Below, piece by piece: positions 1 to 64,000 of a DNA stretch of 64,000 bases. The notes beneath the pieces are model-generated. The model did not search any database. It saw only the letters and a list, made by a program, of their open reading frames with translations, and was not told the origin of the DNA. The DNA lies in contig NZ_KV440945.1 in assembly GCF_001636345.1 (NCBI RefSeq), positions 3,491,354 to 3,555,353 on the forward strand, written 5' to 3'. Position 1 is the stretch's first letter. Each line of letters opens with the position of its first letter. Made by a program: the position numbers and the translations under genes. The DNA is from Cytobacillus gottheilii. Lineage in GTDB: Bacteria; Bacillota; Bacilli; Bacillales; Cytobacillaceae.

Positions 1-2
1 AA

Positions 3-125
3 GACGGTGTCGGAATCCTGCAACATCAAAAAAAGAAAACAGATTTAGATCATGATTTTTTAAACAGCAAGATTAATACACTCGAACGTAAGGTTTACCA
101 AATTGAACGCCAACTGGATAATTAA
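3..125 (+). CDS. C-terminal fragment of an unidentified protein (gene starts before the window)
   Basis: An open frame enters from the left edge and ends at a TAA at 123-125, leaving about 40 codons. The visible tail is charged and looks alpha-helical or coiled-coil (it ends ERKVYQIERQLDN). I do not recognise the family. A good terminator follows at once, which supports this being the true end of a gene. Confidence 0.55.
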   Translation, partial: DGVGILQHQKKKTDLDHDFLNSKINTLERKVYQIERQLDN

Positions 126-127
126 TC

Positions 128-157
128 AAGCTCCTTTAGAAGGTGCTTTTTTTTTAT
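128..157 (+). terminator. Rho-independent terminator
   Basis: The stem is AGC-CCTT / AAGG-GCT (129-147) with a short TAG loop, followed by a run of nine or more T. It ends the partial gene at the left edge. The following 240 bases up to the ATPase are AT-rich with no other gene visible. Confidence 0.8.
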
Positions 158-396
158 TTTCAAGGCGATTATTTTCCTTTGCAATCTTCTTAATTTGGTA
201 CACCATCCAGAATACATAATAAAATGGTTCTATTACCCTTTTCTATTGAAACACGAATTCCTCCTTCACCCTTTTACATTTTCTTAATAATTCTTTTAGT
301 TTATTGCTCTTTTTTTATCCCTTCCCTTTCTGTTTAAATAAAAGCATGAAAAGGGAATAGGATACGAATAATAGTGGAAAGGAAAGGAGCCATATA

Positions 397-3021
397 ATGC
401 AATTTTATCGTGAAAATCAGGAAGATGTACTGCAGCAATTGCAGGCGAATGAAAATGGCCTCTCACAGGAAGAAGTACATAAGCGTTTAGAAAGAGATGG
501 ATATAACGAAATTAAAGGGAAGGAAAAAGTCCCGACTTGGAAGTTATTTTTAGAGACATTTAAAGACTCGATGGTCATTGTGCTTTTAATTGCGGCTGGT
601 GTTCAACTTGTTCTTGGAGAAGTCGTTGAATCTTTAATTATTTTCCTAGTGCTCATTATTAATTCAATTATCAGTGTTGTTCAGACGAAAAAGGCGGAAG
701 GTTCGCTTGAAGCCCTGCAGAGTATGTCGGCACCAAATGCAAAAGTGATCCGGAACGGTGAAAGACAAACCATACCAGCTCGCGAGCTTGTCTCGGGCGA
801 TATCGTTTTCCTTGAAGCAGGTGATCATATCCCTGCAGACGGCCGGATTCTTGAAAGCGGCTCGTTAAAGGTGAATGAAGGCATGCTGACGGGCGAATCG
901 GAGGCGGTTGAGAAAAACACCGATACGCTCAGCGAAGATGCTCCACTCGGTGATCGCCGCAATATGGTATTCAGCAGCTCGTTAGTCGTTTACGGACGCG
1001 GCACCTTTGTGGTGACAGGCACTGGGGAGAAAACCGAAATCGGTAAAATTGCCGACATGATTGCCACAGCAGAAGAGAAACAAACTCCTCTGCAGAGAAA
1101 GCTAGATGAGTTCAGCAAGAAGCTCGGCATCGCGATCCTTATTCTCTGTATTCTCATTTTTGCCGTTGAGGTAGGCCGAATCTGGTTCGGCGGCAATACA
1201 GCTGATATGACAACAGCTATCCTAGAGTCTCTTATGTTCGCAGTAGCCGTGGCCGTAGCAGCGATCCCAGAAGCGCTGTCCTCCATTGTCACGATTGTTT
1301 TATCTGTTGGAACAAATAAAATGGCGAGACAGCACGCTATCATTCGAAAGCTGCCGGCAGTCGAAACGCTTGGATCTACAAGTGTTATCTGTACAGATAA
1401 AACAGGAACCCTAACACAGAACAAAATGACAGTGACAAACTATTACATCCCTGGCGAAGGAAATAAAGATAAGCCGCTCGAAAACCCGAACAGCAGTGAG
1501 GAAATGCTTTTCAACATTATGGTCCTCTGTAATGATTCCTATATTAACAACGAAGGAAAAGAAGTTGGCGATCCGACTGAAGTGGCGCTGATTAACTATG
1601 TAGACGATTTTGAGGAAATCCGTGATCAAAACAAACGCGAAGCAGAATTGCCGTTTGATTCGGACCGGAAGTTAATGTCGACTGTCTACACGATCAATGG
1701 CTCTCGGATGATCTTAACAAAGGGCGGTCCAGATGTGATGTTTAATCGGGTCAGCCATGTACTGATCAATGGAAATGAAGAAGTATTAACAGATGAATTT
1801 CTGCAGCAGTTTAAAGATATGAATGAAGAGTATTCTAAGCAAGCCCTTCGTGTTCTCGCTTATGGGTATAAAAAATTGCCGGAGCATCACGGCATTGGAC
1901 ACGAAGATGAAAATGATTTAGTACTAGTTGGCTTAACGGCGATGATGGATCCGCCTCGTGAAGCTGTGTATGGTTCTATTGAGCAAGCAAAGCAGGCTGG
2001 TATCCGCACCATCATGATCACAGGTGATCATAAAACGACCGCACAGGCAATCGGAAAAGACATTGGTCTGATGGATGAAGATGATATTGCTCTCACAGGT
2101 CAGGAATTAGATGCTCTTTCCGACGAAGAGCTCGACCGGAAATTAGAAGACATCTCTGTCTACGCACGTGTTTCACCGGAAAATAAAATCAGGATTGTCC
2201 GTGCATGGCAAAAGAAAAATCGCATTACTGCCATGACCGGTGATGGCGTAAATGACGCCCCTGCTCTCAAGCAGGCAGATATCGGTATTGCAATGGGAAG
2301 CGGTACGGATGTAGCAAAAGACGCCTCTTCCATGATATTAACAGACGACAACTTTGTCTCGATTGTGAACGCAGTCAGTGTCGGACGGACCGTTTTCGAT
2401 AATATTAAAAAATCGATCGGCTATTTATTCGCTGGAAACTTGGGCGCCATCATAGCGATCTTGTTCGCAGTGATCATTGGCTGGGCCAACCCATTTACAG
2501 CGATTCAGCTGTTATTTATCAACCTAGTCAACGACTCTCTGCCAGCCATTGCACTTGGCATGGAAAAATCTGAACCTGGTGTCATGAAAAAGAAACCGCG
2601 TAATATTGATGAAGGTATTTTTGCCGGCGGTACACTGCGGGCAGTGTTAACAAGAGGTATTCTAATCGGAATCGCCGTTATTATCGCACACTACCTTGGC
2701 TTGCAGCATTCAGAAGAAATGGGAGTAGCATTGGCATTCTCTACACTAATCCTAGCTCGTACCCTGCAGACATTTGCTGCCCGTTCTGCGACACAAACAG
2801 CCATTGGAGCAGGACTTTTCAGCAACAAATATGTAATTGGTGCCGTTGCATTAGGATTTGTACTTTACGGAATCACTCTATTACCGTTCACGCGTGACAT
2901 CTTCTCGATTCCAGCCACATTTGGATTCCAGGAATTCCTGACAGCATTGGGTCTTGCATTCGGAGCACTTGTGCTGATGGAAATTTTGAAGTTGATTTTC
3001 AGACCGAAAAACCTTAATTAA
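397..3021 (+). CDS. P-type calcium-transporting ATPase (P2 type)
   Basis: This is an 874-residue ion pump of the P2 family, most like Bacillus YloB-type Ca2+ ATPases, which export Ca2+ at the expense of ATP. Seen in order: an N-terminal cation-ATPase domain, membrane helices M1-M2, the actuator motif MLTGES near residue 168, M3-M4 with the ion-binding PEALSS motif near 290, the phosphorylation motif DKTGTLT near 333, MITGDH, the hinge TGDGVNDAPALKQAD, and a C-terminal block of about six membrane helices. Length fits a complete protein. The start has a clear RBS (GGAAAGGAG) 7-8 bases upstream. It stands alone between two terminators, so it is probably monocistronic. Exact ion choice (Ca2+ versus Mn2+ or Na+) is inferred from the family. 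Confidence 0.93.
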   Translation: MQFYRENQEDVLQQLQANENGLSQEEVHKRLERDGYNEIKGKEKVPTWKLFLETFKDSMVIVLLIAAGVQLVLGEVVESLIIFLVLIINSIISVVQTKKAEGSLEALQSMSAPNAKVIRNGERQTIPARELVSGDIVFLEAGDHIPADGRILESGSLKVNEGMLTGESEAVEKNTDTLSEDAPLGDRRNMVFSSSLVVYGRGTFVVTGTGEKTEIGKIADMIATAEEKQTPLQRKLDEFSKKLGIAILILCILIFAVEVGRIWFGGNTADMTTAILESLMFAVAVAVAAIPEALSSIVTIVLSVGTNKMARQHAIIRKLPAVETLGSTSVICTDKTGTLTQNKMTVTNYYIPGEGNKDKPLENPNSSEEMLFNIMVLCNDSYINNEGKEVGDPTEVALINYVDDFEEIRDQNKREAELPFDSDRKLMSTVYTINGSRMILTKGGPDVMFNRVSHVLINGNEEVLTDEFLQQFKDMNEEYSKQALRVLAYGYKKLPEHHGIGHEDENDLVLVGLTAMMDPPREAVYGSIEQAKQAGIRTIMITGDHKTTAQAIGKDIGLMDEDDIALTGQELDALSDEELDRKLEDISVYARVSPENKIRIVRAWQKKNRITAMTGDGVNDAPALKQADIGIAMGSGTDVAKDASSMILTDDNFVSIVNAVSVGRTVFDNIKKSIGYLFAGNLGAIIAILFAVIIGWANPFTAIQLLFINLVNDSLPAIALGMEKSEPGVMKKKPRNIDEGIFAGGTLRAVLTRGILIGIAVIIAHYLGLQHSEEMGVALAFSTLILARTLQTFAARSATQTAIGAGLFSNKYVIGAVALGFVLYGITLLPFTRDIFSIPATFGFQEFLTALGLAFGALVLMEILKLIFRPKNLN

Positions 3022-3029
3022 ACTAAAAA

Positions 3030-3069
3030 AATGCCAGGTACCTTTCCTATGGTGTCTGGCATTTTTTAT
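3030..3069 (+). terminator. Rho-independent terminator of the P-type ATPase gene
   Basis: The stem is ATGCCAGGTACC (3031-3042) against GGTGTCTGGCAT (3051-3062), followed by TTTTTT. It begins nine bases after the stop codon. Confidence 0.85.
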
Positions 3070-3164
3070 TCTAGTAGTGGCTGCATTACAATCACATTTG
3101 ATGTCATAAAATTCTATATGATAAAGCACCTGTTATTCGTTATTCTTTTTTAAATGTCGAAAAT

Positions 3165-3193
3165 TTGAATAAGTTTCCTAATTTTCCTATAAT
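3165..3193 (+). promoter_or_regulatory. SigA-type promoter of the 54-aa gene
   Basis: TTGAAT (3165-3170) and TATAAT (3188-3193) are separated by 17 bases. The predicted transcript starts near 3200 and carries a short hairpin (ATCCTTA/TAAGGAT, 3223-3242) just before the RBS AAAAGGAG. Confidence 0.65.
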
Positions 3194-3258
3194 TTTACCG
3201 CGAATTATGTTAGGCTTAACATATCCTTAAATTTATAAGGATAAAAGGAGTTGATCCA

Positions 3259-3423
3259 ATGTTCGTTTTAATACGTAACATTAGCGGAACAACAGAACAT
3301 TTAAAGAATTCAAACAGCCAATCGAGCAAAACCTTTGAAGACTACTCGGAAGCTGACGACATGGCAAAAAGGCTAAATCAGAATACGATTCCGTCTCATA
3401 AGTGGCATGTAAAAAAGATATAA
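3259..3423 (+). CDS. 54-aa orphan protein of unknown function
   Basis: This small gene begins MFVLIRNISG and ends HKWHVKKI. It has its own promoter-like sequence, a strong RBS (AAAAGGAG, 8 bases before the ATG) and its own terminator, which together argue that it is real. The protein is soluble and basic at its C-terminus, with no signal peptide, Cys pair or known motif that I recognise. An FEDYSEADDMAKRLNQ segment looks helical. Function unknown. Confidence 0.7.
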   Translation: MFVLIRNISGTTEHLKNSNSQSSKTFEDYSEADDMAKRLNQNTIPSHKWHVKKI

Positions 3424-3432
3424 GTTTTATAA

Positions 3433-3461
3433 ACAAGTTGGTGGCTGCCAGCTTTTTTTTT
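3433..3461 (+). terminator. Rho-independent terminator of the 54-aa gene
   Basis: AAGTTGG (3435-3441) pairs with CCAGCTT (3448-3454), followed by a run of nine T. Confidence 0.75.
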
Positions 3462-3608
3462 GCCTAATGAGGAAAAAAAACTTTCCTCAAACACCAGCTG
3501 TTGAACTAGTAACAGCATTCTCTACCGATAACTAAACCTGCTTGTATTGCATCATCTATCTTTTCTCACCCATTTTCCTTCTCACTCAAAAACTTCCTTA
3601 TTTTTTAA

Positions 3609-3662
3609 AAAACGCTCCTGAAAGCAACCATGAATCATTCTGGCTTTCAGCGAGCGTTTTTT
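3609..3662. terminator. Bidirectional terminator
   Basis: AACGCTC-CTGAAAGC pairs with GCTTTCAG-CGAGCGTT; it has A-runs on the left and T-runs on the right, so it can work in both directions. It ends the SDR gene on the minus strand. No gene is seen between 3462 and 3608. Confidence 0.8.
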
Positions 3663-3675
3663 TCCATTACATCAT

Positions 3676-4422
3676 TTATGGCAGACTCAGCTTGGACATT
3701 CTGCCGCCATCAACTGGATAGATCTGTCCAGTAATAAACCCTGACTCTTCAGCCGCAAGAAAGGCCACAAGTGCTGCCACTTCTTCTGGAGAACCTGTGC
3801 GGCCAATTGGATGAATTCGCCCAATGTTATGTTGAAACGCATCGGGATCAGGCATGTTTGCAATTAAATCAAGATTCAAATCCGTATCGATCCAGCCTGG
3901 TGCTACCGCATTGCAGCGTATCCCTTCATGCCCATGGTCCACAGCAACGGCACGTGTCAGTCCATGAAGTCCAGCTTTAGTGGCACCATAAGCAGCATGC
4001 AGCGGATTAGAAGCCAATCCCTCAACAGATCCGGTGTTGACGATACTGCCTTTCGTCTTCCGGAGATAAGGCAATGCCGCCCGGATCATGAGAAAAGGAG
4101 CCGTCAGATTCAACGTAAGATTTCTTTGCCAATTCTCCAGACTCATTTCCTCAATCGCTGCCTCCTGCATCATCCCCGCATTATTGATCAGCACATCAAG
4201 CTGTCCTGTCCTTGCGATTACCTCTTCGATAATCCGCTCTGGCGTTTCAGGATCAAAAAAATCAGCTGAAATCCAGTCAAATTCCTTGTCCTCCCCGCGC
4301 TGCGCCGTAATCACGGTTGCTCCTTCGTCACGCAAACGGCGTGCAATTGCCTGCCCAATCCCCGAACGCCCGCCTGTTACAAGTGCAACCTTATTTTCAA
4401 AGCGTCTTACTAGTTCTGTCAT
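3676..4422 (-). CDS. SDR-family NAD(P)-dependent oxidoreductase
   Basis: This is a 248-residue classical short-chain dehydrogenase. Seen: the nucleotide-binding TGGRSGIG motif at residues 16-23, NNAG near 80-83, and the catalytic Ser132, Tyr145 and Lys149 (YGATK). The C-terminal GWIDTDL and FITGQIYPVDGG segments are typical of the 3-oxoacyl-ACP reductase/glucose dehydrogenase-like branch. Length is normal for the family. The start has an RBS (AAGGAG) about 9 bases upstream. The substrate cannot be told from sequence. It is a single gene between a terminator and the SUFU-domain gene, 56 bases away. Confidence 0.9.
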   Translation of the reverse strand: MTELVRRFENKVALVTGGRSGIGQAIARRLRDEGATVITAQRGEDKEFDWISADFFDPETPERIIEEVIARTGQLDVLINNAGMMQEAAIEEMSLENWQRNLTLNLTAPFLMIRAALPYLRKTKGSIVNTGSVEGLASNPLHAAYGATKAGLHGLTRAVAVDHGHEGIRCNAVAPGWIDTDLNLDLIANMPDPDAFQHNIGRIHPIGRTGSPEEVAALVAFLAAEESGFITGQIYPVDGGRMSKLSLP

Positions 4423-4478
4423 GATAAAACTCTCCTTCCCTATGTATCGTTAATAACCAATTTTTATTGAAATTACTT

Positions 4479-5138
4479 CTATAAGTAAGATTTCTTCCGC
4501 CCCATATCCGTCACCAAATATGGATTATCCTTCTTCATCTCTTCAACAAGCTTTGCCGCCAATGTAAAATCCTCTTTCAGCAGCTCTAGTTCTCGTTCTG
4601 TAATGCCAACTACTTGCAGAAACTCTACTCTGCCATGTACCGAATCGATTCCCTCAGCCTCTGTATCATTGACCACCAGCAATGCCGTGATGTCAGATTC
4701 CACTTCGTAATGAATAGACGTTCCATTGCCTGCCACAAATTGCGATGGTTCAAAAAATCGCTGCTGTGTATACGTATAGCGGGCAAGATTGGCCAACATA
4801 TCACAGGCCCACAAACACTCTTCCGCCGATTCAGCTTGCAGCTTGAACGTCATCTCATATCCCCAGCCGCTCCATTCTCCGCCGAACGCTTCCTCGTTCA
4901 CATACAGCTCACTCATTCCATATGTCAGAATGTGTTTGTAGCCATTACGAGATTCATAGATACTAAACCCGTCCAAATACTGATCACCGCCGAACATCGC
5001 CCGCTTATGTAATTCTGTTCCATAATGAGCCGGGTTTTGATTATCATAAAGCTGATCAAACACCATATCAATCGCTTCCCAGCCTGGTGCCCAATCCTCC
5101 TGCTGTTCTGCTCGAGTTTTATATTCTTCTATGTCCAT
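4479..5138 (-). CDS. Suppressor of fused (SUFU) domain protein
   Basis: This 219-residue soluble protein resembles bacterial SUFU-domain proteins. Visible family-like segments are DPxHYGTE-like NPAHYGTELHKR, YLDGFSIYES, HILTYGMSELY, a GWGYEMTFKL strand and an LLVVNDTEAEGIDS segment. It has no signal peptide or membrane helix. Bacterial SUFU proteins have no firmly established role; some act as immunity proteins in toxin loci, but no toxin gene is seen here. The RBS GGGAGGC lies 8-9 bases before the ATG. It may be co-transcribed with the downstream SDR gene. Confidence 0.8.
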   Translation of the reverse strand: MDIEEYKTRAEQQEDWAPGWEAIDMVFDQLYDNQNPAHYGTELHKRAMFGGDQYLDGFSIYESRNGYKHILTYGMSELYVNEEAFGGEWSGWGYEMTFKLQAESAEECLWACDMLANLARYTYTQQRFFEPSQFVAGNGTSIHYEVESDITALLVVNDTEAEGIDSVHGRVEFLQVVGITERELELLKEDFTLAAKLVEEMKKDNPYLVTDMGRKKSYL

Positions 5139-5290
5139 TAAATATCCGCCTCCCTTCTCTATCCTCTAGGCAGTTCTTTTCCATTTAAGGATAACAAAAT
5201 TGTTTGCAAATTTAAAAAGAGAGACTTCATAAAAGTGTTTGCGGGAATTCCTAAGAGTTAATAAAGATTTAATTCTTTTGCACAGTAAAC

Positions 5291-5314
5291 AAAAAAATCC
5301 CTCGATAGAAGGGA
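5291..5314 (-). terminator. Rho-independent terminator (minus strand)
   Basis: TCCCT/AGGGA stem (5298-5314) followed on the minus strand by TTTTTTT. It lies a few bases past the end of the 74-aa gene. Confidence 0.7.
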
Positions 5315-5321
5315 CGCTTCA

Positions 5322-5546
5322 TTAATATAAGGGCTGCTGGTTCTGACAAACTGGAAATCCATTAATATCCTGAATCATATAAAAATCGTACTGCTTTAAG
5401 GCGAATTGTGCTTGATACAAATATTCAATCACAAGCAGCTTTCCATTAGATGTACCGCACAGAATACCTGAAGTTCCCTGTCCGTTGGCCATTGAAATAC
5501 CAACAGACTGGCCGATCAAATAACTAATTTTTTGTTGCCACGGCAT
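5322..5546 (-). CDS. Conserved-type small hypothetical protein, 74 aa
   Basis: The open frame extends further upstream, but I chose the ATG at 5546 because AAGGAG sits 8 bases before it, while the upstream Met codons have no RBS. The product begins MPWQQKISYLIGQSV and is rich in Gln, Tyr and aromatic residues (LVIEYLYQAQFALKQYDF). There is no signal peptide or clear motif. The short repetitive composition recalls small Bacillus spore-associated proteins, but that is a guess. It lies just after the MDR oxidoreductase gene, in the same direction. Confidence 0.6.
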   Translation of the reverse strand: MPWQQKISYLIGQSVGISMANGQGTSGILCGTSNGKLLVIEYLYQAQFALKQYDFYMIQDINGFPVCQNQQPLY

Positions 5547-5662
5547 CGTCATCACTCCTTCAAATTCATCATATTGAAATCGAAAAAATGGGTGCCTGTA
5601 TCGTTTAGTTGTGAACGTAGATACTTTGCACTTTTTAAGTACAACAAAACAAACATAGCTTT

Positions 5663-6640
5663 TCATTCATTTAAAACAGAAATAATGACTTTCCCCTGAG
5701 AACGACCTTTTTCAAAGTACTGAATGGCCTTTGGAACCTCTTGCAGGGAATACTCCCGATCAATAATCGGCCGTATTTTCTCCGTTTCTATTAGTTCTTT
5801 AAGAAAAAATAAATCCTCCTGCTTTGTTCTGTGCATAAATGTGCTGTATTTCTTTTTCCCAACCATGGATAACCATGAGCCCTTTAGGAGCGTTTGATAC
5901 ATCTGGCTGCTTTCCCCTCCAACGTGGATAAATTGTCCATTCTCTTTTAATAACCTGCTATAAGTGGAAAGAGGTTGTGCGCCATTCACACCAAAAATAA
6001 CATCATAGGTTTGATCATGCTTCTCTATGGTTTCCTTTTGATAGTCAATGACATGGTCAGCACCTAAGGTTCTTGCCATCTCTGTATTTCGAGTACTCAC
6101 GACAGTGGTTACTTCAGCACCATACACTTTCGCAATTTGAATGGCAAAGGTTCCAACTCCCCCTGAAGCTCCATGAAGCAGCACTTTCATACCAGCAGCT
6201 AACTCTCCACTGTCCCTGATCGCCTGTAGTGCTGTTGCCCCTGCCATCGGCACTGCGGCCGCTTCGGCAAATGTCAGATTGCTGGGCTTCAAAGCCAAGG
6301 ATGTTTCATTGGCAGCTGCATATTCTGCAAAAGCACCCCAGCCGCTGGTGGACAAATCTCCAAACACTTCATCGCCAATCTGAAAACCAGTCACATTCTC
6401 ACCAACAGCTTCAACAATACCTGCTACATCCCCGCCTGGAATTCTGTACTTCGGCTTCAAAAGCCCAAATGCAAGACGGGCAGGCAGCGGCTTGCCTGTT
6501 AATAGTACAAGATTTCCAAAATTGATGGATGATGCATGAACCTTTACAAGCACTTGATTGCGCTCAAGACTGGGAATAGCCACTTCCCTTACTGTAAGAC
6601 TATCTGCCCTGCCATACCTATCCGAAACAATCGCCTTCAT
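5663..6640 (-). CDS. Zinc-independent MDR oxidoreductase (quinone oxidoreductase-like)
   Basis: This 325-residue protein has an N-terminal GroES-like domain (VLVKVHASSINFGNLVLLTG) and a Rossmann domain with GASGGVGTFAIQIAK near residues 155-169. The catalytic and structural zinc Cys/His residues of alcohol dehydrogenases are missing, which places it with NADPH:quinone reductases and related enoyl reductases. Start RBS AGGAGGAGAG lies close before the ATG. Length is normal. The physiological acceptor is unknown. Confidence 0.88.
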   Translation of the reverse strand: MKAIVSDRYGRADSLTVREVAIPSLERNQVLVKVHASSINFGNLVLLTGKPLPARLAFGLLKPKYRIPGGDVAGIVEAVGENVTGFQIGDEVFGDLSTSGWGAFAEYAAANETSLALKPSNLTFAEAAAVPMAGATALQAIRDSGELAAGMKVLLHGASGGVGTFAIQIAKVYGAEVTTVVSTRNTEMARTLGADHVIDYQKETIEKHDQTYDVIFGVNGAQPLSTYSRLLKENGQFIHVGGESSQMYQTLLKGSWLSMVGKKKYSTFMHRTKQEDLFFLKELIETEKIRPIIDREYSLQEVPKAIQYFEKGRSQGKVIISVLNE

Positions 6641-6732
6641 CTCGCTCTCCTCCTAGTCCTTTTTACATTATTCTAATCGGAGAAAATAAATACCGATGTA
6701 TTAAGATCTCATAATGCTAATATCTCGAATAT

Positions 6733-6761
6733 GAAAAAAAGATACTCCCGCAGAAGTATCT
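6733..6761 (-). terminator. Terminator of the que operon
   Basis: On the minus strand AGATACT pairs with AGTATCT around a short loop (6740-6761) and is followed by TTTTTTT. It lies just past queE. Confidence 0.8.
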
Positions 6762-6779
6762 CTTTCCTGAAAAATATAA

Positions 6780-7496
6780 TTACACGCCCCGCTTATTGCC
6801 CCAGATATACGTATGAAGCTGCGGAAGCACCTTAACATCCTTCAGCTCGTCATCCACCATCGCTTTATCAATCAGCCACTCATATTTCTCTATTAATTGA
6901 GCCAACAGCTGCTGGTTGTCGGCCGTTTGATTATCACTGTTTCCAACCTGCAGGAAAAACGGCACTTCAGGGTACCGAAGATGCACGTTCTTGGCATAAA
7001 GATAATCTTCATCATCAAACACAACCACTTTTAAACTTGTGTTTGTTGCCTGAAGCTTTCCGATTATGGTATCCAGCATATTAAAATCTGTTGTCATCCC
7101 AGAACTCGGCGGTTTGGGAGAGAGTGTTAACTCGTCAATCTCCATAAACCAGTCCTGCCACTTACTGCCCTGTGTTTCCAGCCCAATTTTAATATTCTTC
7201 GATTTTAATAGCTGGATTAAATAACTAAGATTTTTTAGCAATGCCGGGTTGCCGCCTGATATGGTCACAAAAGAAAAGCCATCTCCACCATGCATTACAA
7301 GCTCTTCCCAAATTTCCTCTGCCTCCATCTGCTGGATGAGATCTTTCCCCGACCCATCCCATGTAAAAGCAGAATCACACCACGAACAAGAATAATCACA
7401 GCCGGCTGTTCTTACAAACATCGTCTTCTGGCCGATCACCATTCCTTCTCCCTGAATCGTCGGTCCAAAAATCTCCATTACTGGCACCTTACTCAA
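6780..7496 (-). CDS. queE: 7-carboxy-7-deazaguanine synthase QueE
   Basis: This radical-SAM enzyme turns 6-carboxytetrahydropterin into 7-carboxy-7-deazaguanine, the third step to preQ0 for queuosine tRNA modification. Seen: EIFGPTIQGEG near the N-terminus, the Fe-S cluster motif C33-X3-C37-X2-C40 (AGCDYSCSWCDSAF), TISGGNPAL and SPKPPSS, ending LPQLHTYIWGNKRGV as in Bacillus QueE. I chose the TTG at 7496, whose TTGA overlaps the queD stop and gives [11 protein letters not shown], similar to the B. subtilis N-terminus; a GTG at 7508 is the alternative. It is the last gene of queC-queD-queE. Confidence 0.94.
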   Translation of the reverse strand: MSKVPVMEIFGPTIQGEGMVIGQKTMFVRTAGCDYSCSWCDSAFTWDGSGKDLIQQMEAEEIWEELVMHGGDGFSFVTISGGNPALLKNLSYLIQLLKSKNIKIGLETQGSKWQDWFMEIDELTLSPKPPSSGMTTDFNMLDTIIGKLQATNTSLKVVVFDDEDYLYAKNVHLRYPEVPFFLQVGNSDNQTADNQQLLAQLIEKYEWLIDKAMVDDELKDVKVLPQLHTYIWGNKRGV

Positions 7497-7978
7497 GCTT
7501 CCATCCACTCCCGTCTAACCTCTGCAAAACTCGTAGGTGTTTCATATAAACGCACAAATTCAACTACTGAATCCTTATATTGATTCGATCTCTTATTCAA
7601 GGATTCCACCATTTTTTCATAAATCCATACAACCATGTTCTCTGCTGTTGTATTCATTTTAGGCAGCGTCTCATTCAGGTAACGATGATCCAGATAAATC
7701 TCAATCTCCTCTTTCCAGATCTCTTTGATATCCCCAAAATCAATCACAAGACCAACCTCATCAACAAAACCACTAATGCCAAACACAACTTTGTATGTAT
7801 GCCCGTGCAGATTCTTGCATTTCCCCTCATAGCAATGAAGATGATGGGCCGCATCAAACGTAAATTCCTTGCTGACAAGAACGCGCTTGTGATGATACTT
7901 TAAATCACTTTTCTTTATATCTTCATCCAGCTTCTGAAGCTTCTCCACGATTCGAAAGCCAAAAAAATTATCTGTCAT
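7493..7978 (-). CDS. queD: 6-carboxy-5,6,7,8-tetrahydropterin synthase QueD
   Basis: This 161-residue PTPS-family enzyme converts dihydroneopterin triphosphate to 6-carboxytetrahydropterin. Zinc-binding histidines are visible in [22 protein letters not shown], with the catalytic Cys in between, and DHRYLNE plus [11 protein letters not shown] near the C-terminus. The gene overlaps queC by 11 bases upstream and queE downstream, so the operon is tightly coupled. The RBS GAAGGAG is about 8 bases before the ATG. Confidence 0.95.
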
Positions 7979-8636
7979 GTGCAGCAGCTCCTTCTAAATA
8001 CTTCTCCAAACCATTTCTTCTTAGCTTACATGCCGGGCATTCACCGCAGCCATCGCCAATAACTCCTTCATAACAGGTGAGCGTCTTCTCACGAACAAAC
8101 TCTAATGCACCTAAATCATCCGCTAGCTTCCATGTTTCCGCCTTATCCAGCCACATCAACGGCGTATGAATCACAAACTGCTGATCCATCGACAAATTGA
8201 TCGTCACATTCAGCGACTTAATAAACGCATCCCGGCAATCCGGATATCCGCTAAAATCCGTTTCACATACACCCGTGATAATATGCTTCGCCTTCACCTG
8301 ACTCGCCAAAACCGCTGCAAACGAAAGGAAAATCAAATTACGCCCAGGAACAAACGTCGATGGCAGCTCCCCATCTTCTCCCTCTTTAATCTCAATATCA
8401 TCTCTTGTCAGCGCATTTGGAGCTAATTGATTCAACAGCTGCATGTCTAACAGGTGACGCTTCACCTCTAGCTCCTCTGCAATCCGCTTCGCACACTCAA
8501 TCTCTTCCTTATGGCGCTGATTATAATTAAACGTAACAACCTCAACCTCTTTAAACGTCTCTAAAGCCCAAAACAAACAAGTTGTACTATCCTGCCCGCC
8601 GCTAAAAACGACAATTGCTTTTTCATCTCTTAACAT
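7968..8636 (-). CDS. queC: 7-cyano-7-deazaguanine (preQ0) synthase QueC
   Basis: This 222-residue ATP-dependent enzyme converts 7-carboxy-7-deazaguanine to preQ0. Seen: the PP-loop SGGQDST at residues 12-18 and the C-terminal zinc-binding cysteines in [13 protein letters not shown]. It is the first gene of the operon and lies downstream of a preQ1 riboswitch. No queF gene is seen in this window, so the preQ0-to-preQ1 step must be encoded elsewhere. Confidence 0.96.
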
Positions 8637-8661
8637 GTAAATACTCCCCTTCCTTAAAACA

Positions 8662-8695
8662 CAAGAAAAAACAGCACCCCAAGATCGAAGTGCTG
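8662..8695 (-). terminator. Riboswitch expression-platform terminator
   Basis: On the minus strand CAGCAC (8690-8695) pairs with GTGCTG (8672-8677) and is followed by TTTTTTC. It sits between the preQ1 aptamer and queC, as expected for ligand-induced transcription termination. Confidence 0.8.
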
Positions 8696-8702
8696 CTTCA
8701 TC

Positions 8703-8735
8703 TTAGTTTTTTTAGAGAGGGGTGCTAGAACCTCT
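8703..8735 (-). promoter_or_regulatory. PreQ1 class I riboswitch aptamer
   Basis: On the minus strand the sequence AGAGGTTCTAGCACCCCTC followed by TCTAAAAAAACTAA matches the preQ1-I consensus: the P1 stem AGAGG/CCTCT, the conserved loop TTCTAGC and the A-rich tail ending in ACTAA that forms the pseudoknot. It lies 67 bases upstream of queC with a terminator between. Known role: binding of preQ1 lowers expression of queuosine genes. Confidence 0.93.
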
Positions 8736-8885
8736 ACCGCTGTTTGAAAAGCGGATTTGGATTAGATTTTATATTGGTATCGTAACATAAGATTAAGTTG
8801 AAATGAATTATTATGGGCTGTACGATTCTTTTTTACCAGGCAAAATTAAGGAACAACACAGCAGTAATGCTAGATTTCTTATATA

Positions 8886-8929
8886 AAAATAACCGTATAT
8901 TCTGATCTATCAACAGAAATACGGTTATT
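8886..8929 (-). terminator. Terminator after the HNH/40-aa gene pair
   Basis: AATAACCGTAT (8889-8899) and ATACGGTTATT (8919-8929) form a strong hairpin; the minus strand then reads TTTTATAT. It follows the 40-aa gene. Confidence 0.7.
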
Positions 8930-8938
8930 TATAAGTAC

Positions 8939-9061
8939 TTACTTTTTACCGCCAATAATAAGCTTGAGTTGAGGCTTTCTTCTGTCTTTGACTCGCTTTA
9001 GCAGCTCTTTATTGAACTTTTCTGGGTTCTTTCTGATTTCTTCTATTGGAACTCTTTTCAT
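8939..9061 (-). CDS. 40-aa basic protein, partner of the HNH nuclease gene
   Basis: A small gene with a near-perfect RBS (AAGGAGG, 5-6 bases before the ATG) encodes 40 residues: MKRVPIEEIRKNPEKF at the start and a Lys/Arg-rich tail ending LIIGGKK. It lies 59 bases after the HNH gene on the same strand and before a terminator, so the two are probably one transcript. It is too short for most gene callers. It could be a small DNA-binding or regulatory partner; function unknown. It has no membrane segment. Confidence 0.65.
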   Translation of the reverse strand: MKRVPIEEIRKNPEKFNKELLKRVKDRRKPQLKLIIGGKK

Positions 9062-9120
9062 GGTGGACCTCCTTGCGATTAAATACTTCAATTGTTAAAC
9101 AGCAATTAAAAACTTAATTC

Positions 9121-10083
9121 CTACCTTACCTTATTCCATTCAATCCAACGCAAAAGGTGAGCTCTACTATTTTCATACCATTGAGAACACAGGAAATACA
9201 ACTTCCCATAAATTCTTATGGGTTTTTTATAGTATCTACTATATCCTCTTGCATCTAGTTTTTGTAGTTGTAGATCTTTTGTTTCGTCTACTTCTAATAA
9301 CATCGGAAAATTTAGATTTAATTGTTGTTTAGAGTATTTTGAAGTTTGTAATAGCTGTATTTTTTCTAATGGCAACTGGTTACTAACCAGAATATCAATT
9401 AACTCATCTCTTACAATTACTCCTATTTTTCTTACGACTTTCTCTTCTAATAATGGTATATCCCTCTGCTCAGTTGGAGGCTTTATATATGTAATAGTCG
9501 ATGCACCGGGTTGTACACTTTGTTTTAATGTCTCTTGAATCCGATCTGATAACAATTGACTCTTTTTCATATAATTAAGAAGGTTTTCCCAGTTTGCCCA
9601 ATGTTCTTCCCATAATTCTTTATCAATAACTTCCTCAAAGTTAATCATTATTGGCTTACTCCAAGCCTCATAATTTTCTAGTCTAGCAATAATCTGATCT
9701 AAATGACTGACATTGCGGGTTTTAGGGGATAGTGGGGCGTCACTTTGGATCCAATCTTTCCAATATTTATTTCCTTTGGATTGATTGCATTTCCCACATG
9801 AAGGAACCAGGTTATTAATCTCGGATATATACCCGGTTGGCCTTCTCTTATGAATTAAAGGTCTAAAATGATCCCACTCTGAAAAAGAGTCTCCACAATA
9901 TGAGCACCTTATCGATTCCGTCATACCTAACATACTAAGAACTTCCTTAATTTCTGTTTCAGATGGTTCAATACATGGAATAATTCCATTAACAAAGGCA
10001 TTCGTAATACTAGAGCTTCGACCAGTAATCTTCACTGGATTAGGCATTTTAAAAAATGATTTATAGTTTTGTAGGATTTTCAT
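9121..10083 (-). CDS. HNH endonuclease
   Basis: This 320-residue protein carries an HNH/zinc nuclease core at residues 60-100: C60-X2-C63, the catalytic DH pair at 71-72 in the segment SEWDHFRP, then NLVPSC96-X2-C99-N. These are the zinc-binding CxxC pairs and metal-finger of the HNH class. The C-terminal 200 residues match nothing I recognise and may give target choice. It begins the accessory island and has an RBS (GAGGTG) before the ATG. It may act in phage or plasmid restriction, but no methyltransferase lies nearby, so a modification-dependent or abortive role is as likely. That is inference. Confidence 0.82.
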   Translation of the reverse strand: MKILQNYKSFFKMPNPVKITGRSSSITNAFVNGIIPCIEPSETEIKEVLSMLGMTESIRCSYCGDSFSEWDHFRPLIHKRRPTGYISEINNLVPSCGKCNQSKGNKYWKDWIQSDAPLSPKTRNVSHLDQIIARLENYEAWSKPIMINFEEVIDKELWEEHWANWENLLNYMKKSQLLSDRIQETLKQSVQPGASTITYIKPPTEQRDIPLLEEKVVRKIGVIVRDELIDILVSNQLPLEKIQLLQTSKYSKQQLNLNFPMLLEVDETKDLQLQKLDARGYSRYYKKPIRIYGKLYFLCSQWYENSRAHLLRWIEWNKVR

Positions 10084-10225
10084 AGTATCACCTCGTTTAA
10101 TCTAGTAACAAGATTTTTAAAAAAGTTCATTTGAACAATATTATTACTATATATTTTATCATTATTTTCAATTTATAGTTAGAATTACCCATGATTTAAT
10201 GACGTTATTTAGATTGCGATTGTAA

Positions 10226-10262
10226 TGCAAAAAACGCTTGCTCGTATTTAGAGAAGCGTTTT
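10226..10262 (-). terminator. Terminator of the PLD-helicase operon
   Basis: AAAACGCTT (10231-10239) and AAGCGTTTT (10254-10262) form a hairpin; the minus strand then continues TT at the 3' side. The remaining bases of the 10084-10395 gap are very AT-rich and contain no gene that I can support. Confidence 0.75.
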
Positions 10263-10395
10263 GAAGTTGATTTTATATAAAAAATTTTATAGTGATAAAA
10301 AAGTCTAATAAAGATGAAAGTAAAATTAAGCAATCAATAGCCATTATCAAATTAAATAAATGTTAAGGTATATGTTTTTTTGCTTATGAATACCT

Positions 10396-12837
10396 CTATG
10401 GCGATAGTAACGAACCACCAAGACGCTCTTTCCTCTCAAAATGATAATGCAACCTATATTCACAAATATGTCTTGTCCAATTGTAGAGTATTTCTTCATC
10501 CATTTTGTGTACTTCAAACTCCAACTTAAATACTTCATTGTCAAAACTTATTAATCCTTTCGAATTACCGCTCCATTTAGACATAGGCATTTTAGAAATT
10601 AGGCTGCTAAGTCCCGGTTTATCATATTCCCAGAGTTTTTTAGAAGCTTTGTCTGAGAAATCAATATGTTTTCGGTATTCTTTTTCCATTAAATATTGAT
10701 AAAAGAAGGGTGCAACCTCTTCAGGTGTTATGCTCTCGTACCAATGACCAATTCCTCTGTCCAGCATAGCAAGCAGCACGACCATTTTATAGCTCTTGGC
10801 CATTCCTGTTTTTTCTGCTTCTATAAACCAATATTTATATCGTTCAAACACTCTTTCCTCTGCTTCACTTAATTCTTTAGCCCAGGATAGGAATCCATGA
10901 TAGGATTTAAACTCCTGACGATATTGGACTGAGTCTGATGCCCCTTTTAAATGTAATTCTAAATAACTTGGTCTTCTTCCCAATTCAAGTTTTAAATCTT
11001 TATAATCCTGATATAGTTTTTCTTTTCTAGGCTGTTTTTTTCTAATCATTTCTTTCAATAAATTAACAACCTTTACCTCAAGGTTGATTTCACACAATTC
11101 TGGCAGCATAGGCTCGAATGTTCTTTTTGTGTCTTTTTCTGTAATGTCAAACAAGCTTAGCTTAATATCAGCATTACGATAGTTGCCAATCATATCAATG
11201 ATATTGCAATGACTTTTTCCACTATGCAGTCGGAGACCACGACCAATTTGCTGTGTGAAGACAGTTAACGATTCAGTTGGACGAACAAATAATAGTGTAT
11301 CTACAGCTGGTATGTCGACCCCTTCATTAAAGAGGTCTACTGTGAAGATGACATCTAACTTTCCATCCTCAAGCTGTTTAATCGCATCCTGTCTTCCTAC
11401 TTCCATTTGCTTTGAATGGAGAGCCACTGTTTTAAAGCCGCTTTTGTTAAAGTAATTAGATAAAAAATTGGCCTGCCGAATAGAGGAACATAAGCCAATT
11501 GTTTTTGACTGTTTTTTCTCCAGCCAAGCCTTAAGAACTTTCTCTGCCATTTTATCATGGATCTGAACCTGCAATAGTTCTTCCTCATCATAACGATTAC
11601 CAAGCCAAGTAATTTGACTGTAATCCGTATCATCGTATACACCATAATATTTAAATGGAGAAAGCCATTTTCTTTCGATCGCATCAAGAAAATCTAATCG
11701 AAAGGCAACATTTCCATTACATATTGCATAGACATCTTTATTGTCATTTCTGTCTGGAGTGGCCGTAATACCTAAAAGAAATTTTGGCTGAAAATAGTCG
11801 AGTACCCTATTATAAGATGCAGCAGCTGCATGGTGAAATTCATCCACAATAATTAGATCAAATTCATCTGGCCCAAACACCTGCAGATGCGGCATCATAC
11901 TAAGCGTATAAATTGAGGCAAATATTATATTATTGTTGCTTTCTTTTTGCTTGCCATTATAAATTCCATACGACCTATCAGGCATAATTTTTTTAAAAGA
12001 ATGTTTTGCCTGATTTAGAATCTCCTCTCGATGTGCAATGAAAAGGATTCTTTTAAAATGTTGAGCAAAAAAACCCGCTAAATATGTTTTTCCAAGTCCA
12101 GTTGCCATGACAACAAGAGCCCGATTATATCCCTCATCTAGCGTTTTATTCAGCTCTTCTAATGCTTCAATTTGTGCAAAACGCGGCTGAATTACACTAT
12201 ATGATTCTTTATTTTCGTTAACTAGCTCTGCTTGCATTTCAAAGTTATTATCTATTTCGGAGGGAAGCATTAAATCCTGCTCCTCTGTTTTCGTCCACTC
12301 TTTTGCTAGATCCGGATGCTTCTTATGGTATTCCTCATATTCATACCGATATTCTTTCAGCGTTTCTCTATTTAAGGAGACAGTGTGTTCGGCATAGAAG
12401 ATATGTAAGAATTGTTGTAATGCCTCATTATAAGTATCAGTATGATTACTTACCGATAGATTCCATTCTACACCATGACTTAAAGCAGAAAGTGATAAAT
12501 TGGATGAACCAACAATAACACTTTCTTGGTCATTTGTATTAAAAAGGTAGGCTTTTGGATGAAACGAACTCCCATTGCTTTTCCAGAAACGGATCATAAT
12601 ATTTTCATGAATGGACAATAAAGCTTCAAGTGCATCAGGTTGTGTAATGAACAAATAATTCCCTGTACAAATCTTAATATCTGCTCCACGCTCAGCAGCT
12701 ACCTTTAATGCATTAGACAAATATTCAACACCTGACTTCATCGTAAACGAAGTCAATATACAAATAGTAGAGGCTGTCTCAATCTGCTTTAATAAGTATT
12801 TACCAAGCTGGTTTGTAATTAATTGAACATCACTCAT
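10396..12837 (-). CDS. PLD-nuclease/SF2 DEAD-like helicase fusion (second copy)
   Basis: This 813-residue protein joins an N-terminal phospholipase-D-like nuclease domain to an SF2 helicase. Seen: a single HKD-type motif (H93-P-K95, then VGSSN at 109-113), Walker A ATGLGKT at 245-251, a DEFH Walker B at 332-335, motif III GITATP, and motif VI QQIGRGLR. A C-terminal region of about 200 residues is unassigned. A single PLD motif implies dimerisation. I chose the ATG at 12837 (GAGG RBS 6 bases upstream) rather than an in-frame TTG at 12843. The gene overlaps the MazG-like gene by 8 bases, suggesting translational coupling. It is paralogous to the 962-aa protein upstream but clearly diverged. A DNA-targeting defence or repair role is inferred. 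Confidence 0.88.
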   Translation of the reverse strand: MSDVQLITNQLGKYLLKQIETASTICILTSFTMKSGVEYLSNALKVAAERGADIKICTGNYLFITQPDALEALLSIHENIMIRFWKSNGSSFHPKAYLFNTNDQESVIVGSSNLSLSALSHGVEWNLSVSNHTDTYNEALQQFLHIFYAEHTVSLNRETLKEYRYEYEEYHKKHPDLAKEWTKTEEQDLMLPSEIDNNFEMQAELVNENKESYSVIQPRFAQIEALEELNKTLDEGYNRALVVMATGLGKTYLAGFFAQHFKRILFIAHREEILNQAKHSFKKIMPDRSYGIYNGKQKESNNNIIFASIYTLSMMPHLQVFGPDEFDLIIVDEFHHAAAASYNRVLDYFQPKFLLGITATPDRNDNKDVYAICNGNVAFRLDFLDAIERKWLSPFKYYGVYDDTDYSQITWLGNRYDEEELLQVQIHDKMAEKVLKAWLEKKQSKTIGLCSSIRQANFLSNYFNKSGFKTVALHSKQMEVGRQDAIKQLEDGKLDVIFTVDLFNEGVDIPAVDTLLFVRPTESLTVFTQQIGRGLRLHSGKSHCNIIDMIGNYRNADIKLSLFDITEKDTKRTFEPMLPELCEINLEVKVVNLLKEMIRKKQPRKEKLYQDYKDLKLELGRRPSYLELHLKGASDSVQYRQEFKSYHGFLSWAKELSEAEERVFERYKYWFIEAEKTGMAKSYKMVVLLAMLDRGIGHWYESITPEEVAPFFYQYLMEKEYRKHIDFSDKASKKLWEYDKPGLSSLISKMPMSKWSGNSKGLISFDNEVFKLEFEVHKMDEEILYNWTRHICEYRLHYHFERKERLGGSLLSP

Positions 12838-13156
12838 CTTCAACCTCGATTAAGAAAATTCTCTCTTTAAAACCGCCTCGCTTATTAGCTTTTTCTTGTC
12901 GAACCTCTTCAAGCCTCTCAAAAGAAATGTCATGGTAATCTGCTAGAGCTCGGATAATTTCAAGAACATCTGCTAATTCTTCAATCGCCTCTTCTTTATT
13001 TGTTGCATTCACATACTCTTCAAGTTCCTCAAAGCTCTTTTTCTTAAGTTCTTCTATATATTCTGTACTATTTAATATCTTCGTCGTAAACTTTTTACCA
13101 GTCTTTTCAATGATCTCTGGGATGTGGTCTCTGACAAGTTTGTAGTAGGTTGGCAT
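12830..13156 (-). CDS. MazG-like nucleotide pyrophosphohydrolase
   Basis: This 108-residue all-alpha NTP pyrophosphohydrolase-fold protein has the metal-binding pattern ELEEYV...EAIEELADVLEII, i.e. ExxE followed by ExxD, typical of MazG and phosphoribosyl-ATP pyrophosphohydrolase relatives. It starts with the family-like YYKLVRDHIPEII. Relatives hydrolyse (d)NTPs or related nucleotides to monophosphates. It lies between two PLD-helicase genes (62 bases after one and overlapping the other by 8), so it is likely part of the same system. RBS GGAGG lies 9 bases before the ATG. Confidence 0.85.
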   Translation of the reverse strand: MPTYYKLVRDHIPEIIEKTGKKFTTKILNSTEYIEELKKKSFEELEEYVNATNKEEAIEELADVLEIIRALADYHDISFERLEEVRQEKANKRGGFKERIFLIEVEDE

Positions 13157-13218
13157 TCCTTAAACCTCCAATAGAATATTTACGTATTATACAGTTAAAA
13201 TTATAAATTAATTACGGC

Positions 13219-16107
13219 TTAAATCTCATTACCTTCAACAATATAACTATATAGATTCTGGTCAATAGTATCTTCCATAACCATATTCATATGAACAACA
13301 GGTTTACCATCTTTCATCACATCTTGCTGAACCGTATTCTTAACAGGCTTCGCTTTGCCTAGATAATAGAAGTCGGTGCCTTCATCGTCATCTTTTTTGA
13401 CAAAGATATGGAGATCAATATTATTTTCTTCTGCATTAATGATTGTTTTCACTTCTTCTGAATTTACTGTTCGGTTGCTACGTGTATACCATTTAAGTAC
13501 ATCCTGACTTAGAAGCTCATCACCATAGTTTACGCTCGATTCAATTTCATCTTTTTTATGATAGGTAATAAATATGGGACACGTCCTGTGTTTGGTTTTG
13601 TATCCAAATATAGTGCCGCTTTCGTCATTATGCCAATTCAATAGTTTACAAACATCCTTCCTTGAATACTTTTCATACAATGTAAGAGAATGAACGCAAT
13701 CGTATTTTTCACTTTTTTCTTTTGCACATAATAATAAGTCCATTACCATTGTTTTAAAGTAAGGATTCCCTACAAGACTTTCACGGATCTCTTCATTAAA
13801 CAAAAAGCAATTATCCTTCAAAGTGACAATTGGCTTGTCCCCATATTTCTTCTTAAAGACTTGCGTAAAAAATGACAAATCAAATATGCTTTTGACTGAT
13901 GCAATTGTATCTTCATCAATTTTGCAACCTTCTTTAGTTAAACGATTTATTAATTCCTCTTGCTCTCCCTTGCCGTGCTGCATTAGCAAATCCAACAATA
14001 CAATTTCGTGCTTACGCTTTCCGTTCAACAGCTCTATTGAAAGCATTGTTAAAACTTTATCTTCATAATTTGTAATAGCTGGTACTTCTTCTTTCATTTT
14101 TAATAAAAACTGATAGTAGTTAGAATATTTATCAACAATGACCACAGGATCGATAGAATGATGCTCAATAAAATCATAAAGGGATGGTGTTCTCCCAAGT
14201 CTATTTTTCAACTCAGTAAAGGCATCCTTTAAGATTTTAAGTGTTGTCAGATTACTGTTGTTTATTGCACTGAATATCCGCTTTTTTGCGACCTCTTCAA
14301 AATTGATCGTTGATACACCTTTGATATAGCTTGTATCCTTCGTATGTCGGCGGATATTATCTTTGTTTTGCGATTTATCTCCAGATAAAGCAATTGGAAT
14401 TATATAGTTATTTTTGTAGTTACCTATAAAATCAATTATCGTCACAAAATCCTTTGTCTTATGTTTACGAAGTCCGCGGCCAAGCTGCTGAATGAATATA
14501 ATACTAGATTGAGTTTGTCTTAACATCACAACCTGATTGATGCAGGGGATATCAATTCCCTCATTAAAAATATCTACAGTTAATATATAGTCCAATTGAC
14601 CATTTTCTAAGCGATTAACTTGAAGGGATCTCTCTTCTTGAGAATCATCGCCCGTTAACGCAACTGTTCGTAACCCTCTATCATTCAAGGCTGCTGATAA
14701 TTCTTCTGCTTCTTTTTTACGACTACAAAATATAAGTCCTTTTACCTCTTCACCAGAAAAACCATAATACTCAATCTTCTCGATAATATGCTTAACACGT
14801 TCCTCATTGACAAGCTTCGTTAAAATGGTTGCATCATCCACATTTTCTCCATTTATATCAAGATCCGTAACACCAAAATAGTGAAAAGGACAGAGCATAT
14901 CTTCTTCAAGTGCTTCTTGTAATCGAATTTCATAGGCAATGTTGTAATCAAATAGTTCGTAAATATTGAAGTCATCTGAACGTTCAGGCGTGGCAGTCAT
15001 GCCCATAAAAAATTTCGGTTGGAAGTAATCAATCACCTTTCGATACGATTGGGCACCCGCTTTATGCACTTCATCTATTAGAATATAGTCAAATTCCTGT
15101 GGATCAAATTCATTTAAAGTATCTTGTTTAGAAATCGTTTGAATGGTCGCAAATAAGTACTTAGCATTTATTTGCTTATTCGATCCCGATAAGATCCCAA
15201 AGTCTTCGTCTATTCCACCTAGAATTTTTTTAAAGTCTGATTTCGCCTTGTTTAAGATTTGCTCTCTATGTACAATAAAAAGCAAACGCTTAGGAGCAAA
15301 ACGCCTCACATCAAAAGCAGAAAGATAGGTTTTTCCTGTTCCAGTTGCCGAAATAATTAATCCCTTATCATTACCTGCTGCTCTGACTGATTCGATTTGT
15401 TGCAGTGCTGCTTGCTGCATCTTATTCGGAGCAATATTTAGTGACTCTTCAATCGCATTCGTCTGATATGGGGTAGGCATTTCTATAACTTTTTCTAACT
15501 CTCTGTTTTCAACAGTCTGAGAAAATGTCTTTTCGTATTCCTCAATCCATTCTTCTGTTAGAATCTTTGACTGCTCCCATACTTCTTCAAATTGGCTTTT
15601 AAAGTGATGAACAATTTCGCCGTTTTCAAGTGATGTTAATTTTACATTCCACTCATAATTAATCTTTAATGCATGTGCAGTTAAATTAGAGCTGCCTACA
15701 ATAAGTGAATAATGGGTATCATGGTTAAAAATGTAGCCTTTCGAGTGAAAGCCTTTTAAGTCTGTTAATCTCACTTCTACATTTTTGATCTTCATTAGTT
15801 CCCTGAACACTTTAGGCTGATTAAATTGTAGAAATGTCGAGGTTAGAATACGGCCTTTTACACCTTTTCGGTGAAGATCAAGAAAATGTGATTTAAGTGT
15901 AGCAAGACCGCTTTCTGTAATAAAAGCTACAGAAAAAATGAAGGATTTACTTTGATCAAGTTCTTCCAGTAATGTCGAAAGAACGTTTTCATTTTTCTTA
16001 AAATTATTTACTAATAGCTTTGGTTTATAACCACCAGATTTATTAAATTGTTTATCTATAAATCCCTTATGCAATGATGCTTCTAAGCTTTGAATCAAAT
16101 TATCCAT
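13219..16107 (-). CDS. PLD-nuclease/SF2 helicase with DUF3427-like C-terminus
   Basis: This 962-residue protein has an N-terminal PLD nuclease domain (H121-S-K123, VGSSN 137-141), an SF2 helicase core (ATGTGKT at 254-260, DEVH at 345-348, GMTATPERSD, QQLGRGLRKH), and a C-terminal segment like DUF3427 (HRTCPIFITYHKKDE ... FYYLGKAKPV). This three-part order is a known but poorly characterised family. It is the first gene of the three-gene operon. RBS GGAG lies 6-7 bases before the ATG. An IS3-family element begins only about 50 bases upstream, so the native promoter has probably been displaced. Confidence 0.9.
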   Translation of the reverse strand: MDNLIQSLEASLHKGFIDKQFNKSGGYKPKLLVNNFKKNENVLSTLLEELDQSKSFIFSVAFITESGLATLKSHFLDLHRKGVKGRILTSTFLQFNQPKVFRELMKIKNVEVRLTDLKGFHSKGYIFNHDTHYSLIVGSSNLTAHALKINYEWNVKLTSLENGEIVHHFKSQFEEVWEQSKILTEEWIEEYEKTFSQTVENRELEKVIEMPTPYQTNAIEESLNIAPNKMQQAALQQIESVRAAGNDKGLIISATGTGKTYLSAFDVRRFAPKRLLFIVHREQILNKAKSDFKKILGGIDEDFGILSGSNKQINAKYLFATIQTISKQDTLNEFDPQEFDYILIDEVHKAGAQSYRKVIDYFQPKFFMGMTATPERSDDFNIYELFDYNIAYEIRLQEALEEDMLCPFHYFGVTDLDINGENVDDATILTKLVNEERVKHIIEKIEYYGFSGEEVKGLIFCSRKKEAEELSAALNDRGLRTVALTGDDSQEERSLQVNRLENGQLDYILTVDIFNEGIDIPCINQVVMLRQTQSSIIFIQQLGRGLRKHKTKDFVTIIDFIGNYKNNYIIPIALSGDKSQNKDNIRRHTKDTSYIKGVSTINFEEVAKKRIFSAINNSNLTTLKILKDAFTELKNRLGRTPSLYDFIEHHSIDPVVIVDKYSNYYQFLLKMKEEVPAITNYEDKVLTMLSIELLNGKRKHEIVLLDLLMQHGKGEQEELINRLTKEGCKIDEDTIASVKSIFDLSFFTQVFKKKYGDKPIVTLKDNCFLFNEEIRESLVGNPYFKTMVMDLLLCAKEKSEKYDCVHSLTLYEKYSRKDVCKLLNWHNDESGTIFGYKTKHRTCPIFITYHKKDEIESSVNYGDELLSQDVLKWYTRSNRTVNSEEVKTIINAEENNIDLHIFVKKDDDEGTDFYYLGKAKPVKNTVQQDVMKDGKPVVHMNMVMEDTIDQNLYSYIVEGNEI

Positions 16108-16144
16108 ATAATCTCCATTCGTTTACCATTTATATATTGATGCT

Positions 16145-16174
16145 AGTATAGTTTCATGGACACATCTTAGTTAA
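16145..16174 (-). promoter_or_regulatory. Possible hybrid promoter at the IS3 left end
   Basis: Reading the minus strand, TTAACT (16169-16174) lies inside the IS terminal repeat and TATACT (16145-16150) lies in flanking DNA, 18 bases apart. This could drive the PLD-helicase operon outward from the IS. The -35 match is 4 of 6, so this is a weak call. Confidence 0.35.
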
Positions 16175-16220
16175 GTTTTTCCATATTTGACTAAAATGTA
16201 AATGAAAGGATGTGTCCTTT

Positions 16221-16499
16221 ATGGGTAACCAAAATGTAAGCAAAAAATTTAATGAAGAATTCAAAAAAATGGTGGTTGATCTTTATAGCTCAGGTAGTGC
16301 AGTAAAAGATTTAAGTAGCGAATATGGCGTATCTGAAGTAACCATTTACAAATGGATTAAGAGGTTCACTCCTATGAACTTGGAGGATGGGACTTCTGTT
16401 ACGACGGATGACTTCATCCAGTTAAAAAAGCAGATGCGCGGTCTTCAAGAGGAAAACGAAATCTTAAAAAAGGCTATGGCCATATTCGCGAGAAAGTAA
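16221..16499 (+). CDS. IS3-family transposase OrfA
   Basis: This 92-residue protein (starting MGNQNVSKKF) has a helix-turn-helix (VKDLSSEYGVSEVTIYKWIK) and a C-terminal leucine-zipper-like coil (LKKQMRGLQEENEILKKAM). I chose the ATG at 16221, which has an AAAGGA box upstream; a GTG at 16212 is also possible. An A6G slippery run at 16466-16472 near its end fits -1 programmed frameshifting to give the OrfAB transposase. Confidence 0.88.
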   Translation: MGNQNVSKKFNEEFKKMVVDLYSSGSAVKDLSSEYGVSEVTIYKWIKRFTPMNLEDGTSVTTDDFIQLKKQMRGLQEENEILKKAMAIFARK

Positions 16500-17374
16500 G
16501 CATTACTGAGCTATCCACCATCATTGAACAACATAAGGATCAATATGCTGTTCAAACTCTATGTGATGTATTAGAAATCCCAAGGAGTACGTATTATCAA
16601 TCTTTTGAAGCTGTTGAGTCTAATCGTGAACGTGAAAATAAAGAGCTAACCAAAAGAATTATTGAAATTCACGCAGAAAGTAAACAGCGTTATGGGGCTC
16701 CAAAGATTCATAAGATCCTTCAAAAAGAAGGTTATTTAGTGAGCCTAAAAAGAGTGCAGCGTTTAATGACTAAGGCAGGTATCAGATCCATTATTCAGCA
16801 GAAATATCGCCCATATTCAAGTAAATGTAAGGTGGAAGAACGTGATAACCTATTAAACAGGGACTTTTCTACTACAACCATTAACGAGAAATGGGTGGCA
16901 GATATTACGTATATCCATACACTTAGAGATGGTTGGTGCTATTTAGCTTCTGTGCTGGATTTACATTCTAAAAAGATTGTTGGATATTCATTTTCACGCA
17001 CAATGACAACAGACTTGGTGATTCATGCATTAGATAATGCATATGAAACTCAAAACCCGAAGGAAGGACTCATTATCCACACGGATTTAGGATCTCAATA
17101 CACAAGTGAAGAGTTCTCAAATATTGTTCTATCAAGAGGCATGAAGCAGTCATTCAGTCAAAAAGGTTGCCCATACGATAATGCTTGTATTGAATCATTT
17201 CATGCCATTTTAAAGAAAGAAGAAGTCCACCGTGTCAGATACTTAGATTATAATTCAGCCAAAATGGCTCTATTTCAATACATTGAAGGCTGGTACAATC
17301 GCAAAAGAATTCATAGCAGCATCGGCTATCGAACACCACAAGAGGTAGAGTACAGCATTCGGCATGTCGCTTAA
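16473..17374 (+). CDS. IS3-family transposase OrfB (DDE integrase domain, made by -1 frameshift)
   Basis: The -1 frame is open from the A6G slippery site through to the TAA at 17374, about 300 codons. Seen: an HTH_21-type segment (KRIIEIHAESKQRYGAPKIH) and a DDE/rve core with D in WVADITY, D in HTDLGSQYTS and E in CIESFHAILKKE, ending IHSSIGYRTPQEVEY. There is no good independent RBS, so expression as an OrfAB fusion is expected. The gene looks intact, so the element may be active. Confidence 0.88.
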
Positions 17375-17403
17375 TCTCTAACTTGAGATTGTGCACCCGC
17401 TTT

Positions 17404-17499
17404 ACATGGAGTGGCGGGCATGATAGCCTCGTCTGGCGATGCCGATGTTGTGACATCTGGCTTCTCGGCAGGGAACATATGCCCGCAGAGGCTCCATGT
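17404..17499. ncRNA. Large inverted-repeat structure in the IS3 3' noncoding tail
   Basis: ACATGGAG (17404-17411) pairs with CTCCATGT (17492-17499), then GCGGGCAT (17414-17421) pairs with ATGCCCGC (17479-17486), and an inner GATGT-tgtg-ACATC hairpin lies in the middle. The region is much richer in GC than its surroundings and is inside the IS. It could be a structured RNA, a DNA hairpin or a captured repeat. The call as RNA is inference. Confidence 0.4.
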
Positions 17500-17636
17500 C
17501 AAGCGTCATGGCCAACCCACTATAATTGAGGCAAGTGTTCAAAAAATGTTAACTTATTTGTGTCCAAAAATTTGACTCAGATCCATATATTAATTTTAAT
17601 ACCCATATTTTTTGGATGCAATTTATTTTTATAACA

Positions 17637-17671
17637 AAAGAAGCTATTCACAAATTGTGAGTAGCTTCTTT
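17637..17671. terminator. Bidirectional-looking terminator
   Basis: AAAGAAGCTATTCAC pairs with GTGAGTAGCTTCTTT around AAATT. It lies downstream of the Nudix gene (minus strand) just outside the right end of the IS. Confidence 0.75.
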
Positions 17672-17680
17672 GTCTCTATT

Positions 17681-18082
17681 TTATTTAATATTTAAAGTAC
17701 CAGATAATTTTTCGACTGCTGGGATATCTGCAGGTGCCCAATCAAGTGAAGTAAGTTCATTCGCTGATAACCATTCAATTGAAACATGTTCGGTTAGCAC
17801 CGGTTTTCCTTCGACCAATTTACAACTGAAGGTCGTTAGATGAACAATTCCGAAGTCATACTCATACACCGTATGATCGACCTGCTCTCCTATTTCAATT
17901 TTACAATTCATTTCTTCTCTAATTTCTCGTTTTAATGCCTCTTGTGGAGATTCTCCCTCCTCAATTTTCCCACCTGGAAATTCCCATTTATAAGGAAGAG
18001 CTTTCCCTGGGCCTCTTTGTGCGCATAGAATTTTATCGTTATCGATAATGATTGCACCGACAACATGGATGTTTTTTTTCAT
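17681..18082 (-). CDS. Nudix hydrolase, MutT-like (8-oxo-dGTP diphosphatase type)
   Basis: This 133-residue protein carries a complete Nudix box GGKIEEGES...REIREEM at residues 38-60 and an N-terminal VVGAIIIDNDKILCAQR, with FPGGKIEEGE as in (deoxy)nucleoside triphosphate pyrophosphohydrolases. Known role of the family: removal of oxidised nucleotides or other nucleoside diphosphate derivatives. It lies inside the island of nucleic-acid enzymes, between the IS and the SNase gene, which is divergent. RBS AAGGAGG is before the ATG. Confidence 0.88.
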   Translation of the reverse strand: MKKNIHVVGAIIIDNDKILCAQRGPGKALPYKWEFPGGKIEEGESPQEALKREIREEMNCKIEIGEQVDHTVYEYDFGIVHLTTFSCKLVEGKPVLTEHVSIEWLSANELTSLDWAPADIPAVEKLSGTLNIK

Positions 18083-18356
18083 GGGTCCTCCTTGTAAATA
18101 AAGCTTGCTCTGACATTAAGTTTAAATGATTATATTATAACTTAAATATTAATGGTTGTTATAGTGTTGAAAAAAATGTTTAGTTGAAGTTTATAGAGAA
18201 AATAACTAAACCTAGCCTCTCTTTTGAGCGGTCCTTTTTCTATTTATTCCCCTCTAAAATATACCAAATGTCTAATTATGTCGAATGTATAGTCAAACCC
18301 TAACACATCATATAAAATTCATATGCTACATTGATAATATTGAGGGGGTTATAACA

Positions 18357-19406
18357 GTGGATATACTGTTATTTTTATTAGGTCTTTTTTTGTTTTTGGG
18401 TTCGTTCCTTTACTTGGTTATTACTCTTATTAAAAAGAGGTTTGCTAAGAAAAACTTCCTAACTCTAATTGCTTCTGGTTTTATTTTAATGATTGTTGGT
18501 CTTTCTATGGGAGTTAGTTCAACAGAACAAGCTTCAACCCCTGTAAAAGAAACAAGTGAAGAAGTAGAAAGTGCTGAATTAACAGAAGAAGAAAAATTAG
18601 CGCAGGAAGAAGAAGCTATAGCGCAAAAAGAAGCTGAAGAAAAGGCTAAACTGGAAGAACAGAAAAAAGCCGAGGAAAAAGCTGAACAGGAAGCATTAAA
18701 GAAGGCTGAAGAACAAAAACTGGCAGCTGCAGAGGAAATGGGTTTAGTTGCTGCAACCATTTCTCGTGTGGTTGATGGAGATACAGTTGAGCTATCAGAC
18801 GGAAGTAAGGTTCGTTTGATTGGTGTCAACACGCCTGAGTCAACAACTCGAACTGAAAAGTACGGTAAGGAAGCTAGCGATTATACAAAGTCTAAGCTTG
18901 AAGGAAAAGAAGTTTGGCTGCAAAAGGATGTTTCTGAAGCAGATCGATATAACCGGTTATTACGGATCATTTGGATGGAACTTCCTTCTAACGTTATGGA
19001 TGAAAATGAAATTAAAACAAAAATGTTCAATGCTGATTTAGTTCTAAATGGATATGCAGAGCCTTCTACCTATCCTCCAGACGTAAAATATAGTGAACAG
19101 TTTGTAAAGTTTGCTCGTGAAGCTCGGAATCAAGGTACTGGTTTGTGGGCTTACGGTGAGAGCGGAACAACGAAAGGTGATTTGGATCAAAAAGAAGTGG
19201 CTGCCACTAAAACTGTAGAACCACCAAAAACTCAAGAAACTACTACAACTGAATCTGAACCAGCTCCAGCATGTGATATTAAAGGGAATCAAAGCGGCAT
19301 TTACCATGTGCCTGGAAGTACTTATTATGATCGAACAAAAGCCGAAGTATGGTTTTGCTCGGTTGAAGAAGCGGAAGCTGCTGGGTATAGAGCTCCGAAA
19401 AGATAA
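18357..19406 (+). CDS. Membrane-anchored SNase-like thermonuclease with C-terminal sunset domain
   Basis: The protein has about 349 residues from a GTG at 18357, chosen because GAGGGGG lies 8 bases upstream; an upstream ATG at 18285 has no RBS. Domains: two membrane helices (about 3-24 and 34-52), a long Glu/Lys/Ala-rich coiled coil (about 65-128), a staphylococcal-nuclease fold from about 130 ([31 protein letters not shown] with the expected acidic and Arg residues), a Thr-rich linker, and a sunset-type module with CDIKGN and [19 protein letters not shown]. It probably sits at the membrane and cuts DNA or RNA outside the cell. Promoter not obvious. Confidence 0.88.
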
Positions 19407-19416
19407 TAGAATAGGG

Positions 19417-19448
19417 AATAGCCACTCCGATTGGAATGGCTATTTTTT
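19417..19448 (+). terminator. Terminator of the SNase gene
   Basis: AATAGCC (19417-19423) pairs with GGCTATT (19438-19444) with further pairing inside, followed by TTTTTT. Between here and 19732 I see only AT-rich DNA without a supported gene. Confidence 0.8.
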
Positions 19449-19732
19449 GTATTATCAGACCACTTATTGTTCTGGCCTCTATTTTTCTAAACAGCTAATG
19501 ATGGTAGCGATTATCTCTGCTAATAACATTACAATTTTAAAAAGTGTATATTTAAATTAATTAGATCAGTGTAATTTAAGTTTTTAAATTCTTATATTGT
19601 TTTAACATAAAATTACTGTCTTAACCACTTAATCATATACCTTCTTCATTACCATTCCTCACTCCCCTGTAAATCTTCACATAAAAAAGACTTTTTTGGA
19701 AACAATCCCATAAATTCATTTCATTTTTCCCA

Positions 19733-19741
19733 TGATATAAT
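19733..19741 (+). promoter_or_regulatory. Extended -10 promoter of the SF1 helicase gene
   Basis: TGATATAAT is a good extended -10 element (TGnTATAAT). No strong -35 is seen 17 bases upstream. The transcript would have a leader of about 50 bases ending in AGGAAGGA before the GTG start. Confidence 0.55.
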
Positions 19742-19800
19742 ATACATTTGTATTAGGCAGTTTTTGTAAAAATATAGCGATTTATAGGAAGGATGGTATT

Positions 19801-22800
19801 GTGGATTCTTCTGCTTTACAGATAGATAAAACAGTTCGATTATTTACTTACTTAAGAGAGTTGTCATTGTTAAAGACACCTTTGATTCGGGATATTCAAA
19901 ACTACGAAAATTATGTATTCCTCAATGAAATTCCAGATGATAAAGATTGTATTTCTCCACTGACTAGTACTGCTAAGGATATATGGATTGAAATTAAGAA
20001 ACCGGTAAGACCCGAATTTCCTTCTATTCCAATTTCACTAAGTGATTGGATCTCTCCTTCATATAAGCCTGAGAACATTGATCCTGAACCAAGCTTGCTG
20101 GACAGAATCACGAATCCAGATTATGAGGATGATGATACTTCTGATAGTGAGGATCAATATCTTTATTTGAGTGACTTTCCGGATATTCAGCGAAATTATG
20201 ATACTTACATGTTTGATCTATGGCAGCCATGGAAAGAAGAATATATACGGTATGAAAAGGTTCAAAACATTTATACTAAATTATTCTCGGTTTATCAAAA
20301 GCAAAAAAAGCTTGGTGAACAGTATGAATTGATCGCTTGCGCTGGTCTGTTAAATTGGAAGGCGCCAGATGACCAGCTTGTGCACCGTCATATTTTAACG
20401 ACTTCTTGTTCATTTGAATTTGATTCAAACAATGGCTTGATCAGGGTGCTTCCAACATCTGAAGGCGTAAAGGCTGAACTGGAGCAAGATATGCTTGAAC
20501 TCGAGAATCGCCTTGATAATACTGCATTAAAGTCGATTCAGGACATACTTGAAGAATTACAAATGGATTTCTGGAATAAAGAGCTGATTGATTCTATTTG
20601 CAGATCATTTGTATTTTCACTATCTGCTAATGGGACTTATAAGGAAGCAGAATTAAACAATAAAAAAGATAGTCCAAAGCAGCCTGACATTCTATACAGC
20701 CCAGCTCTGATTCTTAGAAAGAAAACAGAAAAGGGTTTCCAGCAAGCTTGCTCAAAGATTATTGAAAATGTGAAAGAATCTGCTGACGCTATACCATTCG
20801 GGATTAAGAGAATTTTCGAGGAAATGGATGATTATCAGGATTCTGCAGGTTTATCAGCTGAAGGTTCTGCCAATTTTGAGATGGAGGATCAAACTGTTTA
20901 TTTTCCGCTTGAAGCGAATGATGAGCAGCGAAAGATCATTTCTAATCTTGAAACTCGAAACGGTGTCCTTGTTCAAGGTCCTCCCGGAACTGGGAAAAGT
21001 CATACGATAGCCAATTTGATTTCTCATCTTCTTTCCTCTGGTCAAAGAGTGCTAATTACAAGTGAAACGGCACGCGCTTTGAAAGTACTAAAAGATAAAA
21101 TTCCAAGTGACCTGCAAGATCTTTGCGTAAGTTTGTTAGGAGCCGATACAAAATCGTTTAAAGATTTAGAGAAGGTTGTGCAAATTATTTCAAACAATCG
21201 GGATACATGGGATAGTGATTTTGTTCAATCTGAAATTACCAGACTTACGGCTCAACTAAAATCACTGAAAGAAAAGGAAGCATCCACTCGCCATCAGCTC
21301 AGATCTATTCGCGAAAAGGACACATTTGAACACCATTTCCTAAATGGCGCATATAAGGGTACAGCCCAAACAATCGCTGACCAGATTAGGAGAGAGCGCG
21401 ATCGCTATAGCTGGTTAAAAGATACGCTAGCAATGGATGCTCAGTGCCCGCTATCGCAAGCTGAATTGACTGAACTGCTTAACTTGCTGCAGGTTTTGGA
21501 TGACAATGTGCAAGAGCAGATTCAATCCTCTTTTCCACCTGTTGAGGTTTTAGAAAACGAAGAAGTTCTTACTCAAAATGCAAACCGAGAAAAGGTTATA
21601 TTAGATGAATTAAAAGAATATGGACAAGTTCATAGCGAAGAATATAATCAGTTATCCATTTTAACTTCAGAAAAACGAGAATCATTAAGTCAAACACTGC
21701 ATGAATTATCAGCGGTATACACAGGGCTTAATCGATTAAATGGTGAGTGGGTATTTACTGCTATAGATGACCTGGAGAATTCAAAATTCAGACCTTGGGA
21801 AGAGTTTTATAATCAAATGATCCAGTCAATTGGGTCCGTTAAAGACTTGGCAGCCAAACATAGCTTAGCTGAAATACATGGAATTGGTGAAACCCCGCTT
21901 TCACAATTATTTGCAGATGTATCCATGCTGCATGCTCACTTAAAAGAAGGTAAAGGTATGGGCCTGCCTATGATGCGTCCAAAAGCAGTAAAAGATGCAT
22001 GGTATATTGTGAAAGATGTTCGCATTGATGGACGCAAGTGTGACACACTCGAGTCTGTCAGTCTATTAGAAGAAACGGTTAGAGTGGATCATACACTTAA
22101 AAAGATGGAAATGATGATCCTTGATCATCTTAAGGTTCAGATGACTCTAGCTCAATCACGTTCTTTAAATATGGCGAATATAGAAGACATCATTGAGCCA
22201 TTTAAACTGCTGCTGGCAGCGAAGGGGCACATTGATCAAATCAAGCAAGAGTACACAGACATACCATTTATTATGGATCAGCCTCTTCGTGAGAAGAATG
22301 TAACGGCTATATTGTCTTTCTTAAAAGCCATTTCATTAAATGAAGAGCTAAAGGCAATTCGAGATATGTTCCAGCAGCTGATTGAAAAGGTACAGCGCTC
22401 CGTTGATCAAAATGAAAAACATATACTGGTCGATCAGCTAATAAACGCAGTTTTGAATCGAGATATTGTAAACTACAAGGATAGCATTACAAAAGTGGTT
22501 GAACTTGATCAGTACGGAAAAATGAGTTTGCGATGTGACAAGCTTTTACAGAGATTTAAAGCCATTCTGCCTCAAGTTTATGCAGACCTTCTTCATTCAT
22601 TTGATGCACAAATATGGACTGAGAGATTTACTGTTTTAGAAAATGCAATGAACTGGGCAAAAGTGAATTCATGGCTCATTCATTTTTCTAAAAGCAGTGA
22701 AACGGAATTATTAAAGGGTCTGAATGAGATAGAAGCGCAAATTCACAAAACCATTACAGACTTAGGTGCACATAAAGCATGGTATTCCACATTGAGCACC

Positions 22801-24648
22801 ATGACAGAGGGTCAGCGACAGCATTTGCTTGCCTGGACAACTTCGATGCGGAAAGTTGGAAAAGGAACAGGTAAAAATGCACATGTTCATCTGCGCGATG
22901 CGCAAAAACATATGTCAGAATGCCGTGATGCAATTCCAGCCTGGATCATGCCTCTTTACCGTGTGTTTGAAACCTTTGATGTGAAGCCAAACTTATTTGA
23001 TGTTGTCATTATTGACGAGGCAAGTCAATCTGGTCCAGATGCTGTCATTCTTCAGTATATTGCTAAAAAGCTGATTGTCGTTGGAGATGATAAGCAAATT
23101 AGTCCTGAGTATGTAGGGATTAAACGTGAAGACATTCAGTATCTACGCAGCCAATATTTAAATGACTTTAAATTGGCAGACATGCTGGACATCGAAAACT
23201 CATTCTTTGATCTTGCTAATGTGCTCTTTGGCGGCCGTATTACTTTACGGGAACATTTTAGATGTATGCCGGAAATCATTGAATTCTCAAACAGAATCAG
23301 TTATACCAATACACCCCTGATTCCATTAAGACAATACCCGCCTAACCGTCTGGAACCGGTCAGAACCGTGCATGTGCCAACCGGCTATAGAGAAGGTGCT
23401 GGATCAAAAGTATTTAATCAGCCTGAAGCAGAAGCGATTGTTTCACAAATTAAGTCATGTATTAAAGATCCGCTATATAAAGATAAATCCATTGGGGTCA
23501 TCTCTTTACAGAGTGAAGGACAAGCACAATTAATTGAACGATTATTAGTTGACGAAATTGGAACAGAAGAAATTGAGAAAAGAAACATCATTTGCGGTGA
23601 TGCATATGCATTCCAAGGTGACGAACGAGATATTATGTTCCTGAGTATGGTAGCTGCTCCTGGACAAACGGCTATGAGAGCTGTCACAACGGAAAAGGAT
23701 AAAAGAAGATTTAATGTTGCAGTCAGCCGTGCCAAAGATCAACTCTGGCTTTACCATACGCCAAGTGTCAACGATTTCCGCAATAAAGAATGCTTAAGAT
23801 ACCAACTCATTTCTTACTGTGAAAACCCAGCAAAAGAAATATTGGAATCCAACCGTGCTCTTTGTGAAAGCGACTTTGAACGTTCTGTGTTTGATCAAAT
23901 TACAGCAAGAGGCTACAGAGTTATCCCACAGCATGAAGTGGCCAACTATCGAATTGATATGGTTGTTGAAGGAGATAAAGGCAGAATTGCTGTTGAATGT
24001 GACGGAGATCAATGGCATGGTCCGGACCAATACAATTATGATATGAATCGCCAAAGAATCCTTGAAAGATGCGGCTGGAAATTCTGGAGAGTAAGAGGCA
24101 GTGATTACTATTACGATCCAGAGAAAGCCCTGTCTTCCTTATGGGATACATTGAAATATTATGAAATTGAGCCAATTGGATATGAAAAGGAAACTAAGTC
24201 TTCTATAACTGAAAGCGAAGCAGCTACTATAGAAGAAAATGAATCTTCATCTGCAAGTTTTTCTGATGTTGATCCAATTGCCGCTATGGAAGAAACAAAA
24301 TCGAGTATAGCTGCCTCAATGGAAGAAGTTATCACTGTGGTTGAGCGCATTCCAGCAACTACAATTGAATCTGCAACCGAAGAAAATAGTACAGTTATTA
24401 ATCCTGTACAAGATACAGTGAAAGCCGAGTTATCTCCAAAAGCCAACCTTAAACAATTCTTAATCAGCAAAGGACTTGAGGTTGTTGATATGAGGGATAA
24501 ACAAGGTGCTCTTTGGTTAATTGGAGGTCAGGAACTTTCGAGTATGATCGACGACCTGCGTAAAGATGGAATTGCCTTCACATACGCTTATAATGGCAGT
24601 AAATCAACCAATAGACAGCCTGCTTGGTTTACTTCTTACCGAGATTAA
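19801..24648 (+). CDS. SF1 (Dna2/Upf1-like) helicase fused to a Vsr/DUF559-like nuclease
   Basis: This 1615-residue protein starts at a GTG with AGGAAGGA upstream. Order seen: an N-terminal region of about 370 residues of unknown fold (two acidic stretches), Walker A QGPPGTGKSHT near 390-400, a long helical insertion of about 600 residues, the Walker B DVVIIDEASQ near 1067, VVGDDKQISPEY, GDAYAFQGDERDI and the VAVSRAKDQLWL motif VI, then a restriction-like domain near 1370-1450 (YRIDMVVEG, VECDGDQWHG, WKFWRVRG), a Ser/Glu-rich linker and a C-terminal module (GALWLIGGQEL ... AWFTSYRD). Single-gene systems of helicase plus Vsr-like nuclease are associated with phage defence. Function here is inferred. 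Terminator follows. Confidence 0.88.
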   Translation: MDSSALQIDKTVRLFTYLRELSLLKTPLIRDIQNYENYVFLNEIPDDKDCISPLTSTAKDIWIEIKKPVRPEFPSIPISLSDWISPSYKPENIDPEPSLLDRITNPDYEDDDTSDSEDQYLYLSDFPDIQRNYDTYMFDLWQPWKEEYIRYEKVQNIYTKLFSVYQKQKKLGEQYELIACAGLLNWKAPDDQLVHRHILTTSCSFEFDSNNGLIRVLPTSEGVKAELEQDMLELENRLDNTALKSIQDILEELQMDFWNKELIDSICRSFVFSLSANGTYKEAELNNKKDSPKQPDILYSPALILRKKTEKGFQQACSKIIENVKESADAIPFGIKRIFEEMDDYQDSAGLSAEGSANFEMEDQTVYFPLEANDEQRKIISNLETRNGVLVQGPPGTGKSHTIANLISHLLSSGQRVLITSETARALKVLKDKIPSDLQDLCVSLLGADTKSFKDLEKVVQIISNNRDTWDSDFVQSEITRLTAQLKSLKEKEASTRHQLRSIREKDTFEHHFLNGAYKGTAQTIADQIRRERDRYSWLKDTLAMDAQCPLSQAELTELLNLLQVLDDNVQEQIQSSFPPVEVLENEEVLTQNANREKVILDELKEYGQVHSEEYNQLSILTSEKRESLSQTLHELSAVYTGLNRLNGEWVFTAIDDLENSKFRPWEEFYNQMIQSIGSVKDLAAKHSLAEIHGIGETPLSQLFADVSMLHAHLKEGKGMGLPMMRPKAVKDAWYIVKDVRIDGRKCDTLESVSLLEETVRVDHTLKKMEMMILDHLKVQMTLAQSRSLNMANIEDIIEPFKLLLAAKGHIDQIKQEYTDIPFIMDQPLREKNVTAILSFLKAISLNEELKAIRDMFQQLIEKVQRSVDQNEKHILVDQLINAVLNRDIVNYKDSITKVVELDQYGKMSLRCDKLLQRFKAILPQVYADLLHSFDAQIWTERFTVLENAMNWAKVNSWLIHFSKSSETELLKGLNEIEAQIHKTITDLGAHKAWYSTLSTMTEGQRQHLLAWTTSMRKVGKGTGKNAHVHLRDAQKHMSECRDAIPAWIMPLYRVFETFDVKPNLFDVVIIDEASQSGPDAVILQYIAKKLIVVGDDKQISPEYVGIKREDIQYLRSQYLNDFKLADMLDIENSFFDLANVLFGGRITLREHFRCMPEIIEFSNRISYTNTPLIPLRQYPPNRLEPVRTVHVPTGYREGAGSKVFNQPEAEAIVSQIKSCIKDPLYKDKSIGVISLQSEGQAQLIERLLVDEIGTEEIEKRNIICGDAYAFQGDERDIMFLSMVAAPGQTAMRAVTTEKDKRRFNVAVSRAKDQLWLYHTPSVNDFRNKECLRYQLISYCENPAKEILESNRALCESDFERSVFDQITARGYRVIPQHEVANYRIDMVVEGDKGRIAVECDGDQWHGPDQYNYDMNRQRILERCGWKFWRVRGSDYYYDPEKALSSLWDTLKYYEIEPIGYEKETKSSITESEAATIEENESSSASFSDVDPIAAMEETKSSIAASMEEVITVVERIPATTIESATEENSTVINPVQDTVKAELSPKANLKQFLISKGLEVVDMRDKQGALWLIGGQELSSMIDDLRKDGIAFTYAYNGSKSTNRQPAWFTSYRD

Positions 24649-24657
24649 TACGTTATT

Positions 24658-24709
24658 TGCCCCAAAGGTTAGAGTGAGCGAGTCCTTCTACCTTTTGGGG
24701 TATTTTTTT
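24658..24709 (+). terminator. Terminator of the SF1 helicase gene
   Basis: GCCCCAAAGGTTAGA pairs with TCTACCTTTTGGGG around an imperfect inner stem, followed by TATTTTTTT. Confidence 0.85.
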
Positions 24710-24801
24710 ACCTATGCAATATTTCTGTATTAACTTAAAAAACCGAATCTTTTCCCGCCCTCCTCCGTAAGATAATATGAAATATGAAACGAGGTGAAAG
24801 T

Positions 24802-25137
24802 ATGGGTAAGACGAAGTTAGTCATGGCGGGCATTACGGCGACTGCTCTGACAATCGGTCTTTCGGGCTGCAGCTCGCAGGCGGAAGTTCCTCCTCCTCCC
24901 ACTGATACGGATTGTGATGATTGGGAATGGGATGAGGATGATGGTGTATATGAATGTGATGATGATCATTCCCGGCATTATGGGCATTTTTTTTATGGCG
25001 GGACGTTTTACAAAGGGAAGAATGCATTGCTGAATAGCTCTGCCTATAAAAGTTATAAAAGCAGTTCTTCGTTTGCCGGAGATTCGAAAAACAGGAGTTC
25101 AGGGTTTGGAAGTGGGTCTTCAAGTTCTGGCGGATAA
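24802..25137 (+). CDS. Acidic/Ser-Gly-rich lipoprotein, YgiB/DUF1190-like position
   Basis: The ATG at 24802 is chosen over one 18 bases upstream because GAGGTGAAAG sits between them. The 111-residue product has a lipoprotein signal peptide (GLSGC lipobox, Cys near residue 25), then an Asp/Trp-rich acidic segment (DWEWDEDDG), Tyr/Ser-rich repeats and a Ser/Gly tail. It starts a five-gene operon with DUF350, ATP-grasp and potassium channel genes. In E. coli a similar operon position is held by the DUF1190 lipoproteins YgiB/YjfM; homology here is only tentative. It may be a surface protein and even a substrate of the ligase (inference). Confidence 0.75.
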   Translation: MGKTKLVMAGITATALTIGLSGCSSQAEVPPPPTDTDCDDWEWDEDDGVYECDDDHSRHYGHFFYGGTFYKGKNALLNSSAYKSYKSSSSFAGDSKNRSSGFGSGSSSSGG

Positions 25138-25165
25138 TGGCTTTTAGAAAAAGGAGGATGAAAAG

Positions 25166-25564
25166 ATGAATTTATATTTAAATTTTGCTTCTTATTTAGG
25201 GGTAGCTTTATTGCTTCTTATTGCAGGCATGATTATTTTTACGCTGAGCACCCCGAAGTTAAAGGAATTTCGCCTGATTGGTGAAAAGAATGTAACTGCT
25301 GCCTTGTTTTTGGGCGGGAAGGTTTTAGGACTTGCGATTGTGCTTGGCGCTGCAGCGGAATATTCGATTGACCTGATGGATATGGTGATTTGGGGAGCAA
25401 TTGGCATTGTCTCGCAAATTCTTGTATTCCTGATTGCCGAATTGGTGACAATCCGTTTTAGCATTACGAAGGCGATTGAAGAAGATAATCGGGCGGTAGG
25501 TGTGATGCTTCTCTCCTTATCCTTGGCCATCGGTCTGATTATCGCGAAGTGTTTATCTTACTAA
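25166..25564 (+). CDS. DUF350-family membrane protein
   Basis: This 132-residue protein has four membrane helices and DUF350-like features (a GKVLGLAIVLGAAA segment in helix 2 and VTIRFSITKAIEEDNRAVGV). DUF350 proteins (E. coli YjfL) have unknown function but sit with ATP-grasp ligases of the glutathionylspermidine synthase family, as here. RBS AGGAGG lies about 9 bases before the ATG. The gap to the lipoprotein gene is 28 bases. Confidence 0.85.
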   Translation: MNLYLNFASYLGVALLLLIAGMIIFTLSTPKLKEFRLIGEKNVTAALFLGGKVLGLAIVLGAAAEYSIDLMDMVIWGAIGIVSQILVFLIAELVTIRFSITKAIEEDNRAVGVMLLSLSLAIGLIIAKCLSY

Positions 25565-25580
25565 ATTAAGGGTGGGACCT

Positions 25581-26039
25581 GTGTTGGACGCATTAACTTA
25601 CTATATTGACCGTGGCAACGGACGATATGATCCATTCTATGAATATAAAACTTCCTCTGTTGGAAAAGACGAATTCTACGCCAGACAGCTTTGCACATAC
25701 CTGATCCTGCGCGGGTCACAGTATGAATTAATCTCGAATGAAATGGACGGCAAGGAAGAGATTCTCGTTCTGAAAGAGATTGGTCGAAATTTATCTGGTG
25801 AAGAAGAAAAAAGCTTTCGGGGAGAAGGAATACATATCGAGTTCCGAAGCCCAAATGTGCGGGAAAATTATCGCCTTCTTTCGCGTATTCCTTGTGATAC
25901 TCACTTTGACGTTCTGCGCTATCTGCTGAAAGACATTGTCGACATTCCTCAGCTCGGAAAAAGAAAAGTGACTTCGACAGAGATCGATGAGGACAGAGGC
26001 GTCTATGTTCTGTATGTCGAGGAATTTGAAGCATGGTGA
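25581..26039 (+). CDS. Unknown soluble protein in the ATP-grasp/DUF350 operon
   Basis: I chose the GTG at 25581 (AAGGGTGG upstream); a GTG nine bases earlier is an alternative. The roughly 152-residue product (MLDALTYYIDRGNG ... VYVLYVEEFEAW) is a soluble alpha/beta protein without a motif that I recognise. It sits between the DUF350 and ATP-grasp genes and overlaps the latter by 7 bases, so it belongs to the same unit. In related operons this position may hold DUF4178- or DUF2491-type proteins, but I cannot confirm homology. Confidence 0.75.
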   Translation: MLDALTYYIDRGNGRYDPFYEYKTSSVGKDEFYARQLCTYLILRGSQYELISNEMDGKEEILVLKEIGRNLSGEEEKSFRGEGIHIEFRSPNVRENYRLLSRIPCDTHFDVLRYLLKDIVDIPQLGKRKVTSTEIDEDRGVYVLYVEEFEAW

Positions 26040-27259
26040 ATACTACTGACTACCGAACAAAACGAAAACAATTTTATGAAAAAATCGAAGGCTTCTGGCA
26101 CGATCTTTATGGGGAGGAATATGCCCTTTATGATATCAAGCCGCTGGAACAGGCTGAGGCAGATCACATTCGGCTGATCAGCGAACGAATTGGAGCTGTT
26201 TTCTTTAAAACCGCCTCCCTTCTTCGCAGAGTTCCAAATGAAACACTTCTTGAAATGGGTTTTCCAGCTGAAACCCTTTCCTATATTGGTTTGAAAACGA
26301 TGGATTCTGAGAGCGTGGTCGCCAGGCTAGATCTGATACCCTCCGGCGACAGCTATAAATGCATTGAGATTAATGCAGATACGCCTACCTTCATTAAAGA
26401 GCTCTTTTCGATTAACGGTGAAATCTGCCGGGAGTTTGGGATGATCGATCCGAATGAAGGCATGGAAGCAAAGTTAAGAAATGCCGTACAGGAAAGCATT
26501 AAACAAAGCTCGCAAAAGAAAGAACCTCATATTGTGTTCACCGCTCATGAAGACAATATTGAGGATCGGGAAACGGTTCTATATCTGCAAAAAGGAATAG
26601 ATTCCAAGTTCACCCCTCTCCATAAGCTTCACATTGAAAAAGGTGTGGGGCTATTTGATGAGCGAGGGAAACAAATCGATATTCTCTATCGCCAAACGTT
26701 TCCGATTGAAAACCTGATTAAAGATGAGGATGACAAAGGAAATCTGATCGGACTTTGGTTACTAGAGCTGATTGAGGATGGAAAGCTTACTGTTATTAAT
26801 CCTCCCTCCGCTTTTCTGCTGCAAAACAAAGCGGTTCAGGCAATTATTTGGGGCTTACATGAAGAAGATCATCCTTTTTTTACAGAGGAAGAGCATAGCT
26901 GGATTGGAGAGTACTTCCTTCAAACCTATCTGGAAGCAGATTATTTCATCCAAAATGGCATTCCTTTTGTGAAAAAGCCGATCTTTGGGCGTGAAGGCGA
27001 TACGGTTGAGATTTTTAATCGTAGCGGAAATCTTGTTTTAGCGGATGCGCAAAGCTCTTATACCGAATATCTCCCCGTATATCAGCAATATATCGAGCAT
27101 CCGGCCATGGATTTTCAGAGTGAGAAAGGCAAACAAAATGGCAAATTGCTTCTCGGCAGCTTTCTGCTAAATGGGAAGCCTGGAGCTATCGGTTATCGGA
27201 TTGGCGAAACCATCACCAATAACCTATCTTATTATCTTCCTGCGGGAATCAGGAGGTAG
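26033..27259 (+). CDS. Glutathionylspermidine synthase-like ATP-grasp ligase
   Basis: This 408-residue protein matches the YjfC/YgiC branch of the glutathionylspermidine synthase family, predicted amide ligases without a proven substrate. Seen: ARLDLIPSGDSYKCIEINADTPT near 100-125 (family RxDL ... NADTPT), VFTAHEDN, a DERGKQIDILYRQTFP segment, and KPIFGREGDTVEI near 316, all ATP-grasp signature positions. No amidase domain is present, unlike E. coli GspS. The operon context with a lipoprotein and membrane proteins suggests peptide or polyamine modification at the envelope (inference). Confidence 0.88.
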   Translation: MVNTTDYRTKRKQFYEKIEGFWHDLYGEEYALYDIKPLEQAEADHIRLISERIGAVFFKTASLLRRVPNETLLEMGFPAETLSYIGLKTMDSESVVARLDLIPSGDSYKCIEINADTPTFIKELFSINGEICREFGMIDPNEGMEAKLRNAVQESIKQSSQKKEPHIVFTAHEDNIEDRETVLYLQKGIDSKFTPLHKLHIEKGVGLFDERGKQIDILYRQTFPIENLIKDEDDKGNLIGLWLLELIEDGKLTVINPPSAFLLQNKAVQAIIWGLHEEDHPFFTEEEHSWIGEYFLQTYLEADYFIQNGIPFVKKPIFGREGDTVEIFNRSGNLVLADAQSSYTEYLPVYQQYIEHPAMDFQSEKGKQNGKLLLGSFLLNGKPGAIGYRIGETITNNLSYYLPAGIRR

Positions 27260-27262
27260 AGC

Positions 27263-28291
27263 ATGTATATTCTACATAAAATCTTTTCGAAGCTAACGAA
27301 AATTAGACTGATTGATGCGGCTCTGCTGGCTGCTGCGATGATTCTTATCAGCAGCGTGACGATGAAGCTGGTGGAGCCTGAGACTTTTCCCCGCTATATC
27401 GATGCCTTATGGTGGACGATGACAACTCTCGTCACTGTTGGATATGGCGATTATTATCCAACAAGTGATCTCGGCAGGGTTTTCACCATGCTCCTTGTTT
27501 ATACATTTGGCATCGGCGGAATGGGGATTATTATCGGAAAACTATTTGAAGGGTTCACCACTTACCGCAAATGGAAGGAGGAAGGAAAATTGCAGTATTC
27601 CGGGAAAGAGCATTATATTTTAATTGGCGGCACAAAAGAAAAGTTAGCTAATGTCATTGAGGAAATCACCAGCAGCGGTCCGAAAAAGGAAATCGTCATC
27701 ATTGACCATCTGGAACGTGCACCAATCGAAGGCGATCAGGTCCATTTTATCAGCGGCAATCCTGCTGAAGAAGAAGTGTTACTGAAAGCCAATATTCTTG
27801 AAGCGAAATCGGTCGCAATCTTTTCCGATGACCGAAACGATCAGGCAGAATATGCCGATGGCAAAACCCTTCTCACTGCCTCTCGCGTCGAACATATCTC
27901 TAAAAAATACAACCGCAATATTTATACCATCGTCGAAGTCAAAAAAGATAAACATATCGCCCTGTTCGAGCATGCCAATGTCGATGAATTTATTCTTTCC
28001 AATGATTCTGTCTCCCGCCTCATGGCACAAGCCTCCCTCCACCATGGTTCAAGCAAACTATTCAACCAGATGCTCAGCAACAAAGATGGCGAAAACCTCT
28101 ATGCTATCTCTGTAAAACCACAATGGAAAACCTACCGTGATGCGGCTATGGACCTTTTTGATATGGGAGCTGTACTGCTTTCTGATGGGAATTCTTTAGA
28201 TATCGCGCGGAGGCATCAGGAATCTATTCCTAATGGTGCGCAGCTGTTTATTTTGTGTGATGAGGAGACTTATCGGAGGGTTGTTGGGTAG
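27263..28291 (+). CDS. Two-TM potassium channel with RCK/TrkA-N domain
   Basis: This 342-residue channel has two membrane helices around the selectivity filter TVGYGDYYP (residues 58-66), then a cytosolic RCK domain from about 115 (YILIGGTKEKLANVIEE, VIIDHL, AIFSDDRNDQAEYADGKTLL). This is the YugO/MthK-like pattern. RBS AGGAGG lies 7 bases before the ATG; the gap to the ATP-grasp gene is 3 bases, so it is the last gene of the operon. A link between potassium flux and the ligase is suggested by linkage alone. Confidence 0.92.
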   Translation: MYILHKIFSKLTKIRLIDAALLAAAMILISSVTMKLVEPETFPRYIDALWWTMTTLVTVGYGDYYPTSDLGRVFTMLLVYTFGIGGMGIIIGKLFEGFTTYRKWKEEGKLQYSGKEHYILIGGTKEKLANVIEEITSSGPKKEIVIIDHLERAPIEGDQVHFISGNPAEEEVLLKANILEAKSVAIFSDDRNDQAEYADGKTLLTASRVEHISKKYNRNIYTIVEVKKDKHIALFEHANVDEFILSNDSVSRLMAQASLHHGSSKLFNQMLSNKDGENLYAISVKPQWKTYRDAAMDLFDMGAVLLSDGNSLDIARRHQESIPNGAQLFILCDEETYRRVVG

Positions 28292-28336
28292 GGTTTGGGG
28301 GCTTGGGGGCTTGGGGGCCTGGTCCTGCAGCAGATT

Positions 28337-28557
28337 AAAATAAGCGGAGATTTTCCGGTTAAATACAGAATTAAGCTTTTTTTGGATTAAATAAGCGGAA
28401 TTTTTCCGATTAAACACCGTAAAACCAGTCATTTTCCCGGATTTTGAGGGAACAGTCGGAAATTCTCCGTCTATTTTAGCTAATTTCAGTGGAATTTCAC
28501 GAATAAGAGTAATTTCTCCGCTTATTTTGGGTTAGGGGGACAGGTTCCTTGACCCAA
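28337..28557 (+). repeat. Intergenic repeat R1 with GGGACAGGTTCC box
   Basis: It begins AATAAGCGGAGATTTTCCGG, contains two AATAAGCGGA cores, and ends TTTCTCCGCTTATTTTGGG followed by GGGGGACAGGTTCCTTGACCCA. Ends are inverted (AATAAGCGGAG / CTCCGCTTATT). It is preceded by a GGGGGCTT triplet run. About 80 percent similar to R2 by eye. Confidence 0.85.
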
Positions 28558-28589
28558 ATCTGGGTGGGGGTACGAACTTTATTCATATT

Positions 28590-28621
28590 AGAATGAATAA
28601 AAAAAGGCAGCTCACTGCTGC
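28590..28621 (-). terminator. Terminator overlapping the stop of the 122-aa gene
   Basis: On the minus strand GCAGC-agtga-GCTGC is followed by CTTTTTTTATT. The hairpin includes the TGA stop codon. Confidence 0.6.
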
Positions 28622-28980
28622 TCTTTATTTTTGGAATCTCTCGCTATCCATATAGCAAAGAATTGAGGAATCAAATTCAACAAACTAACCAAGATCAATA
28701 AGTCATTTGGAGCAAGCGGCTTAAAATAACCCTCCCACCGGTCGTTTCCTGCCATATCACTTATATAAATATATGAAATAATAGCTGACAAGATATTCCC
28801 TAATACAAGAAAGAACAAATTATTAGATCGTTTGCTGAAGAAAGCAAGAAGTGAGGTCACTATAATCATAAATAAATAACCGAGCATTGATCTGTTATCA
28901 AAATCCTGATACATAGAAAAATAGACATATGGAAAACAAAATAGAATGAGTATGAGGATACCACTTTGAAATTTCCTCAT
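28612..28980 (-). CDS. Small four-TM membrane protein, unknown
   Basis: This 122-residue hydrophobic protein has about four membrane helices (6-22, 33-50, 56-75, 92-112) and a charged C-terminus (ARDSKNKEQQ). I recognise no family. RBS AAGGGGAG is 6 bases before the ATG. It stands alone between a repeat and the HAD gene. Confidence 0.7.
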   Translation of the reverse strand: MRKFQSGILILILFCFPYVYFSMYQDFDNRSMLGYLFMIIVTSLLAFFSKRSNNLFFLVLGNILSAIISYIYISDMAGNDRWEGYFKPLAPNDLLILVSLLNLIPQFFAIWIARDSKNKEQQ

Positions 28981-29080
28981 TTTATACTCCCCTTTCTGAT
29001 ATTAGTGTAATTTTACACCAATTATAACATATAGGGATTTTTTGATAACAGTTATTTTCCTACAATTTTTATAATCCTGC

Positions 29081-29743
29081 TTAATTTAGATTTTCAATAA
29101 TAAAAGATACTTCTCCCAAATCATCAATCATTTCGTCTGCTGCAGCATGATTCCATTGAGAATCCCTTTTCCAGATTGCCTTCATTCCTATATTTTGGGC
29201 AGCTTTTATATCATTGTCCGGATGGTCGCCCACAAATATACTTTCGTTAGGTGTTACATTAAGTTGCTGCAATGCCCGCTTAAATAGTTGAGGATCAGGT
29301 TTCTTTATCCCTTCCCATTCAGAAATTAGGATCGTTTGAAAATAATCTCTTATGCCCAATGCTTTGATGTTATCCATCTGGAATTGTCCTTTACCATTGG
29401 TAATCAAGCCTAAAGCAAGGTTTTTAGTCTTTAATTCTGCTAACATACGAATGAGATTTGGGAAAGCGATGCAATGATTTTTAAAATGACTTAGGTAATC
29501 TTGAAGCAGTTCCTCCCAGGTAATATCAGTAATCTTAAATTCACTGACTAGCTGCTGATATACTTTATCTTTCCAAACATATCCACGGTGGTCTAATTCA
29601 ATAAACCTTCTTATATACCTCTCTTTTGGTATATGCCCCAGCCATTTATTCAGTCTGTCATATTGATTTTGTATAAACATTTTTACTGATTCATCTCTAT
29701 TTAATAAGGTCCCGTCCAAATCGAATAAAACAGCTTTTATCAT
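29081..29743 (-). CDS. HAD-superfamily hydrolase (phosphatase)
   Basis: This 220-residue HAD subfamily IA enzyme has the nucleophile motif DLDGT near residues 8-12 (VLFDLDGTLL), motif II LITNG, Lys in IKKPDP and motif IV FVGDHPDNDI, with an all-alpha cap between I and II. Relatives act on phosphoglycolate, pyrimidine nucleotides or other phosphoesters; substrate unknown. I chose ATG 29743 because AAGGAG lies 11 bases upstream; a GTG at 29755 abuts the RBS and is unlikely. Confidence 0.87.
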   Translation of the reverse strand: MIKAVLFDLDGTLLNRDESVKMFIQNQYDRLNKWLGHIPKERYIRRFIELDHRGYVWKDKVYQQLVSEFKITDITWEELLQDYLSHFKNHCIAFPNLIRMLAELKTKNLALGLITNGKGQFQMDNIKALGIRDYFQTILISEWEGIKKPDPQLFKRALQQLNVTPNESIFVGDHPDNDIKAAQNIGMKAIWKRDSQWNHAAADEMIDDLGEVSFIIENLN

Positions 29744-29850
29744 TTCTAGATCCACTCCTTTCTACAGGTTCTTAAATCTTCTCTATCTCTTTTTCATAAT
29801 CCTTCTGTACCTATAAGGAGACATCCTTCTCACTGAAAATAGGGCTTTTA

Positions 29851-30069
29851 AATAAGCGGAGATTTTACCGTTAAATGCAAAAATAAGCTAATTTCGCTTA
29901 AAATAAGCGGAGTTTTTCCGGTTAAACACCGTAAAACCAGTCATTTCCACGCATTTTGATGAAATAGCCGGAAATTCTCCGTCTATTTGGGCTATTTTCA
30001 GTGGAATTTCATGAATAAGAGTAATTTCTCCGCTTATTTTGGGTTGAGGGGACAGGTTCCTTGACCCAC
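29851..30069 (+). repeat. Intergenic repeat R2 with GGGACAGGTTCC box
   Basis: Same arrangement as R1: AATAAGCGGAG at the left, a second AATAAGCGGAG core about 50 bases in, CTCCGCTTATT at the right, then GGGGACAGGTTCCTTGACCCA. It lies between divergent genes, in the long leader of cydA. The remaining 170 bases to the cydA RBS have no gene visible. Confidence 0.85.
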
Positions 30070-30269
30070 CGCTTGACCAAGCGTTTGACCCACCCGTTTT
30101 ATAATAATCTCTAGATAATCCGCTCCGCCCCTCAATATCCACCCCTCCTCCACCAAAATCACGCCTGTTCAAGTCCCTCTTTCCCAAAACCAATGCAAAA
30201 AACCAATGCATAAAATATCCATCCTGAACAAGAATAACCATATGAATGAAGTTTGAAAGGATGAGAACG

Positions 30270-31607
30270 ATGGATAATGTGTTGCTTGCGAGAATGCTGT
30301 TTGGGTCATCCCTTATCTTTCATATTATTTTTGCGACATTGGGAGTTGGGCTTACGCTGATGATTCTCATCGCTGAAATATTGAGGGTCGTTAGAAAAGA
30401 TAATGATTATGGAATTCTTGCAAAGCGGTGGACTAAAGCAGTTGCAATTTTACTTGGGGTAGCTATTCCATCTGGCACCATTGTAGCTGTCATGCTTGCT
30501 TTGTTGTGGCCGGGTTTAATTGAAGTAGTCGGACAAGTTATTGCCCTGCCTTTTACGTTAGAAATTTTTGCGTTCTTTTTTGAGGCTTTATTTCTTTCTA
30601 TTTACGTGTATGCGGCCAGCCGCTTAAGTTCGACAATGCGCATCATCAGTGTCTTTTTCGTCGCACTTGGAGCTACGGCTTCTGCTGTTTTAATCACCAA
30701 CGTCCAGTCATGGATGAATACGCCAACTGGATTCAGTATCGTGAACGGAGATATTACCGATGTACGTCCATGGGAAGCGGTCTTAAATCCAGCCTTTGGT
30801 TATACAGCTATACACGTTGCAAGTAGTGCTTATACAGCGACTGCATTTGTCGTTGCTTCCTATGCCGCTTATCAATTGTTAAAACCGAACCTGAAACAAA
30901 GTGAAAAAACGTATCATCGCAAAGGGTTAATGATGGCACTTATTTTTGGAGCGATTACATCTCTATGGACAGCAACAAATGGGCATCATTCAGCTGTTGG
31001 TTTGCACAACAACGTACCCGTTAAATTAGCAGCGGCTGAGGGATTATTTGAAACACAGTCAAATGCTCCACTATCCATTTTTGGTACACCAGACCCTGAA
31101 GCAAATCGAGTTGTCGGCGGGATTGAAGTGCCAGGCATGCTCAGCTATCTGGCAACCGGTTCTCTTGATGGAGTCGTTGTTGGACTCAATGAATATCCAC
31201 GGGACGAGTGGCCGCCACTTTTTGTTCATACCTTATTTAACATCATGGTCGGCATTGGATCTGCACTCATTGCGCTATCATTTGGTGCGTTAGCTTATCG
31301 GATCTTTTTTAAAAAACGAGAATACCCGAATTGGGTGCTCATTCCTTTAGTTGCAAGCGGACCTTTAGCCATGCTCGGCATTGAGACAGGCTGGATTTTT
31401 GCCTGTATCGGAAGACAGCCTTGGACCATTTATGGCATTCAGCGGACTGCAGAAGCTGCAACAAAATCAGCAAATCTTGGAACCTTCTTTATCATTTTTA
31501 TTTCGCTCTATGGTTTTCTATTAGTCGTGACAGCGCTTGTGATGCGTTATTATTTCCGCCGCAATCCGCTTATAAAAGAATTTGAAAGTCAAACCACAAC
31601 GGTTTAG
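30270..31607 (+). CDS. cydA: Cytochrome bd ubiquinol/menaquinol oxidase subunit I
   Basis: This 445-residue integral membrane protein is subunit I of cytochrome bd, which oxidises menaquinol and reduces O2 under low oxygen. Seen: MDNVLLARMLFG start, heme-ligand His18 in IFHIIFATLGVG, a second His in AIHVASSAY, and GRQPW near the C-terminus. The Q-loop is short, as in Bacillus-type bd oxidases. I chose the ATG at 30270 (GAAAGG 9 bases upstream) over one at 30246. First of cydABDC. Confidence 0.95.
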   Translation: MDNVLLARMLFGSSLIFHIIFATLGVGLTLMILIAEILRVVRKDNDYGILAKRWTKAVAILLGVAIPSGTIVAVMLALLWPGLIEVVGQVIALPFTLEIFAFFFEALFLSIYVYAASRLSSTMRIISVFFVALGATASAVLITNVQSWMNTPTGFSIVNGDITDVRPWEAVLNPAFGYTAIHVASSAYTATAFVVASYAAYQLLKPNLKQSEKTYHRKGLMMALIFGAITSLWTATNGHHSAVGLHNNVPVKLAAAEGLFETQSNAPLSIFGTPDPEANRVVGGIEVPGMLSYLATGSLDGVVVGLNEYPRDEWPPLFVHTLFNIMVGIGSALIALSFGALAYRIFFKKREYPNWVLIPLVASGPLAMLGIETGWIFACIGRQPWTIYGIQRTAEAATKSANLGTFFIIFISLYGFLLVVTALVMRYYFRRNPLIKEFESQTTTV

Positions 31608-31622
31608 AAGGGAGGAAACTTA

Positions 31623-32663
31623 ATGGAAGCCAATGTTGCCATCGTAGTGATCTGGCTGTTTTTGTTCCTATATGCTTTAGGCGGAGCGATTGATTTTGGT
31701 GCCGGTTTTTGGTCGATGTTTTATTTTGGCCGGAAAGATACGACCGCAGCAAGCATAGCGAACTTGTATTTAAATCCTTCCTGGAAAGTAACAAATGTCT
31801 TTTTAGTTTTATTTGTTGTTGCTTTAGTCGGCTTTTTTCCTCATGCAGCTTTTGCGTTAGGGTCGTTCATGATTGTTCCGGTCAGCTTCGTCCTTATTTT
31901 GCTGATCATCAGAAGTGCCTTTATGGTGTATTCCTATTCAGTGCAAAAGTATACAAAGCTATTTACTTACATTTCCGGCATTACCGGTCTGCTCATTCCT
32001 GCCTTAATGCTAAGCATCCTTCCGATTATTATTGGCGGGTTTGTGGAGATTGTTGGCGGCAATCATTATATTCTTTATGACAGACTGCTTTCCAGCCCAA
32101 CTCTTTATGCACATATCGGGTTTGGTTTAGCGGCTGAATTGTTTCTGTCCTCCCTCTTCCTGAGCGATTATGCCAGAGAAGCAAAAGCAATGGAAACATA
32201 TGAGGTGTATCGAAAAAATGCGATTATCCTCGGTCCGATCATGCTTAGTATGGCTGTTGCGGCAACCATGACACTGATGCCGGAAGCGATGTGGATGGTT
32301 GAAAATATGGCCAGACAATGGCATCTGTTTGCCTTAAGCCTCGTTGTTTTTTCCATTGGATACAGTGCTCTCTGGTGGCCATCTAAAAAAGGACGGGTCG
32401 GGCAGCCGCGGGTTGCAGTTCTATTCATGGTGGCGCAGATTGGCTTAGCAAGCTTTGCTTACGGCTGGGCGCATATGCCCTATATTGTCTATCCCGATCT
32501 GACGATTTATGAAGCAGTGACAAATAAGCAAATGTATCTTTCCCTTCTGTGGGGATATGCAATCGGCATGGCAATCCTTGTGCCATTATTCTATTGGTTT
32601 TGGCGACTATTTCTCAAAGATAAACGATATCTTACAGACAAAAAAGTGGATGATGTACGGTAG
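31623..32663 (+). CDS. cydB: Cytochrome bd oxidase subunit II
   Basis: This 346-residue protein has about eight or nine membrane helices and the N-terminal GGAIDFGAGFWSMF segment typical of CydB. The gene begins 15 bases after cydA with an AGGGAGG RBS. It pairs with CydA to form the oxidase heterodimer. Normal length. Confidence 0.95.
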   Translation: MEANVAIVVIWLFLFLYALGGAIDFGAGFWSMFYFGRKDTTAASIANLYLNPSWKVTNVFLVLFVVALVGFFPHAAFALGSFMIVPVSFVLILLIIRSAFMVYSYSVQKYTKLFTYISGITGLLIPALMLSILPIIIGGFVEIVGGNHYILYDRLLSSPTLYAHIGFGLAAELFLSSLFLSDYAREAKAMETYEVYRKNAIILGPIMLSMAVAATMTLMPEAMWMVENMARQWHLFALSLVVFSIGYSALWWPSKKGRVGQPRVAVLFMVAQIGLASFAYGWAHMPYIVYPDLTIYEAVTNKQMYLSLLWGYAIGMAILVPLFYWFWRLFLKDKRYLTDKKVDDVR

Positions 32664-32678
32664 CTAGGAGGACAAAAG

Positions 32679-34415
32679 GTGAAGCAGCTAAAAGATCTTG
32701 CCAAACAACAGAAAAGGAGCATGTATTCTCTTTCGTTTACGGCGTTTGTAATAGGTTGCATGACAGTACTGCAGGCATTATTGATTGTATCCATCGTTAC
32801 GAACATTTTTTTAGAAGAGATGCCGTTTTCAGCTGTTATTTTACAACTAGCAGCTCTTTTAGCTGTGTTTTCAGTAAGAGGATTATGCGCCTATATTCAC
32901 GGAAAAACCGGGATAGCGATGGCATCTCAAGCAAAAAAACAGTTTCGACAAGCATTGATCACACAGTATTCCCATAACCCTGTTCAGGCATCGATCAAAG
33001 GGCAATCAGGTCAAAAAGTAACGCTGGTGACAGATGTTGTGGACGAAATTGACCCTTATTTCAGCAAATATTATCCACAGCGGATTTTATCTTCCATTGT
33101 ATCAATCATTCTATTAGCAGCCGTAGTTTGGCAAAACTGGGTTTCAGCAGTCATTATGCTTGTGACGGCTCCACTCATTCCAGTCTTTATGATTATCATT
33201 GGAAAAAAAACAGAGAAAAAGGCCCTTCAGCATGTGGAGAAACTCACTGTCCTTGCAGGGAAATTTCTTGATAGCCTGCAAGGATTAGTCACATTGAAGC
33301 TTTTTGGAAAAGTGAAGGAAGAAGCAGCTCTTATTAAAAAAAGCAGCATTGATTATCGGACAGCAACAATGGATGTCCTTAAATTCGCCTTCCTCTCTTC
33401 TCTTGTGCTCGAGCTCATTTCAATGCTAGGGACTGCACTAATCGCTTTGGAAGTTGGACTCCGCCTTGTCATATATCAAAATATCTCTTTCTTCCCAGCC
33501 TTCTTTGTCTTAGCGATTGCGCCTGAATTTTATAAAACACTGAAGGATGTCGGCAGTGCCTTTCATGCAGGAAAAGGCAGTATGGCTGCTGCGGAGAAAA
33601 TAATAGATGAGCTTGAAGGCTCCCACCAGACTATTAAATGGGGAAATAAAATGCTGTCGGACACAGCCTGTCCCCCCAGCATGGTACTAAATAATCTATC
33701 TTTTACATATGGTGAGGATCATTTTTCTTTACATGGCATTAACGCAGAATTTGAACCCAACAGCCAAATTGCGATCATTGGACCAAGCGGAGCTGGCAAA
33801 ACAAGCTTACTTCACTTACTAGCTGGGATCTACAAGCCCGCAACTGGAGAAGTATTAGTCAATGATGAGCCGCTATTTACCTATGATGAACGCGAATGGT
33901 TCGACAAGCTTATTTATATATCACAAGATCCTTATATTTTTTCAGGAACCATTAAAGATAATATTCTTATTGCGTGTCCTGAGAAAAAGATTTCTGAAAA
34001 CGAGCTTGGCACTGTATTGGAAAAAGCAGGACTCACTGAGCTTATACAGCAATTAGAAAATGGCATAAATACGTCTATTGGAGAAGCTGGCAGAGGCTTA
34101 TCCGGCGGGGAAAAGCAACGGATTGCACTTGCCCGTGCCTTTTTAAAAAGACCTTCCATTATCCTGTTTGATGAACCAACTGTCGGACTGGATCTTTATA
34201 CAGAAAGCATTCTGCAAAAGTCGATTGCAGAGCTTGCCCAGACTGCAACCATCATTACCGTTGCACACCGATTACATACCATCAAACAGGCAGACTGTAT
34301 TTTGTATCTTGAAAAAGGAACGTTAGTTGGAAAAGGTACTCATAAAGAGCTATTGGAACAGACGAAGGATTATTTGACGATGGTAGAAGAACATCAAGGA
34401 GGCGCGGCCGGATGA
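32679..34415 (+). CDS. cydD: ABC exporter subunit CydD (cydC in B. subtilis naming)
   Basis: This 578-residue half-transporter starts at a GTG with TAGGAGG upstream. It has six membrane helices and an ABC domain with Walker A GPSGAGKTS, signature LSGGEKQR and Walker B ILFDEPT. The CydDC heterodimer is known to be needed for bd oxidase assembly; it was proposed to export thiols and more recently to import heme. The linker before the ABC domain contains MLSDTACPPS, whose DNA (near 33652-33680) resembles the repeat-box sequence read backwards. Confidence 0.92.
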   Translation: MKQLKDLAKQQKRSMYSLSFTAFVIGCMTVLQALLIVSIVTNIFLEEMPFSAVILQLAALLAVFSVRGLCAYIHGKTGIAMASQAKKQFRQALITQYSHNPVQASIKGQSGQKVTLVTDVVDEIDPYFSKYYPQRILSSIVSIILLAAVVWQNWVSAVIMLVTAPLIPVFMIIIGKKTEKKALQHVEKLTVLAGKFLDSLQGLVTLKLFGKVKEEAALIKKSSIDYRTATMDVLKFAFLSSLVLELISMLGTALIALEVGLRLVIYQNISFFPAFFVLAIAPEFYKTLKDVGSAFHAGKGSMAAAEKIIDELEGSHQTIKWGNKMLSDTACPPSMVLNNLSFTYGEDHFSLHGINAEFEPNSQIAIIGPSGAGKTSLLHLLAGIYKPATGEVLVNDEPLFTYDEREWFDKLIYISQDPYIFSGTIKDNILIACPEKKISENELGTVLEKAGLTELIQQLENGINTSIGEAGRGLSGGEKQRIALARAFLKRPSIILFDEPTVGLDLYTESILQKSIAELAQTATIITVAHRLHTIKQADCILYLEKGTLVGKGTHKELLEQTKDYLTMVEEHQGGAAG

Positions 34416-36142
34416 CGGAGTTAAGATTCGTAATCAAATTAATGTTCATCGAACGAAAAGATATGTACATTTCGATTATCTATGGCGTACTGGCTGGATT
34501 ATCCACGGTTGCTGTGTTTGCCGACAGCGGCTATCTCGTTTCGAAGGCAGCACTGCTTCCGCCGCTTTATATCCTGACCATTTTTGTTGCTCTGTTAAAA
34601 TTATTCACCGTCATTCGCGCCTTTGCCCGTTATGCGGAACGCTATTACTCACACAGAGCTACTTTTACGATTCTTAGTAATGTAAGAACCTACTTTTTTA
34701 CCAAACTAGAGCCACTTGCGCCATCCCTTTTTCAGCGCTTTCGCAGCGGTGACTTGTTGGCGAGGGTTGTGGGCGATGTAGAGAGCCTGCAGAATTTTTT
34801 CCTTCGTGTGTATTATCCGCCGATCGTGATGCTCGTTGTTTTCCTGACAACGGTTCTTTTCACTGCTATGTTTTCCTGGCCTGTTGCATTAATTCTTTTA
34901 TTAGGGCTGGTGATAACCGGCTTTTGTATTCCCTTTATATTTGCCATCAAACAGCGTGGCATCCAAGCAAAAATTCGGCAGCTTCGCACTGAACTATCTA
35001 CTGATACAACCGAATTTTTATATGGCTTTTTAGATTTAAAACTCTATCAGAGGCTATCTTCTAAAGAAAAGAAGCTGAGTCAAACATCAGACGTTTATAT
35101 TGAAGAGCAGGAAGTTAAGGGAAAAAAAGAACAATTAAACTCCGCCGTTAATCACTGGTTTTCTCTGCTTACTTCCTGGTCTGTGATCGCTTTAGGGGCT
35201 TACCTGGTATCTGCCGGGGAGGTTGATGGCGTGTTTTTGGCAATGCTTGTTCTTATTTCCTTGACGGTATTTGAGACGGCAGCTCCAATGACCGAGGTAC
35301 CGGGTTATTTTGAAGATACTAGACATGCTGCCGAACGGCTGTCTTCAATCATCAATGAAGCAGAGAAACAACAAGAGCTGAAAAGTAATGGCAGATTGAC
35401 AGAGCTAGATGGTCCCCCGGAAATAGAATGTAAAAACGTGCATTTTTGTTTTCCAGGTGAAGCGCGCCCTACTCTAACAGATGTTTCTTTGCAATTACCG
35501 AGCGGGTCCAAAACAGCGATTGTTGGACCAAGCGGTTCCGGAAAATCGACATTACTACATCTCTTATTAAAACTCTATCCGCCATCCAGCGGAACCATTC
35601 GTATACAGGGGCAGGATCTAGCCCATCTGGATGAAGATCAGCTCTGGAAGAACATCTCCCCTGTTCTTCAGGGCAATCACTTCTTTTATGGATGTGTTCG
35701 AGAAAACCTAAGGCTTGCGGGTGACAATATTTCCGATGATAAAATGAATGAAGTTCTTTCATATGTAAAACTAGACCATTTATCCGTGGATTCTGTGGTT
35801 TTGGAGAAAGGCGCAAATCTCTCCGGTGGCGAAAAACAGAGACTTGCCATCGCCAGAGCGATGCTGAAAAAGGGAAGTCTTCTGCTGCTGGATGAACCAA
35901 CCTCGTCTGTTGATCCCATTACCCAACAGCGAGTGATGAACAGACTATTTACTGGAGCAAAAGACAACACCATTGTGCTCATCAGCCACAACCTAACCGG
36001 CTTAGAACACATGGACCAAATCATCGTGATGGATCAGGGCAGGATTATTGAAAGCGGGACATATCAGGAATTGATGGAGATGAGAGGGTATTTTTATCGG
36101 ATGAAGATGATTGAGAATGGGATTTGGGGACAGGTTCAGTGA
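34412..36142 (+). CDS. cydC: ABC exporter subunit CydC (cydD in B. subtilis naming)
   Basis: This 576-residue second half-transporter overlaps cydD by four bases (ATGA), showing translational coupling. Seen: six membrane helices, Walker A GPSGSGKST, signature LSGGEKQR, Walker B LLLLDEPTSSVD and switch His in LISHNL. The last codons run into the start of a repeat-box (GGGGACAGGTTCAGTGACCCA at 36126), so the repeat may define the C-terminus (…IWGQVQ). Confidence 0.92.
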   Translation: MTELRFVIKLMFIERKDMYISIIYGVLAGLSTVAVFADSGYLVSKAALLPPLYILTIFVALLKLFTVIRAFARYAERYYSHRATFTILSNVRTYFFTKLEPLAPSLFQRFRSGDLLARVVGDVESLQNFFLRVYYPPIVMLVVFLTTVLFTAMFSWPVALILLLGLVITGFCIPFIFAIKQRGIQAKIRQLRTELSTDTTEFLYGFLDLKLYQRLSSKEKKLSQTSDVYIEEQEVKGKKEQLNSAVNHWFSLLTSWSVIALGAYLVSAGEVDGVFLAMLVLISLTVFETAAPMTEVPGYFEDTRHAAERLSSIINEAEKQQELKSNGRLTELDGPPEIECKNVHFCFPGEARPTLTDVSLQLPSGSKTAIVGPSGSGKSTLLHLLLKLYPPSSGTIRIQGQDLAHLDEDQLWKNISPVLQGNHFFYGCVRENLRLAGDNISDDKMNEVLSYVKLDHLSVDSVVLEKGANLSGGEKQRLAIARAMLKKGSLLLLDEPTSSVDPITQQRVMNRLFTGAKDNTIVLISHNLTGLEHMDQIIVMDQGRIIESGTYQELMEMRGYFYRMKMIENGIWGQVQ

Positions 36143-36418
36143 CCCACTGGGTTTTTGGGCGTGGGTTTTTGGGTGGGTTTTTAGGGACAGGTTCCTCGAC
36201 CCACTCTTGGCGCTCTTTCCTAGGGGAAATTAAGCGGAGATATTCCGCTTATTTTCATTTTAGCGGTATTTTTGGTCTAAATAAGCGGAGAAATTCCGGT
36301 TATCTCCCACAAAACCGCCCTTTTTCACCTTTTTTGAGCCAATAGTCGGAATTTCTTCCTTTATTTTGGCTGTTATTAGCGTAATTTTATAAATAAGGGA
36401 ACTTTCTCCGCTTATTAT
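36126..36418 (+). repeat. Intergenic repeat R3 with flanking boxes
   Basis: One box overlaps the end of cydC (36126-36146), another GGGACAGGTTCCTCGACCCA is at about 36184, then the repeat core runs from AATTAAGCGGAG (36228) to CTCCGCTTATTATAA (about 36418). Confidence 0.85.
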
Positions 36419-36448
36419 AAACATGCGCGCTTTATTCACATGGGTTTT

Positions 36449-36780
36449 AGGGACAGGTTCCTCGACCCACTCTTGGCGCTCTTTCCTAGGGGAAAATAAG
36501 CGGAGCTTTTCCGCTTATTTTCATTTTAGCGCTATTTTTGGTCTAAATAAGCGGAGAAATTCCGGTTATCTCCCACAAAACCGGCCTTTTTCACCTTTTT
36601 TGATCCAATAGCCGGAATTTCTCCCTTTATTTTGGCTGTTTTTAGCGTAATTTTTAAAATAACGGAACTTTCTCCGCTTATTATAAACAAGCTCCCCTTT
36701 ATCCATACGGGTTTAAGGACAGGTTCCTCAACCCACAGAATTTCTGGGGACTGGTCCCTCGACCCACTCTTTTTGACGCT
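36449..36780 (+). repeat. Intergenic repeat R4 with flanking boxes
   Basis: Almost a copy of R3, shifted by about 266 bases: box at 36450, core 36494-36683, then two more boxes near 36716 (GGACAGGTTCCTCAACCCA) and 36748 (GGGGACTGGTCCCTCGACCCA). Open frames here are repeat-derived and not supported as genes. Confidence 0.85.
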
Positions 36781-36825
36781 CAACCCTAATTTTTCAAAAA
36801 CGCTCAAAATCACTCCGGCATTTCC

Positions 36826-36873
36826 AACAAAAAAACTCTTCCACCATAACCTACTGTCTTTGGCGAAAGAGTT
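36826..36873 (-). terminator. Terminator of the GH3 operon
   Basis: On the minus strand AACTCTT (36867-36873) pairs with AAGAGTT (36834-36840), with TTTTTTT after it. Confidence 0.75.
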
Positions 36874-36887
36874 AGTTCTTTTACAAC

Positions 36888-39221
36888 TTATCGATTAATC
36901 CATCGCAGCAATCGCTCTACATTGTTTCTACTCACTTTCCCGCCTGAAAAGCGGTCAATTTGCCTGAATGGCATATTAATCACAAAGTATACATTGTTTG
37001 CTGTTAGCGGTTTTCCAATCTTTTTTAAGAAGTGGTGGACGAACATAATGGAGTTATATAATAATTTGCCTACCCAGTTTTTATATTGTGCTTGGTTAAT
37101 GGTGTCATTCATTCCGAGATCTTTATGAGGATCCCAACTTTTTGACGGAAGCTCCCTCCCCAGTAAACGTTCGAATTCTGAATCAGTGATTTGCTTTACA
37201 TTCGCCGATGCATAGTGAGGGTAACTACTTTTTAAGAATACAGATGGTGAAGCACCAGCCATTTCAACTGTGCCCTCTAAATGAATTTCTTGAATAGAGC
37301 TGCCAATCTGAATCATGTAATTCCCCGACTCAATCTCCCAATCTTTGATCTCGGGATTATAGTATGAGAAGTCTCTATCTGTTAATGTTAACGATACCTT
37401 CTTCGTTTCGCCTGGTTCCAAGTAGACTTTATCAAAAGCTTTTAATTCCTTCTTAGAGCGGAAAATGACCGAATCTGCCTTTTCAATATACAGTTGTGCA
37501 ATCTCGGCTCCCGCCACATCACCACTATTGGTCAAATTAAACGACACATGTAAGCCATCTATCACAATATCGGAATACTCGAATGTTGTATAAGATAGTC
37601 CATATCCAAACGGATAACGCACAGGTACATTCGCTGTTTCAAAATAACGGTAACCGATAAATAGGCCTTCTTTATGTTCACTACTTGCTTGATTTCCAGG
37701 GTAATAATCCGATGATGGAACATCAGTATACTGTATTGGGAATGTTTCGCTTAGTTTGCCGCTTGGATTGAATTTGCCAAGCAATAAATCCACGACTGCC
37801 TCACCGCCGCCCTGACCAGCAAGGTACGTGTGTATAATGCCTTGCACCTGATCTGCAAATGGCAGTTCAAGGGCTCCGCCGCCAGCTAGTACAACGATTA
37901 CGTTCTTATTTACCTTAGTTATAGCTTCCACAAGTTCTAATTGATTTTGAGCTAGTTTTAAATCCTCTCTGTCTACTCCTTCTGCTTCTTTGCTTTCGTC
38001 AAGACCAATAAATAAAAGGACTGCTTCAGCAGATTTAGCAAGACTTACTGCTTCTTGCACCAATTTACTGCTGCTCGCTCCCATCCGCTTAAATCCTTGC
38101 GCATATCCAGCTATATTTAAAGAAGACTTTTGTAAATAATCAAGTGAATTGCTTAATTTATAGGGGTTTATTAAAGAGCTACCTGCACCTTGATATCTTG
38201 GATTTTTTGCGAAATCACCAATCACCGCTACGTTTGTTCCCGCTTTAAGTGGAAGGATTCGATTTTCATTTTTCAAAAGTACGATTGATTGACGGGCAGC
38301 TTCAACTGCCTTGCTGTGATGTTCTTCATAATCAACTTGCACCGGTTCTTTATTTTCAAAACTAACTATAAATATTAGTGTCAGCAATTGATCGACCGCT
38401 TCATCTAATATAGATTCATCAAGTGTTCCTGCATGTATGGCATCCACAATTTCTTTATCTGTGATGCCGTTAGTGGATGGCATTTCTAACTGATTATGAG
38501 CCTTTAACCCCGCAACACGGTCATTATTCCCGCCCCAGTCTGTTACAATAACGCCATCAAATCCCCATTCATTATATAAAATGTCAGTTAAATGCTGATT
38601 TTCATTTGCATAATCACCATTTACTTTATTATAAGAAGACATCATCGTATATGGATTACTTTCTTTTACAACTTTCTCAAATCCAGTTAAATAAATTTCC
38701 CGGAGCGAACGTTCATCTACAATTTCATCAATCGTCATTCGCATATGTTCCTGGCTATTAACCGCATAATGCTTCGGGCAGGCTGAAATGCCATTTGCCT
38801 GAATTCCCTTTACCATTTCACTTGCCAGTTCACCAGTCAGGTATGGATCCTCAGAAAAATATTCAAAATTACGTCCGCATAGCGGATTGCGTTTAATATT
38901 TAAACCCGGGCCAAGCAAGACACTTACTTTTTCACTGCTTGCTTCCTTGCCAATATCTTGTCCTACGTTGTATACAAGTGATTTATCCCAGCTATTTGCC
39001 AGCGTTGCTGCAGTAGGATAACATGTGGCTGGCAAGCTTTTGTTTAAGCCAAGGTGATCAGCCTTCCCGCCTTGTTTACGCAGTCCGTGTGGGCCATCGG
39101 TTAGCATAATGGATGGAATGCCGAGGCGTTCAATTGCCTTTGTGTTCCAAAAATTTTCTCCAGACATGAGAGAAGCTTTTTCTTCTAATGTCATTTGTTT
39201 AATTAAGTCTTTATATTTCAT
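36888..39221 (-). CDS. Glycoside hydrolase family 3 beta-glucosidase-type enzyme (cytosolic)
   Basis: This 777-residue protein has the usual GH3 order: (beta/alpha)8 domain first, then the alpha/beta sandwich, then a fibronectin-III-like domain (FEYSDIVIDGLHVSFNLTNSG), and an extra C-terminal segment of about 100 residues. Seen: LTDGPHGLR at 40-48, GRNFEYFSEDP, KH at 150-151 and the nucleophile Asp228 in VIVTDWG. No signal peptide, so cytosolic. Probable role: cleavage of beta-glucosides or xylo-oligosaccharides. It follows the second GH3 gene's upstream neighbour in the same direction; the RBS is weak (GGTG). Confidence 0.92.
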   Translation of the reverse strand: MKYKDLIKQMTLEEKASLMSGENFWNTKAIERLGIPSIMLTDGPHGLRKQGGKADHLGLNKSLPATCYPTAATLANSWDKSLVYNVGQDIGKEASSEKVSVLLGPGLNIKRNPLCGRNFEYFSEDPYLTGELASEMVKGIQANGISACPKHYAVNSQEHMRMTIDEIVDERSLREIYLTGFEKVVKESNPYTMMSSYNKVNGDYANENQHLTDILYNEWGFDGVIVTDWGGNNDRVAGLKAHNQLEMPSTNGITDKEIVDAIHAGTLDESILDEAVDQLLTLIFIVSFENKEPVQVDYEEHHSKAVEAARQSIVLLKNENRILPLKAGTNVAVIGDFAKNPRYQGAGSSLINPYKLSNSLDYLQKSSLNIAGYAQGFKRMGASSSKLVQEAVSLAKSAEAVLLFIGLDESKEAEGVDREDLKLAQNQLELVEAITKVNKNVIVVLAGGGALELPFADQVQGIIHTYLAGQGGGEAVVDLLLGKFNPSGKLSETFPIQYTDVPSSDYYPGNQASSEHKEGLFIGYRYFETANVPVRYPFGYGLSYTTFEYSDIVIDGLHVSFNLTNSGDVAGAEIAQLYIEKADSVIFRSKKELKAFDKVYLEPGETKKVSLTLTDRDFSYYNPEIKDWEIESGNYMIQIGSSIQEIHLEGTVEMAGASPSVFLKSSYPHYASANVKQITDSEFERLLGRELPSKSWDPHKDLGMNDTINQAQYKNWVGKLLYNSIMFVHHFLKKIGKPLTANNVYFVINMPFRQIDRFSGGKVSRNNVERLLRWINR

Positions 39222-39248
39222 ACTGCACCGCCGCTCTAGACAAAATAG

Positions 39249-39278
39249 TAAGAAGGCGAACTTAGACCGCCTTCTCCT
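39249..39278 (-). terminator. Weak hairpin after the anchored GH3 gene
   Basis: GAAGGCG and CGCCTTC form a stem between the two GH3 genes. The T-run after it on the minus strand is poor, so read-through into the second GH3 gene is likely. Confidence 0.4.
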
Positions 39279-39295
39279 TATATATCAAAATAAGT

Positions 39296-42043
39296 TTAGT
39301 CAAATAAATATGTTTGAAGTGTTGCAAATAGTGAGTTATGCATGCTATTTCGCAGTCCTGCTGTAATCGCTTCTGGATGCTCAGCATATGCTTCTTCTAA
39401 CTGTTTCTGATTGTTTGGAACCGAGAGAATATCCAGCATCAGATCATTGCCAGAAGTAATGGCCTTTTGTGGTTCCATAAACCCGAATACCGCATCCGAA
39501 GAAACTACGCCTTCAAATCCCCACTCTTCTCTTAACATTCCATTTAATAATGCTGGATTCGCCCATTTTCCATCGATATAAGAGAAACTGGACATGGCAC
39601 CTGTTACACCAGACTCTTTTACCGTCATTTCGAAAGGACGCAGGTGTAATTCCCGCATGGCTTGTTCATTAGACCATACTAGCATCCCAGAGCGTGCATT
39701 CGTTTCTTGCTCATTCATAATAAAGTGTTTCATGAAGACGATAACCCCTTGGTCAACAGCACCTTTTGACAGATTCGCGCCAATCAGTCCGTTTAATACA
39801 GGGTCTTCTGACATGTACTCAAAGTTTCTTCCACCTTGAGCTGAGCGGTGAATGTTAAGAGCAGGAGCGTACCATCCGTGTATTCCGTATGCTTTTGCTT
39901 CTTTTCCAACTACTTCACCCATCTCGTAGGCTAAATCATGGTTCCAAGTTGATGCGATAACAATTTCACTTGGATATGCACCTGCTTCAAATTTTTTAAA
40001 GAAGAAATTGAATCCTGCAGGTCCATCCATTAAAACGGTATTCGGTATTCCAAGTTCGTCAATTGCTCCTGTATGATAAGCCCCTTCTGTTACATAATCA
40101 ATCATTTGATCGACCGTGAGCTGGTCCAAGAATTCATTCCACTTAGGATCATCATAATCTAATCCCTTTAAATCTTCTAATTTAAGTCCGTTGTCAGCAC
40201 CTGTAACAGGCATTTCCACATCGTCATGAAACTCATGACCTTGAACTCTCTCAATCACTTTATCTGAAGCCATTTTTGAATCATCTTCATCTGAAGGGTA
40301 TGTTCCTTCCCAATCATTACGGGAAAGTACCGTCAGTTCGTTACCTGATTCAGAAAAGCGATTTTTGTATTCTGTTCCTGTATCCGCATCTGTTTCATAC
40401 ACAATGTCATCAGCCAATTCAAAGTCTAGTGTACTGTCAATTTCATGGACATTTTTCCCTAGTTTAATTAGGTATGTTCCACTTTCTAAAATATAGTTCT
40501 CATTTTCCATATCATAAGAAGCCATATCTCTAGTATCAAAATGGATCGTTACTACTTCAGACTCTCCTGGCTCAAGTAATTGAGTTTTTGAAAAGGAAGC
40601 TAAGTTAATAGCAGACTTCTCAATTCCTCCCGGCGTATAAGGAGCAGAATAATACACTTGAACGACATCTTTTCCAGCCACTTCACCAGTATTCGTCACT
40701 TCTACTTGCAATTGAATAGATTCATTGTTTAATTGCTGTTCTGTTATATTCCAATCAAATGTTGTATAGCTTAAACCTGAACCGAAAGGAAATTGAACGG
40801 TTTCTTTGTATCCCTCTTCATTGCCTTGATAGTAAGTTTCATAGAATCTGTAGCCTACATAAATTCCTTCTTCATAATTAAGGTAAGCTTTGTCTAAATT
40901 CTCATATTGATAATCTCCAAAGTTTTCACTTGCTGGTGCAGACCCTACATCATACACATACGTATCCGTAATGCGCCCAGATGGATTCAGTTCGCCTGAT
41001 AGTACTTTTGCAAGTGAAACCGTTCCAAAAGGTCCCGGTGTTCCAACCCATAGGACGGACTGAATGCTTGGATATTCATCAATAACTCCTAATTCCAATG
41101 TATTCCCAGCATTCACCACAATCGTAACATTACTGAAGGTTTCAGCTACTTTCTCAATTAAAGCATGCATCTCCTCAGATAACTTTAATTGATCACTGCT
41201 TACATCGGACGCTTCTACAGAGTCACTTTGAATAATAATCATTGCATTTTCAGAGTACTCTTTCGCTTGAGCTAAAGCAGCATCCGATACATCTGGTTCA
41301 CCAGCTGCCTCTGCACCGCCTAACATCCCTTTAACGACTTGAACAAAACCAGCATCTGCCTCATTTGCTGCTCCTTCTAATTCTGGCAGACTCGCATAAT
41401 AATCATATAATTCCTGATTATATTGTATTCCTGCATTCTCAAGGGCATCAAATAAAGGAACTGCACGTGTTTGGTCGGCTGCACCAGACCCGCCCCCGCC
41501 ATATTTAAAACTAAAGGCATTGGAACCAAATATGTTAAGTTTTTTATCTGCTAATGGAAGTGAGTTATTTTCATTTTTTAATAAAACAATTCCTTCATTA
41601 GCAATTTCTTCTGAGATGGCATCAGCCGCTTCTCTGGCTTTGACGGCCTCTGTGCTTGTGGTATCAATGTTAATATGTTTACCAGTCATATTTTCAACTG
41701 CGCTTAAAGCTGTCGGTCCTAAAGTTACCCCAACAGTCAGCAGCAAGATAGCAATAACTGACCAACCAGCAATACGTCTCGGTCTATTCTTGATTTTTTT
41801 GTACATTTTTATCTCTTTTTTCCTTGCTTTTCTTTCTTTGCGGCTTAAAGATTTAAGTTCTGCTTTTCTTTGCTGCTTCTGATCTTTTAGCAACAATTTA
41901 TCGCTGTTCATTGCTGCTTTCTGTTCTGCTTCAGGCAGCGCTGAGATCTCCTGCTTTCTTTCTTTGCGCTTTGCACGATCCTTTTTCACTTGTTCCGATA
42001 TTTCCTGCTTCCAGGCTTTTCTCTTTTTAAAGTATTCTAACAA
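39296..42043 (-). CDS. Membrane-anchored GH3 with permuted domain order
   Basis: This protein has about 915 residues from a TTG at 42043, chosen for GGAGGGG 6 bases upstream. Residues 1-90 are extremely Lys/Arg/Glu-rich (cytosolic), 91-113 form one membrane helix, and the rest is outside. The GH3 alpha/beta sandwich comes first (ANEGIVLLKNENNSLPL), then the fibronectin-III-like domain (QFPFGSGLSYTTFDW), and the catalytic barrel last (LMDGPAGFN, GGRNFEYMSEDP, KHFIMNEQE, nucleophile Asp near 850 in VVSSDAVFG). This is the reverse of normal GH3. Permuted GH3s are known in Firmicutes, mostly from the rumen. It would act on oligosaccharides at the cell surface. Confidence 0.9.
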   Translation of the reverse strand: MLEYFKKRKAWKQEISEQVKKDRAKRKERKQEISALPEAEQKAAMNSDKLLLKDQKQQRKAELKSLSRKERKARKKEIKMYKKIKNRPRRIAGWSVIAILLLTVGVTLGPTALSAVENMTGKHINIDTTSTEAVKAREAADAISEEIANEGIVLLKNENNSLPLADKKLNIFGSNAFSFKYGGGGSGAADQTRAVPLFDALENAGIQYNQELYDYYASLPELEGAANEADAGFVQVVKGMLGGAEAAGEPDVSDAALAQAKEYSENAMIIIQSDSVEASDVSSDQLKLSEEMHALIEKVAETFSNVTIVVNAGNTLELGVIDEYPSIQSVLWVGTPGPFGTVSLAKVLSGELNPSGRITDTYVYDVGSAPASENFGDYQYENLDKAYLNYEEGIYVGYRFYETYYQGNEEGYKETVQFPFGSGLSYTTFDWNITEQQLNNESIQLQVEVTNTGEVAGKDVVQVYYSAPYTPGGIEKSAINLASFSKTQLLEPGESEVVTIHFDTRDMASYDMENENYILESGTYLIKLGKNVHEIDSTLDFELADDIVYETDADTGTEYKNRFSESGNELTVLSRNDWEGTYPSDEDDSKMASDKVIERVQGHEFHDDVEMPVTGADNGLKLEDLKGLDYDDPKWNEFLDQLTVDQMIDYVTEGAYHTGAIDELGIPNTVLMDGPAGFNFFFKKFEAGAYPSEIVIASTWNHDLAYEMGEVVGKEAKAYGIHGWYAPALNIHRSAQGGRNFEYMSEDPVLNGLIGANLSKGAVDQGVIVFMKHFIMNEQETNARSGMLVWSNEQAMRELHLRPFEMTVKESGVTGAMSSFSYIDGKWANPALLNGMLREEWGFEGVVSSDAVFGFMEPQKAITSGNDLMLDILSVPNNQKQLEEAYAEHPEAITAGLRNSMHNSLFATLQTYLFD

Positions 42044-42080
42044 AATGACCCCTCCTGCCTTTTTGCTCTTTAATTTGTTT

Positions 42081-42263
42081 TCAATACAAACTCGATGGTA
42101 ACTTTGAACCATGCTTTTGAATTAAAAGTTTACCATCATCAATTGAACCATCTCTAATGAATCTCCCCTTTAAGTGAGCGCTTCCATTATTACGAAAAAT
42201 CTCTACTTTACATAGTTTATTTTCTCCTTGCACATTAAAGCGGTACTTAGAAAACGTTATCAA
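42081..42263 (-). CDS. Possible 60-aa small protein upstream of the anchored GH3
   Basis: An open frame MITFSKYRFNVQG...KLPSSLY is preceded by AGGTG six bases upstream and ends 37 bases before the GH3 start. I recognise no family, and it overlaps a cre-like site at its start codon. It may be a leader ORF or chance. Low confidence. Confidence 0.25.
   Translation of the reverse strand: MITFSKYRFNVQGENKLCKVEIFRNNGSAHLKGRFIRDGSIDDGKLLIQKHGSKLPSSLY
42249..42262. promoter_or_regulatory. cre-like catabolite-repression site
   Basis: AGAAAACGTTATCA matches the CcpA box TGWAANCGNTNWCA at all but the first position. It lies about 200 bases upstream of the anchored GH3 start, a sensible place for glucose repression of the two GH3 genes. 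Confidence 0.5.
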
Positions 42264-42463
42264 ATCATTGCAGCACCTGCAGAAGCAGGTAAATCAAGTA
42301 TATAGAGTCCTAGGATATAGTTCATTCCAATACAATAGAATTCTTGCTCCAATTAATGACCTATTTTTAAACAAGCTGTTAAAACTATCTTTTAATGGAG
42401 GTGGAATATATAAATAATTGTTACGATTTTTGACATACACCTAATTTGCAGGTACCCAATTGA

Positions 42464-42500
42464 ACAAAAAAACCATCCGCTTTATCTTCTTGCGAATGGT
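42464..42500 (-). terminator. Terminator of the AraC-GH39 gene
   Basis: On the minus strand ACCATTCGC pairs with GCGGATGGT (42472-42500), followed by TTTTTTT. The 42264-42463 stretch shows no gene. Confidence 0.85.
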
Positions 42501-42512
42501 CTGATTACATAT

Positions 42513-45017
42513 TTAATAATGTTTTTTAAACTCTATGAATTGAACTTCATGGGGCTGTAGTTCAGTTATAAGTGTATAACATTGATTTGCGTTTATATCC
42601 TCGATCTTTATGCCGGGTTCTGCTTTTCCTTTTAAATAACCAACCGTTTCATCGTCTAGGTCGCTCGGTGCACCAATATCAACCCAGGAATCGTAGGAGG
42701 AGCCTTGCTCGCGGTTTACATATTGCTTTTTCATGCGATAATCGCCATTCATACCATTTAAAGTGACTTGAAAAGCTTGGACTTTTTCATCATCAAAAAC
42801 AGAATACCGACTTTCCTGTGACAATTGTGAGTAGTCGAAAGAGCGATATAAATAGTTAGGATGACTGTAGTTGTAGATTAAAATCTGATAATCTTCGCCT
42901 CTTTTCGTCACGATCATATCTTCCCTTTTTGCTATCAGCTCATTGCCAAGTTGGGATAGAAAATAGAAAGCATGATATCCTGCTTTTTTAACCCCATTGT
43001 AGGTCATGAGACCAAACCCTCCATGAAACAAGGACATTTTTGGGCTAAACTCTTCAAATACATCAGTAAACGTCCAGTATCCCATTCCATTAACTTTTTC
43101 AAAATTTTCTATTGCTGTTTTAGCGATAAACGCCGCCATATAACATGTATCATGAAGTAAATCCTGGCTATCGCTGTTTCCGTTCCATTCAGTAATCCAA
43201 ACTTCTTTTGTATCCTTGTGTAAGGCGCTGCTTTTCTCCAAAACAGAGTCTATATTCGACGAAAGATTATGCTCATCACCAAGCATGATGGACTTAAAAT
43301 CTGTCACACTCTGTATATTCTCAACAGGTGTCTTTTTATGAGCTTGTGGTTCAAAGTTTGGTTTACGAGCCAGGTTATAAACATGAAAAGTGAAAAAGTC
43401 TAAATCTATATTTTTTTTTGCAGTGACATAATGAAAGTCGTCAATCCATGATTGGTATTTAACAAAATTAATACTGCTGAATCCGCCTATTTTAATTTTA
43501 GAATCAATGGATTTAATCGACTCATATGTCTCCACAAATAAGGTGAAAAATTCCTCTCTGGTTCCTCTCCAGAAGAATGGCACTTCCGGCTCGTTCCAAA
43601 ACTCAAAATACCACGTTCTAATTTCATCCAATCCATACCGATTAATCAAATGCCGGACAAATGCTTCCATTAACTCTTTCCATCTCTCCATTAGTTTTGG
43701 CGGTGAGACGTAAGCTTCCCATACAAAAATCGTATGCTCAGTCGAAGCTAAATCCTTTGGCATAAATCCTATTTCAATAAAAGGTTTCACATTTGCTTCA
43801 AGCAGATTATCTATAACTGCATTAATATAATTAAAATTGAAATAATAGCTTCCATCGGCGTTTTCATTGTATACGTGCATCTGGTCGGCGAAAATGCCAT
43901 GAAACCGAACATATTTAAAGCCTATTTCCTTTTGAATCTGCGTAAGCTGCTGATTAAAATCATGTCTTAAAGCAAGTGGAGCATAGCCAAACGTCAGCAA
44001 ATTCGTAAATGTATGATGGATTGGTCTTTTTGATTGTGTTAAATCAACCATAAAAGACCTCGACTTTTGTTTATATACCTCTTGGTTATTTCGCTCTCTT
44101 TGAAGATATTTAAACAAATTTGCCAGTGATTCACTGCTATTAATACTAAGATAATCCTTAGCGATGTTGTTTTCGACTTCCACCTTAAAGGCATCGCGAA
44201 ACTCTTTAGGTGTTGTCCCGATCACTTCTTTGAAAACACGGTAATACGCTTTGCTATCTGGAAACCCATATTGCAATGCTATTTCAGTGACTGTTTGATC
44301 GGTTGTCTGCAGGGCTATTAAAGATTTGTTTAATCGCATATTATCTAATTTCTTTTTAAAGGACACGCCTACCTTGGCCTTAAAATACCTGGATAAATAT
44401 TGAGGATTCAGCGTAAATTCATCCGCAATATCCTGTAAACTTAAACCAGCCTTCATGCAGTTCTTGTTCATATACTTTAAAATTTCTAACAGCCTCTTAT
44501 CATGATCGGGCTGAGCATCGTCTGTTCTGTGTTGTACCTCAAAATGCTCCAGCAGAATTACCGCTAGCTCCAATAACCACTTCTTCATCTTTAGCTGGTA
44601 ATGACTCTTTTTATTAATAATCAAATCCATCATATTGGCAAGAATATATTTTAGATCATCCATAATTCCTTTTGGTGTATTCTTTTCATCTCTTGAATTT
44701 AGGTAGAATCGCTTTTGTTCCATATCAATGCCCAAATTCTTCAGATACCGGCTATCCATCTGCATGGCTAACACCTGAGTTTTTCCATAGTCCGTATATG
44801 AATCAATAAAATGAAGCTCATTCCCATTAACAAGAAAAATATCTCCGCTTTCAAGTCTATAGCGATCCTGGTCAATTCGAATCTCCAATTCTCCATCCAG
44901 AATTAGAAGAATTTCTGTATCTTCATGCCAATGATATGGAAAACGTTCAACAGTTTGAGTGAATATATTAACTGGCAAATCAGCTTGATAGTTAATCTGT
45001 TCATATTGGTATTGCAT
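42513..45017 (-). CDS. AraC-family regulator fused to a GH39-like glycosidase domain
   Basis: This 834-residue protein has an N-terminal cupin (about 1-100, YHWHEDTEILLILDGELEI), two AraC helix-turn-helix units (about 165-275, LSLQDIADEFTLNPQYLSRYFK and the VTEIALQYGFPDSKAYYRVFKE type), then a GH39-like barrel. The acid/base Glu is in FEFWNEPEV near residue 475 and the likely nucleophile Glu in WITEWNGNSD near 609. There is no signal peptide. It is probably a transcription regulator whose glycosidase domain binds or cleaves the inducing xyloside. It lies upstream of both GH3 genes and likely controls them. Confidence 0.9.
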   Translation of the reverse strand: MQYQYEQINYQADLPVNIFTQTVERFPYHWHEDTEILLILDGELEIRIDQDRYRLESGDIFLVNGNELHFIDSYTDYGKTQVLAMQMDSRYLKNLGIDMEQKRFYLNSRDEKNTPKGIMDDLKYILANMMDLIINKKSHYQLKMKKWLLELAVILLEHFEVQHRTDDAQPDHDKRLLEILKYMNKNCMKAGLSLQDIADEFTLNPQYLSRYFKAKVGVSFKKKLDNMRLNKSLIALQTTDQTVTEIALQYGFPDSKAYYRVFKEVIGTTPKEFRDAFKVEVENNIAKDYLSINSSESLANLFKYLQRERNNQEVYKQKSRSFMVDLTQSKRPIHHTFTNLLTFGYAPLALRHDFNQQLTQIQKEIGFKYVRFHGIFADQMHVYNENADGSYYFNFNYINAVIDNLLEANVKPFIEIGFMPKDLASTEHTIFVWEAYVSPPKLMERWKELMEAFVRHLINRYGLDEIRTWYFEFWNEPEVPFFWRGTREEFFTLFVETYESIKSIDSKIKIGGFSSINFVKYQSWIDDFHYVTAKKNIDLDFFTFHVYNLARKPNFEPQAHKKTPVENIQSVTDFKSIMLGDEHNLSSNIDSVLEKSSALHKDTKEVWITEWNGNSDSQDLLHDTCYMAAFIAKTAIENFEKVNGMGYWTFTDVFEEFSPKMSLFHGGFGLMTYNGVKKAGYHAFYFLSQLGNELIAKREDMIVTKRGEDYQILIYNYSHPNYLYRSFDYSQLSQESRYSVFDDEKVQAFQVTLNGMNGDYRMKKQYVNREQGSSYDSWVDIGAPSDLDDETVGYLKGKAEPGIKIEDINANQCYTLITELQPHEVQFIEFKKHY

Positions 45018-45140
45018 GATCTACTCTCCTTGGTCATGTGGTAAGGGAACGGGTTCCTTGTCTCGCTAGGTTTGTGAGTTTTTAGGGGGACAGCACCCTC
45101 GACACATCTTAAATAAGAGAGTGGAGCTCAACCCGGATTC

Positions 45141-45271
45141 AAATAAGCGGAGCTTTTCCGCTTATTTTCATTTTAGCGCTATTTTCGGACTAAATAAGCG
45201 GAGAAATTCCGGTTATCTCCCAAAAAACCGCCCTTTTTCACGTTTTTTGAGCCAATAGTCGGAATTTCTCC
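45141..45271 (+). repeat. Intergenic repeat R5, left part (split by the IS4 element)
   Basis: AAATAAGCGGAGCTTTTCCG to GTCGGAATTTCTCC, then cut by the IS at 45272; the continuation resumes at 46812. Two degenerate boxes precede it at about 45043 and 45083. Confidence 0.85.
45261..45271 (+). repeat. Left target-site duplication of the IS4 element
   Basis: GGAATTTCTCC, identical to 46812-46822. Confidence 0.9.
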
Positions 45272-45416
45272 ACTAGCATTGCAAAAATATCCACAATGGC
45301 GCACCGGGATTGTTTTATATTACTTTTATGTATGATTTTCCCATTCTGATTTCTTGGTTCTGAGCCAAAAAGTCAAGGGGGGTTGTAATTGAACCCAGTT
45401 ACCCAAAATTTGGATA

Positions 45417-46664
45417 TTATTTTCTTTTTTTCTTATATTTTGCCATCGAGCTAGTACTTACCCCCACTGGTTTTACAATGGCCACACCTGCATCATCAAG
45501 TTCAATTTCATTTGGTGGGTGCTGGCTCTTTTGTCTTCCTTTCGATGTTCTTTTTGGTATACGGTGTAACTCTTGGAGAAAACTTTTCCATGTCCTATCG
45601 GAATGGATGCGGAGTAAGGTAAGTACTTTCCAGGTAGTCTTTTTCGTTTTCTCAACTAACCGAATATATAAAGTGACACAGTACGCCGTCATCGCAAAGA
45701 AAATCTGATTCCAAATTCCTTGTGGTTGGGTACTTTGTAGTTTAACTAGACGCAAATGCTGTTTCATCCACTTGAAAAACAGTTCAATGATCCAACGATG
45801 CCGGTACAATTCGGTTACTTCTTCTGATGTCAAATCCCATCGATTGGTTACAACACGGTATTCTTTCCCCTCTTCATCCGTAAATTCAACGAGACGAAGG
45901 GGTTGTTCCATGGATCTGAAGTTACTCCCCATGACGACTAAGGCGTCTAGCTTAACCCTGCCCCCATCGGGGGCTTCATAGGATTTTATCACGTTAGCCT
46001 TATGCTTAGCTTGGATACGCATCGCGAACGGAATCTGGTTTTCCACCCAATAGTCCATTTTTTTGTAATCCACATACCCGCGGTCCATCACATGGGTCGC
46101 ATGAGCATCTGTCACGAGCTCAAGCATAACTTCACGATCATCCACATTACCTGTAGAAGGAATGACCATGTCAGGATAAGCTGTACCAGGATCCGTTATG
46201 ACAATCCGAGTATGGAGCTTCACACAATTACTGTGCTTTGTAAAATACGTCCATTTTCCGAGTGTAGGTCCAAGAAGTAGAGAAGAAGAATCTACAAGAT
46301 GAAGACGTCCCAAAGAAGGGATCCCTTTGCCGTTACTTGTTAGCTTACTCAATTGGCTAACAGCGGCAAGAAATAACTGCCGTGGAAGTATGGAAGGTAA
46401 AGCATTGACTCGTCGACATAGTTGAGAAGCACTAATACTAGTGAGACCAAACAGTTCCTCTGTCCCTTCCATGGCACGAATACGTTCTTCTGTTTCCTCA
46501 TAGGATTTCCAATTTCCCAATTGCATGGTGACACAAATCTTCATTAAATTTGCGGTGGTCAGTTTTTTTACACCATTGTCTAAAAATGAACACTTAAATG
46601 TTTCAAACGGTAAGAAAGATAGGAATTTACTAAATACGTTCTGATCTGATATAATGTTATCCAT
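45417..46664 (-). CDS. IS4-family transposase (DDE)
   Basis: This 415-residue protein shows the DDE core: HLVDSSSLLL (first D), HVMDRGYVDY (second D) and the IS4 signature YRHRWIIELFFKWMKQHL with Glu and Lys. The N-terminal part is typical (LTTANLMKICVTMQLGNW). It is intact. RBS AAGGAG is 6 bases before the ATG but is inside an inverted repeat that could hide it. Confidence 0.94.
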   Translation of the reverse strand: MDNIISDQNVFSKFLSFLPFETFKCSFLDNGVKKLTTANLMKICVTMQLGNWKSYEETEERIRAMEGTEELFGLTSISASQLCRRVNALPSILPRQLFLAAVSQLSKLTSNGKGIPSLGRLHLVDSSSLLLGPTLGKWTYFTKHSNCVKLHTRIVITDPGTAYPDMVIPSTGNVDDREVMLELVTDAHATHVMDRGYVDYKKMDYWVENQIPFAMRIQAKHKANVIKSYEAPDGGRVKLDALVVMGSNFRSMEQPLRLVEFTDEEGKEYRVVTNRWDLTSEEVTELYRHRWIIELFFKWMKQHLRLVKLQSTQPQGIWNQIFFAMTAYCVTLYIRLVEKTKKTTWKVLTLLRIHSDRTWKSFLQELHRIPKRTSKGRQKSQHPPNEIELDDAGVAIVKPVGVSTSSMAKYKKKRK

Positions 46665-46665
46665 G

Positions 46666-46727
46666 AAAGTCTCCTTTAGTAGCAGTCACGGATAACGTGG
46701 GTTCAGCTTCTACTTTAGGAGACTTTT
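46666..46727 (-). promoter_or_regulatory. Inverted repeat hiding the transposase RBS
   Basis: On the minus strand AAGTCTCC near 46720 pairs with GGAGACTT (46668-46674), which contains the RBS of the transposase. If RNA is read in from outside the IS, the RBS would be closed. This is a known control in several IS4 members. Confidence 0.55.
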
Positions 46728-46811
46728 TTGTTTGCGTCCATAAAATAGCCTCCTATTTTTTCAATTAATAGGAGGTAATTTTTGGCCTGTGGATACATAT
46801 GCAATGCTAGT

Positions 46812-46822
46812 GGAATTTCTCC
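46812..46822 (+). repeat. Right target-site duplication of the IS4 element
   Basis: GGAATTTCTCC, identical to the left copy at 45261-45271. Confidence 0.9.
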
Positions 46823-47418
46823 CCTTATTTTGGTCATTTTTAGCGTGATTTTAGAAATAAGGGTAGTTTCTCCGCTTATTATAAACATGCTCGCTTTATT
46901 CACATGGGTTTTTAGGGACAGGTTCCTCGACCCAATCTCTTTAAGGCTCAACCCAGACTCAAATAAGCGGAGCTTTTCCGCTTATATTCATTTTAGCGCT
47001 ATTTTTGGTTCAAATAAGCGGAGAAATTCCGGTTAACTCCCACAAAACCGCCCTTTTTCACCTTTTTTGAGCAAATAGTCGGAATTTCTCCCTCTATTTT
47101 GGTCATTTTTAGCGTGATTTTAGAAATAAGGGTAGTTTCTCCGCTTATTATAAACATGCTCGCTTTATTCACATGGGTTTTTAGGGACAGGTTCCTCGAC
47201 CCAATCTCTTTAAGGCTCAACCCAGACTCAAATAAGCGGAGCTTTTCCGCTTATATTCATTTTAGCGCTATTTTTGGTTCAAATAAGCGGAGAAATTCCG
47301 GTTAACTCCCACAAAACCGCCCTTTTTCACCTTTTTTGAGCAAATAGTCGGAATTTCTCCCTCTATTTTGGTCATTTTTAGCGTGATTTTAGAAATAAGG
47401 GTAGTTTCTCCGCTTATG
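46812..47418 (+). repeat. 269-bp tandem array of the intergenic repeat (R5 right part, R6, R7)
   Basis: The segment TGGTCATTTTTAGCGTGATT recurs at 46831, 47100 and 47369, an exact period of 269. Cores R6 (46961-47149) and R7 (47230-47418) are nearly identical over the whole unit, including GGGACAGGTTCCTCGACCCA boxes near 46915 and 47184. Open frames on both strands here repeat with the unit and are not genes. Confidence 0.9.
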
Positions 47419-47523
47419 AATAAGCTCATTCTCAAATTGGGAGCAAATGGCAGGTTCCTCGTCCCACTGGGTTTCTGCAGCCAGGTTCCCCACCCAACTG
47501 CTGAGAACTGCCTCCCCGACCGC

Positions 47524-47566
47524 AAAAAAAACTCCACCTTGAAGAAAAATTCGCTCAAAATGGAGT
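47524..47566 (-). terminator. Terminator of the msrA-threonine aldolase operon
   Basis: ACTCCA/TGGAGT stem (47531-47566) with TTTTTTT on the minus strand. Confidence 0.7.
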
Positions 47567-47592
47567 ATCCTTCCTTTATCTGCACACCAATA

Positions 47593-48627
47593 TTACAAAC
47601 TCCTAATATCCTCAATCAGCATTTCAACATTTTCCTTCTTCGTAGCCCAGCTGGTGCAGAATCTCACAACACTTTTCCCATCATCCACTTTTCCCCAATA
47701 GGAAAACGAATATTTTTCACCTAATTTCGATAACACTTCATGTGGTAAAATCGGAAACTGCTGATTGGTTTTGGAATCATATCGCAATGAATACCCTTTA
47801 TCCACAAGCGCCTCTCGAATCATCATCGCCATTTCAACTGCATGTTGAGATATTTCATAATATAAGCCATCTTCAAACAGAGTTTCAAACTGAATGCCTA
47901 ATAATCTCCCTTTAGCCAGCATTCCGCCTTTTTGCTTGATCATATACCGAAAATCTTTTTTAAGAGTATCATTCATGATCACTACTGCTTCCCCAAACAT
48001 TGCTCCTAATTTGGTTCCTCCGATATAGAATACATCACAAAGTTTAGCCAGATCCGCTAAGGATAAATCACTGTCTTCTGAAACGAGACCATATCCTAAG
48101 CGAGCACCATCTATAAAGAGCGGCAAATCACATTCCCGGCAAACTTTGCTTAATTCCTCCAATTCAGATTTACTGTAGGTCGTCCCATTTTCAGTAGGGT
48201 GCGATATGTATACCAATCCCGGCTGAACCATATGTTCATGTGCGGCATCATTCCAATGAGCATCGTATAATTCTTTTACCTGCTCTGCTTTAATTTTCCC
48301 ATCATCACTAGGCAGAGTAAGCACTTTATGACCGGTGGCTTCAATTGCACCTGTTTCATGATCAGCAATATGTCCTGTAACGGCAGCCACTGTTCCCTGA
48401 TGCGGGCGCAAGATAGAAGAAATAACCGTTGTATTTGTCTGTGTGCCTCCAACTAAAAAATGCACATCTGCATTCTCTCTGTCACACGCTTTTCTTATAT
48501 ACTCTCTGGCTTTTGCACAATGTTCGTCCATGCCATAACCAGGTGACTGTTCTTCATTCGTATCGATGAGCCGCTGCAGGATCCGCGGATGTGCACCTTC
48601 TGCATAATCATTTTCAAATCGTATCAT
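47593..48627 (-). CDS. Low-specificity threonine aldolase / beta-eliminating lyase-type PLP enzyme
   Basis: About 344 residues from the ATG at 48627 (GGAGGG RBS upstream). Fold type I PLP enzyme with FLVGGTQTNT, an HIADHETGAIEATGHK segment, FIDGARLGYG and the Schiff-base Lys in FYIGGTKLGAMFGEA. Threonine aldolases cut L-threonine to glycine and acetaldehyde. It follows msrA by 21 bases in the same direction. Confidence 0.88.
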   Translation of the reverse strand: MIRFENDYAEGAHPRILQRLIDTNEEQSPGYGMDEHCAKAREYIRKACDRENADVHFLVGGTQTNTTVISSILRPHQGTVAAVTGHIADHETGAIEATGHKVLTLPSDDGKIKAEQVKELYDAHWNDAAHEHMVQPGLVYISHPTENGTTYSKSELEELSKVCRECDLPLFIDGARLGYGLVSEDSDLSLADLAKLCDVFYIGGTKLGAMFGEAVVIMNDTLKKDFRYMIKQKGGMLAKGRLLGIQFETLFEDGLYYEISQHAVEMAMMIREALVDKGYSLRYDSKTNQQFPILPHEVLSKLGEKYSFSYWGKVDDGKSVVRFCTSWATKKENVEMLIEDIRSL

Positions 48628-48648
48628 GTATAGTCCCTCCAACTTTAC

Positions 48649-49119
48649 TTACTTATATTTGTTTAATAATTCTTCTGGAATATGACAATAATCATCCGGA
48701 CATCGAGCTAACCGATCCTGATGTTCCTCTGCACTTCTCACATAGTTTGTAAGAGGCAGTACCTCCACCACAATACGGTCATAATCACTTCTCTCACTAA
48801 GAAAAGTTTTCGCCTCGATTAAATGTTCAGGATTTTCACTATATACCCCTGTTCTGTATTTCTTCCCAACATCCTGGCCTTGTTTATTCAAACTGTATGG
48901 ATCAATAATTTCGAAAAAATAGCCCATTAATTCTGTGATCAATACAACCTGTGGATCAAATTCTGCTTTTACACATTCCGCGTAGCCATCATAATCACCA
49001 TGTAGTGTTTGACTTGTTCCATTCGCTCGTCCTGCTTCTGTAAACCTTACTCCAGGTAAAGTTTTAATAAAAGCTTGCACACCCCATAAACATCCGCCTG
49101 CAAAATAGACTGTTTCCAT
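48649..49119 (-). CDS. msrA: Peptide methionine sulfoxide reductase MsrA
   Basis: This 156-residue protein carries the catalytic Cys in AGGCLWG near residue 10 (GCFWG in most MsrA; Leu replaces Phe here), with AEFDPQVV, FFEIIDPYSLNKQGQDVGKKYRTGVY typical of MsrA. It reduces Met-S-sulfoxide in proteins. Length is normal for a single-domain MsrA; no MsrB fused. Confidence 0.9.
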   Translation of the reverse strand: METVYFAGGCLWGVQAFIKTLPGVRFTEAGRANGTSQTLHGDYDGYAECVKAEFDPQVVLITELMGYFFEIIDPYSLNKQGQDVGKKYRTGVYSENPEHLIEAKTFLSERSDYDRIVVEVLPLTNYVRSAEEHQDRLARCPDDYCHIPEELLNKYK

Positions 49120-49241
49120 AGTGATTCTCCTTGGTAAAAAAGATTATATACTGTTAATAGATATTATAAGCTAGAAAGACACTGCAAATAAAAACATTTG
49201 AATCCGTTATTTCCTACGAATCTAGTAATCTTCCCATTCCG

Positions 49242-49270
49242 CAAAAAAACAGCCGCCTAACTTGGCAGCT
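49242..49270 (-). terminator. Terminator of the DUF1871 gene
   Basis: AGC-GCC / GGC-GCT stem (49251-49270) with TTTTTTT after it on the minus strand. Confidence 0.65.
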
Positions 49271-49281
49271 TAGTAAAAAAG

Positions 49282-49545
49282 CTATTCTGTTAAAATCCTT
49301 ATTTCCCTGACAATTGGCAAACATTCTTCTACAGTATAATGACAACCCAGAGCCTTATTAAAAATCTCTGCAATCCCCTCTGAAAGTGCTACTTCTGTAT
49401 CAACCTTATCAAGCAAAGTGACAATTTGGGCCACTTCAAATTCATATTCATCGTCGGGAGCATCAGGTAAAACACCAATTGGGTCCCATTCATTTATTGT
49501 TTTTTTAACGAGCTTAAATAATTCATTGTACTTTTCTTTAGACAA
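49282..49545 (-). CDS. DUF1871-like small protein
   Basis: This 87-residue acidic helical protein (INEWDPIGVLPDAPDDEYEFEVAQI) resembles the DUF1871 family of Bacillaceae, of unknown function. Starts at TTG with AAAGGTGA upstream. No membrane segment. Confidence 0.7.
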   Translation of the reverse strand: MSKEKYNELFKLVKKTINEWDPIGVLPDAPDDEYEFEVAQIVTLLDKVDTEVALSEGIAEIFNKALGCHYTVEECLPIVREIRILTE

Positions 49546-49596
49546 TAACAGTCACCTTTCTGCTCCAAAGTTTAATAGAATAGTAGCTACCATGCC

Positions 49597-49902
49597 TTAC
49601 TCTGGCATATTAAAGCGCGGAAAATAATTGCGCACCAAAAATCCACCAAATAGGATAAATAGGATCGGGGTTATAAGTCCGCCAACTGTAAAAGCAGTAA
49701 TGCCAAAAATGATACAAATGAGCCCAAACCAAGCAGCCAGTGAATGGATCGTATAAGAAATAATGGAGCCAATAAACGTGAGGGTTCGCCCTAAAAATTG
49801 CTCCCCTTTAGGCTCTCTTAGCATATGGCGAATACTTAAAATAAAGCTCCACACCAATAAAACCGGGATCCCCCATATTAAAAACATTGCAAATAAATCC
49901 AT
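49597..49902 (-). CDS. Small membrane protein, 101 aa
   Basis: Three membrane helices (about 5-22, 40-60, 65-92) with LREPKGEQFLGRT on a loop. I recognise no family. RBS GGAGAG lies before the ATG. Confidence 0.65.
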   Translation of the reverse strand: MDLFAMFLIWGIPVLLVWSFILSIRHMLREPKGEQFLGRTLTFIGSIISYTIHSLAAWFGLICIIFGITAFTVGGLITPILFILFGGFLVRNYFPRFNMPE

Positions 49903-50023
49903 TTTCCACTCTCCTAATCTTCAACACTTATTAAACTTCAAGATGGTTACAAAATACTCCATATAATGGAATTATTATATATAAAAATGGATTTTATTTC
50001 ATTCATTATATCTTTGCGGACAG

Positions 50024-50070
50024 AAAACAGCTGCTTCATTGACTGATGTATCATCAATATAAAGCAGCTG
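50024..50070 (-). terminator. Terminator after the 148-aa gene
   Basis: CAGCTGCTT (50028-50036) and AAGCAGCTG (50062-50070) form a perfect stem; TTTT follows on the minus strand. No gene is supported in 49903-50223. Confidence 0.65.
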
Positions 50071-50223
50071 ATATAAATTAAGGCTATTCAATTAAGTTTA
50101 ATCCTTAATGGTAAAAAATATGAATGCTTCTTCACCCATTTTTTCATCCAATCTTGGCATTCGAATTAGACACGTTAAACCTTACGAATGCCCTAGATTT
50201 ATGTACCAGTATTTCAGTGCTTC

Positions 50224-50670
50224 CTACACATTCCTGAATATCTTTCTCAGCAGAAGACCTACCACCACTCCTGGAATTGCACACAACATCGGAAACCAAA
50301 CGGTTCCCAGACATACACCAAATACCCTTACCCTCTCTGCATACATAAGCCCAATCGTAACAAAAAATGCAGGAACGACAAAAGGCAAGTAGGAATATTG
50401 TTCCTTTGCTCCACCTGCATCCTTATAAGCATCCCACATGGAAAAGAAGTAGATACAAGGATAAAACATCAGCCATTGGTAATCGGTATATTCAATTGCT
50501 TTATTGATTTCTCCATTAAAACTAAAGAAAATAATCTGATTAAAATTTGATTGAACATTGATGATAAATTCCAATAGAATAAAAAGAAAACCTTTCAGAT
50601 ACTTACCGTTAAGCAATTGACCAAAACCTGGAAAAGCTATGCTCCATAACAATTTTTCTTTTGGATTCAC
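50224..50670 (-). CDS. Multi-pass membrane protein, TM2/DUF5683-like N-terminus
   Basis: This 148-residue protein begins at a GTG with GAGGT upstream. The N-terminal AFPGFGQLLNGKYLKGFLFI segment recalls small Bacillaceae membrane proteins of the TM2/DUF5683 sort; four to five membrane helices follow, with FFSMWDAYKDAG in a loop. Function unknown. Confidence 0.7.
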   Translation of the reverse strand: MNPKEKLLWSIAFPGFGQLLNGKYLKGFLFILLEFIINVQSNFNQIIFFSFNGEINKAIEYTDYQWLMFYPCIYFFSMWDAYKDAGGAKEQYSYLPFVVPAFFVTIGLMYAERVRVFGVCLGTVWFPMLCAIPGVVVGLLLRKIFRNV

Positions 50671-50724
50671 ATCTGTCTAACCTCTTTTTTAAATTTTTAT
50701 AAGGATGTGCGGACTATGATTTTT

Positions 50725-51723
50725 TCATTTCATTAATTGATCTCTGTCAGCTGCATGTGGAGGCCTTTCCAGCCACGCATGCTTAATTTGGAGATTTAAC
50801 CCATCCTCCGCATAGAGTCCAATTTCCCCTTGAAATCGAACATAATCAGCAGCAATGTCACGCCTTGGACTTGCTGAAAGTGCGGTACCGTAGTTACCCA
50901 TGCCAGCAGCAGTCATCATCGAAATCATAAATAGCATTAGTTTATCGGAAAAAGGGGATTCGGTTGAGTCGTAAACTTCTGCATCCCAGGTTACAGGTGC
51001 CGGCAGGTCATTTTCATGTAAGTAATTAATGATAACTTGAATTTGATTCTTGGAAATTTCTTTGCCTCTTTTGAAATAATCCCGGACATCACTATTCTTT
51101 GCCACTTGACCGAAACCAGTTATGGTTGCTGTTCCCATATGATTCGTTTGAATATTAGAGTAAAGATGGGTGATTTCCAAGGCTGTTATTGGTCTTTGTT
51201 TTCCCCACCAGCCAGCTAAGAAATGCTGTTTTTCAACCATATCCGCTTCCCGCAGATAAGGTATATATGGAGACCTAACCTCGAGGCCCTTGGAAAGTAG
51301 CACGTCTGTTGCTTCATTAAATAACTCCATTGTTGAAGAAATGCAAGACATAAAATGCTCTCGAATATCATTGCGAAAAACGTGTGGCAAAGCGGCCCCG
51401 TATGTAACTAAAGCCCCTTTCGTCATTTGTTTCGTAAAGATTAAAAAGAACTCATCAGAAAAAAGCCTTGGAGCATCCACATGAACATCGTTTTCCGTAA
51501 AGCCAAGAGGAATAGCATGTCCTTCTTCTTTAAAGATTTTTGTAACCACTTGTACATGCTGCTGGGACAAATCTAAAGCATGTTCAAGGACTTTTTTGAT
51601 TTCCTCATCTTCAACTTTTTCTAAATAATACTTATAAACACATACAAACATAGAATCTGCTATATAATTTGCCCATAGACCGCCCACTTCAGATGAAGTT
51701 AAGCGAATATGATGAGTTTCCAA
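50725..51723 (-). CDS. DUF3231-family protein
   Basis: This 332-residue protein has two similar halves (SSEVGGLWANYIADSM in the first, ITALEITHLYSNIQTNH in the second) as in DUF3231 proteins of spore formers, a ferritin-like helical family of unknown function. Starts TTG with GGGGGG upstream. Confidence 0.85.
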   Translation of the reverse strand: METHHIRLTSSEVGGLWANYIADSMFVCVYKYYLEKVEDEEIKKVLEHALDLSQQHVQVVTKIFKEEGHAIPLGFTENDVHVDAPRLFSDEFFLIFTKQMTKGALVTYGAALPHVFRNDIREHFMSCISSTMELFNEATDVLLSKGLEVRSPYIPYLREADMVEKQHFLAGWWGKQRPITALEITHLYSNIQTNHMGTATITGFGQVAKNSDVRDYFKRGKEISKNQIQVIINYLHENDLPAPVTWDAEVYDSTESPFSDKLMLFMISMMTAAGMGNYGTALSASPRRDIAADYVRFQGEIGLYAEDGLNLQIKHAWLERPPHAADRDQLMK

Positions 51724-51959
51724 AGTAATCCCCCCAATTTAATAACTCTGGATAGTATCCCCCTTTATAAAATACTTATAGACAATTAATTATTTTTTAC
51801 AATAAAAGTAAGAAAATTCCTATTCACTTAGAGAGTTGGTTTTTATTCGATTCAGCTCTTTTTTATGTAGAATGGCTGGATTGACGGGTTTTTTTAGGTG
51901 ACCGGCAGAGTTAACCATGCCTAAATACCTAATCACAGCTGAGACAATTTTTATCTCCT

Positions 51960-51997
51960 ACTTAAACAAAACAAGCTGTCACATTTGACAGCTTGTT
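51960..51997 (-). terminator. Terminator of the GNAT gene
   Basis: A perfect stem AACAAGCTGTCA / TGACAGCTTGTT (51970-51997); TTTGTTT follows on the minus strand. The 51724-51959 stretch shows nothing I can support. Confidence 0.8.
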
Positions 51998-52032
51998 CTT
52001 AAAATATACAATTAAACCATTTTTAAATAAGG

Positions 52033-52482
52033 CTACTTACCAGTCAAATCTAGTTCATAATGAAAAATTTGTGATGGCTTTATGTATCCATTCTTTTCAT
52101 ATAATCTTTGAGCAGTAATATTATCTGACGCAGTTTCCAGACTAATGCTTTTCGCGCCTGTTTCAACAGCAAAGTCTTTTGCTTTTTGCAAGAGCATTTC
52201 TCCTACTCCCTGTTTTCTGGCAGCTGCATCTACATATAAATCATTTAAGATCCAGGCTCTCTTCATGCTTACAGATGAAAATGTGGGATAAAGTTGGGTA
52301 AATCCTGCATATCCGCGATCATTTTTCACTACAAAGATAACAGAATCCATGTTATCTAAGCGTTCTTTTATGTAAGCCAAAGCACCTTCTAAATCTGAGG
52401 TCTGCTGATAAAACAAACGATATTTATTAAATAACACGGATACTTCTTCTAAATCTTCTTTCGTGGCTTGATAAATTTTCAT
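52033..52482 (-). CDS. GNAT-family N-acetyltransferase
   Basis: This 149-residue protein has the acetyl-CoA motif RKQGVGEMLLQKAKDFA near residues 90-105 and the LYEKNGY motif near the C-terminus, both typical of GNATs. RBS GAGGAGAG before the ATG. Substrate unknown. Confidence 0.88.
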   Translation of the reverse strand: MKIYQATKEDLEEVSVLFNKYRLFYQQTSDLEGALAYIKERLDNMDSVIFVVKNDRGYAGFTQLYPTFSSVSMKRAWILNDLYVDAAARKQGVGEMLLQKAKDFAVETGAKSISLETASDNITAQRLYEKNGYIKPSQIFHYELDLTGK

Positions 52483-52748
52483 TTTCTTCTCTCCTCATCA
52501 AATATTAAGATAGATCTCTATCTTGTGGCAGCAACTTCTCGCTCATTGTTAACAGGCTGTGAATACATCAGCAAACAACACAGCACTCCAACAATATTCC
52601 TGACTAGCTTCATATAGAATTTATTACTGATCAACCTGCCATTAATGAGTCCAAATATATAGAATAGTGTGTTAAATAAAGTTGCATCTTTCCTTAAAGA
52701 ACCTATCGTTTGAGCAAAAAGAACCGATTAAGTAAGAATTGGTTTTGG

Positions 52749-52792
52749 GGCACAATTTATAGATGGTCAATATATATACGACAAATTGTGCC
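52749..52792. repeat. 10-bp inverted repeat downstream of the recombinase
   Basis: GGCACAATTT (52749-52758) and AAATTGTGCC (52783-52792), perfect, separated by 24 AT-rich bases. Could be a protein-binding or recombination site. The rest of 52483-52806 shows no gene. Confidence 0.45.
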
Positions 52793-52806
52793 GAAGTGTA
52801 TCATTT

Positions 52807-53631
52807 TTAAGAAAAAGCTCTATTTATTGCATCTTCCAAATTTGCTTCTAATACACTAGCATAACGCTTTGTAACATTGATATCCTTATGCCCTGCTAAT
52901 TTAGCCACCGTGTGAATATCAATCCCCTTATTTATCAGCTTCTGACAAAATGTATGTCTTAGTTTATGAGGATTCACATTATATTTCTGCAGCATATATT
53001 GTACTGCTCTTGTAGATAATCTCTTATTTACACTCGAAACAAATAATGCTTCCCGATTCGGATTATTTATAGAATCTACATAGTTTCTTAAATGTTTGTT
53101 TACTTCTGATGAAAGAGGAATCCCCCTTTCAATTTGTCCATCCTCATTTTTTACAAAAAGCTTATTTTCAGTTAAATCAATATCGTTAAGATCTAGTGCA
53201 CATAATTCTGAAATACGGATGCCTGTGTATAATAGAGTATAAACAATTGCTGTATTTCGGAGGTTACCATCTAATTCAACTTCTGATAATATCTTCTTCT
53301 CTTCCTTATCCTCAAGTGAATCAGGTATATCGCTTTCCTTTAATTTTTCTTTACGATGAATATTTAACATAATTTCAGATTTTCCTAAAAATCGTGCAAA
53401 AACACTTATGGCTGCAAAATACTTTTCAATAGTGCCTGCACCCTTTTTTTGTTCTTCCAAATGATCCATAAATAATTGAACATCATTCTTTGAAATGTGA
53501 TTAAGTTCTGTGTCCCTGGCTGTTAACCAAGCTTGGAATTTTTCGAGGACACCAACATACGTTTTTACTGTACCTGGTGTTCTACCTTCTTCAATTTGCT
53601 TTTGAGAGAAAAGATTAATTATATTCGTCAA
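52807..53631 (-). CDS. Tyrosine recombinase/integrase (XerC/D-like)
   Basis: This 274-residue protein has an N-terminal SAM-like core-binding domain (to about 100) and a catalytic domain with Arg139 (TGIRISEL), His222-x-x-Arg225 (HKLRHTF), His248 (AGHKD) and Tyr257 (TKRYA), the full set. It starts at TTG with AGGGGGG about 7 bases upstream. It lies 270 bases beyond the 5S rRNA gene. No excisionase or phage genes are seen near it. Confidence 0.9.
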   Translation of the reverse strand: MTNIINLFSQKQIEEGRTPGTVKTYVGVLEKFQAWLTARDTELNHISKNDVQLFMDHLEEQKKGAGTIEKYFAAISVFARFLGKSEIMLNIHRKEKLKESDIPDSLEDKEEKKILSEVELDGNLRNTAIVYTLLYTGIRISELCALDLNDIDLTENKLFVKNEDGQIERGIPLSSEVNKHLRNYVDSINNPNREALFVSSVNKRLSTRAVQYMLQKYNVNPHKLRHTFCQKLINKGIDIHTVAKLAGHKDINVTKRYASVLEANLEDAINRAFS

Positions 53632-53742
53632 ATAAATCCCCCCTAAGTTGTCAGAAAAATGCGACTCTAATTACCCATATAATACTATATCATTTCGTAC
53701 AATTCAACTTCTGTGAAGTTAAATGCTTTTGAATGAACGAAA

Positions 53743-53775
53743 AAAAAGAGTTAGCTGAAGTGCTAACTCTTTTCT
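53743..53775 (-). terminator. Second strong hairpin past the rRNA operon
   Basis: AAAAGAGTTAGC / GCTAACTCTTTT with T-runs on both sides. It follows the 5S fragment as a terminator would follow a 5S gene. Confidence 0.75.
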
Positions 53776-53781
53776 ATGTAT

Positions 53782-53812
53782 TTGCCTAGGGCGTCCTACT
53801 TTCACAAGTGAC
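53782..53812 (-). pseudogene. Degenerate 3' fragment of a 5S rRNA gene
   Basis: On the minus strand CTTGTGAAAGTAGGACGC and then CC-TAGGCAA match the intact 5S 3' end (CTTGTGAGAGTAGGACGC, TGCCGGGCAA) except for one base and a small gap. It stops after about 28 matching bases; no 5' part exists. Confidence 0.6.
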
Positions 53813-53861
53813 TGTCTTCCTTTAAAAAATTAATATTCGTCTTCAATTAAAATTTTACTAC

Positions 53862-53892
53862 AAAAAAAGCACGTCTATGCAGATGTGCTTTC
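53862..53892 (-). terminator. rRNA operon terminator
   Basis: AAAGCAC-atctgcatagac-GTGCTTT with TTTT on the minus strand, just past the 5S gene. Confidence 0.8.
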
Positions 53893-53898
53893 CTTGTT

Positions 53899-54016
<118 letters not shown>

Positions 54017-54020
54017 TATT

Positions 54021-54167
54021 GTTCGGAAATCGATCAGCTGCACATCTCTTCGTCATCTCACTCGTCAAGGTCCTCACGTACCAACTACGTACGTTCCGGC
54101 CTTTCCTCACTCGATTCCTCGACCTGTTTGCTTCTCGCTTCCCTCATGGTTTTATAAAAAGATAAGT
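54021..54167 (-). repeat. Spacer block copy 2 (23S-5S spacer, next to 5S)
   Basis: Nearly identical to 57191-57336, from GTTCGGAAAT to AAAAAGATAAGT on the plus strand, with scattered changes. It lies directly upstream (minus strand) of 5S. Confidence 0.9.
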
Positions 54168-54210
54168 TTTGACTTATTTTTTACAACCATTTTAAGAAGA
54201 AAGGTTATTC

Positions 54211-54229
54211 CTTCAAAACTAGATAATGG
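54211..54229 (-). other. 23S rRNA processing stem, 3' arm
   Basis: CTTCAAAACTAGATAATG is complementary to the sequence at 57420-57438. The pair would close a stem bringing both ends of the 23S together for RNase III/Mini-III cleavage. Confidence 0.65.
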
Positions 54230-54254
54230 CAGACAAGTTCATTGAAATATATTG

Positions 54255-57187
<2,933 letters not shown>

Positions 57188-57190
57188 AGT

Positions 57191-57336
57191 GTTCGGAAAT
57201 TGATAAGCTACACATCTCTTTGTCATCTCACTCGTCAAGGTCCTCGCGTACCAACTACGTACGTTCCGGCCTTTCCTCACTTGATTCCTCGACCTGTTTG
57301 CTTCTCGCTTTCCTCACGGTTGGTAAAAAGATAAGT
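57191..57336 (-). repeat. Spacer block copy 1 (16S-23S spacer, next to 23S)
   Basis: First copy of the block shared with the 23S-5S spacer. No tRNA gene is found in this 400-base spacer. Confidence 0.9.
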
Positions 57337-57419
57337 GTGAATACACATACTTTTTACGCTCGCGGTTATTGTTCTTGTGTTAGAAGAACTTACTTTATTT
57401 CAATGATGTCTTGTCATTT

Positions 57420-57438
57420 CATTATCTAGTTTTCAAGG
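57420..57438 (-). other. 23S rRNA processing stem, 5' arm
   Basis: CATTATCTAGTTTTCAAGG pairs with 54211-54229. Confidence 0.65.
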
Positions 57439-57530
57439 AACAATGCCACTTACTTCAATCATATTAAGATTGAACTTCGCAGCTATTCATCATGCTGTCT
57501 TTCGACAACTGATATTTGAGAGATTATTCT

Positions 57531-57557
57531 CTCAAAACTAAACAAGCAGAAACGTCA
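57531..57557 (-). other. 16S rRNA processing stem, 3' arm
   Basis: CTCAAAACTAAACAAGCAGA and the next seven bases are complementary to 59206-59234. Confidence 0.65.
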
Positions 57558-57584
57558 TTTTAATGAAGATAAACTTCATTTCAT

Positions 57585-59140
<1,556 letters not shown>

Positions 59141-59205
59141 AGAGTTGATTAGCTCTTGTGTACATAATGTACATTGTTGATTCCGAAGAATCTTTTTTAA
59201 AACGT

Positions 59206-59234
59206 TGACGTTCTGCTTTGTTTAGTTTTCAAAG
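59206..59234 (-). other. 16S rRNA processing stem, 5' arm
   Basis: TGACGTTCTGCTTTGTTTAG and the next nine bases are complementary to 57531-57557. Confidence 0.65.
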
Positions 59235-59259
59235 AACAATTAGTGTCAGTAATATATAT

Positions 59260-59288
59260 ATGATATAACATCATTTCGTTTTTGTCAA
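59260..59288 (-). promoter_or_regulatory. rRNA promoter a
   Basis: Minus strand: TTGACA (59283-59288), 17 bases, TATCAT (59260-59265). Confidence 0.7.
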
Positions 59289-59346
59289 CTTCTGCGAAAA
59301 TTTATAAGAAAGAAAAATCCACTCAACTTTCGAAGTGACAATAACT

Positions 59347-59375
59347 ATATTACTATAATAATTCGTAGAAGTCAA
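59347..59375 (-). promoter_or_regulatory. rRNA promoter b
   Basis: Minus strand: TTGACT (59370-59375), 17 bases, TAATAT (59347-59352). Confidence 0.55.
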
Positions 59376-59435
59376 TATCTTTTATCAAACTAAGTTTCTG
59401 TTAATAAGATGACTCTTTGAATGAGAATAATGTTC

Positions 59436-59464
59436 ATTATAATCAAACACTTCGTCTCTGTCAA
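59436..59464 (-). promoter_or_regulatory. rRNA promoter c (consensus)
   Basis: Minus strand: TTGACA (59459-59464), 17 bases, TATAAT (59436-59441), a perfect SigA promoter. Confidence 0.85.
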
Positions 59465-59529
59465 CTTCTATGAAATATTCCTAGAATAAAATGTCGTTTG
59501 CAAATCACTTGTTTGCATCGACTTTTAGT

Positions 59530-59559
59530 ATCTTAACATTATTATTTTATAGAAGTCAA
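59530..59559 (-). promoter_or_regulatory. rRNA promoter d
   Basis: Minus strand: TTGACT (59554-59559), 18 bases, TAAGAT (59530-59535). Confidence 0.5.
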
Positions 59560-59802
59560 TAAAAAATTAATAACATTAAAATTATAATCTTTTAACCAAC
59601 TTCAGAAAACTTTAATCCTGATTATCACGATCCTCATCAATTATTGACTTCCATAAAGCTGTTTGTTCCCTATATGACCAAAAGAGGATTAATGAAACAT
59701 TAAAACTATTAAATATTAGCCAATGTTTTTCTACTTAATTTTTATGCTCTAACAAGAAAAGGGAAAGAAGTGAAGCAGTTTTGTGAACGGTACTGGCTTT
59801 AT

Positions 59803-59997
59803 TCAACACAAAAACCCATTAGTTATTATGATAAGAAAAATAAATCCAAACACTTGGAAAATGATTGTGTAAACAGTTTGGATAATAAATAGTCTGAATA
59901 AGAAGTTCATCAACCATTTATCTGAGTTTCTTCTTATACAAGTGGTTTCTGCTGTATCTAAGATAAGACTACTCATTCCAAATTCTCTATCCCCCAT
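59803..59997 (-). CDS. Possible 64-aa membrane peptide
   Basis: An open frame with a hydrophobic C-terminal half (LFRLFIIQTVYTIIFQVFGFIFLIIIT). I see no convincing RBS before the ATG and no family. The rest of 59560-60059 is AT-rich with no other supported gene. Low confidence. Confidence 0.3.
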   Translation of the reverse strand: MGDREFGMSSLILDTAETTCIRRNSDKWLMNFLFRLFIIQTVYTIIFQVFGFIFLIIITNGFLC

Positions 59998-60059
59998 TTC
60001 AACTGTATGGTAAAGTTATTTAATAGCTATATCTATATCTAATTCAATGAGGTGCACAC

Positions 60060-60590
60060 GTGGGGAGTACACATATAGTAGAAGTTAATCAAATTCGGAA
60101 TCTTACCAAGGGACATGTCTTATATTTCTATGAAAGCCAAGATCAGTATATTGTCTTTGTGGCTGACTTTATTACTTCAGGATTAGAAAGGGATGAATAT
60201 TGTATCATTGTGGAAAATGATCGCAATATTTCTTTGATAAAAACTAGACTCACAGCATTAATGAGTAGTAGTCAGCTAGAAAAAGTGATTTTTGTTAATA
60301 ATTATGATTTCTACTATGCCAGCGGAGATTTTCAGATAAATTCTGTATTTGATTTTCTTCCAAACGTCATTGAAGATTCCTCTGAACTTGATTTAGTTAT
60401 TCGAAGCTGGGCGCATGTGGAATGGCGGGATGAGCACGAAGTCAGTAAACTGCTGGATTCTGAACATGAGGCAGAGGAAATTGTGGCGGAAACAAAACTT
60501 CTTTCGGTTTGTGCATACGATTCAGAAAGAGTTAGCAAAGGATTTAAAGACGGGCTGATTGCCTGCCATAACTTCCTACTGAAAGAGTAA
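60060..60590 (+). CDS. MEDS-domain (DcmR-type sensory) protein
   Basis: This 176-residue stand-alone MEDS-like domain has HVLYFYESQDQYIVFVADFITSGLERDEYCIIVEN and a C-terminal DSERVSKGFKDGLIACHNFLL. Known relatives are sensory modules next to histidine kinases or regulators; B. subtilis has such proteins in stress/sporulation contexts. Starts at GTG with GAGGTG upstream. Alone in its unit. Confidence 0.8.
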   Translation: MGSTHIVEVNQIRNLTKGHVLYFYESQDQYIVFVADFITSGLERDEYCIIVENDRNISLIKTRLTALMSSSQLEKVIFVNNYDFYYASGDFQINSVFDFLPNVIEDSSELDLVIRSWAHVEWRDEHEVSKLLDSEHEAEEIVAETKLLSVCAYDSERVSKGFKDGLIACHNFLLKE

Positions 60591-60717
60591 AGAAGGTTTT
60601 TAGGAACAGCTTTCCCTTGATTCAAAAAGGAATTGCTTCTATTCTGATTGATTACAAAGGTTAAGATATCATCCTGCCCCATTACCTTTAATGGTAAATA
60701 CTCTTCATTTAAAAAGG

Positions 60718-60748
60718 AAAAAGCTGCGAAATTTAGCAGCTTTTTTTA
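60718..60748 (+). terminator. Terminator of the MEDS gene
   Basis: AAAAGCTGC / GCAGCTTTT stem followed by TTTTTT. Confidence 0.75.
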
Positions 60749-60794
60749 TGTTCATTACTATTTATTTTAAAATAACAGGTCTATACCTGCCCTC

Positions 60795-61073
60795 TCAAGT
60801 AATAACCTTTCTTCTCTCTTTTGCTACAGCCATCAACATATAAATACTAAATAACAAGATTATTGAAATCACGATTGGCAAACCGTATGAGGCATTGAGT
60901 GAAAACAGACTATTACTAACAAAATTAAAAAGGACAAGCGTAATCATGAATCCAAAATATATACTCTTTCTCTTTGAGTCTGCATGACCAGCCTTATTAT
61001 ATCCAATATACGTTAATGACAGCCAAAAGAAAAAAGGAATAGAAAATACCGCTAAAATAATAAAGACAACCAA
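60795..61073 (-). CDS. Three-TM membrane protein, 92 aa
   Basis: Starts at TTG with AGAGGTG upstream. Three hydrophobic segments (about 2-22, 38-58, 64-85) and a basic C-terminus (AKERRKVIT). No family recognised. Confidence 0.65.
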   Translation of the reverse strand: MVVFIILAVFSIPFFFWLSLTYIGYNKAGHADSKRKSIYFGFMITLVLFNFVSNSLFSLNASYGLPIVISIILLFSIYMLMAVAKERRKVIT

Positions 61074-61224
61074 ATTTGTTCACCTCTCTATGTATATCAA
61101 TCGGATAGCCCTCAATTTATTATACGTTTTTATGAAGTGAAAGTTTCACTCTGCGGAACCTCTTTAACTTCTCTAGTGAACAGCCGTTTACAACTGCTTC
61201 GTGATCCATAAATGCAAACGAAAG

Positions 61225-61458
61225 TTATGAGCAGCACATAACAGCCTTTTCCATCTCTTTTTCATTTAATAATATATCCCCATTGTCATCAACAATAAAT
61301 TCAACGTTTGAACTTGTCAGTCTATCTAGTGCTGAATCGATACTAGCTTGTGTTGAAGTTGATGCATCAATCCATACAGAATAATTGTTATCATCCTGCT
61401 GAGAACAGCCAGCTGATAATACACTAATGACGGTAAATAGAATGAGTATTTTTTTCAT
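61225..61458 (-). CDS. Small lipoprotein, 77 aa
   Basis: The ATG at 61458 has GGAGGTCG upstream; the frame is open further up without an RBS. Signal MKKILILFTVISVLSAGC gives a lipobox with Cys18, then a SVWIDASTSTQASIDSALDRL segment. Ends AVMCCS. Unknown function; acts on the outer face of the membrane. Confidence 0.7.
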   Translation of the reverse strand: MKKILILFTVISVLSAGCSQQDDNNYSVWIDASTSTQASIDSALDRLTSSNVEFIVDDNGDILLNEKEMEKAVMCCS

Positions 61459-61579
61459 CGTGCGACCTCCACTACTATAGTCAACAACCCCAAAATATTG
61501 ATTAACGAATATCAAACACATAAAAGAAATGAGCTTTCCTGCCGATAAAAAGCCCTTTTTCCTGAAAATCGATGATTCC

Positions 61580-62110
61580 TTACGCTTTATCCTGGATCAT
61601 TTGTTTTGCCCACTTGCACCATTCCAGATACATTTCCGAATATCTGATTCCGTATTCGACTGTTAAGATCGTGCCTATGTCTGAGTCTCCCTGACTGTGA
61701 AAGTGTTCTTTCCACTCTTTTGTCTTAGCTAAAATATTGTGTTCTCTCTCTATTACCTCATCTAGCAATTGGTTAATTTCTTCCTCCGATAAAATAGGGA
61801 AAATTGTTGTCTTAATTAAAAATTCATCTTTGATCTTTGCCGGTTTTAAAGGTTCTTCAATCGCCCAGCGGATTAAGTCTTTCTTTCCTTGATCTGTTAA
61901 AGAATATACTTTTTTATTTGGCGAAGTACCTTGAATGACTAATTGGTGAGTGATTAGATCTTCCTCTTCCATCTTATGCAATTCTTTATAAATTTGACTA
62001 TGAGTCGAACTCCAAAAATAAATCATCTTTTGCTTAAAAATAGTCACCACATCATAACCAGTGACTGGTTTTTTAGAGATTATTCCTAACAAAGCATAAC
62101 GTATGCTCAT
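61580..62110 (-). CDS. PadR-family transcriptional regulator
   Basis: This 176-residue protein has the PadR winged helix (YALLGIISKKPVTGYDVV, SSTHSQIYKELHKMEEEDLI, KKVYSLTDQGKKDLIRW) and a C-terminal helical dimerisation part. Divergent from the alpha/beta hydrolase gene, with an inverted repeat between them that is the likely operator. RBS AAGGA upstream. Confidence 0.9.
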   Translation of the reverse strand: MSIRYALLGIISKKPVTGYDVVTIFKQKMIYFWSSTHSQIYKELHKMEEEDLITHQLVIQGTSPNKKVYSLTDQGKKDLIRWAIEEPLKPAKIKDEFLIKTTIFPILSEEEINQLLDEVIEREHNILAKTKEWKEHFHSQGDSDIGTILTVEYGIRYSEMYLEWCKWAKQMIQDKA

Positions 62111-62162
62111 ACTAGATCCATTCCTTACTATTTTGTCAATATTGAAATTATAGCATATTTAC

Positions 62163-62192
62163 TTGACCATATTCATAATCCTTGGTTATTAT
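62163..62192 (+). promoter_or_regulatory. Promoter of the alpha/beta hydrolase gene
   Basis: TTGACC (62163-62168), 18 bases, TATTAT (62187-62192). Transcription would start near the operator at 62201, leaving a long leader of about 220 bases. Confidence 0.5.
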
Positions 62193-62200
62193 AACTATAG

Positions 62201-62228
62201 TTTCATATGTCTAAAATGACATATGAAA
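62201..62228. promoter_or_regulatory. Probable PadR operator
   Basis: TTTCATATGTC (62201-62211) and GACATATGAAA (62218-62228) are a perfect 11-bp inverted repeat around TAAAAT. The ATGT-ACAT core is typical of PadR operators. It covers the predicted transcription start. Confidence 0.75.
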
Positions 62229-62424
62229 TAAAGATGTCTTACTTTTGCATGTTCGCACCGTCATGTGATAATACCTCACGATTTTTAACCCATACATGGG
62301 TAATCCCTGCAGCAAACGAAAGCTACATCATTAGAAAAACAAAGGAAAGGATTATTATTCCTGTGTTCGTGGACTGGCAACCGATCTTAAGCCAACTCAA
62401 TTTGGAATAATTCGGTACAATACA

Positions 62425-63177
62425 ATGAAAAAAATACTCAAGAGCAAAAAGTTAATCATCATAGTTTCTACTATATGTATATTGGTCATTTTGGGCTTGT
62501 CTGCCTTTTTGATATGGTCTCAAGATACGTACGAGGCAATTGATGCTAATCAAATCGCAGTAGAGGAAGTCAGAGATTTAAAGGATGGCTGGTTTCTCAA
62601 TACCGTTGAAAATGCTGAGAAAGGCATTATCTTTTATCCTGGCGCCAAAGTTGAGCCTGAAGCATATGCCTTTTTAGCTCAAGAATTATCTAAGCAAAAC
62701 ATTTCAGTAGCTATACCCTCCGTTAGATTAAATCTGCCGATATTTGATGTTGCGAAGGCAGATGAAATACTAGATCAGAATGACAGCACTGAATGGTATA
62801 TCGCCGGGCATTCAATGGGAGGCGCTGCAGCAGCGATGTATGCAGATCAAAACTTAGATCGGATTCATGGACTGATATTACTTGGCGCATATGCAGCCGG
62901 AAACGATTTTTTACATGAGTCCAACTTGCCCGTTTTATCTATAAGCGGATCAGAGGATGGCTTAAGCACGCCAGAAAAGATAAAAGATAATAGCCCCCAC
63001 TTGCCAGCAGACACTACATTCTTTGAAATTGAAGGCGGAAACCATGCTTACTTCGGTGTATATGGCAGCCAATCTGGTGACAACGAAGCTCAATTAACTG
63101 TAAAAGAACAACAAGAAGCAATTATTGATTCTATTGTTAATTGGCTTGAAAGTGATGAAGGTACTAGCAAAGATTGA
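62425..63177 (+). CDS. Alpha/beta hydrolase with N-terminal membrane anchor
   Basis: This 250-residue protein has an N-terminal membrane segment (8-31), then an alpha/beta hydrolase fold: KGIIFYPGAKVEPEAY, the nucleophile elbow GHSMGG with Ser130, SGSEDGLST (Asp near 187) and GGNHAYFG (His near 217). Probably acts outside the membrane. RBS is not obvious. Divergent from padR and likely its target. Confidence 0.85.
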   Translation: MKKILKSKKLIIIVSTICILVILGLSAFLIWSQDTYEAIDANQIAVEEVRDLKDGWFLNTVENAEKGIIFYPGAKVEPEAYAFLAQELSKQNISVAIPSVRLNLPIFDVAKADEILDQNDSTEWYIAGHSMGGAAAAMYADQNLDRIHGLILLGAYAAGNDFLHESNLPVLSISGSEDGLSTPEKIKDNSPHLPADTTFFEIEGGNHAYFGVYGSQSGDNEAQLTVKEQQEAIIDSIVNWLESDEGTSKD

Positions 63178-63239
63178 AAGATCAAAATAGGGGTTTGATT
63201 TCGATAGATTGATCAACATAATTATATATTTTAATAGAA

Positions 63240-63276
63240 GAAAACCGCATTTTCACACAAAATGCGGTTTTTTCTA
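63240..63276 (+). terminator. Terminator of the hydrolase gene
   Basis: AAAACCGCATTTT / AAAATGCGGTTTT stem then TTTT. Confidence 0.85.
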
Positions 63277-63376
63277 TCATACAAGCAAGTTGGCACAGGC
63301 TTCACAAAACTATCATTAAATTAGATTTGAGAATCCATATTATTTCTTAAAGTTAGCATTAGTTTCAGGGGAAATC

Positions 63377-63754
63377 CTAATTCGCTATTCCCATAAAAAA
63401 CTCCCGAATATCCTCAGGCAATTCTTCGACAGCAAGTACTTTTAATTTCTCAGTTCCTGGAGAAGTCATAATGATATAAGATGTATTGTGATACTCAAAA
63501 AGTGAGAATTGCCCGACTCTTACGGCAGTATTATTTTGAATATTTTCAAAATCCTCTTCAGAAAAATTTTCTTCATACCCCTCTAAGATTAGGTTTTGAA
63601 TTTCCTCATAGCTGTCTGAGAAAGTCAATTCCTGATACAATTCAATTGTGTTTTTAGGTTTATAAAAATACATATAATACAGTAAACCAACTGTAACGAG
63701 AGCAAATATAGAGTAAATTACCCAGCTATTAATCTTTCTTTCCCTTGTAGTCAT
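63377..63754 (-). CDS. Single-TM membrane protein, 125 aa
   Basis: One membrane helix (12-31), then an outer acidic domain (EIQNLILEGYEENFSEEDF, YIIMTSPGTEKLKVLAVEELP). No family recognised. Overlaps the next gene upstream by four bases (ATGA), so the two are coupled. Confidence 0.7.
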   Translation of the reverse strand: MTTRERKINSWVIYSIFALVTVGLLYYMYFYKPKNTIELYQELTFSDSYEEIQNLILEGYEENFSEEDFENIQNNTAVRVGQFSLFEYHNTSYIIMTSPGTEKLKVLAVEELPEDIREFFMGIAN

Positions 63755-63975
63755 GACATCATTTGACTGAAAATATATAGTTGATAAAACCCAGGCGCTC
63801 CCAAAGCAAGGAAAAGAGTAAGAACAGCAAAGAGCTTTGATTGTTTTGTCAGTCGGTCATCACTCTTTTTGAGATGCTCAAAGTATGTAAGGATGAAGTA
63901 AAGACATGCAGTAAACATAATCGCTGAGAATACCCCTAACCAGATTCCAATTGACCCTAACGCTAATTGATCCAA
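63751..63975 (-). CDS. Two-TM membrane protein, 74 aa
   Basis: I chose the TTG at 63975 (AAAGGAA about 8 bases upstream); a GTG at 63984 abuts the RBS. Two membrane helices (about 10-30 and 47-70). Co-transcribed with the 125-aa gene. Unknown. Confidence 0.6.
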   Translation of the reverse strand: MDQLALGSIGIWLGVFSAIMFTACLYFILTYFEHLKKSDDRLTKQSKLFAVLTLFLALGAPGFYQLYIFSQMMS

Positions 63976-64000
63976 AGAAAACACTTCCTTTCAGAACAGC

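What the first reader, a model, noticed from the sequence alone, without database searches (positions are those of the whole stretch)
10396..16107. Three-gene operon: two diverged PLD-nuclease/SF2-helicase fusions flanking a MazG-like pyrophosphohydrolase
Seen: two proteins of 962 and 813 aa, both with an N-terminal HxK...SSN nuclease motif and a full SF2 helicase core, and between them a 108-aa NTP-pyrophosphohydrolase-fold protein. The gaps are 62 bases and an 8-base overlap, so one transcript is very likely. The two helicases differ in C-terminus: only the longer one has a DUF3427-like end. Established: PLD nucleases, helicases and MazG-like enzymes are recurrent parts of defence systems. 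Inference: a system in which two nuclease-helicases act together or on different targets while the MazG-like enzyme cleaves a nucleotide (depletion or signal control). I know of no described system with exactly this layout.
Basis: partly seen in the sequence, partly recalled or inferred. Interest (0 to 1): 0.78.

Follow-up and report, generated by a model that had tools for sequence, protein, structure and literature searches.

The report
SauUSI-type gene beside MazG-helicase pair
One of the two big enzymes is a relative of SauUSI, a known enzyme that shreds foreign DNA carrying methylated cytosine; the other two genes form a separate, widely conserved pair in which a small predicted nucleotide-destroying enzyme travels with a DNA-cutting motor that lacks the usual recognition domain, hinting that restriction of modified DNA comes with its own nucleotide clean-up crew.

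Summary
The three ORFs, motifs and spacings are real. Gene A (962 aa) matches SauUSI over its full length (7clg, 1020 bits), so it belongs to a known Type IV restriction family. B (108 aa, MazG-like) and C (813 aa, PLD nuclease + SF2 motor, no DUF3427) are the conserved unit: B lies directly upstream of C in 73 of 80 C loci across Bacillota. C is not a cut-down SauUSI; proteins with and without DUF3427 fall on two sides of one branch.

The A + B-C layout recurs: a DUF3427 helicase, mostly with a NUDIX gene, lies within 1.2 kb of C or B-C in 19 of 80 loci. Of 40 examined B relatives without C, 10 sit by McrBC, 7 by SauUSI-like enzymes, 1 by Mrr; no type I gene was found there. A HIT nucleotide hydrolase accompanies, is fused to, or perhaps replaces B.

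Best reading: modification-dependent restriction with a nucleotide-pool arm (MazG/NUDIX/HIT) that removes modified dNTPs, so that host DNA does not become a target. The anatomy is shown; B's substrate and C's target are inferred. Against it: 22 of those 40 B genes have no such enzyme nearby. I found no paper describing this pairing in my searches.

The parts
13219..16107 (-). Gene A: SauUSI-family Type IV restriction enzyme (PLD nuclease, SF2 motor, coupler, SRA target-recognition domain), 962 aa
   Evidence: Pfam; PADLOC mREase_IV PDLC03658 over residues 1-957, 1064.6 bits; PDB 7clg (SauUSI) residues 2-957, 1020 bits
15739..15747 (-). HxK nuclease motif of A (H121, K123)
   Evidence: aligns with SauUSI H119/K121 (residue numbers from PMC7913695)
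13240..14046 (-). DUF3427 region of A (residues 688-956); in SauUSI the corresponding part is the second coupler subdomain plus the SRA-fold target-recognition domain
   Evidence: PF11907 295.7 bits; domain limits (coupler 618-805, TRD 806-953) from PMC7913695
12830..13156 (-). Gene B: MazG-like all-alpha NTP pyrophosphohydrolase, 108 aa
   Evidence: AlphaFold2 pLDDT 95.8; best Foldseek hits are MazG/PRA-PH structures, none at E <= 0.001
12968..13030 (-). EExxE-(12)-ExxD metal-binding motif of B (E43, E44, E47, E60, D63)
   Evidence: invariant in 36 sequences
12830..12837 (-). 8-bp overlap of B and C (translational coupling likely)
   Evidence: same overlap in 43 of 56 family loci
10396..12837 (-). 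Gene C: PLD nuclease + SF2 motor + first coupler subdomain + own C-terminal region, no DUF3427, 813 aa
   Evidence: AlphaFold2 pLDDT 84.5, pTM 0.54; best Foldseek hit SauUSI 7clg, E 1e-42
12553..12561 (-). HxK nuclease motif of C (H93, K95)
   Evidence: invariant in 40 sequences
17681..18082 (-). NUDIX hydrolase of the NUDIX-SauUSI module (PADLOC PDC-S07, 192.4 bits; best NCBIfam PRK10546, pyrimidine dNTP diphosphatase, nearly tied with PRK08999, both below cut-off)
   Evidence: NUDIX-A-B order in G030, G032, G046, G108
16157..17566 (+). IS3-family element inserted between NUDIX and A
   Evidence: inverted repeats 16157-16180/17543-17566, 79% complementary; transposase domains; a second copy at 100% identity in the genome
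17637..17671 (.). Terminator-like hairpin just after the NUDIX gene (16 pairs, 5 of them G-C)
   Evidence: called by the scan on the + strand only; the stem is also present read from the - strand, where the T run is shorter

Best explanation
The window holds two joined restriction modules. Module 1 is NUDIX + gene A, a SauUSI-type enzyme: by analogy with SauUSI, its SRA domain binds 5-methyl- or 5-hydroxymethylcytosine in foreign DNA, the SF2 motor translocates, and PLD nuclease dimers shred the DNA. Module 2 is B + C: C is a PLD-nuclease/SF2 motor of a sister clade without DUF3427, probably co-translated with the MazG-like enzyme B. B, like NUDIX and HIT at related loci, most likely hydrolyses modified deoxynucleoside triphosphates (for example 5-methyl- or 5-hydroxymethyl-dCTP, whether made by a phage or recycled from shredded DNA). 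They are then not built into the host chromosome, where they would invite self-cleavage. Shown: gene content, domains, intact active-site motifs, conservation and linkage. Inferred: B's substrate, C's DNA target, and that B and C (or A and C) act together.
For: A = SauUSI family over its full length; SauUSI's activity and SRA recognition are from PMC7913695 passages. B next to C in 73 of 80 loci and 51 of 56 family loci. Of 40 examined B relatives not next to C, 18 have an McrBC (10), SauUSI-like (7) or Mrr (1) enzyme adjacent or within 1.5 kb. HsdM and HsdR (representatives checked) were found in none of those 40 stretches nor in 40 further B loci, and none of the N6-methylase matches listed falls in the 40 stretches, although such genes occur in 96 of 193 family genomes. 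Other nucleotide hydrolases recur: NUDIX in the same stretch as 16 of 21 second helicases, HIT in 14 of 30 Clostridia-type C loci, and a HIT-MazG fusion. HIT lies within 2.5 kb of C in 4 of 5 loci that truly lack B against 4 of 73 that have it (Fisher p 2e-4, distance chosen after seeing the data). Precedent: the MazG-like human DCTPP1 prefers 5-methyl-dCTP; in MCF-7 cells its knock-down raised 5-methyl-dCTP about 2.8-fold and DNA methylation nearly three-fold (PMC4491611 passages).
Against: No substrate is known for B or this NUDIX, and no target for C; C lacks the domain that makes SauUSI modification-dependent, so 'Type IV' for C is inference. 22 of the 40 C-less B genes have no such enzyme within 1.5 kb; 18 of those 22 have an HNH family of unknown specificity in the stretch. 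Two of the 10 McrBC neighbours also carry a C5-cytosine methylase next to McrB (L256, L261), where 5mC may protect rather than mark. B also borders NERD nucleases (5 of 72 neighbours) and Wadjet JetA (1 of 72 and 2 of 77), so it is not confined to enzymes of modified DNA. 8 of 30 Clostridia-type C genes have neither B nor HIT within 1.5 kb (2 of them at contig edges). Counting only directly adjacent HIT genes, the B/HIT contrast is weak (2 of 5 against 4 of 73, p 0.045). The B profile was built from C-adjacent B genes, so counts from B searches favour C neighbours, and the 40 were 40 of about 98 listed matches away from C.
Confidence: 0.45

Rival explanations
1. B is a regulator (an antitoxin-like partner) of C: it binds C and a nucleotide, and a phage-driven change in the dNTP pool releases the otherwise unspecific nuclease-motor C.
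For: Strict adjacency and an 8-bp overlap suggest co-translation and equal dosage; C lacks a recognisable target-recognition domain and needs some other switch.
Against: B also neighbours unrelated McrBC, Mrr and SauUSI enzymes in other gene orders; HIT or a HIT-MazG fusion can stand in its place; the catalytic acids are invariant; 5 of 80 C genes truly lack B.
Confidence: 0.2
2. B is an effector: on infection it hydrolyses canonical dNTPs and starves phage replication (depletion defence), while C or A degrades DNA.
Against: No sensor or switch coupled to B was recognised among the neighbours. Its companions NUDIX and HIT belong to house-cleaning types (family knowledge, recalled). B sits with several nuclease families rather than with one sensor.
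Confidence: 0.12
3. B stops the phage from using its modified dNTP, so that phage DNA is made with ordinary bases and becomes open to the host's other restriction enzymes (a counter to base modification rather than protection of self).
For: Same chemistry as the best explanation; would also fit the two McrBC loci with a C5-methylase.
Against: Where B neighbours a modification-dependent enzyme, that enzyme would lose its own substrate.
Confidence: 0.13
4. Generic defence-island hitch-hiking: B, NUDIX and HIT are mobile house-cleaning genes that merely accumulate near restriction genes, and C is a repair enzyme.
For: 22 of 40 C-less B genes have no McrBC, SauUSI-like or Mrr gene nearby; NERD and JetA genes also border B; the window lies in a mixed region with an IS element and a large SF1-helicase/endonuclease.
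Against: 73 of 80 adjacency across Bacillota, no type I gene found in 80 B stretches, repeated joining to different DUF3427 helicases, sporadic presence and frequent breakage of C, which is unlike a core repair gene.
Confidence: 0.1

Closest known systems
SauUSI (Type IV restriction enzyme, PDB 7clg; PADLOC mREase_IV PDLC03658)
   Same: Gene A: similar length, same domain order and catalytic HxK, full-length match. Gene C: same nuclease and motor and the first coupler subdomain; best structural hit.
   Different: C lacks DUF3427 (second coupler subdomain and SRA domain) and falls outside the DUF3427 clade; SauUSI is described as a single polypeptide sufficient for activity (passage of PMC3874153), whereas C comes with B.
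NUDIX (MutT-like) genes beside SauUSI homologues
   Same: Noted in a figure legend of PMC7641849 for Streptococcus (passage); same NUDIX-A pairing here.
   Different: The passage seen gives no function, and 'MazG' does not occur in that paper's text.
Human DCTPP1 / bacterial MazG
   Same: MazG-type enzyme; DCTPP1 hydrolyses 5-methyl-dCTP (PMC4491611 passages). B keeps the EExxE...ExxD motif.
   Different: B is only distantly similar (PF03819 MazG 13.9 bits, below its cut-off of 22); its substrate is unknown.
PbeA (phosphorothioate-linked restriction, recalled) and DrmC (DISARM)
   Same: PLD and/or SF2 domains; PADLOC matches: PbeA 144 bits (A) and 109 bits (C); DrmC 18.5 bits (A) and 26 bits (C).
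   Different: Partial and weaker than the matches to mREase_IV.
Mokosh and Druantia (helicase-nuclease systems)
   Same: Helicase plus nuclease themes (Druantia in the listing; Mokosh recalled).
   Different: No Mokosh or Druantia model is among the PADLOC hits shown for A, B or C (the best 25 of 26 for A and of 29 for C, one weak hit of another kind for B).

Membership tests
SauUSI family (gene A) | N-terminal PLD nuclease with HxK | tested here: met
   H121/K123 align with SauUSI H119/K121; PLDc_2 50.6 bits over cut-off 27
SauUSI family (gene A) | SF2 helicase-like ATPase and coupler | tested here: met
   ResIII and Helicase_C over cut-off; continuous alignment over residues 2-957
SauUSI family (gene A) | C-terminal DUF3427/SRA target recognition domain | tested here: met
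   PF11907 295.7 bits
SauUSI family (gene A) | ATP-dependent cleavage of 5mC/5hmC DNA | not testable with these tools
   needs purified protein
SauUSI family (gene C) | PLD nuclease plus SF2 motor | tested here: met
SauUSI family (gene C) | DUF3427/SRA domain | tested here: not met
   absent from C; 14 of 36 helicases scanned carry DUF3427, the same number as those longer than 900 aa (the scan does not name members); the 22 short ones are one side of a branch (SH-aLRT 99)
All-alpha NTP pyrophosphohydrolase (MazG/PRA-PH) superfamily (gene B) | EExxE...ExxD metal site and helical fold | tested here: met
   invariant residues; PRA-PH 23.0 over 21.3; all-helical model
MazG family proper (PF03819) or HisE (TIGR03188) | match over the curated cut-off | tested here: not met
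   PF03819 13.9 of 22; TIGR03188 16.2 of 42.7
All-alpha NTP pyrophosphohydrolase superfamily (gene B) | NTP pyrophosphohydrolase activity and substrate | not testable with these tools
   needs enzymology
Type IV (modification-dependent) restriction (B-C unit) | restriction of modified, not unmodified, DNA | not testable with these tools
   suggested only by relatives and neighbours
Mokosh / DISARM | match to MkoA-C, or a strong DrmC match | tested here: not met
   no Mko hit among the best 25 shown for A and C, none for B; DrmC at most 26 bits

The most novel reading that the evidence does not exclude
Modification-dependent restriction in Bacillota has a previously unrecognised nucleotide-pool arm: MazG-like, HIT and NUDIX hydrolases, interchangeable and sometimes fused, that destroy modified dNTPs so that the host genome never acquires the mark its own enzymes cut. 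The B-C unit is a new DUF3427-free branch of PLD-SF2 restriction enzymes that depends on this arm and often joins a SauUSI-type partner.
Probability: 0.35. Interest if true: 0.8.

Novelty: new variant of a known kind. Interest (0 to 1): 0.62.

Why it matters
Type IV enzymes cut DNA that carries a modified base, so a host that salvages modified nucleotides from a shredded phage could mark itself. The linkage of MazG-like, NUDIX and HIT hydrolases with several unrelated enzymes of this kind gives a concrete, cheap hypothesis (a modified-dNTP pyrophosphatase as self-protection) and points to a widespread two-gene restriction unit, for which I found no description, whose target is unknown.

Tried and rejected
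Rejected: (1) a strict three-gene system: among the fetched family loci no SauUSI-type A at >50% identity stands by B-C except in the window. (2) C as a truncated SauUSI: proteins without DUF3427 form their own side of the tree. (3) Mokosh/DISARM membership. (4) The window's HNH gene (9121-10083) as part of the unit: only partial matches to it were found, in 2 of 56 family loci (L082, L086). (5) A phage origin: of 34 viral-contig hits the strongest was 32% identical over residues 3-605 of C, and the most identical 47% over 241 residues. Plasmid hits (546 records, all under 60% identity) were followed up only for two records. Led nowhere: Foldseek for B (no hit at E <= 0.001), as expected for a small helical protein; a mosaic origin of B (5' half nearer A-B units, 3' quarter nearer B-C units, 4 and 6 comparison sequences) is suggestive only.

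Papers: what I saw. Passages only: PMC7913695, PMC3874153, PMC7159879, PMC7641849, PMC13092281, PMC12839542, PMC4491611. In PMC11090510 my term search found none of its terms (63). All others were seen as search listings or starts of abstracts. The statement that the MazG/Type IV pairing is not in print rests on searches of this library only, whose lists were capped, 114 papers held at least two terms and none of the 25 listed contained 'MazG'.

Full report
WHAT IS THERE. The three ORFs lie on the minus strand exactly as described: A 16107..13219, B 13156..12830, C 12837..10396, with a 62-bp gap and an 8-bp overlap. Upstream of A are an IS3-family element (inverted repeats 16157-16180/17543-17566; a second copy at 100% identity elsewhere in the genome) and then a NUDIX gene (18082..17681) followed by a hairpin. 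The region is AT-richer than what precedes it (GC 0.33-0.37 at 9-21 kb against 0.42-0.45 at 1-8 kb).

GENE A IS A KNOWN KIND. A matches PDB 7clg, the SauUSI restriction endonuclease, from residue 2 to 957 (1020 bits), and PADLOC's Type IV model PDLC03658 over residues 1-957 (1064.6 bits). Its HxK motif aligns with SauUSI H119/K121, and DUF3427 is present (295.7 bits). In SauUSI the TRD (residues 806-953) has an SRA fold for 5-methylcytosine, and the enzyme translocates and shreds DNA between sites (PMC7913695 passages). Relatives of A at >=62% identity occur in 22 of 193 family genomes, plus an 81%-identical N-terminal fragment in one more.

B AND C ARE THE CONSERVED UNIT. C homologues (E <= 1e-120) occur in 57 of 193 family genomes, in none of the window's own genus apart from the window's genome: a patchy gene. 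In the 56 fetched family loci, B lies upstream of C in 51. Of the other 5, two are cut by contig ends (L080, L087) and three hold only truncated C (L084, L085, L090); 43 of the 56 show exactly the 8-bp overlap. Two of the other seven are cut by contig ends (L153, L154); five truly lack it (L115, L120, L131, L145, L146). The active-site residues named above are invariant in the 36 B and 40 C sequences aligned (mostly intact copies were chosen). Several C copies are split or carry stops, which fits a defence gene rather than a core gene.

C IS NOT A CUT-DOWN SauUSI. By sequence C aligns with SauUSI only up to residue 671, the end of the first coupler subdomain (618-669; and PMC7913695 passage). 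Its last 150 or so residues are conserved among C proteins (for example S682-Y683-K684-M685) but were not matched to SauUSI by sequence, and might hold a reader of their own. The model (pLDDT 84.5, pTM 0.54) has 7clg as best hit (E 1e-42, rmsd over 20 A, so domain placement is unsure). Of 36 helicases scanned, 14 carry DUF3427 and 14 are longer than 900 aa; the scan does not name members, so that these are the same is inferred. On a tree of nuclease and motor columns the 22 short and 14 long proteins are the two sides of one branch (SH-aLRT 99; quick method, one very long branch, L306). Most short ones outside Bacilli were chosen for having B, so the tree does not by itself show an ancient B-C link.

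INDEPENDENT SAMPLE. Searching 398 phylum genomes with a Clostridia-type C gave matches in 36. In 30 of these, looking up to 1.5 kb to each side: B in 17, HIT in 14, at least one in 22, neither in 8 (two of these at contig edges). A HIT-MazG fusion occurs (L316/L328, the same locus). In the five Bacilli-type loci without B, HIT lies within 2.5 kb of C in 4, against 4 of 73 with B (p 2e-4, distance chosen afterwards); counting only directly adjacent HIT genes it is 2 of 5 against 4 of 73 (p 0.045; HIT domain checked for the four).

THE A + BC LAYOUT RECURS. A second PLD-SF2 helicase with DUF3427 lies in 21 of the 80 stretches (DUF3427 in 21 of the 23 proteins, the other two being the type I controls), in 19 within 1.2 kb of C or B-C (one of the 19, L100, is a broken copy). 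A NUDIX gene is in the stretch in 16 of 21. By identity to A and by length they are of three kinds: 6 SauUSI-type (>=55%), 9 at about 37%, 6 of 1049-1093 aa (L162 stands apart in the tree). They stand upstream or downstream and on either strand. L137 and L160 (Planococcus) show NUDIX-A-B-C in the window's order, with A-B gaps of 20 and 45 bp. In the family loci only the 36-37% kind was seen beside B-C, in 6 of 56 (L043, L069, L070, L071, L075, L086). Scattered at random, well under one such neighbourhood would be expected among 80 (my rough estimate); clustering of defence genes raises this by an amount I did not measure.

B KEEPS COMPANY WITH OTHER ENZYMES OF MODIFIED-DNA RESTRICTION. B homologues occur in 120 of 193 family genomes. 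Of about 98 listed matches away from C I fetched 40, mostly the higher-scoring ones with short open frames. McrBC (DUF2357/PDDEXK_7 with an McrB-type AAA protein) is adjacent in 10; SauUSI-like genes are adjacent or within 1.5 kb in 7 (in four as NUDIX-A-B, as in the window: L242, L243, L250, L278); Mrr in 1; an HNH family of about 335 aa is in the stretch in 25, partly overlapping these. One stretch holds a remnant of C (L254). No HsdM or HsdR was found in these or in 40 further B stretches (one checked representative each), and none of the N6-methylase matches listed lies in the first 40, although such genes occur in 96 of 193 family genomes. Type I genes do occur in some B-C stretches (for example N6-methylases near G129 and G132 loci; an HsdM cluster in 4 of 80). 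In 40 of 57 listed B loci outside the family, a C- or A-like helicase is in the stretch in 26, but this search was seeded with C-adjacent B genes and is biased. The nearest relatives of the window's A (85-86% identical, G030, G032, G046) have B just downstream and no C. The window's B is nearest these in its first half and nearest B-C units at its end, so the layout may have arisen by joining two units at a shared B. This is suggestive only.

MECHANISM. The common factor of MazG-like, NUDIX and HIT proteins is hydrolysis of nucleotides (family knowledge). The window NUDIX scores best with the pyrimidine dNTP diphosphatase model PRK10546 (95.9 bits, below its cut-off of 156; PRK08999 95.5). That this family (Orf135/NudG) acts on 5-methyl-dCTP is recalled; one search listed papers holding these terms, which I did not open. 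The MazG-like human DCTPP1 hydrolyses 5-methyl-dCTP, and its knock-down raised 5-methyl-dCTP and DNA methylation (PMC4491611). Hence the proposal that B keeps modified dNTPs out of host DNA in a cell that carries an enzyme cutting such DNA. Steps shown: gene content, motifs, linkage. Steps inferred: substrate, C's target, benefit to the host. Results against it: 22 of 40 C-less B genes have no such enzyme within 1.5 kb; two McrBC loci include a C5-methylase (L256, L261); B also borders NERD and JetA genes; C has no recognisable modified-base reader.

KNOWN OR NEW. NUDIX beside SauUSI is already mentioned in a figure legend (PMC7641849), and MazG is listed as an untested predicted defence domain (PMC13092281). 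I found no account of the B-C unit, of the DUF3427-free clade, or of MazG/HIT with Type IV enzymes (searches, capped lists). I class it as a new variant of a known kind: the enzymes are familiar, the unit and the proposed division of labour are not.

Noticed in passing
window 19801-24648 (+): 1615-aa protein with SF1 helicase (AAA_11/AAA_12) and REase_MTES_1575 endonuclease domains; PADLOC candidate PDC-S37 with weaker Hhe/Mokosh matches: another likely defence gene beside the locus.
   Followed up: partly
window 16157-17566; L278 10445-11666: IS3-family element between NUDIX and SauUSI in the window; transposase-like short ORFs (by eye, no family scan) lie between the same two genes in G108, perhaps an independent insertion.
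   Followed up: partly
window 9121-10083 (-): 320-aa protein with an HNH domain (residues 60-106) downstream of C; relatives of it appear in L253 (three ORFs) but it is not a constant neighbour of B-C.
   Followed up: partly
L240, L241, L243, L276 and others: A family of about 335-aa proteins with a C-terminal HNH domain lies in the stretch of 25 of 40 C-less B loci, mostly right beside B: a second unexplained B partner.
   Followed up: partly
L316 4566-5309; L328 3809-4552 (same locus): HIT-MazG fusion protein (247 aa) directly downstream of a C-like helicase.
   Followed up: partly
L256, L261: C5-cytosine methylase - McrB - McrC - MazG gene order, reminiscent (recalled) of LlaJI-like restriction-modification.
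   Followed up: no
L131 6416-11430; L243 9928-12194: A protein that looks like DUF262/GmrSD by its sequence (recalled, not scanned) sits between HIT and C in L131, and another lies next to NUDIX in L243. One of the 77 B neighbours outside the family matched GmrSD_N.
   Followed up: no
G070, G073, G075, G079, G081, G084, G087, G088 (family genomes): MazG-like domain inside longer open frames of 284-312 aa in one genus: possible fusions to another domain.
   Followed up: no
window 53899-59140 (-): Complete 16S-23S-5S rRNA operon; ARAGORN found no tRNA gene in the window.
   Followed up: no
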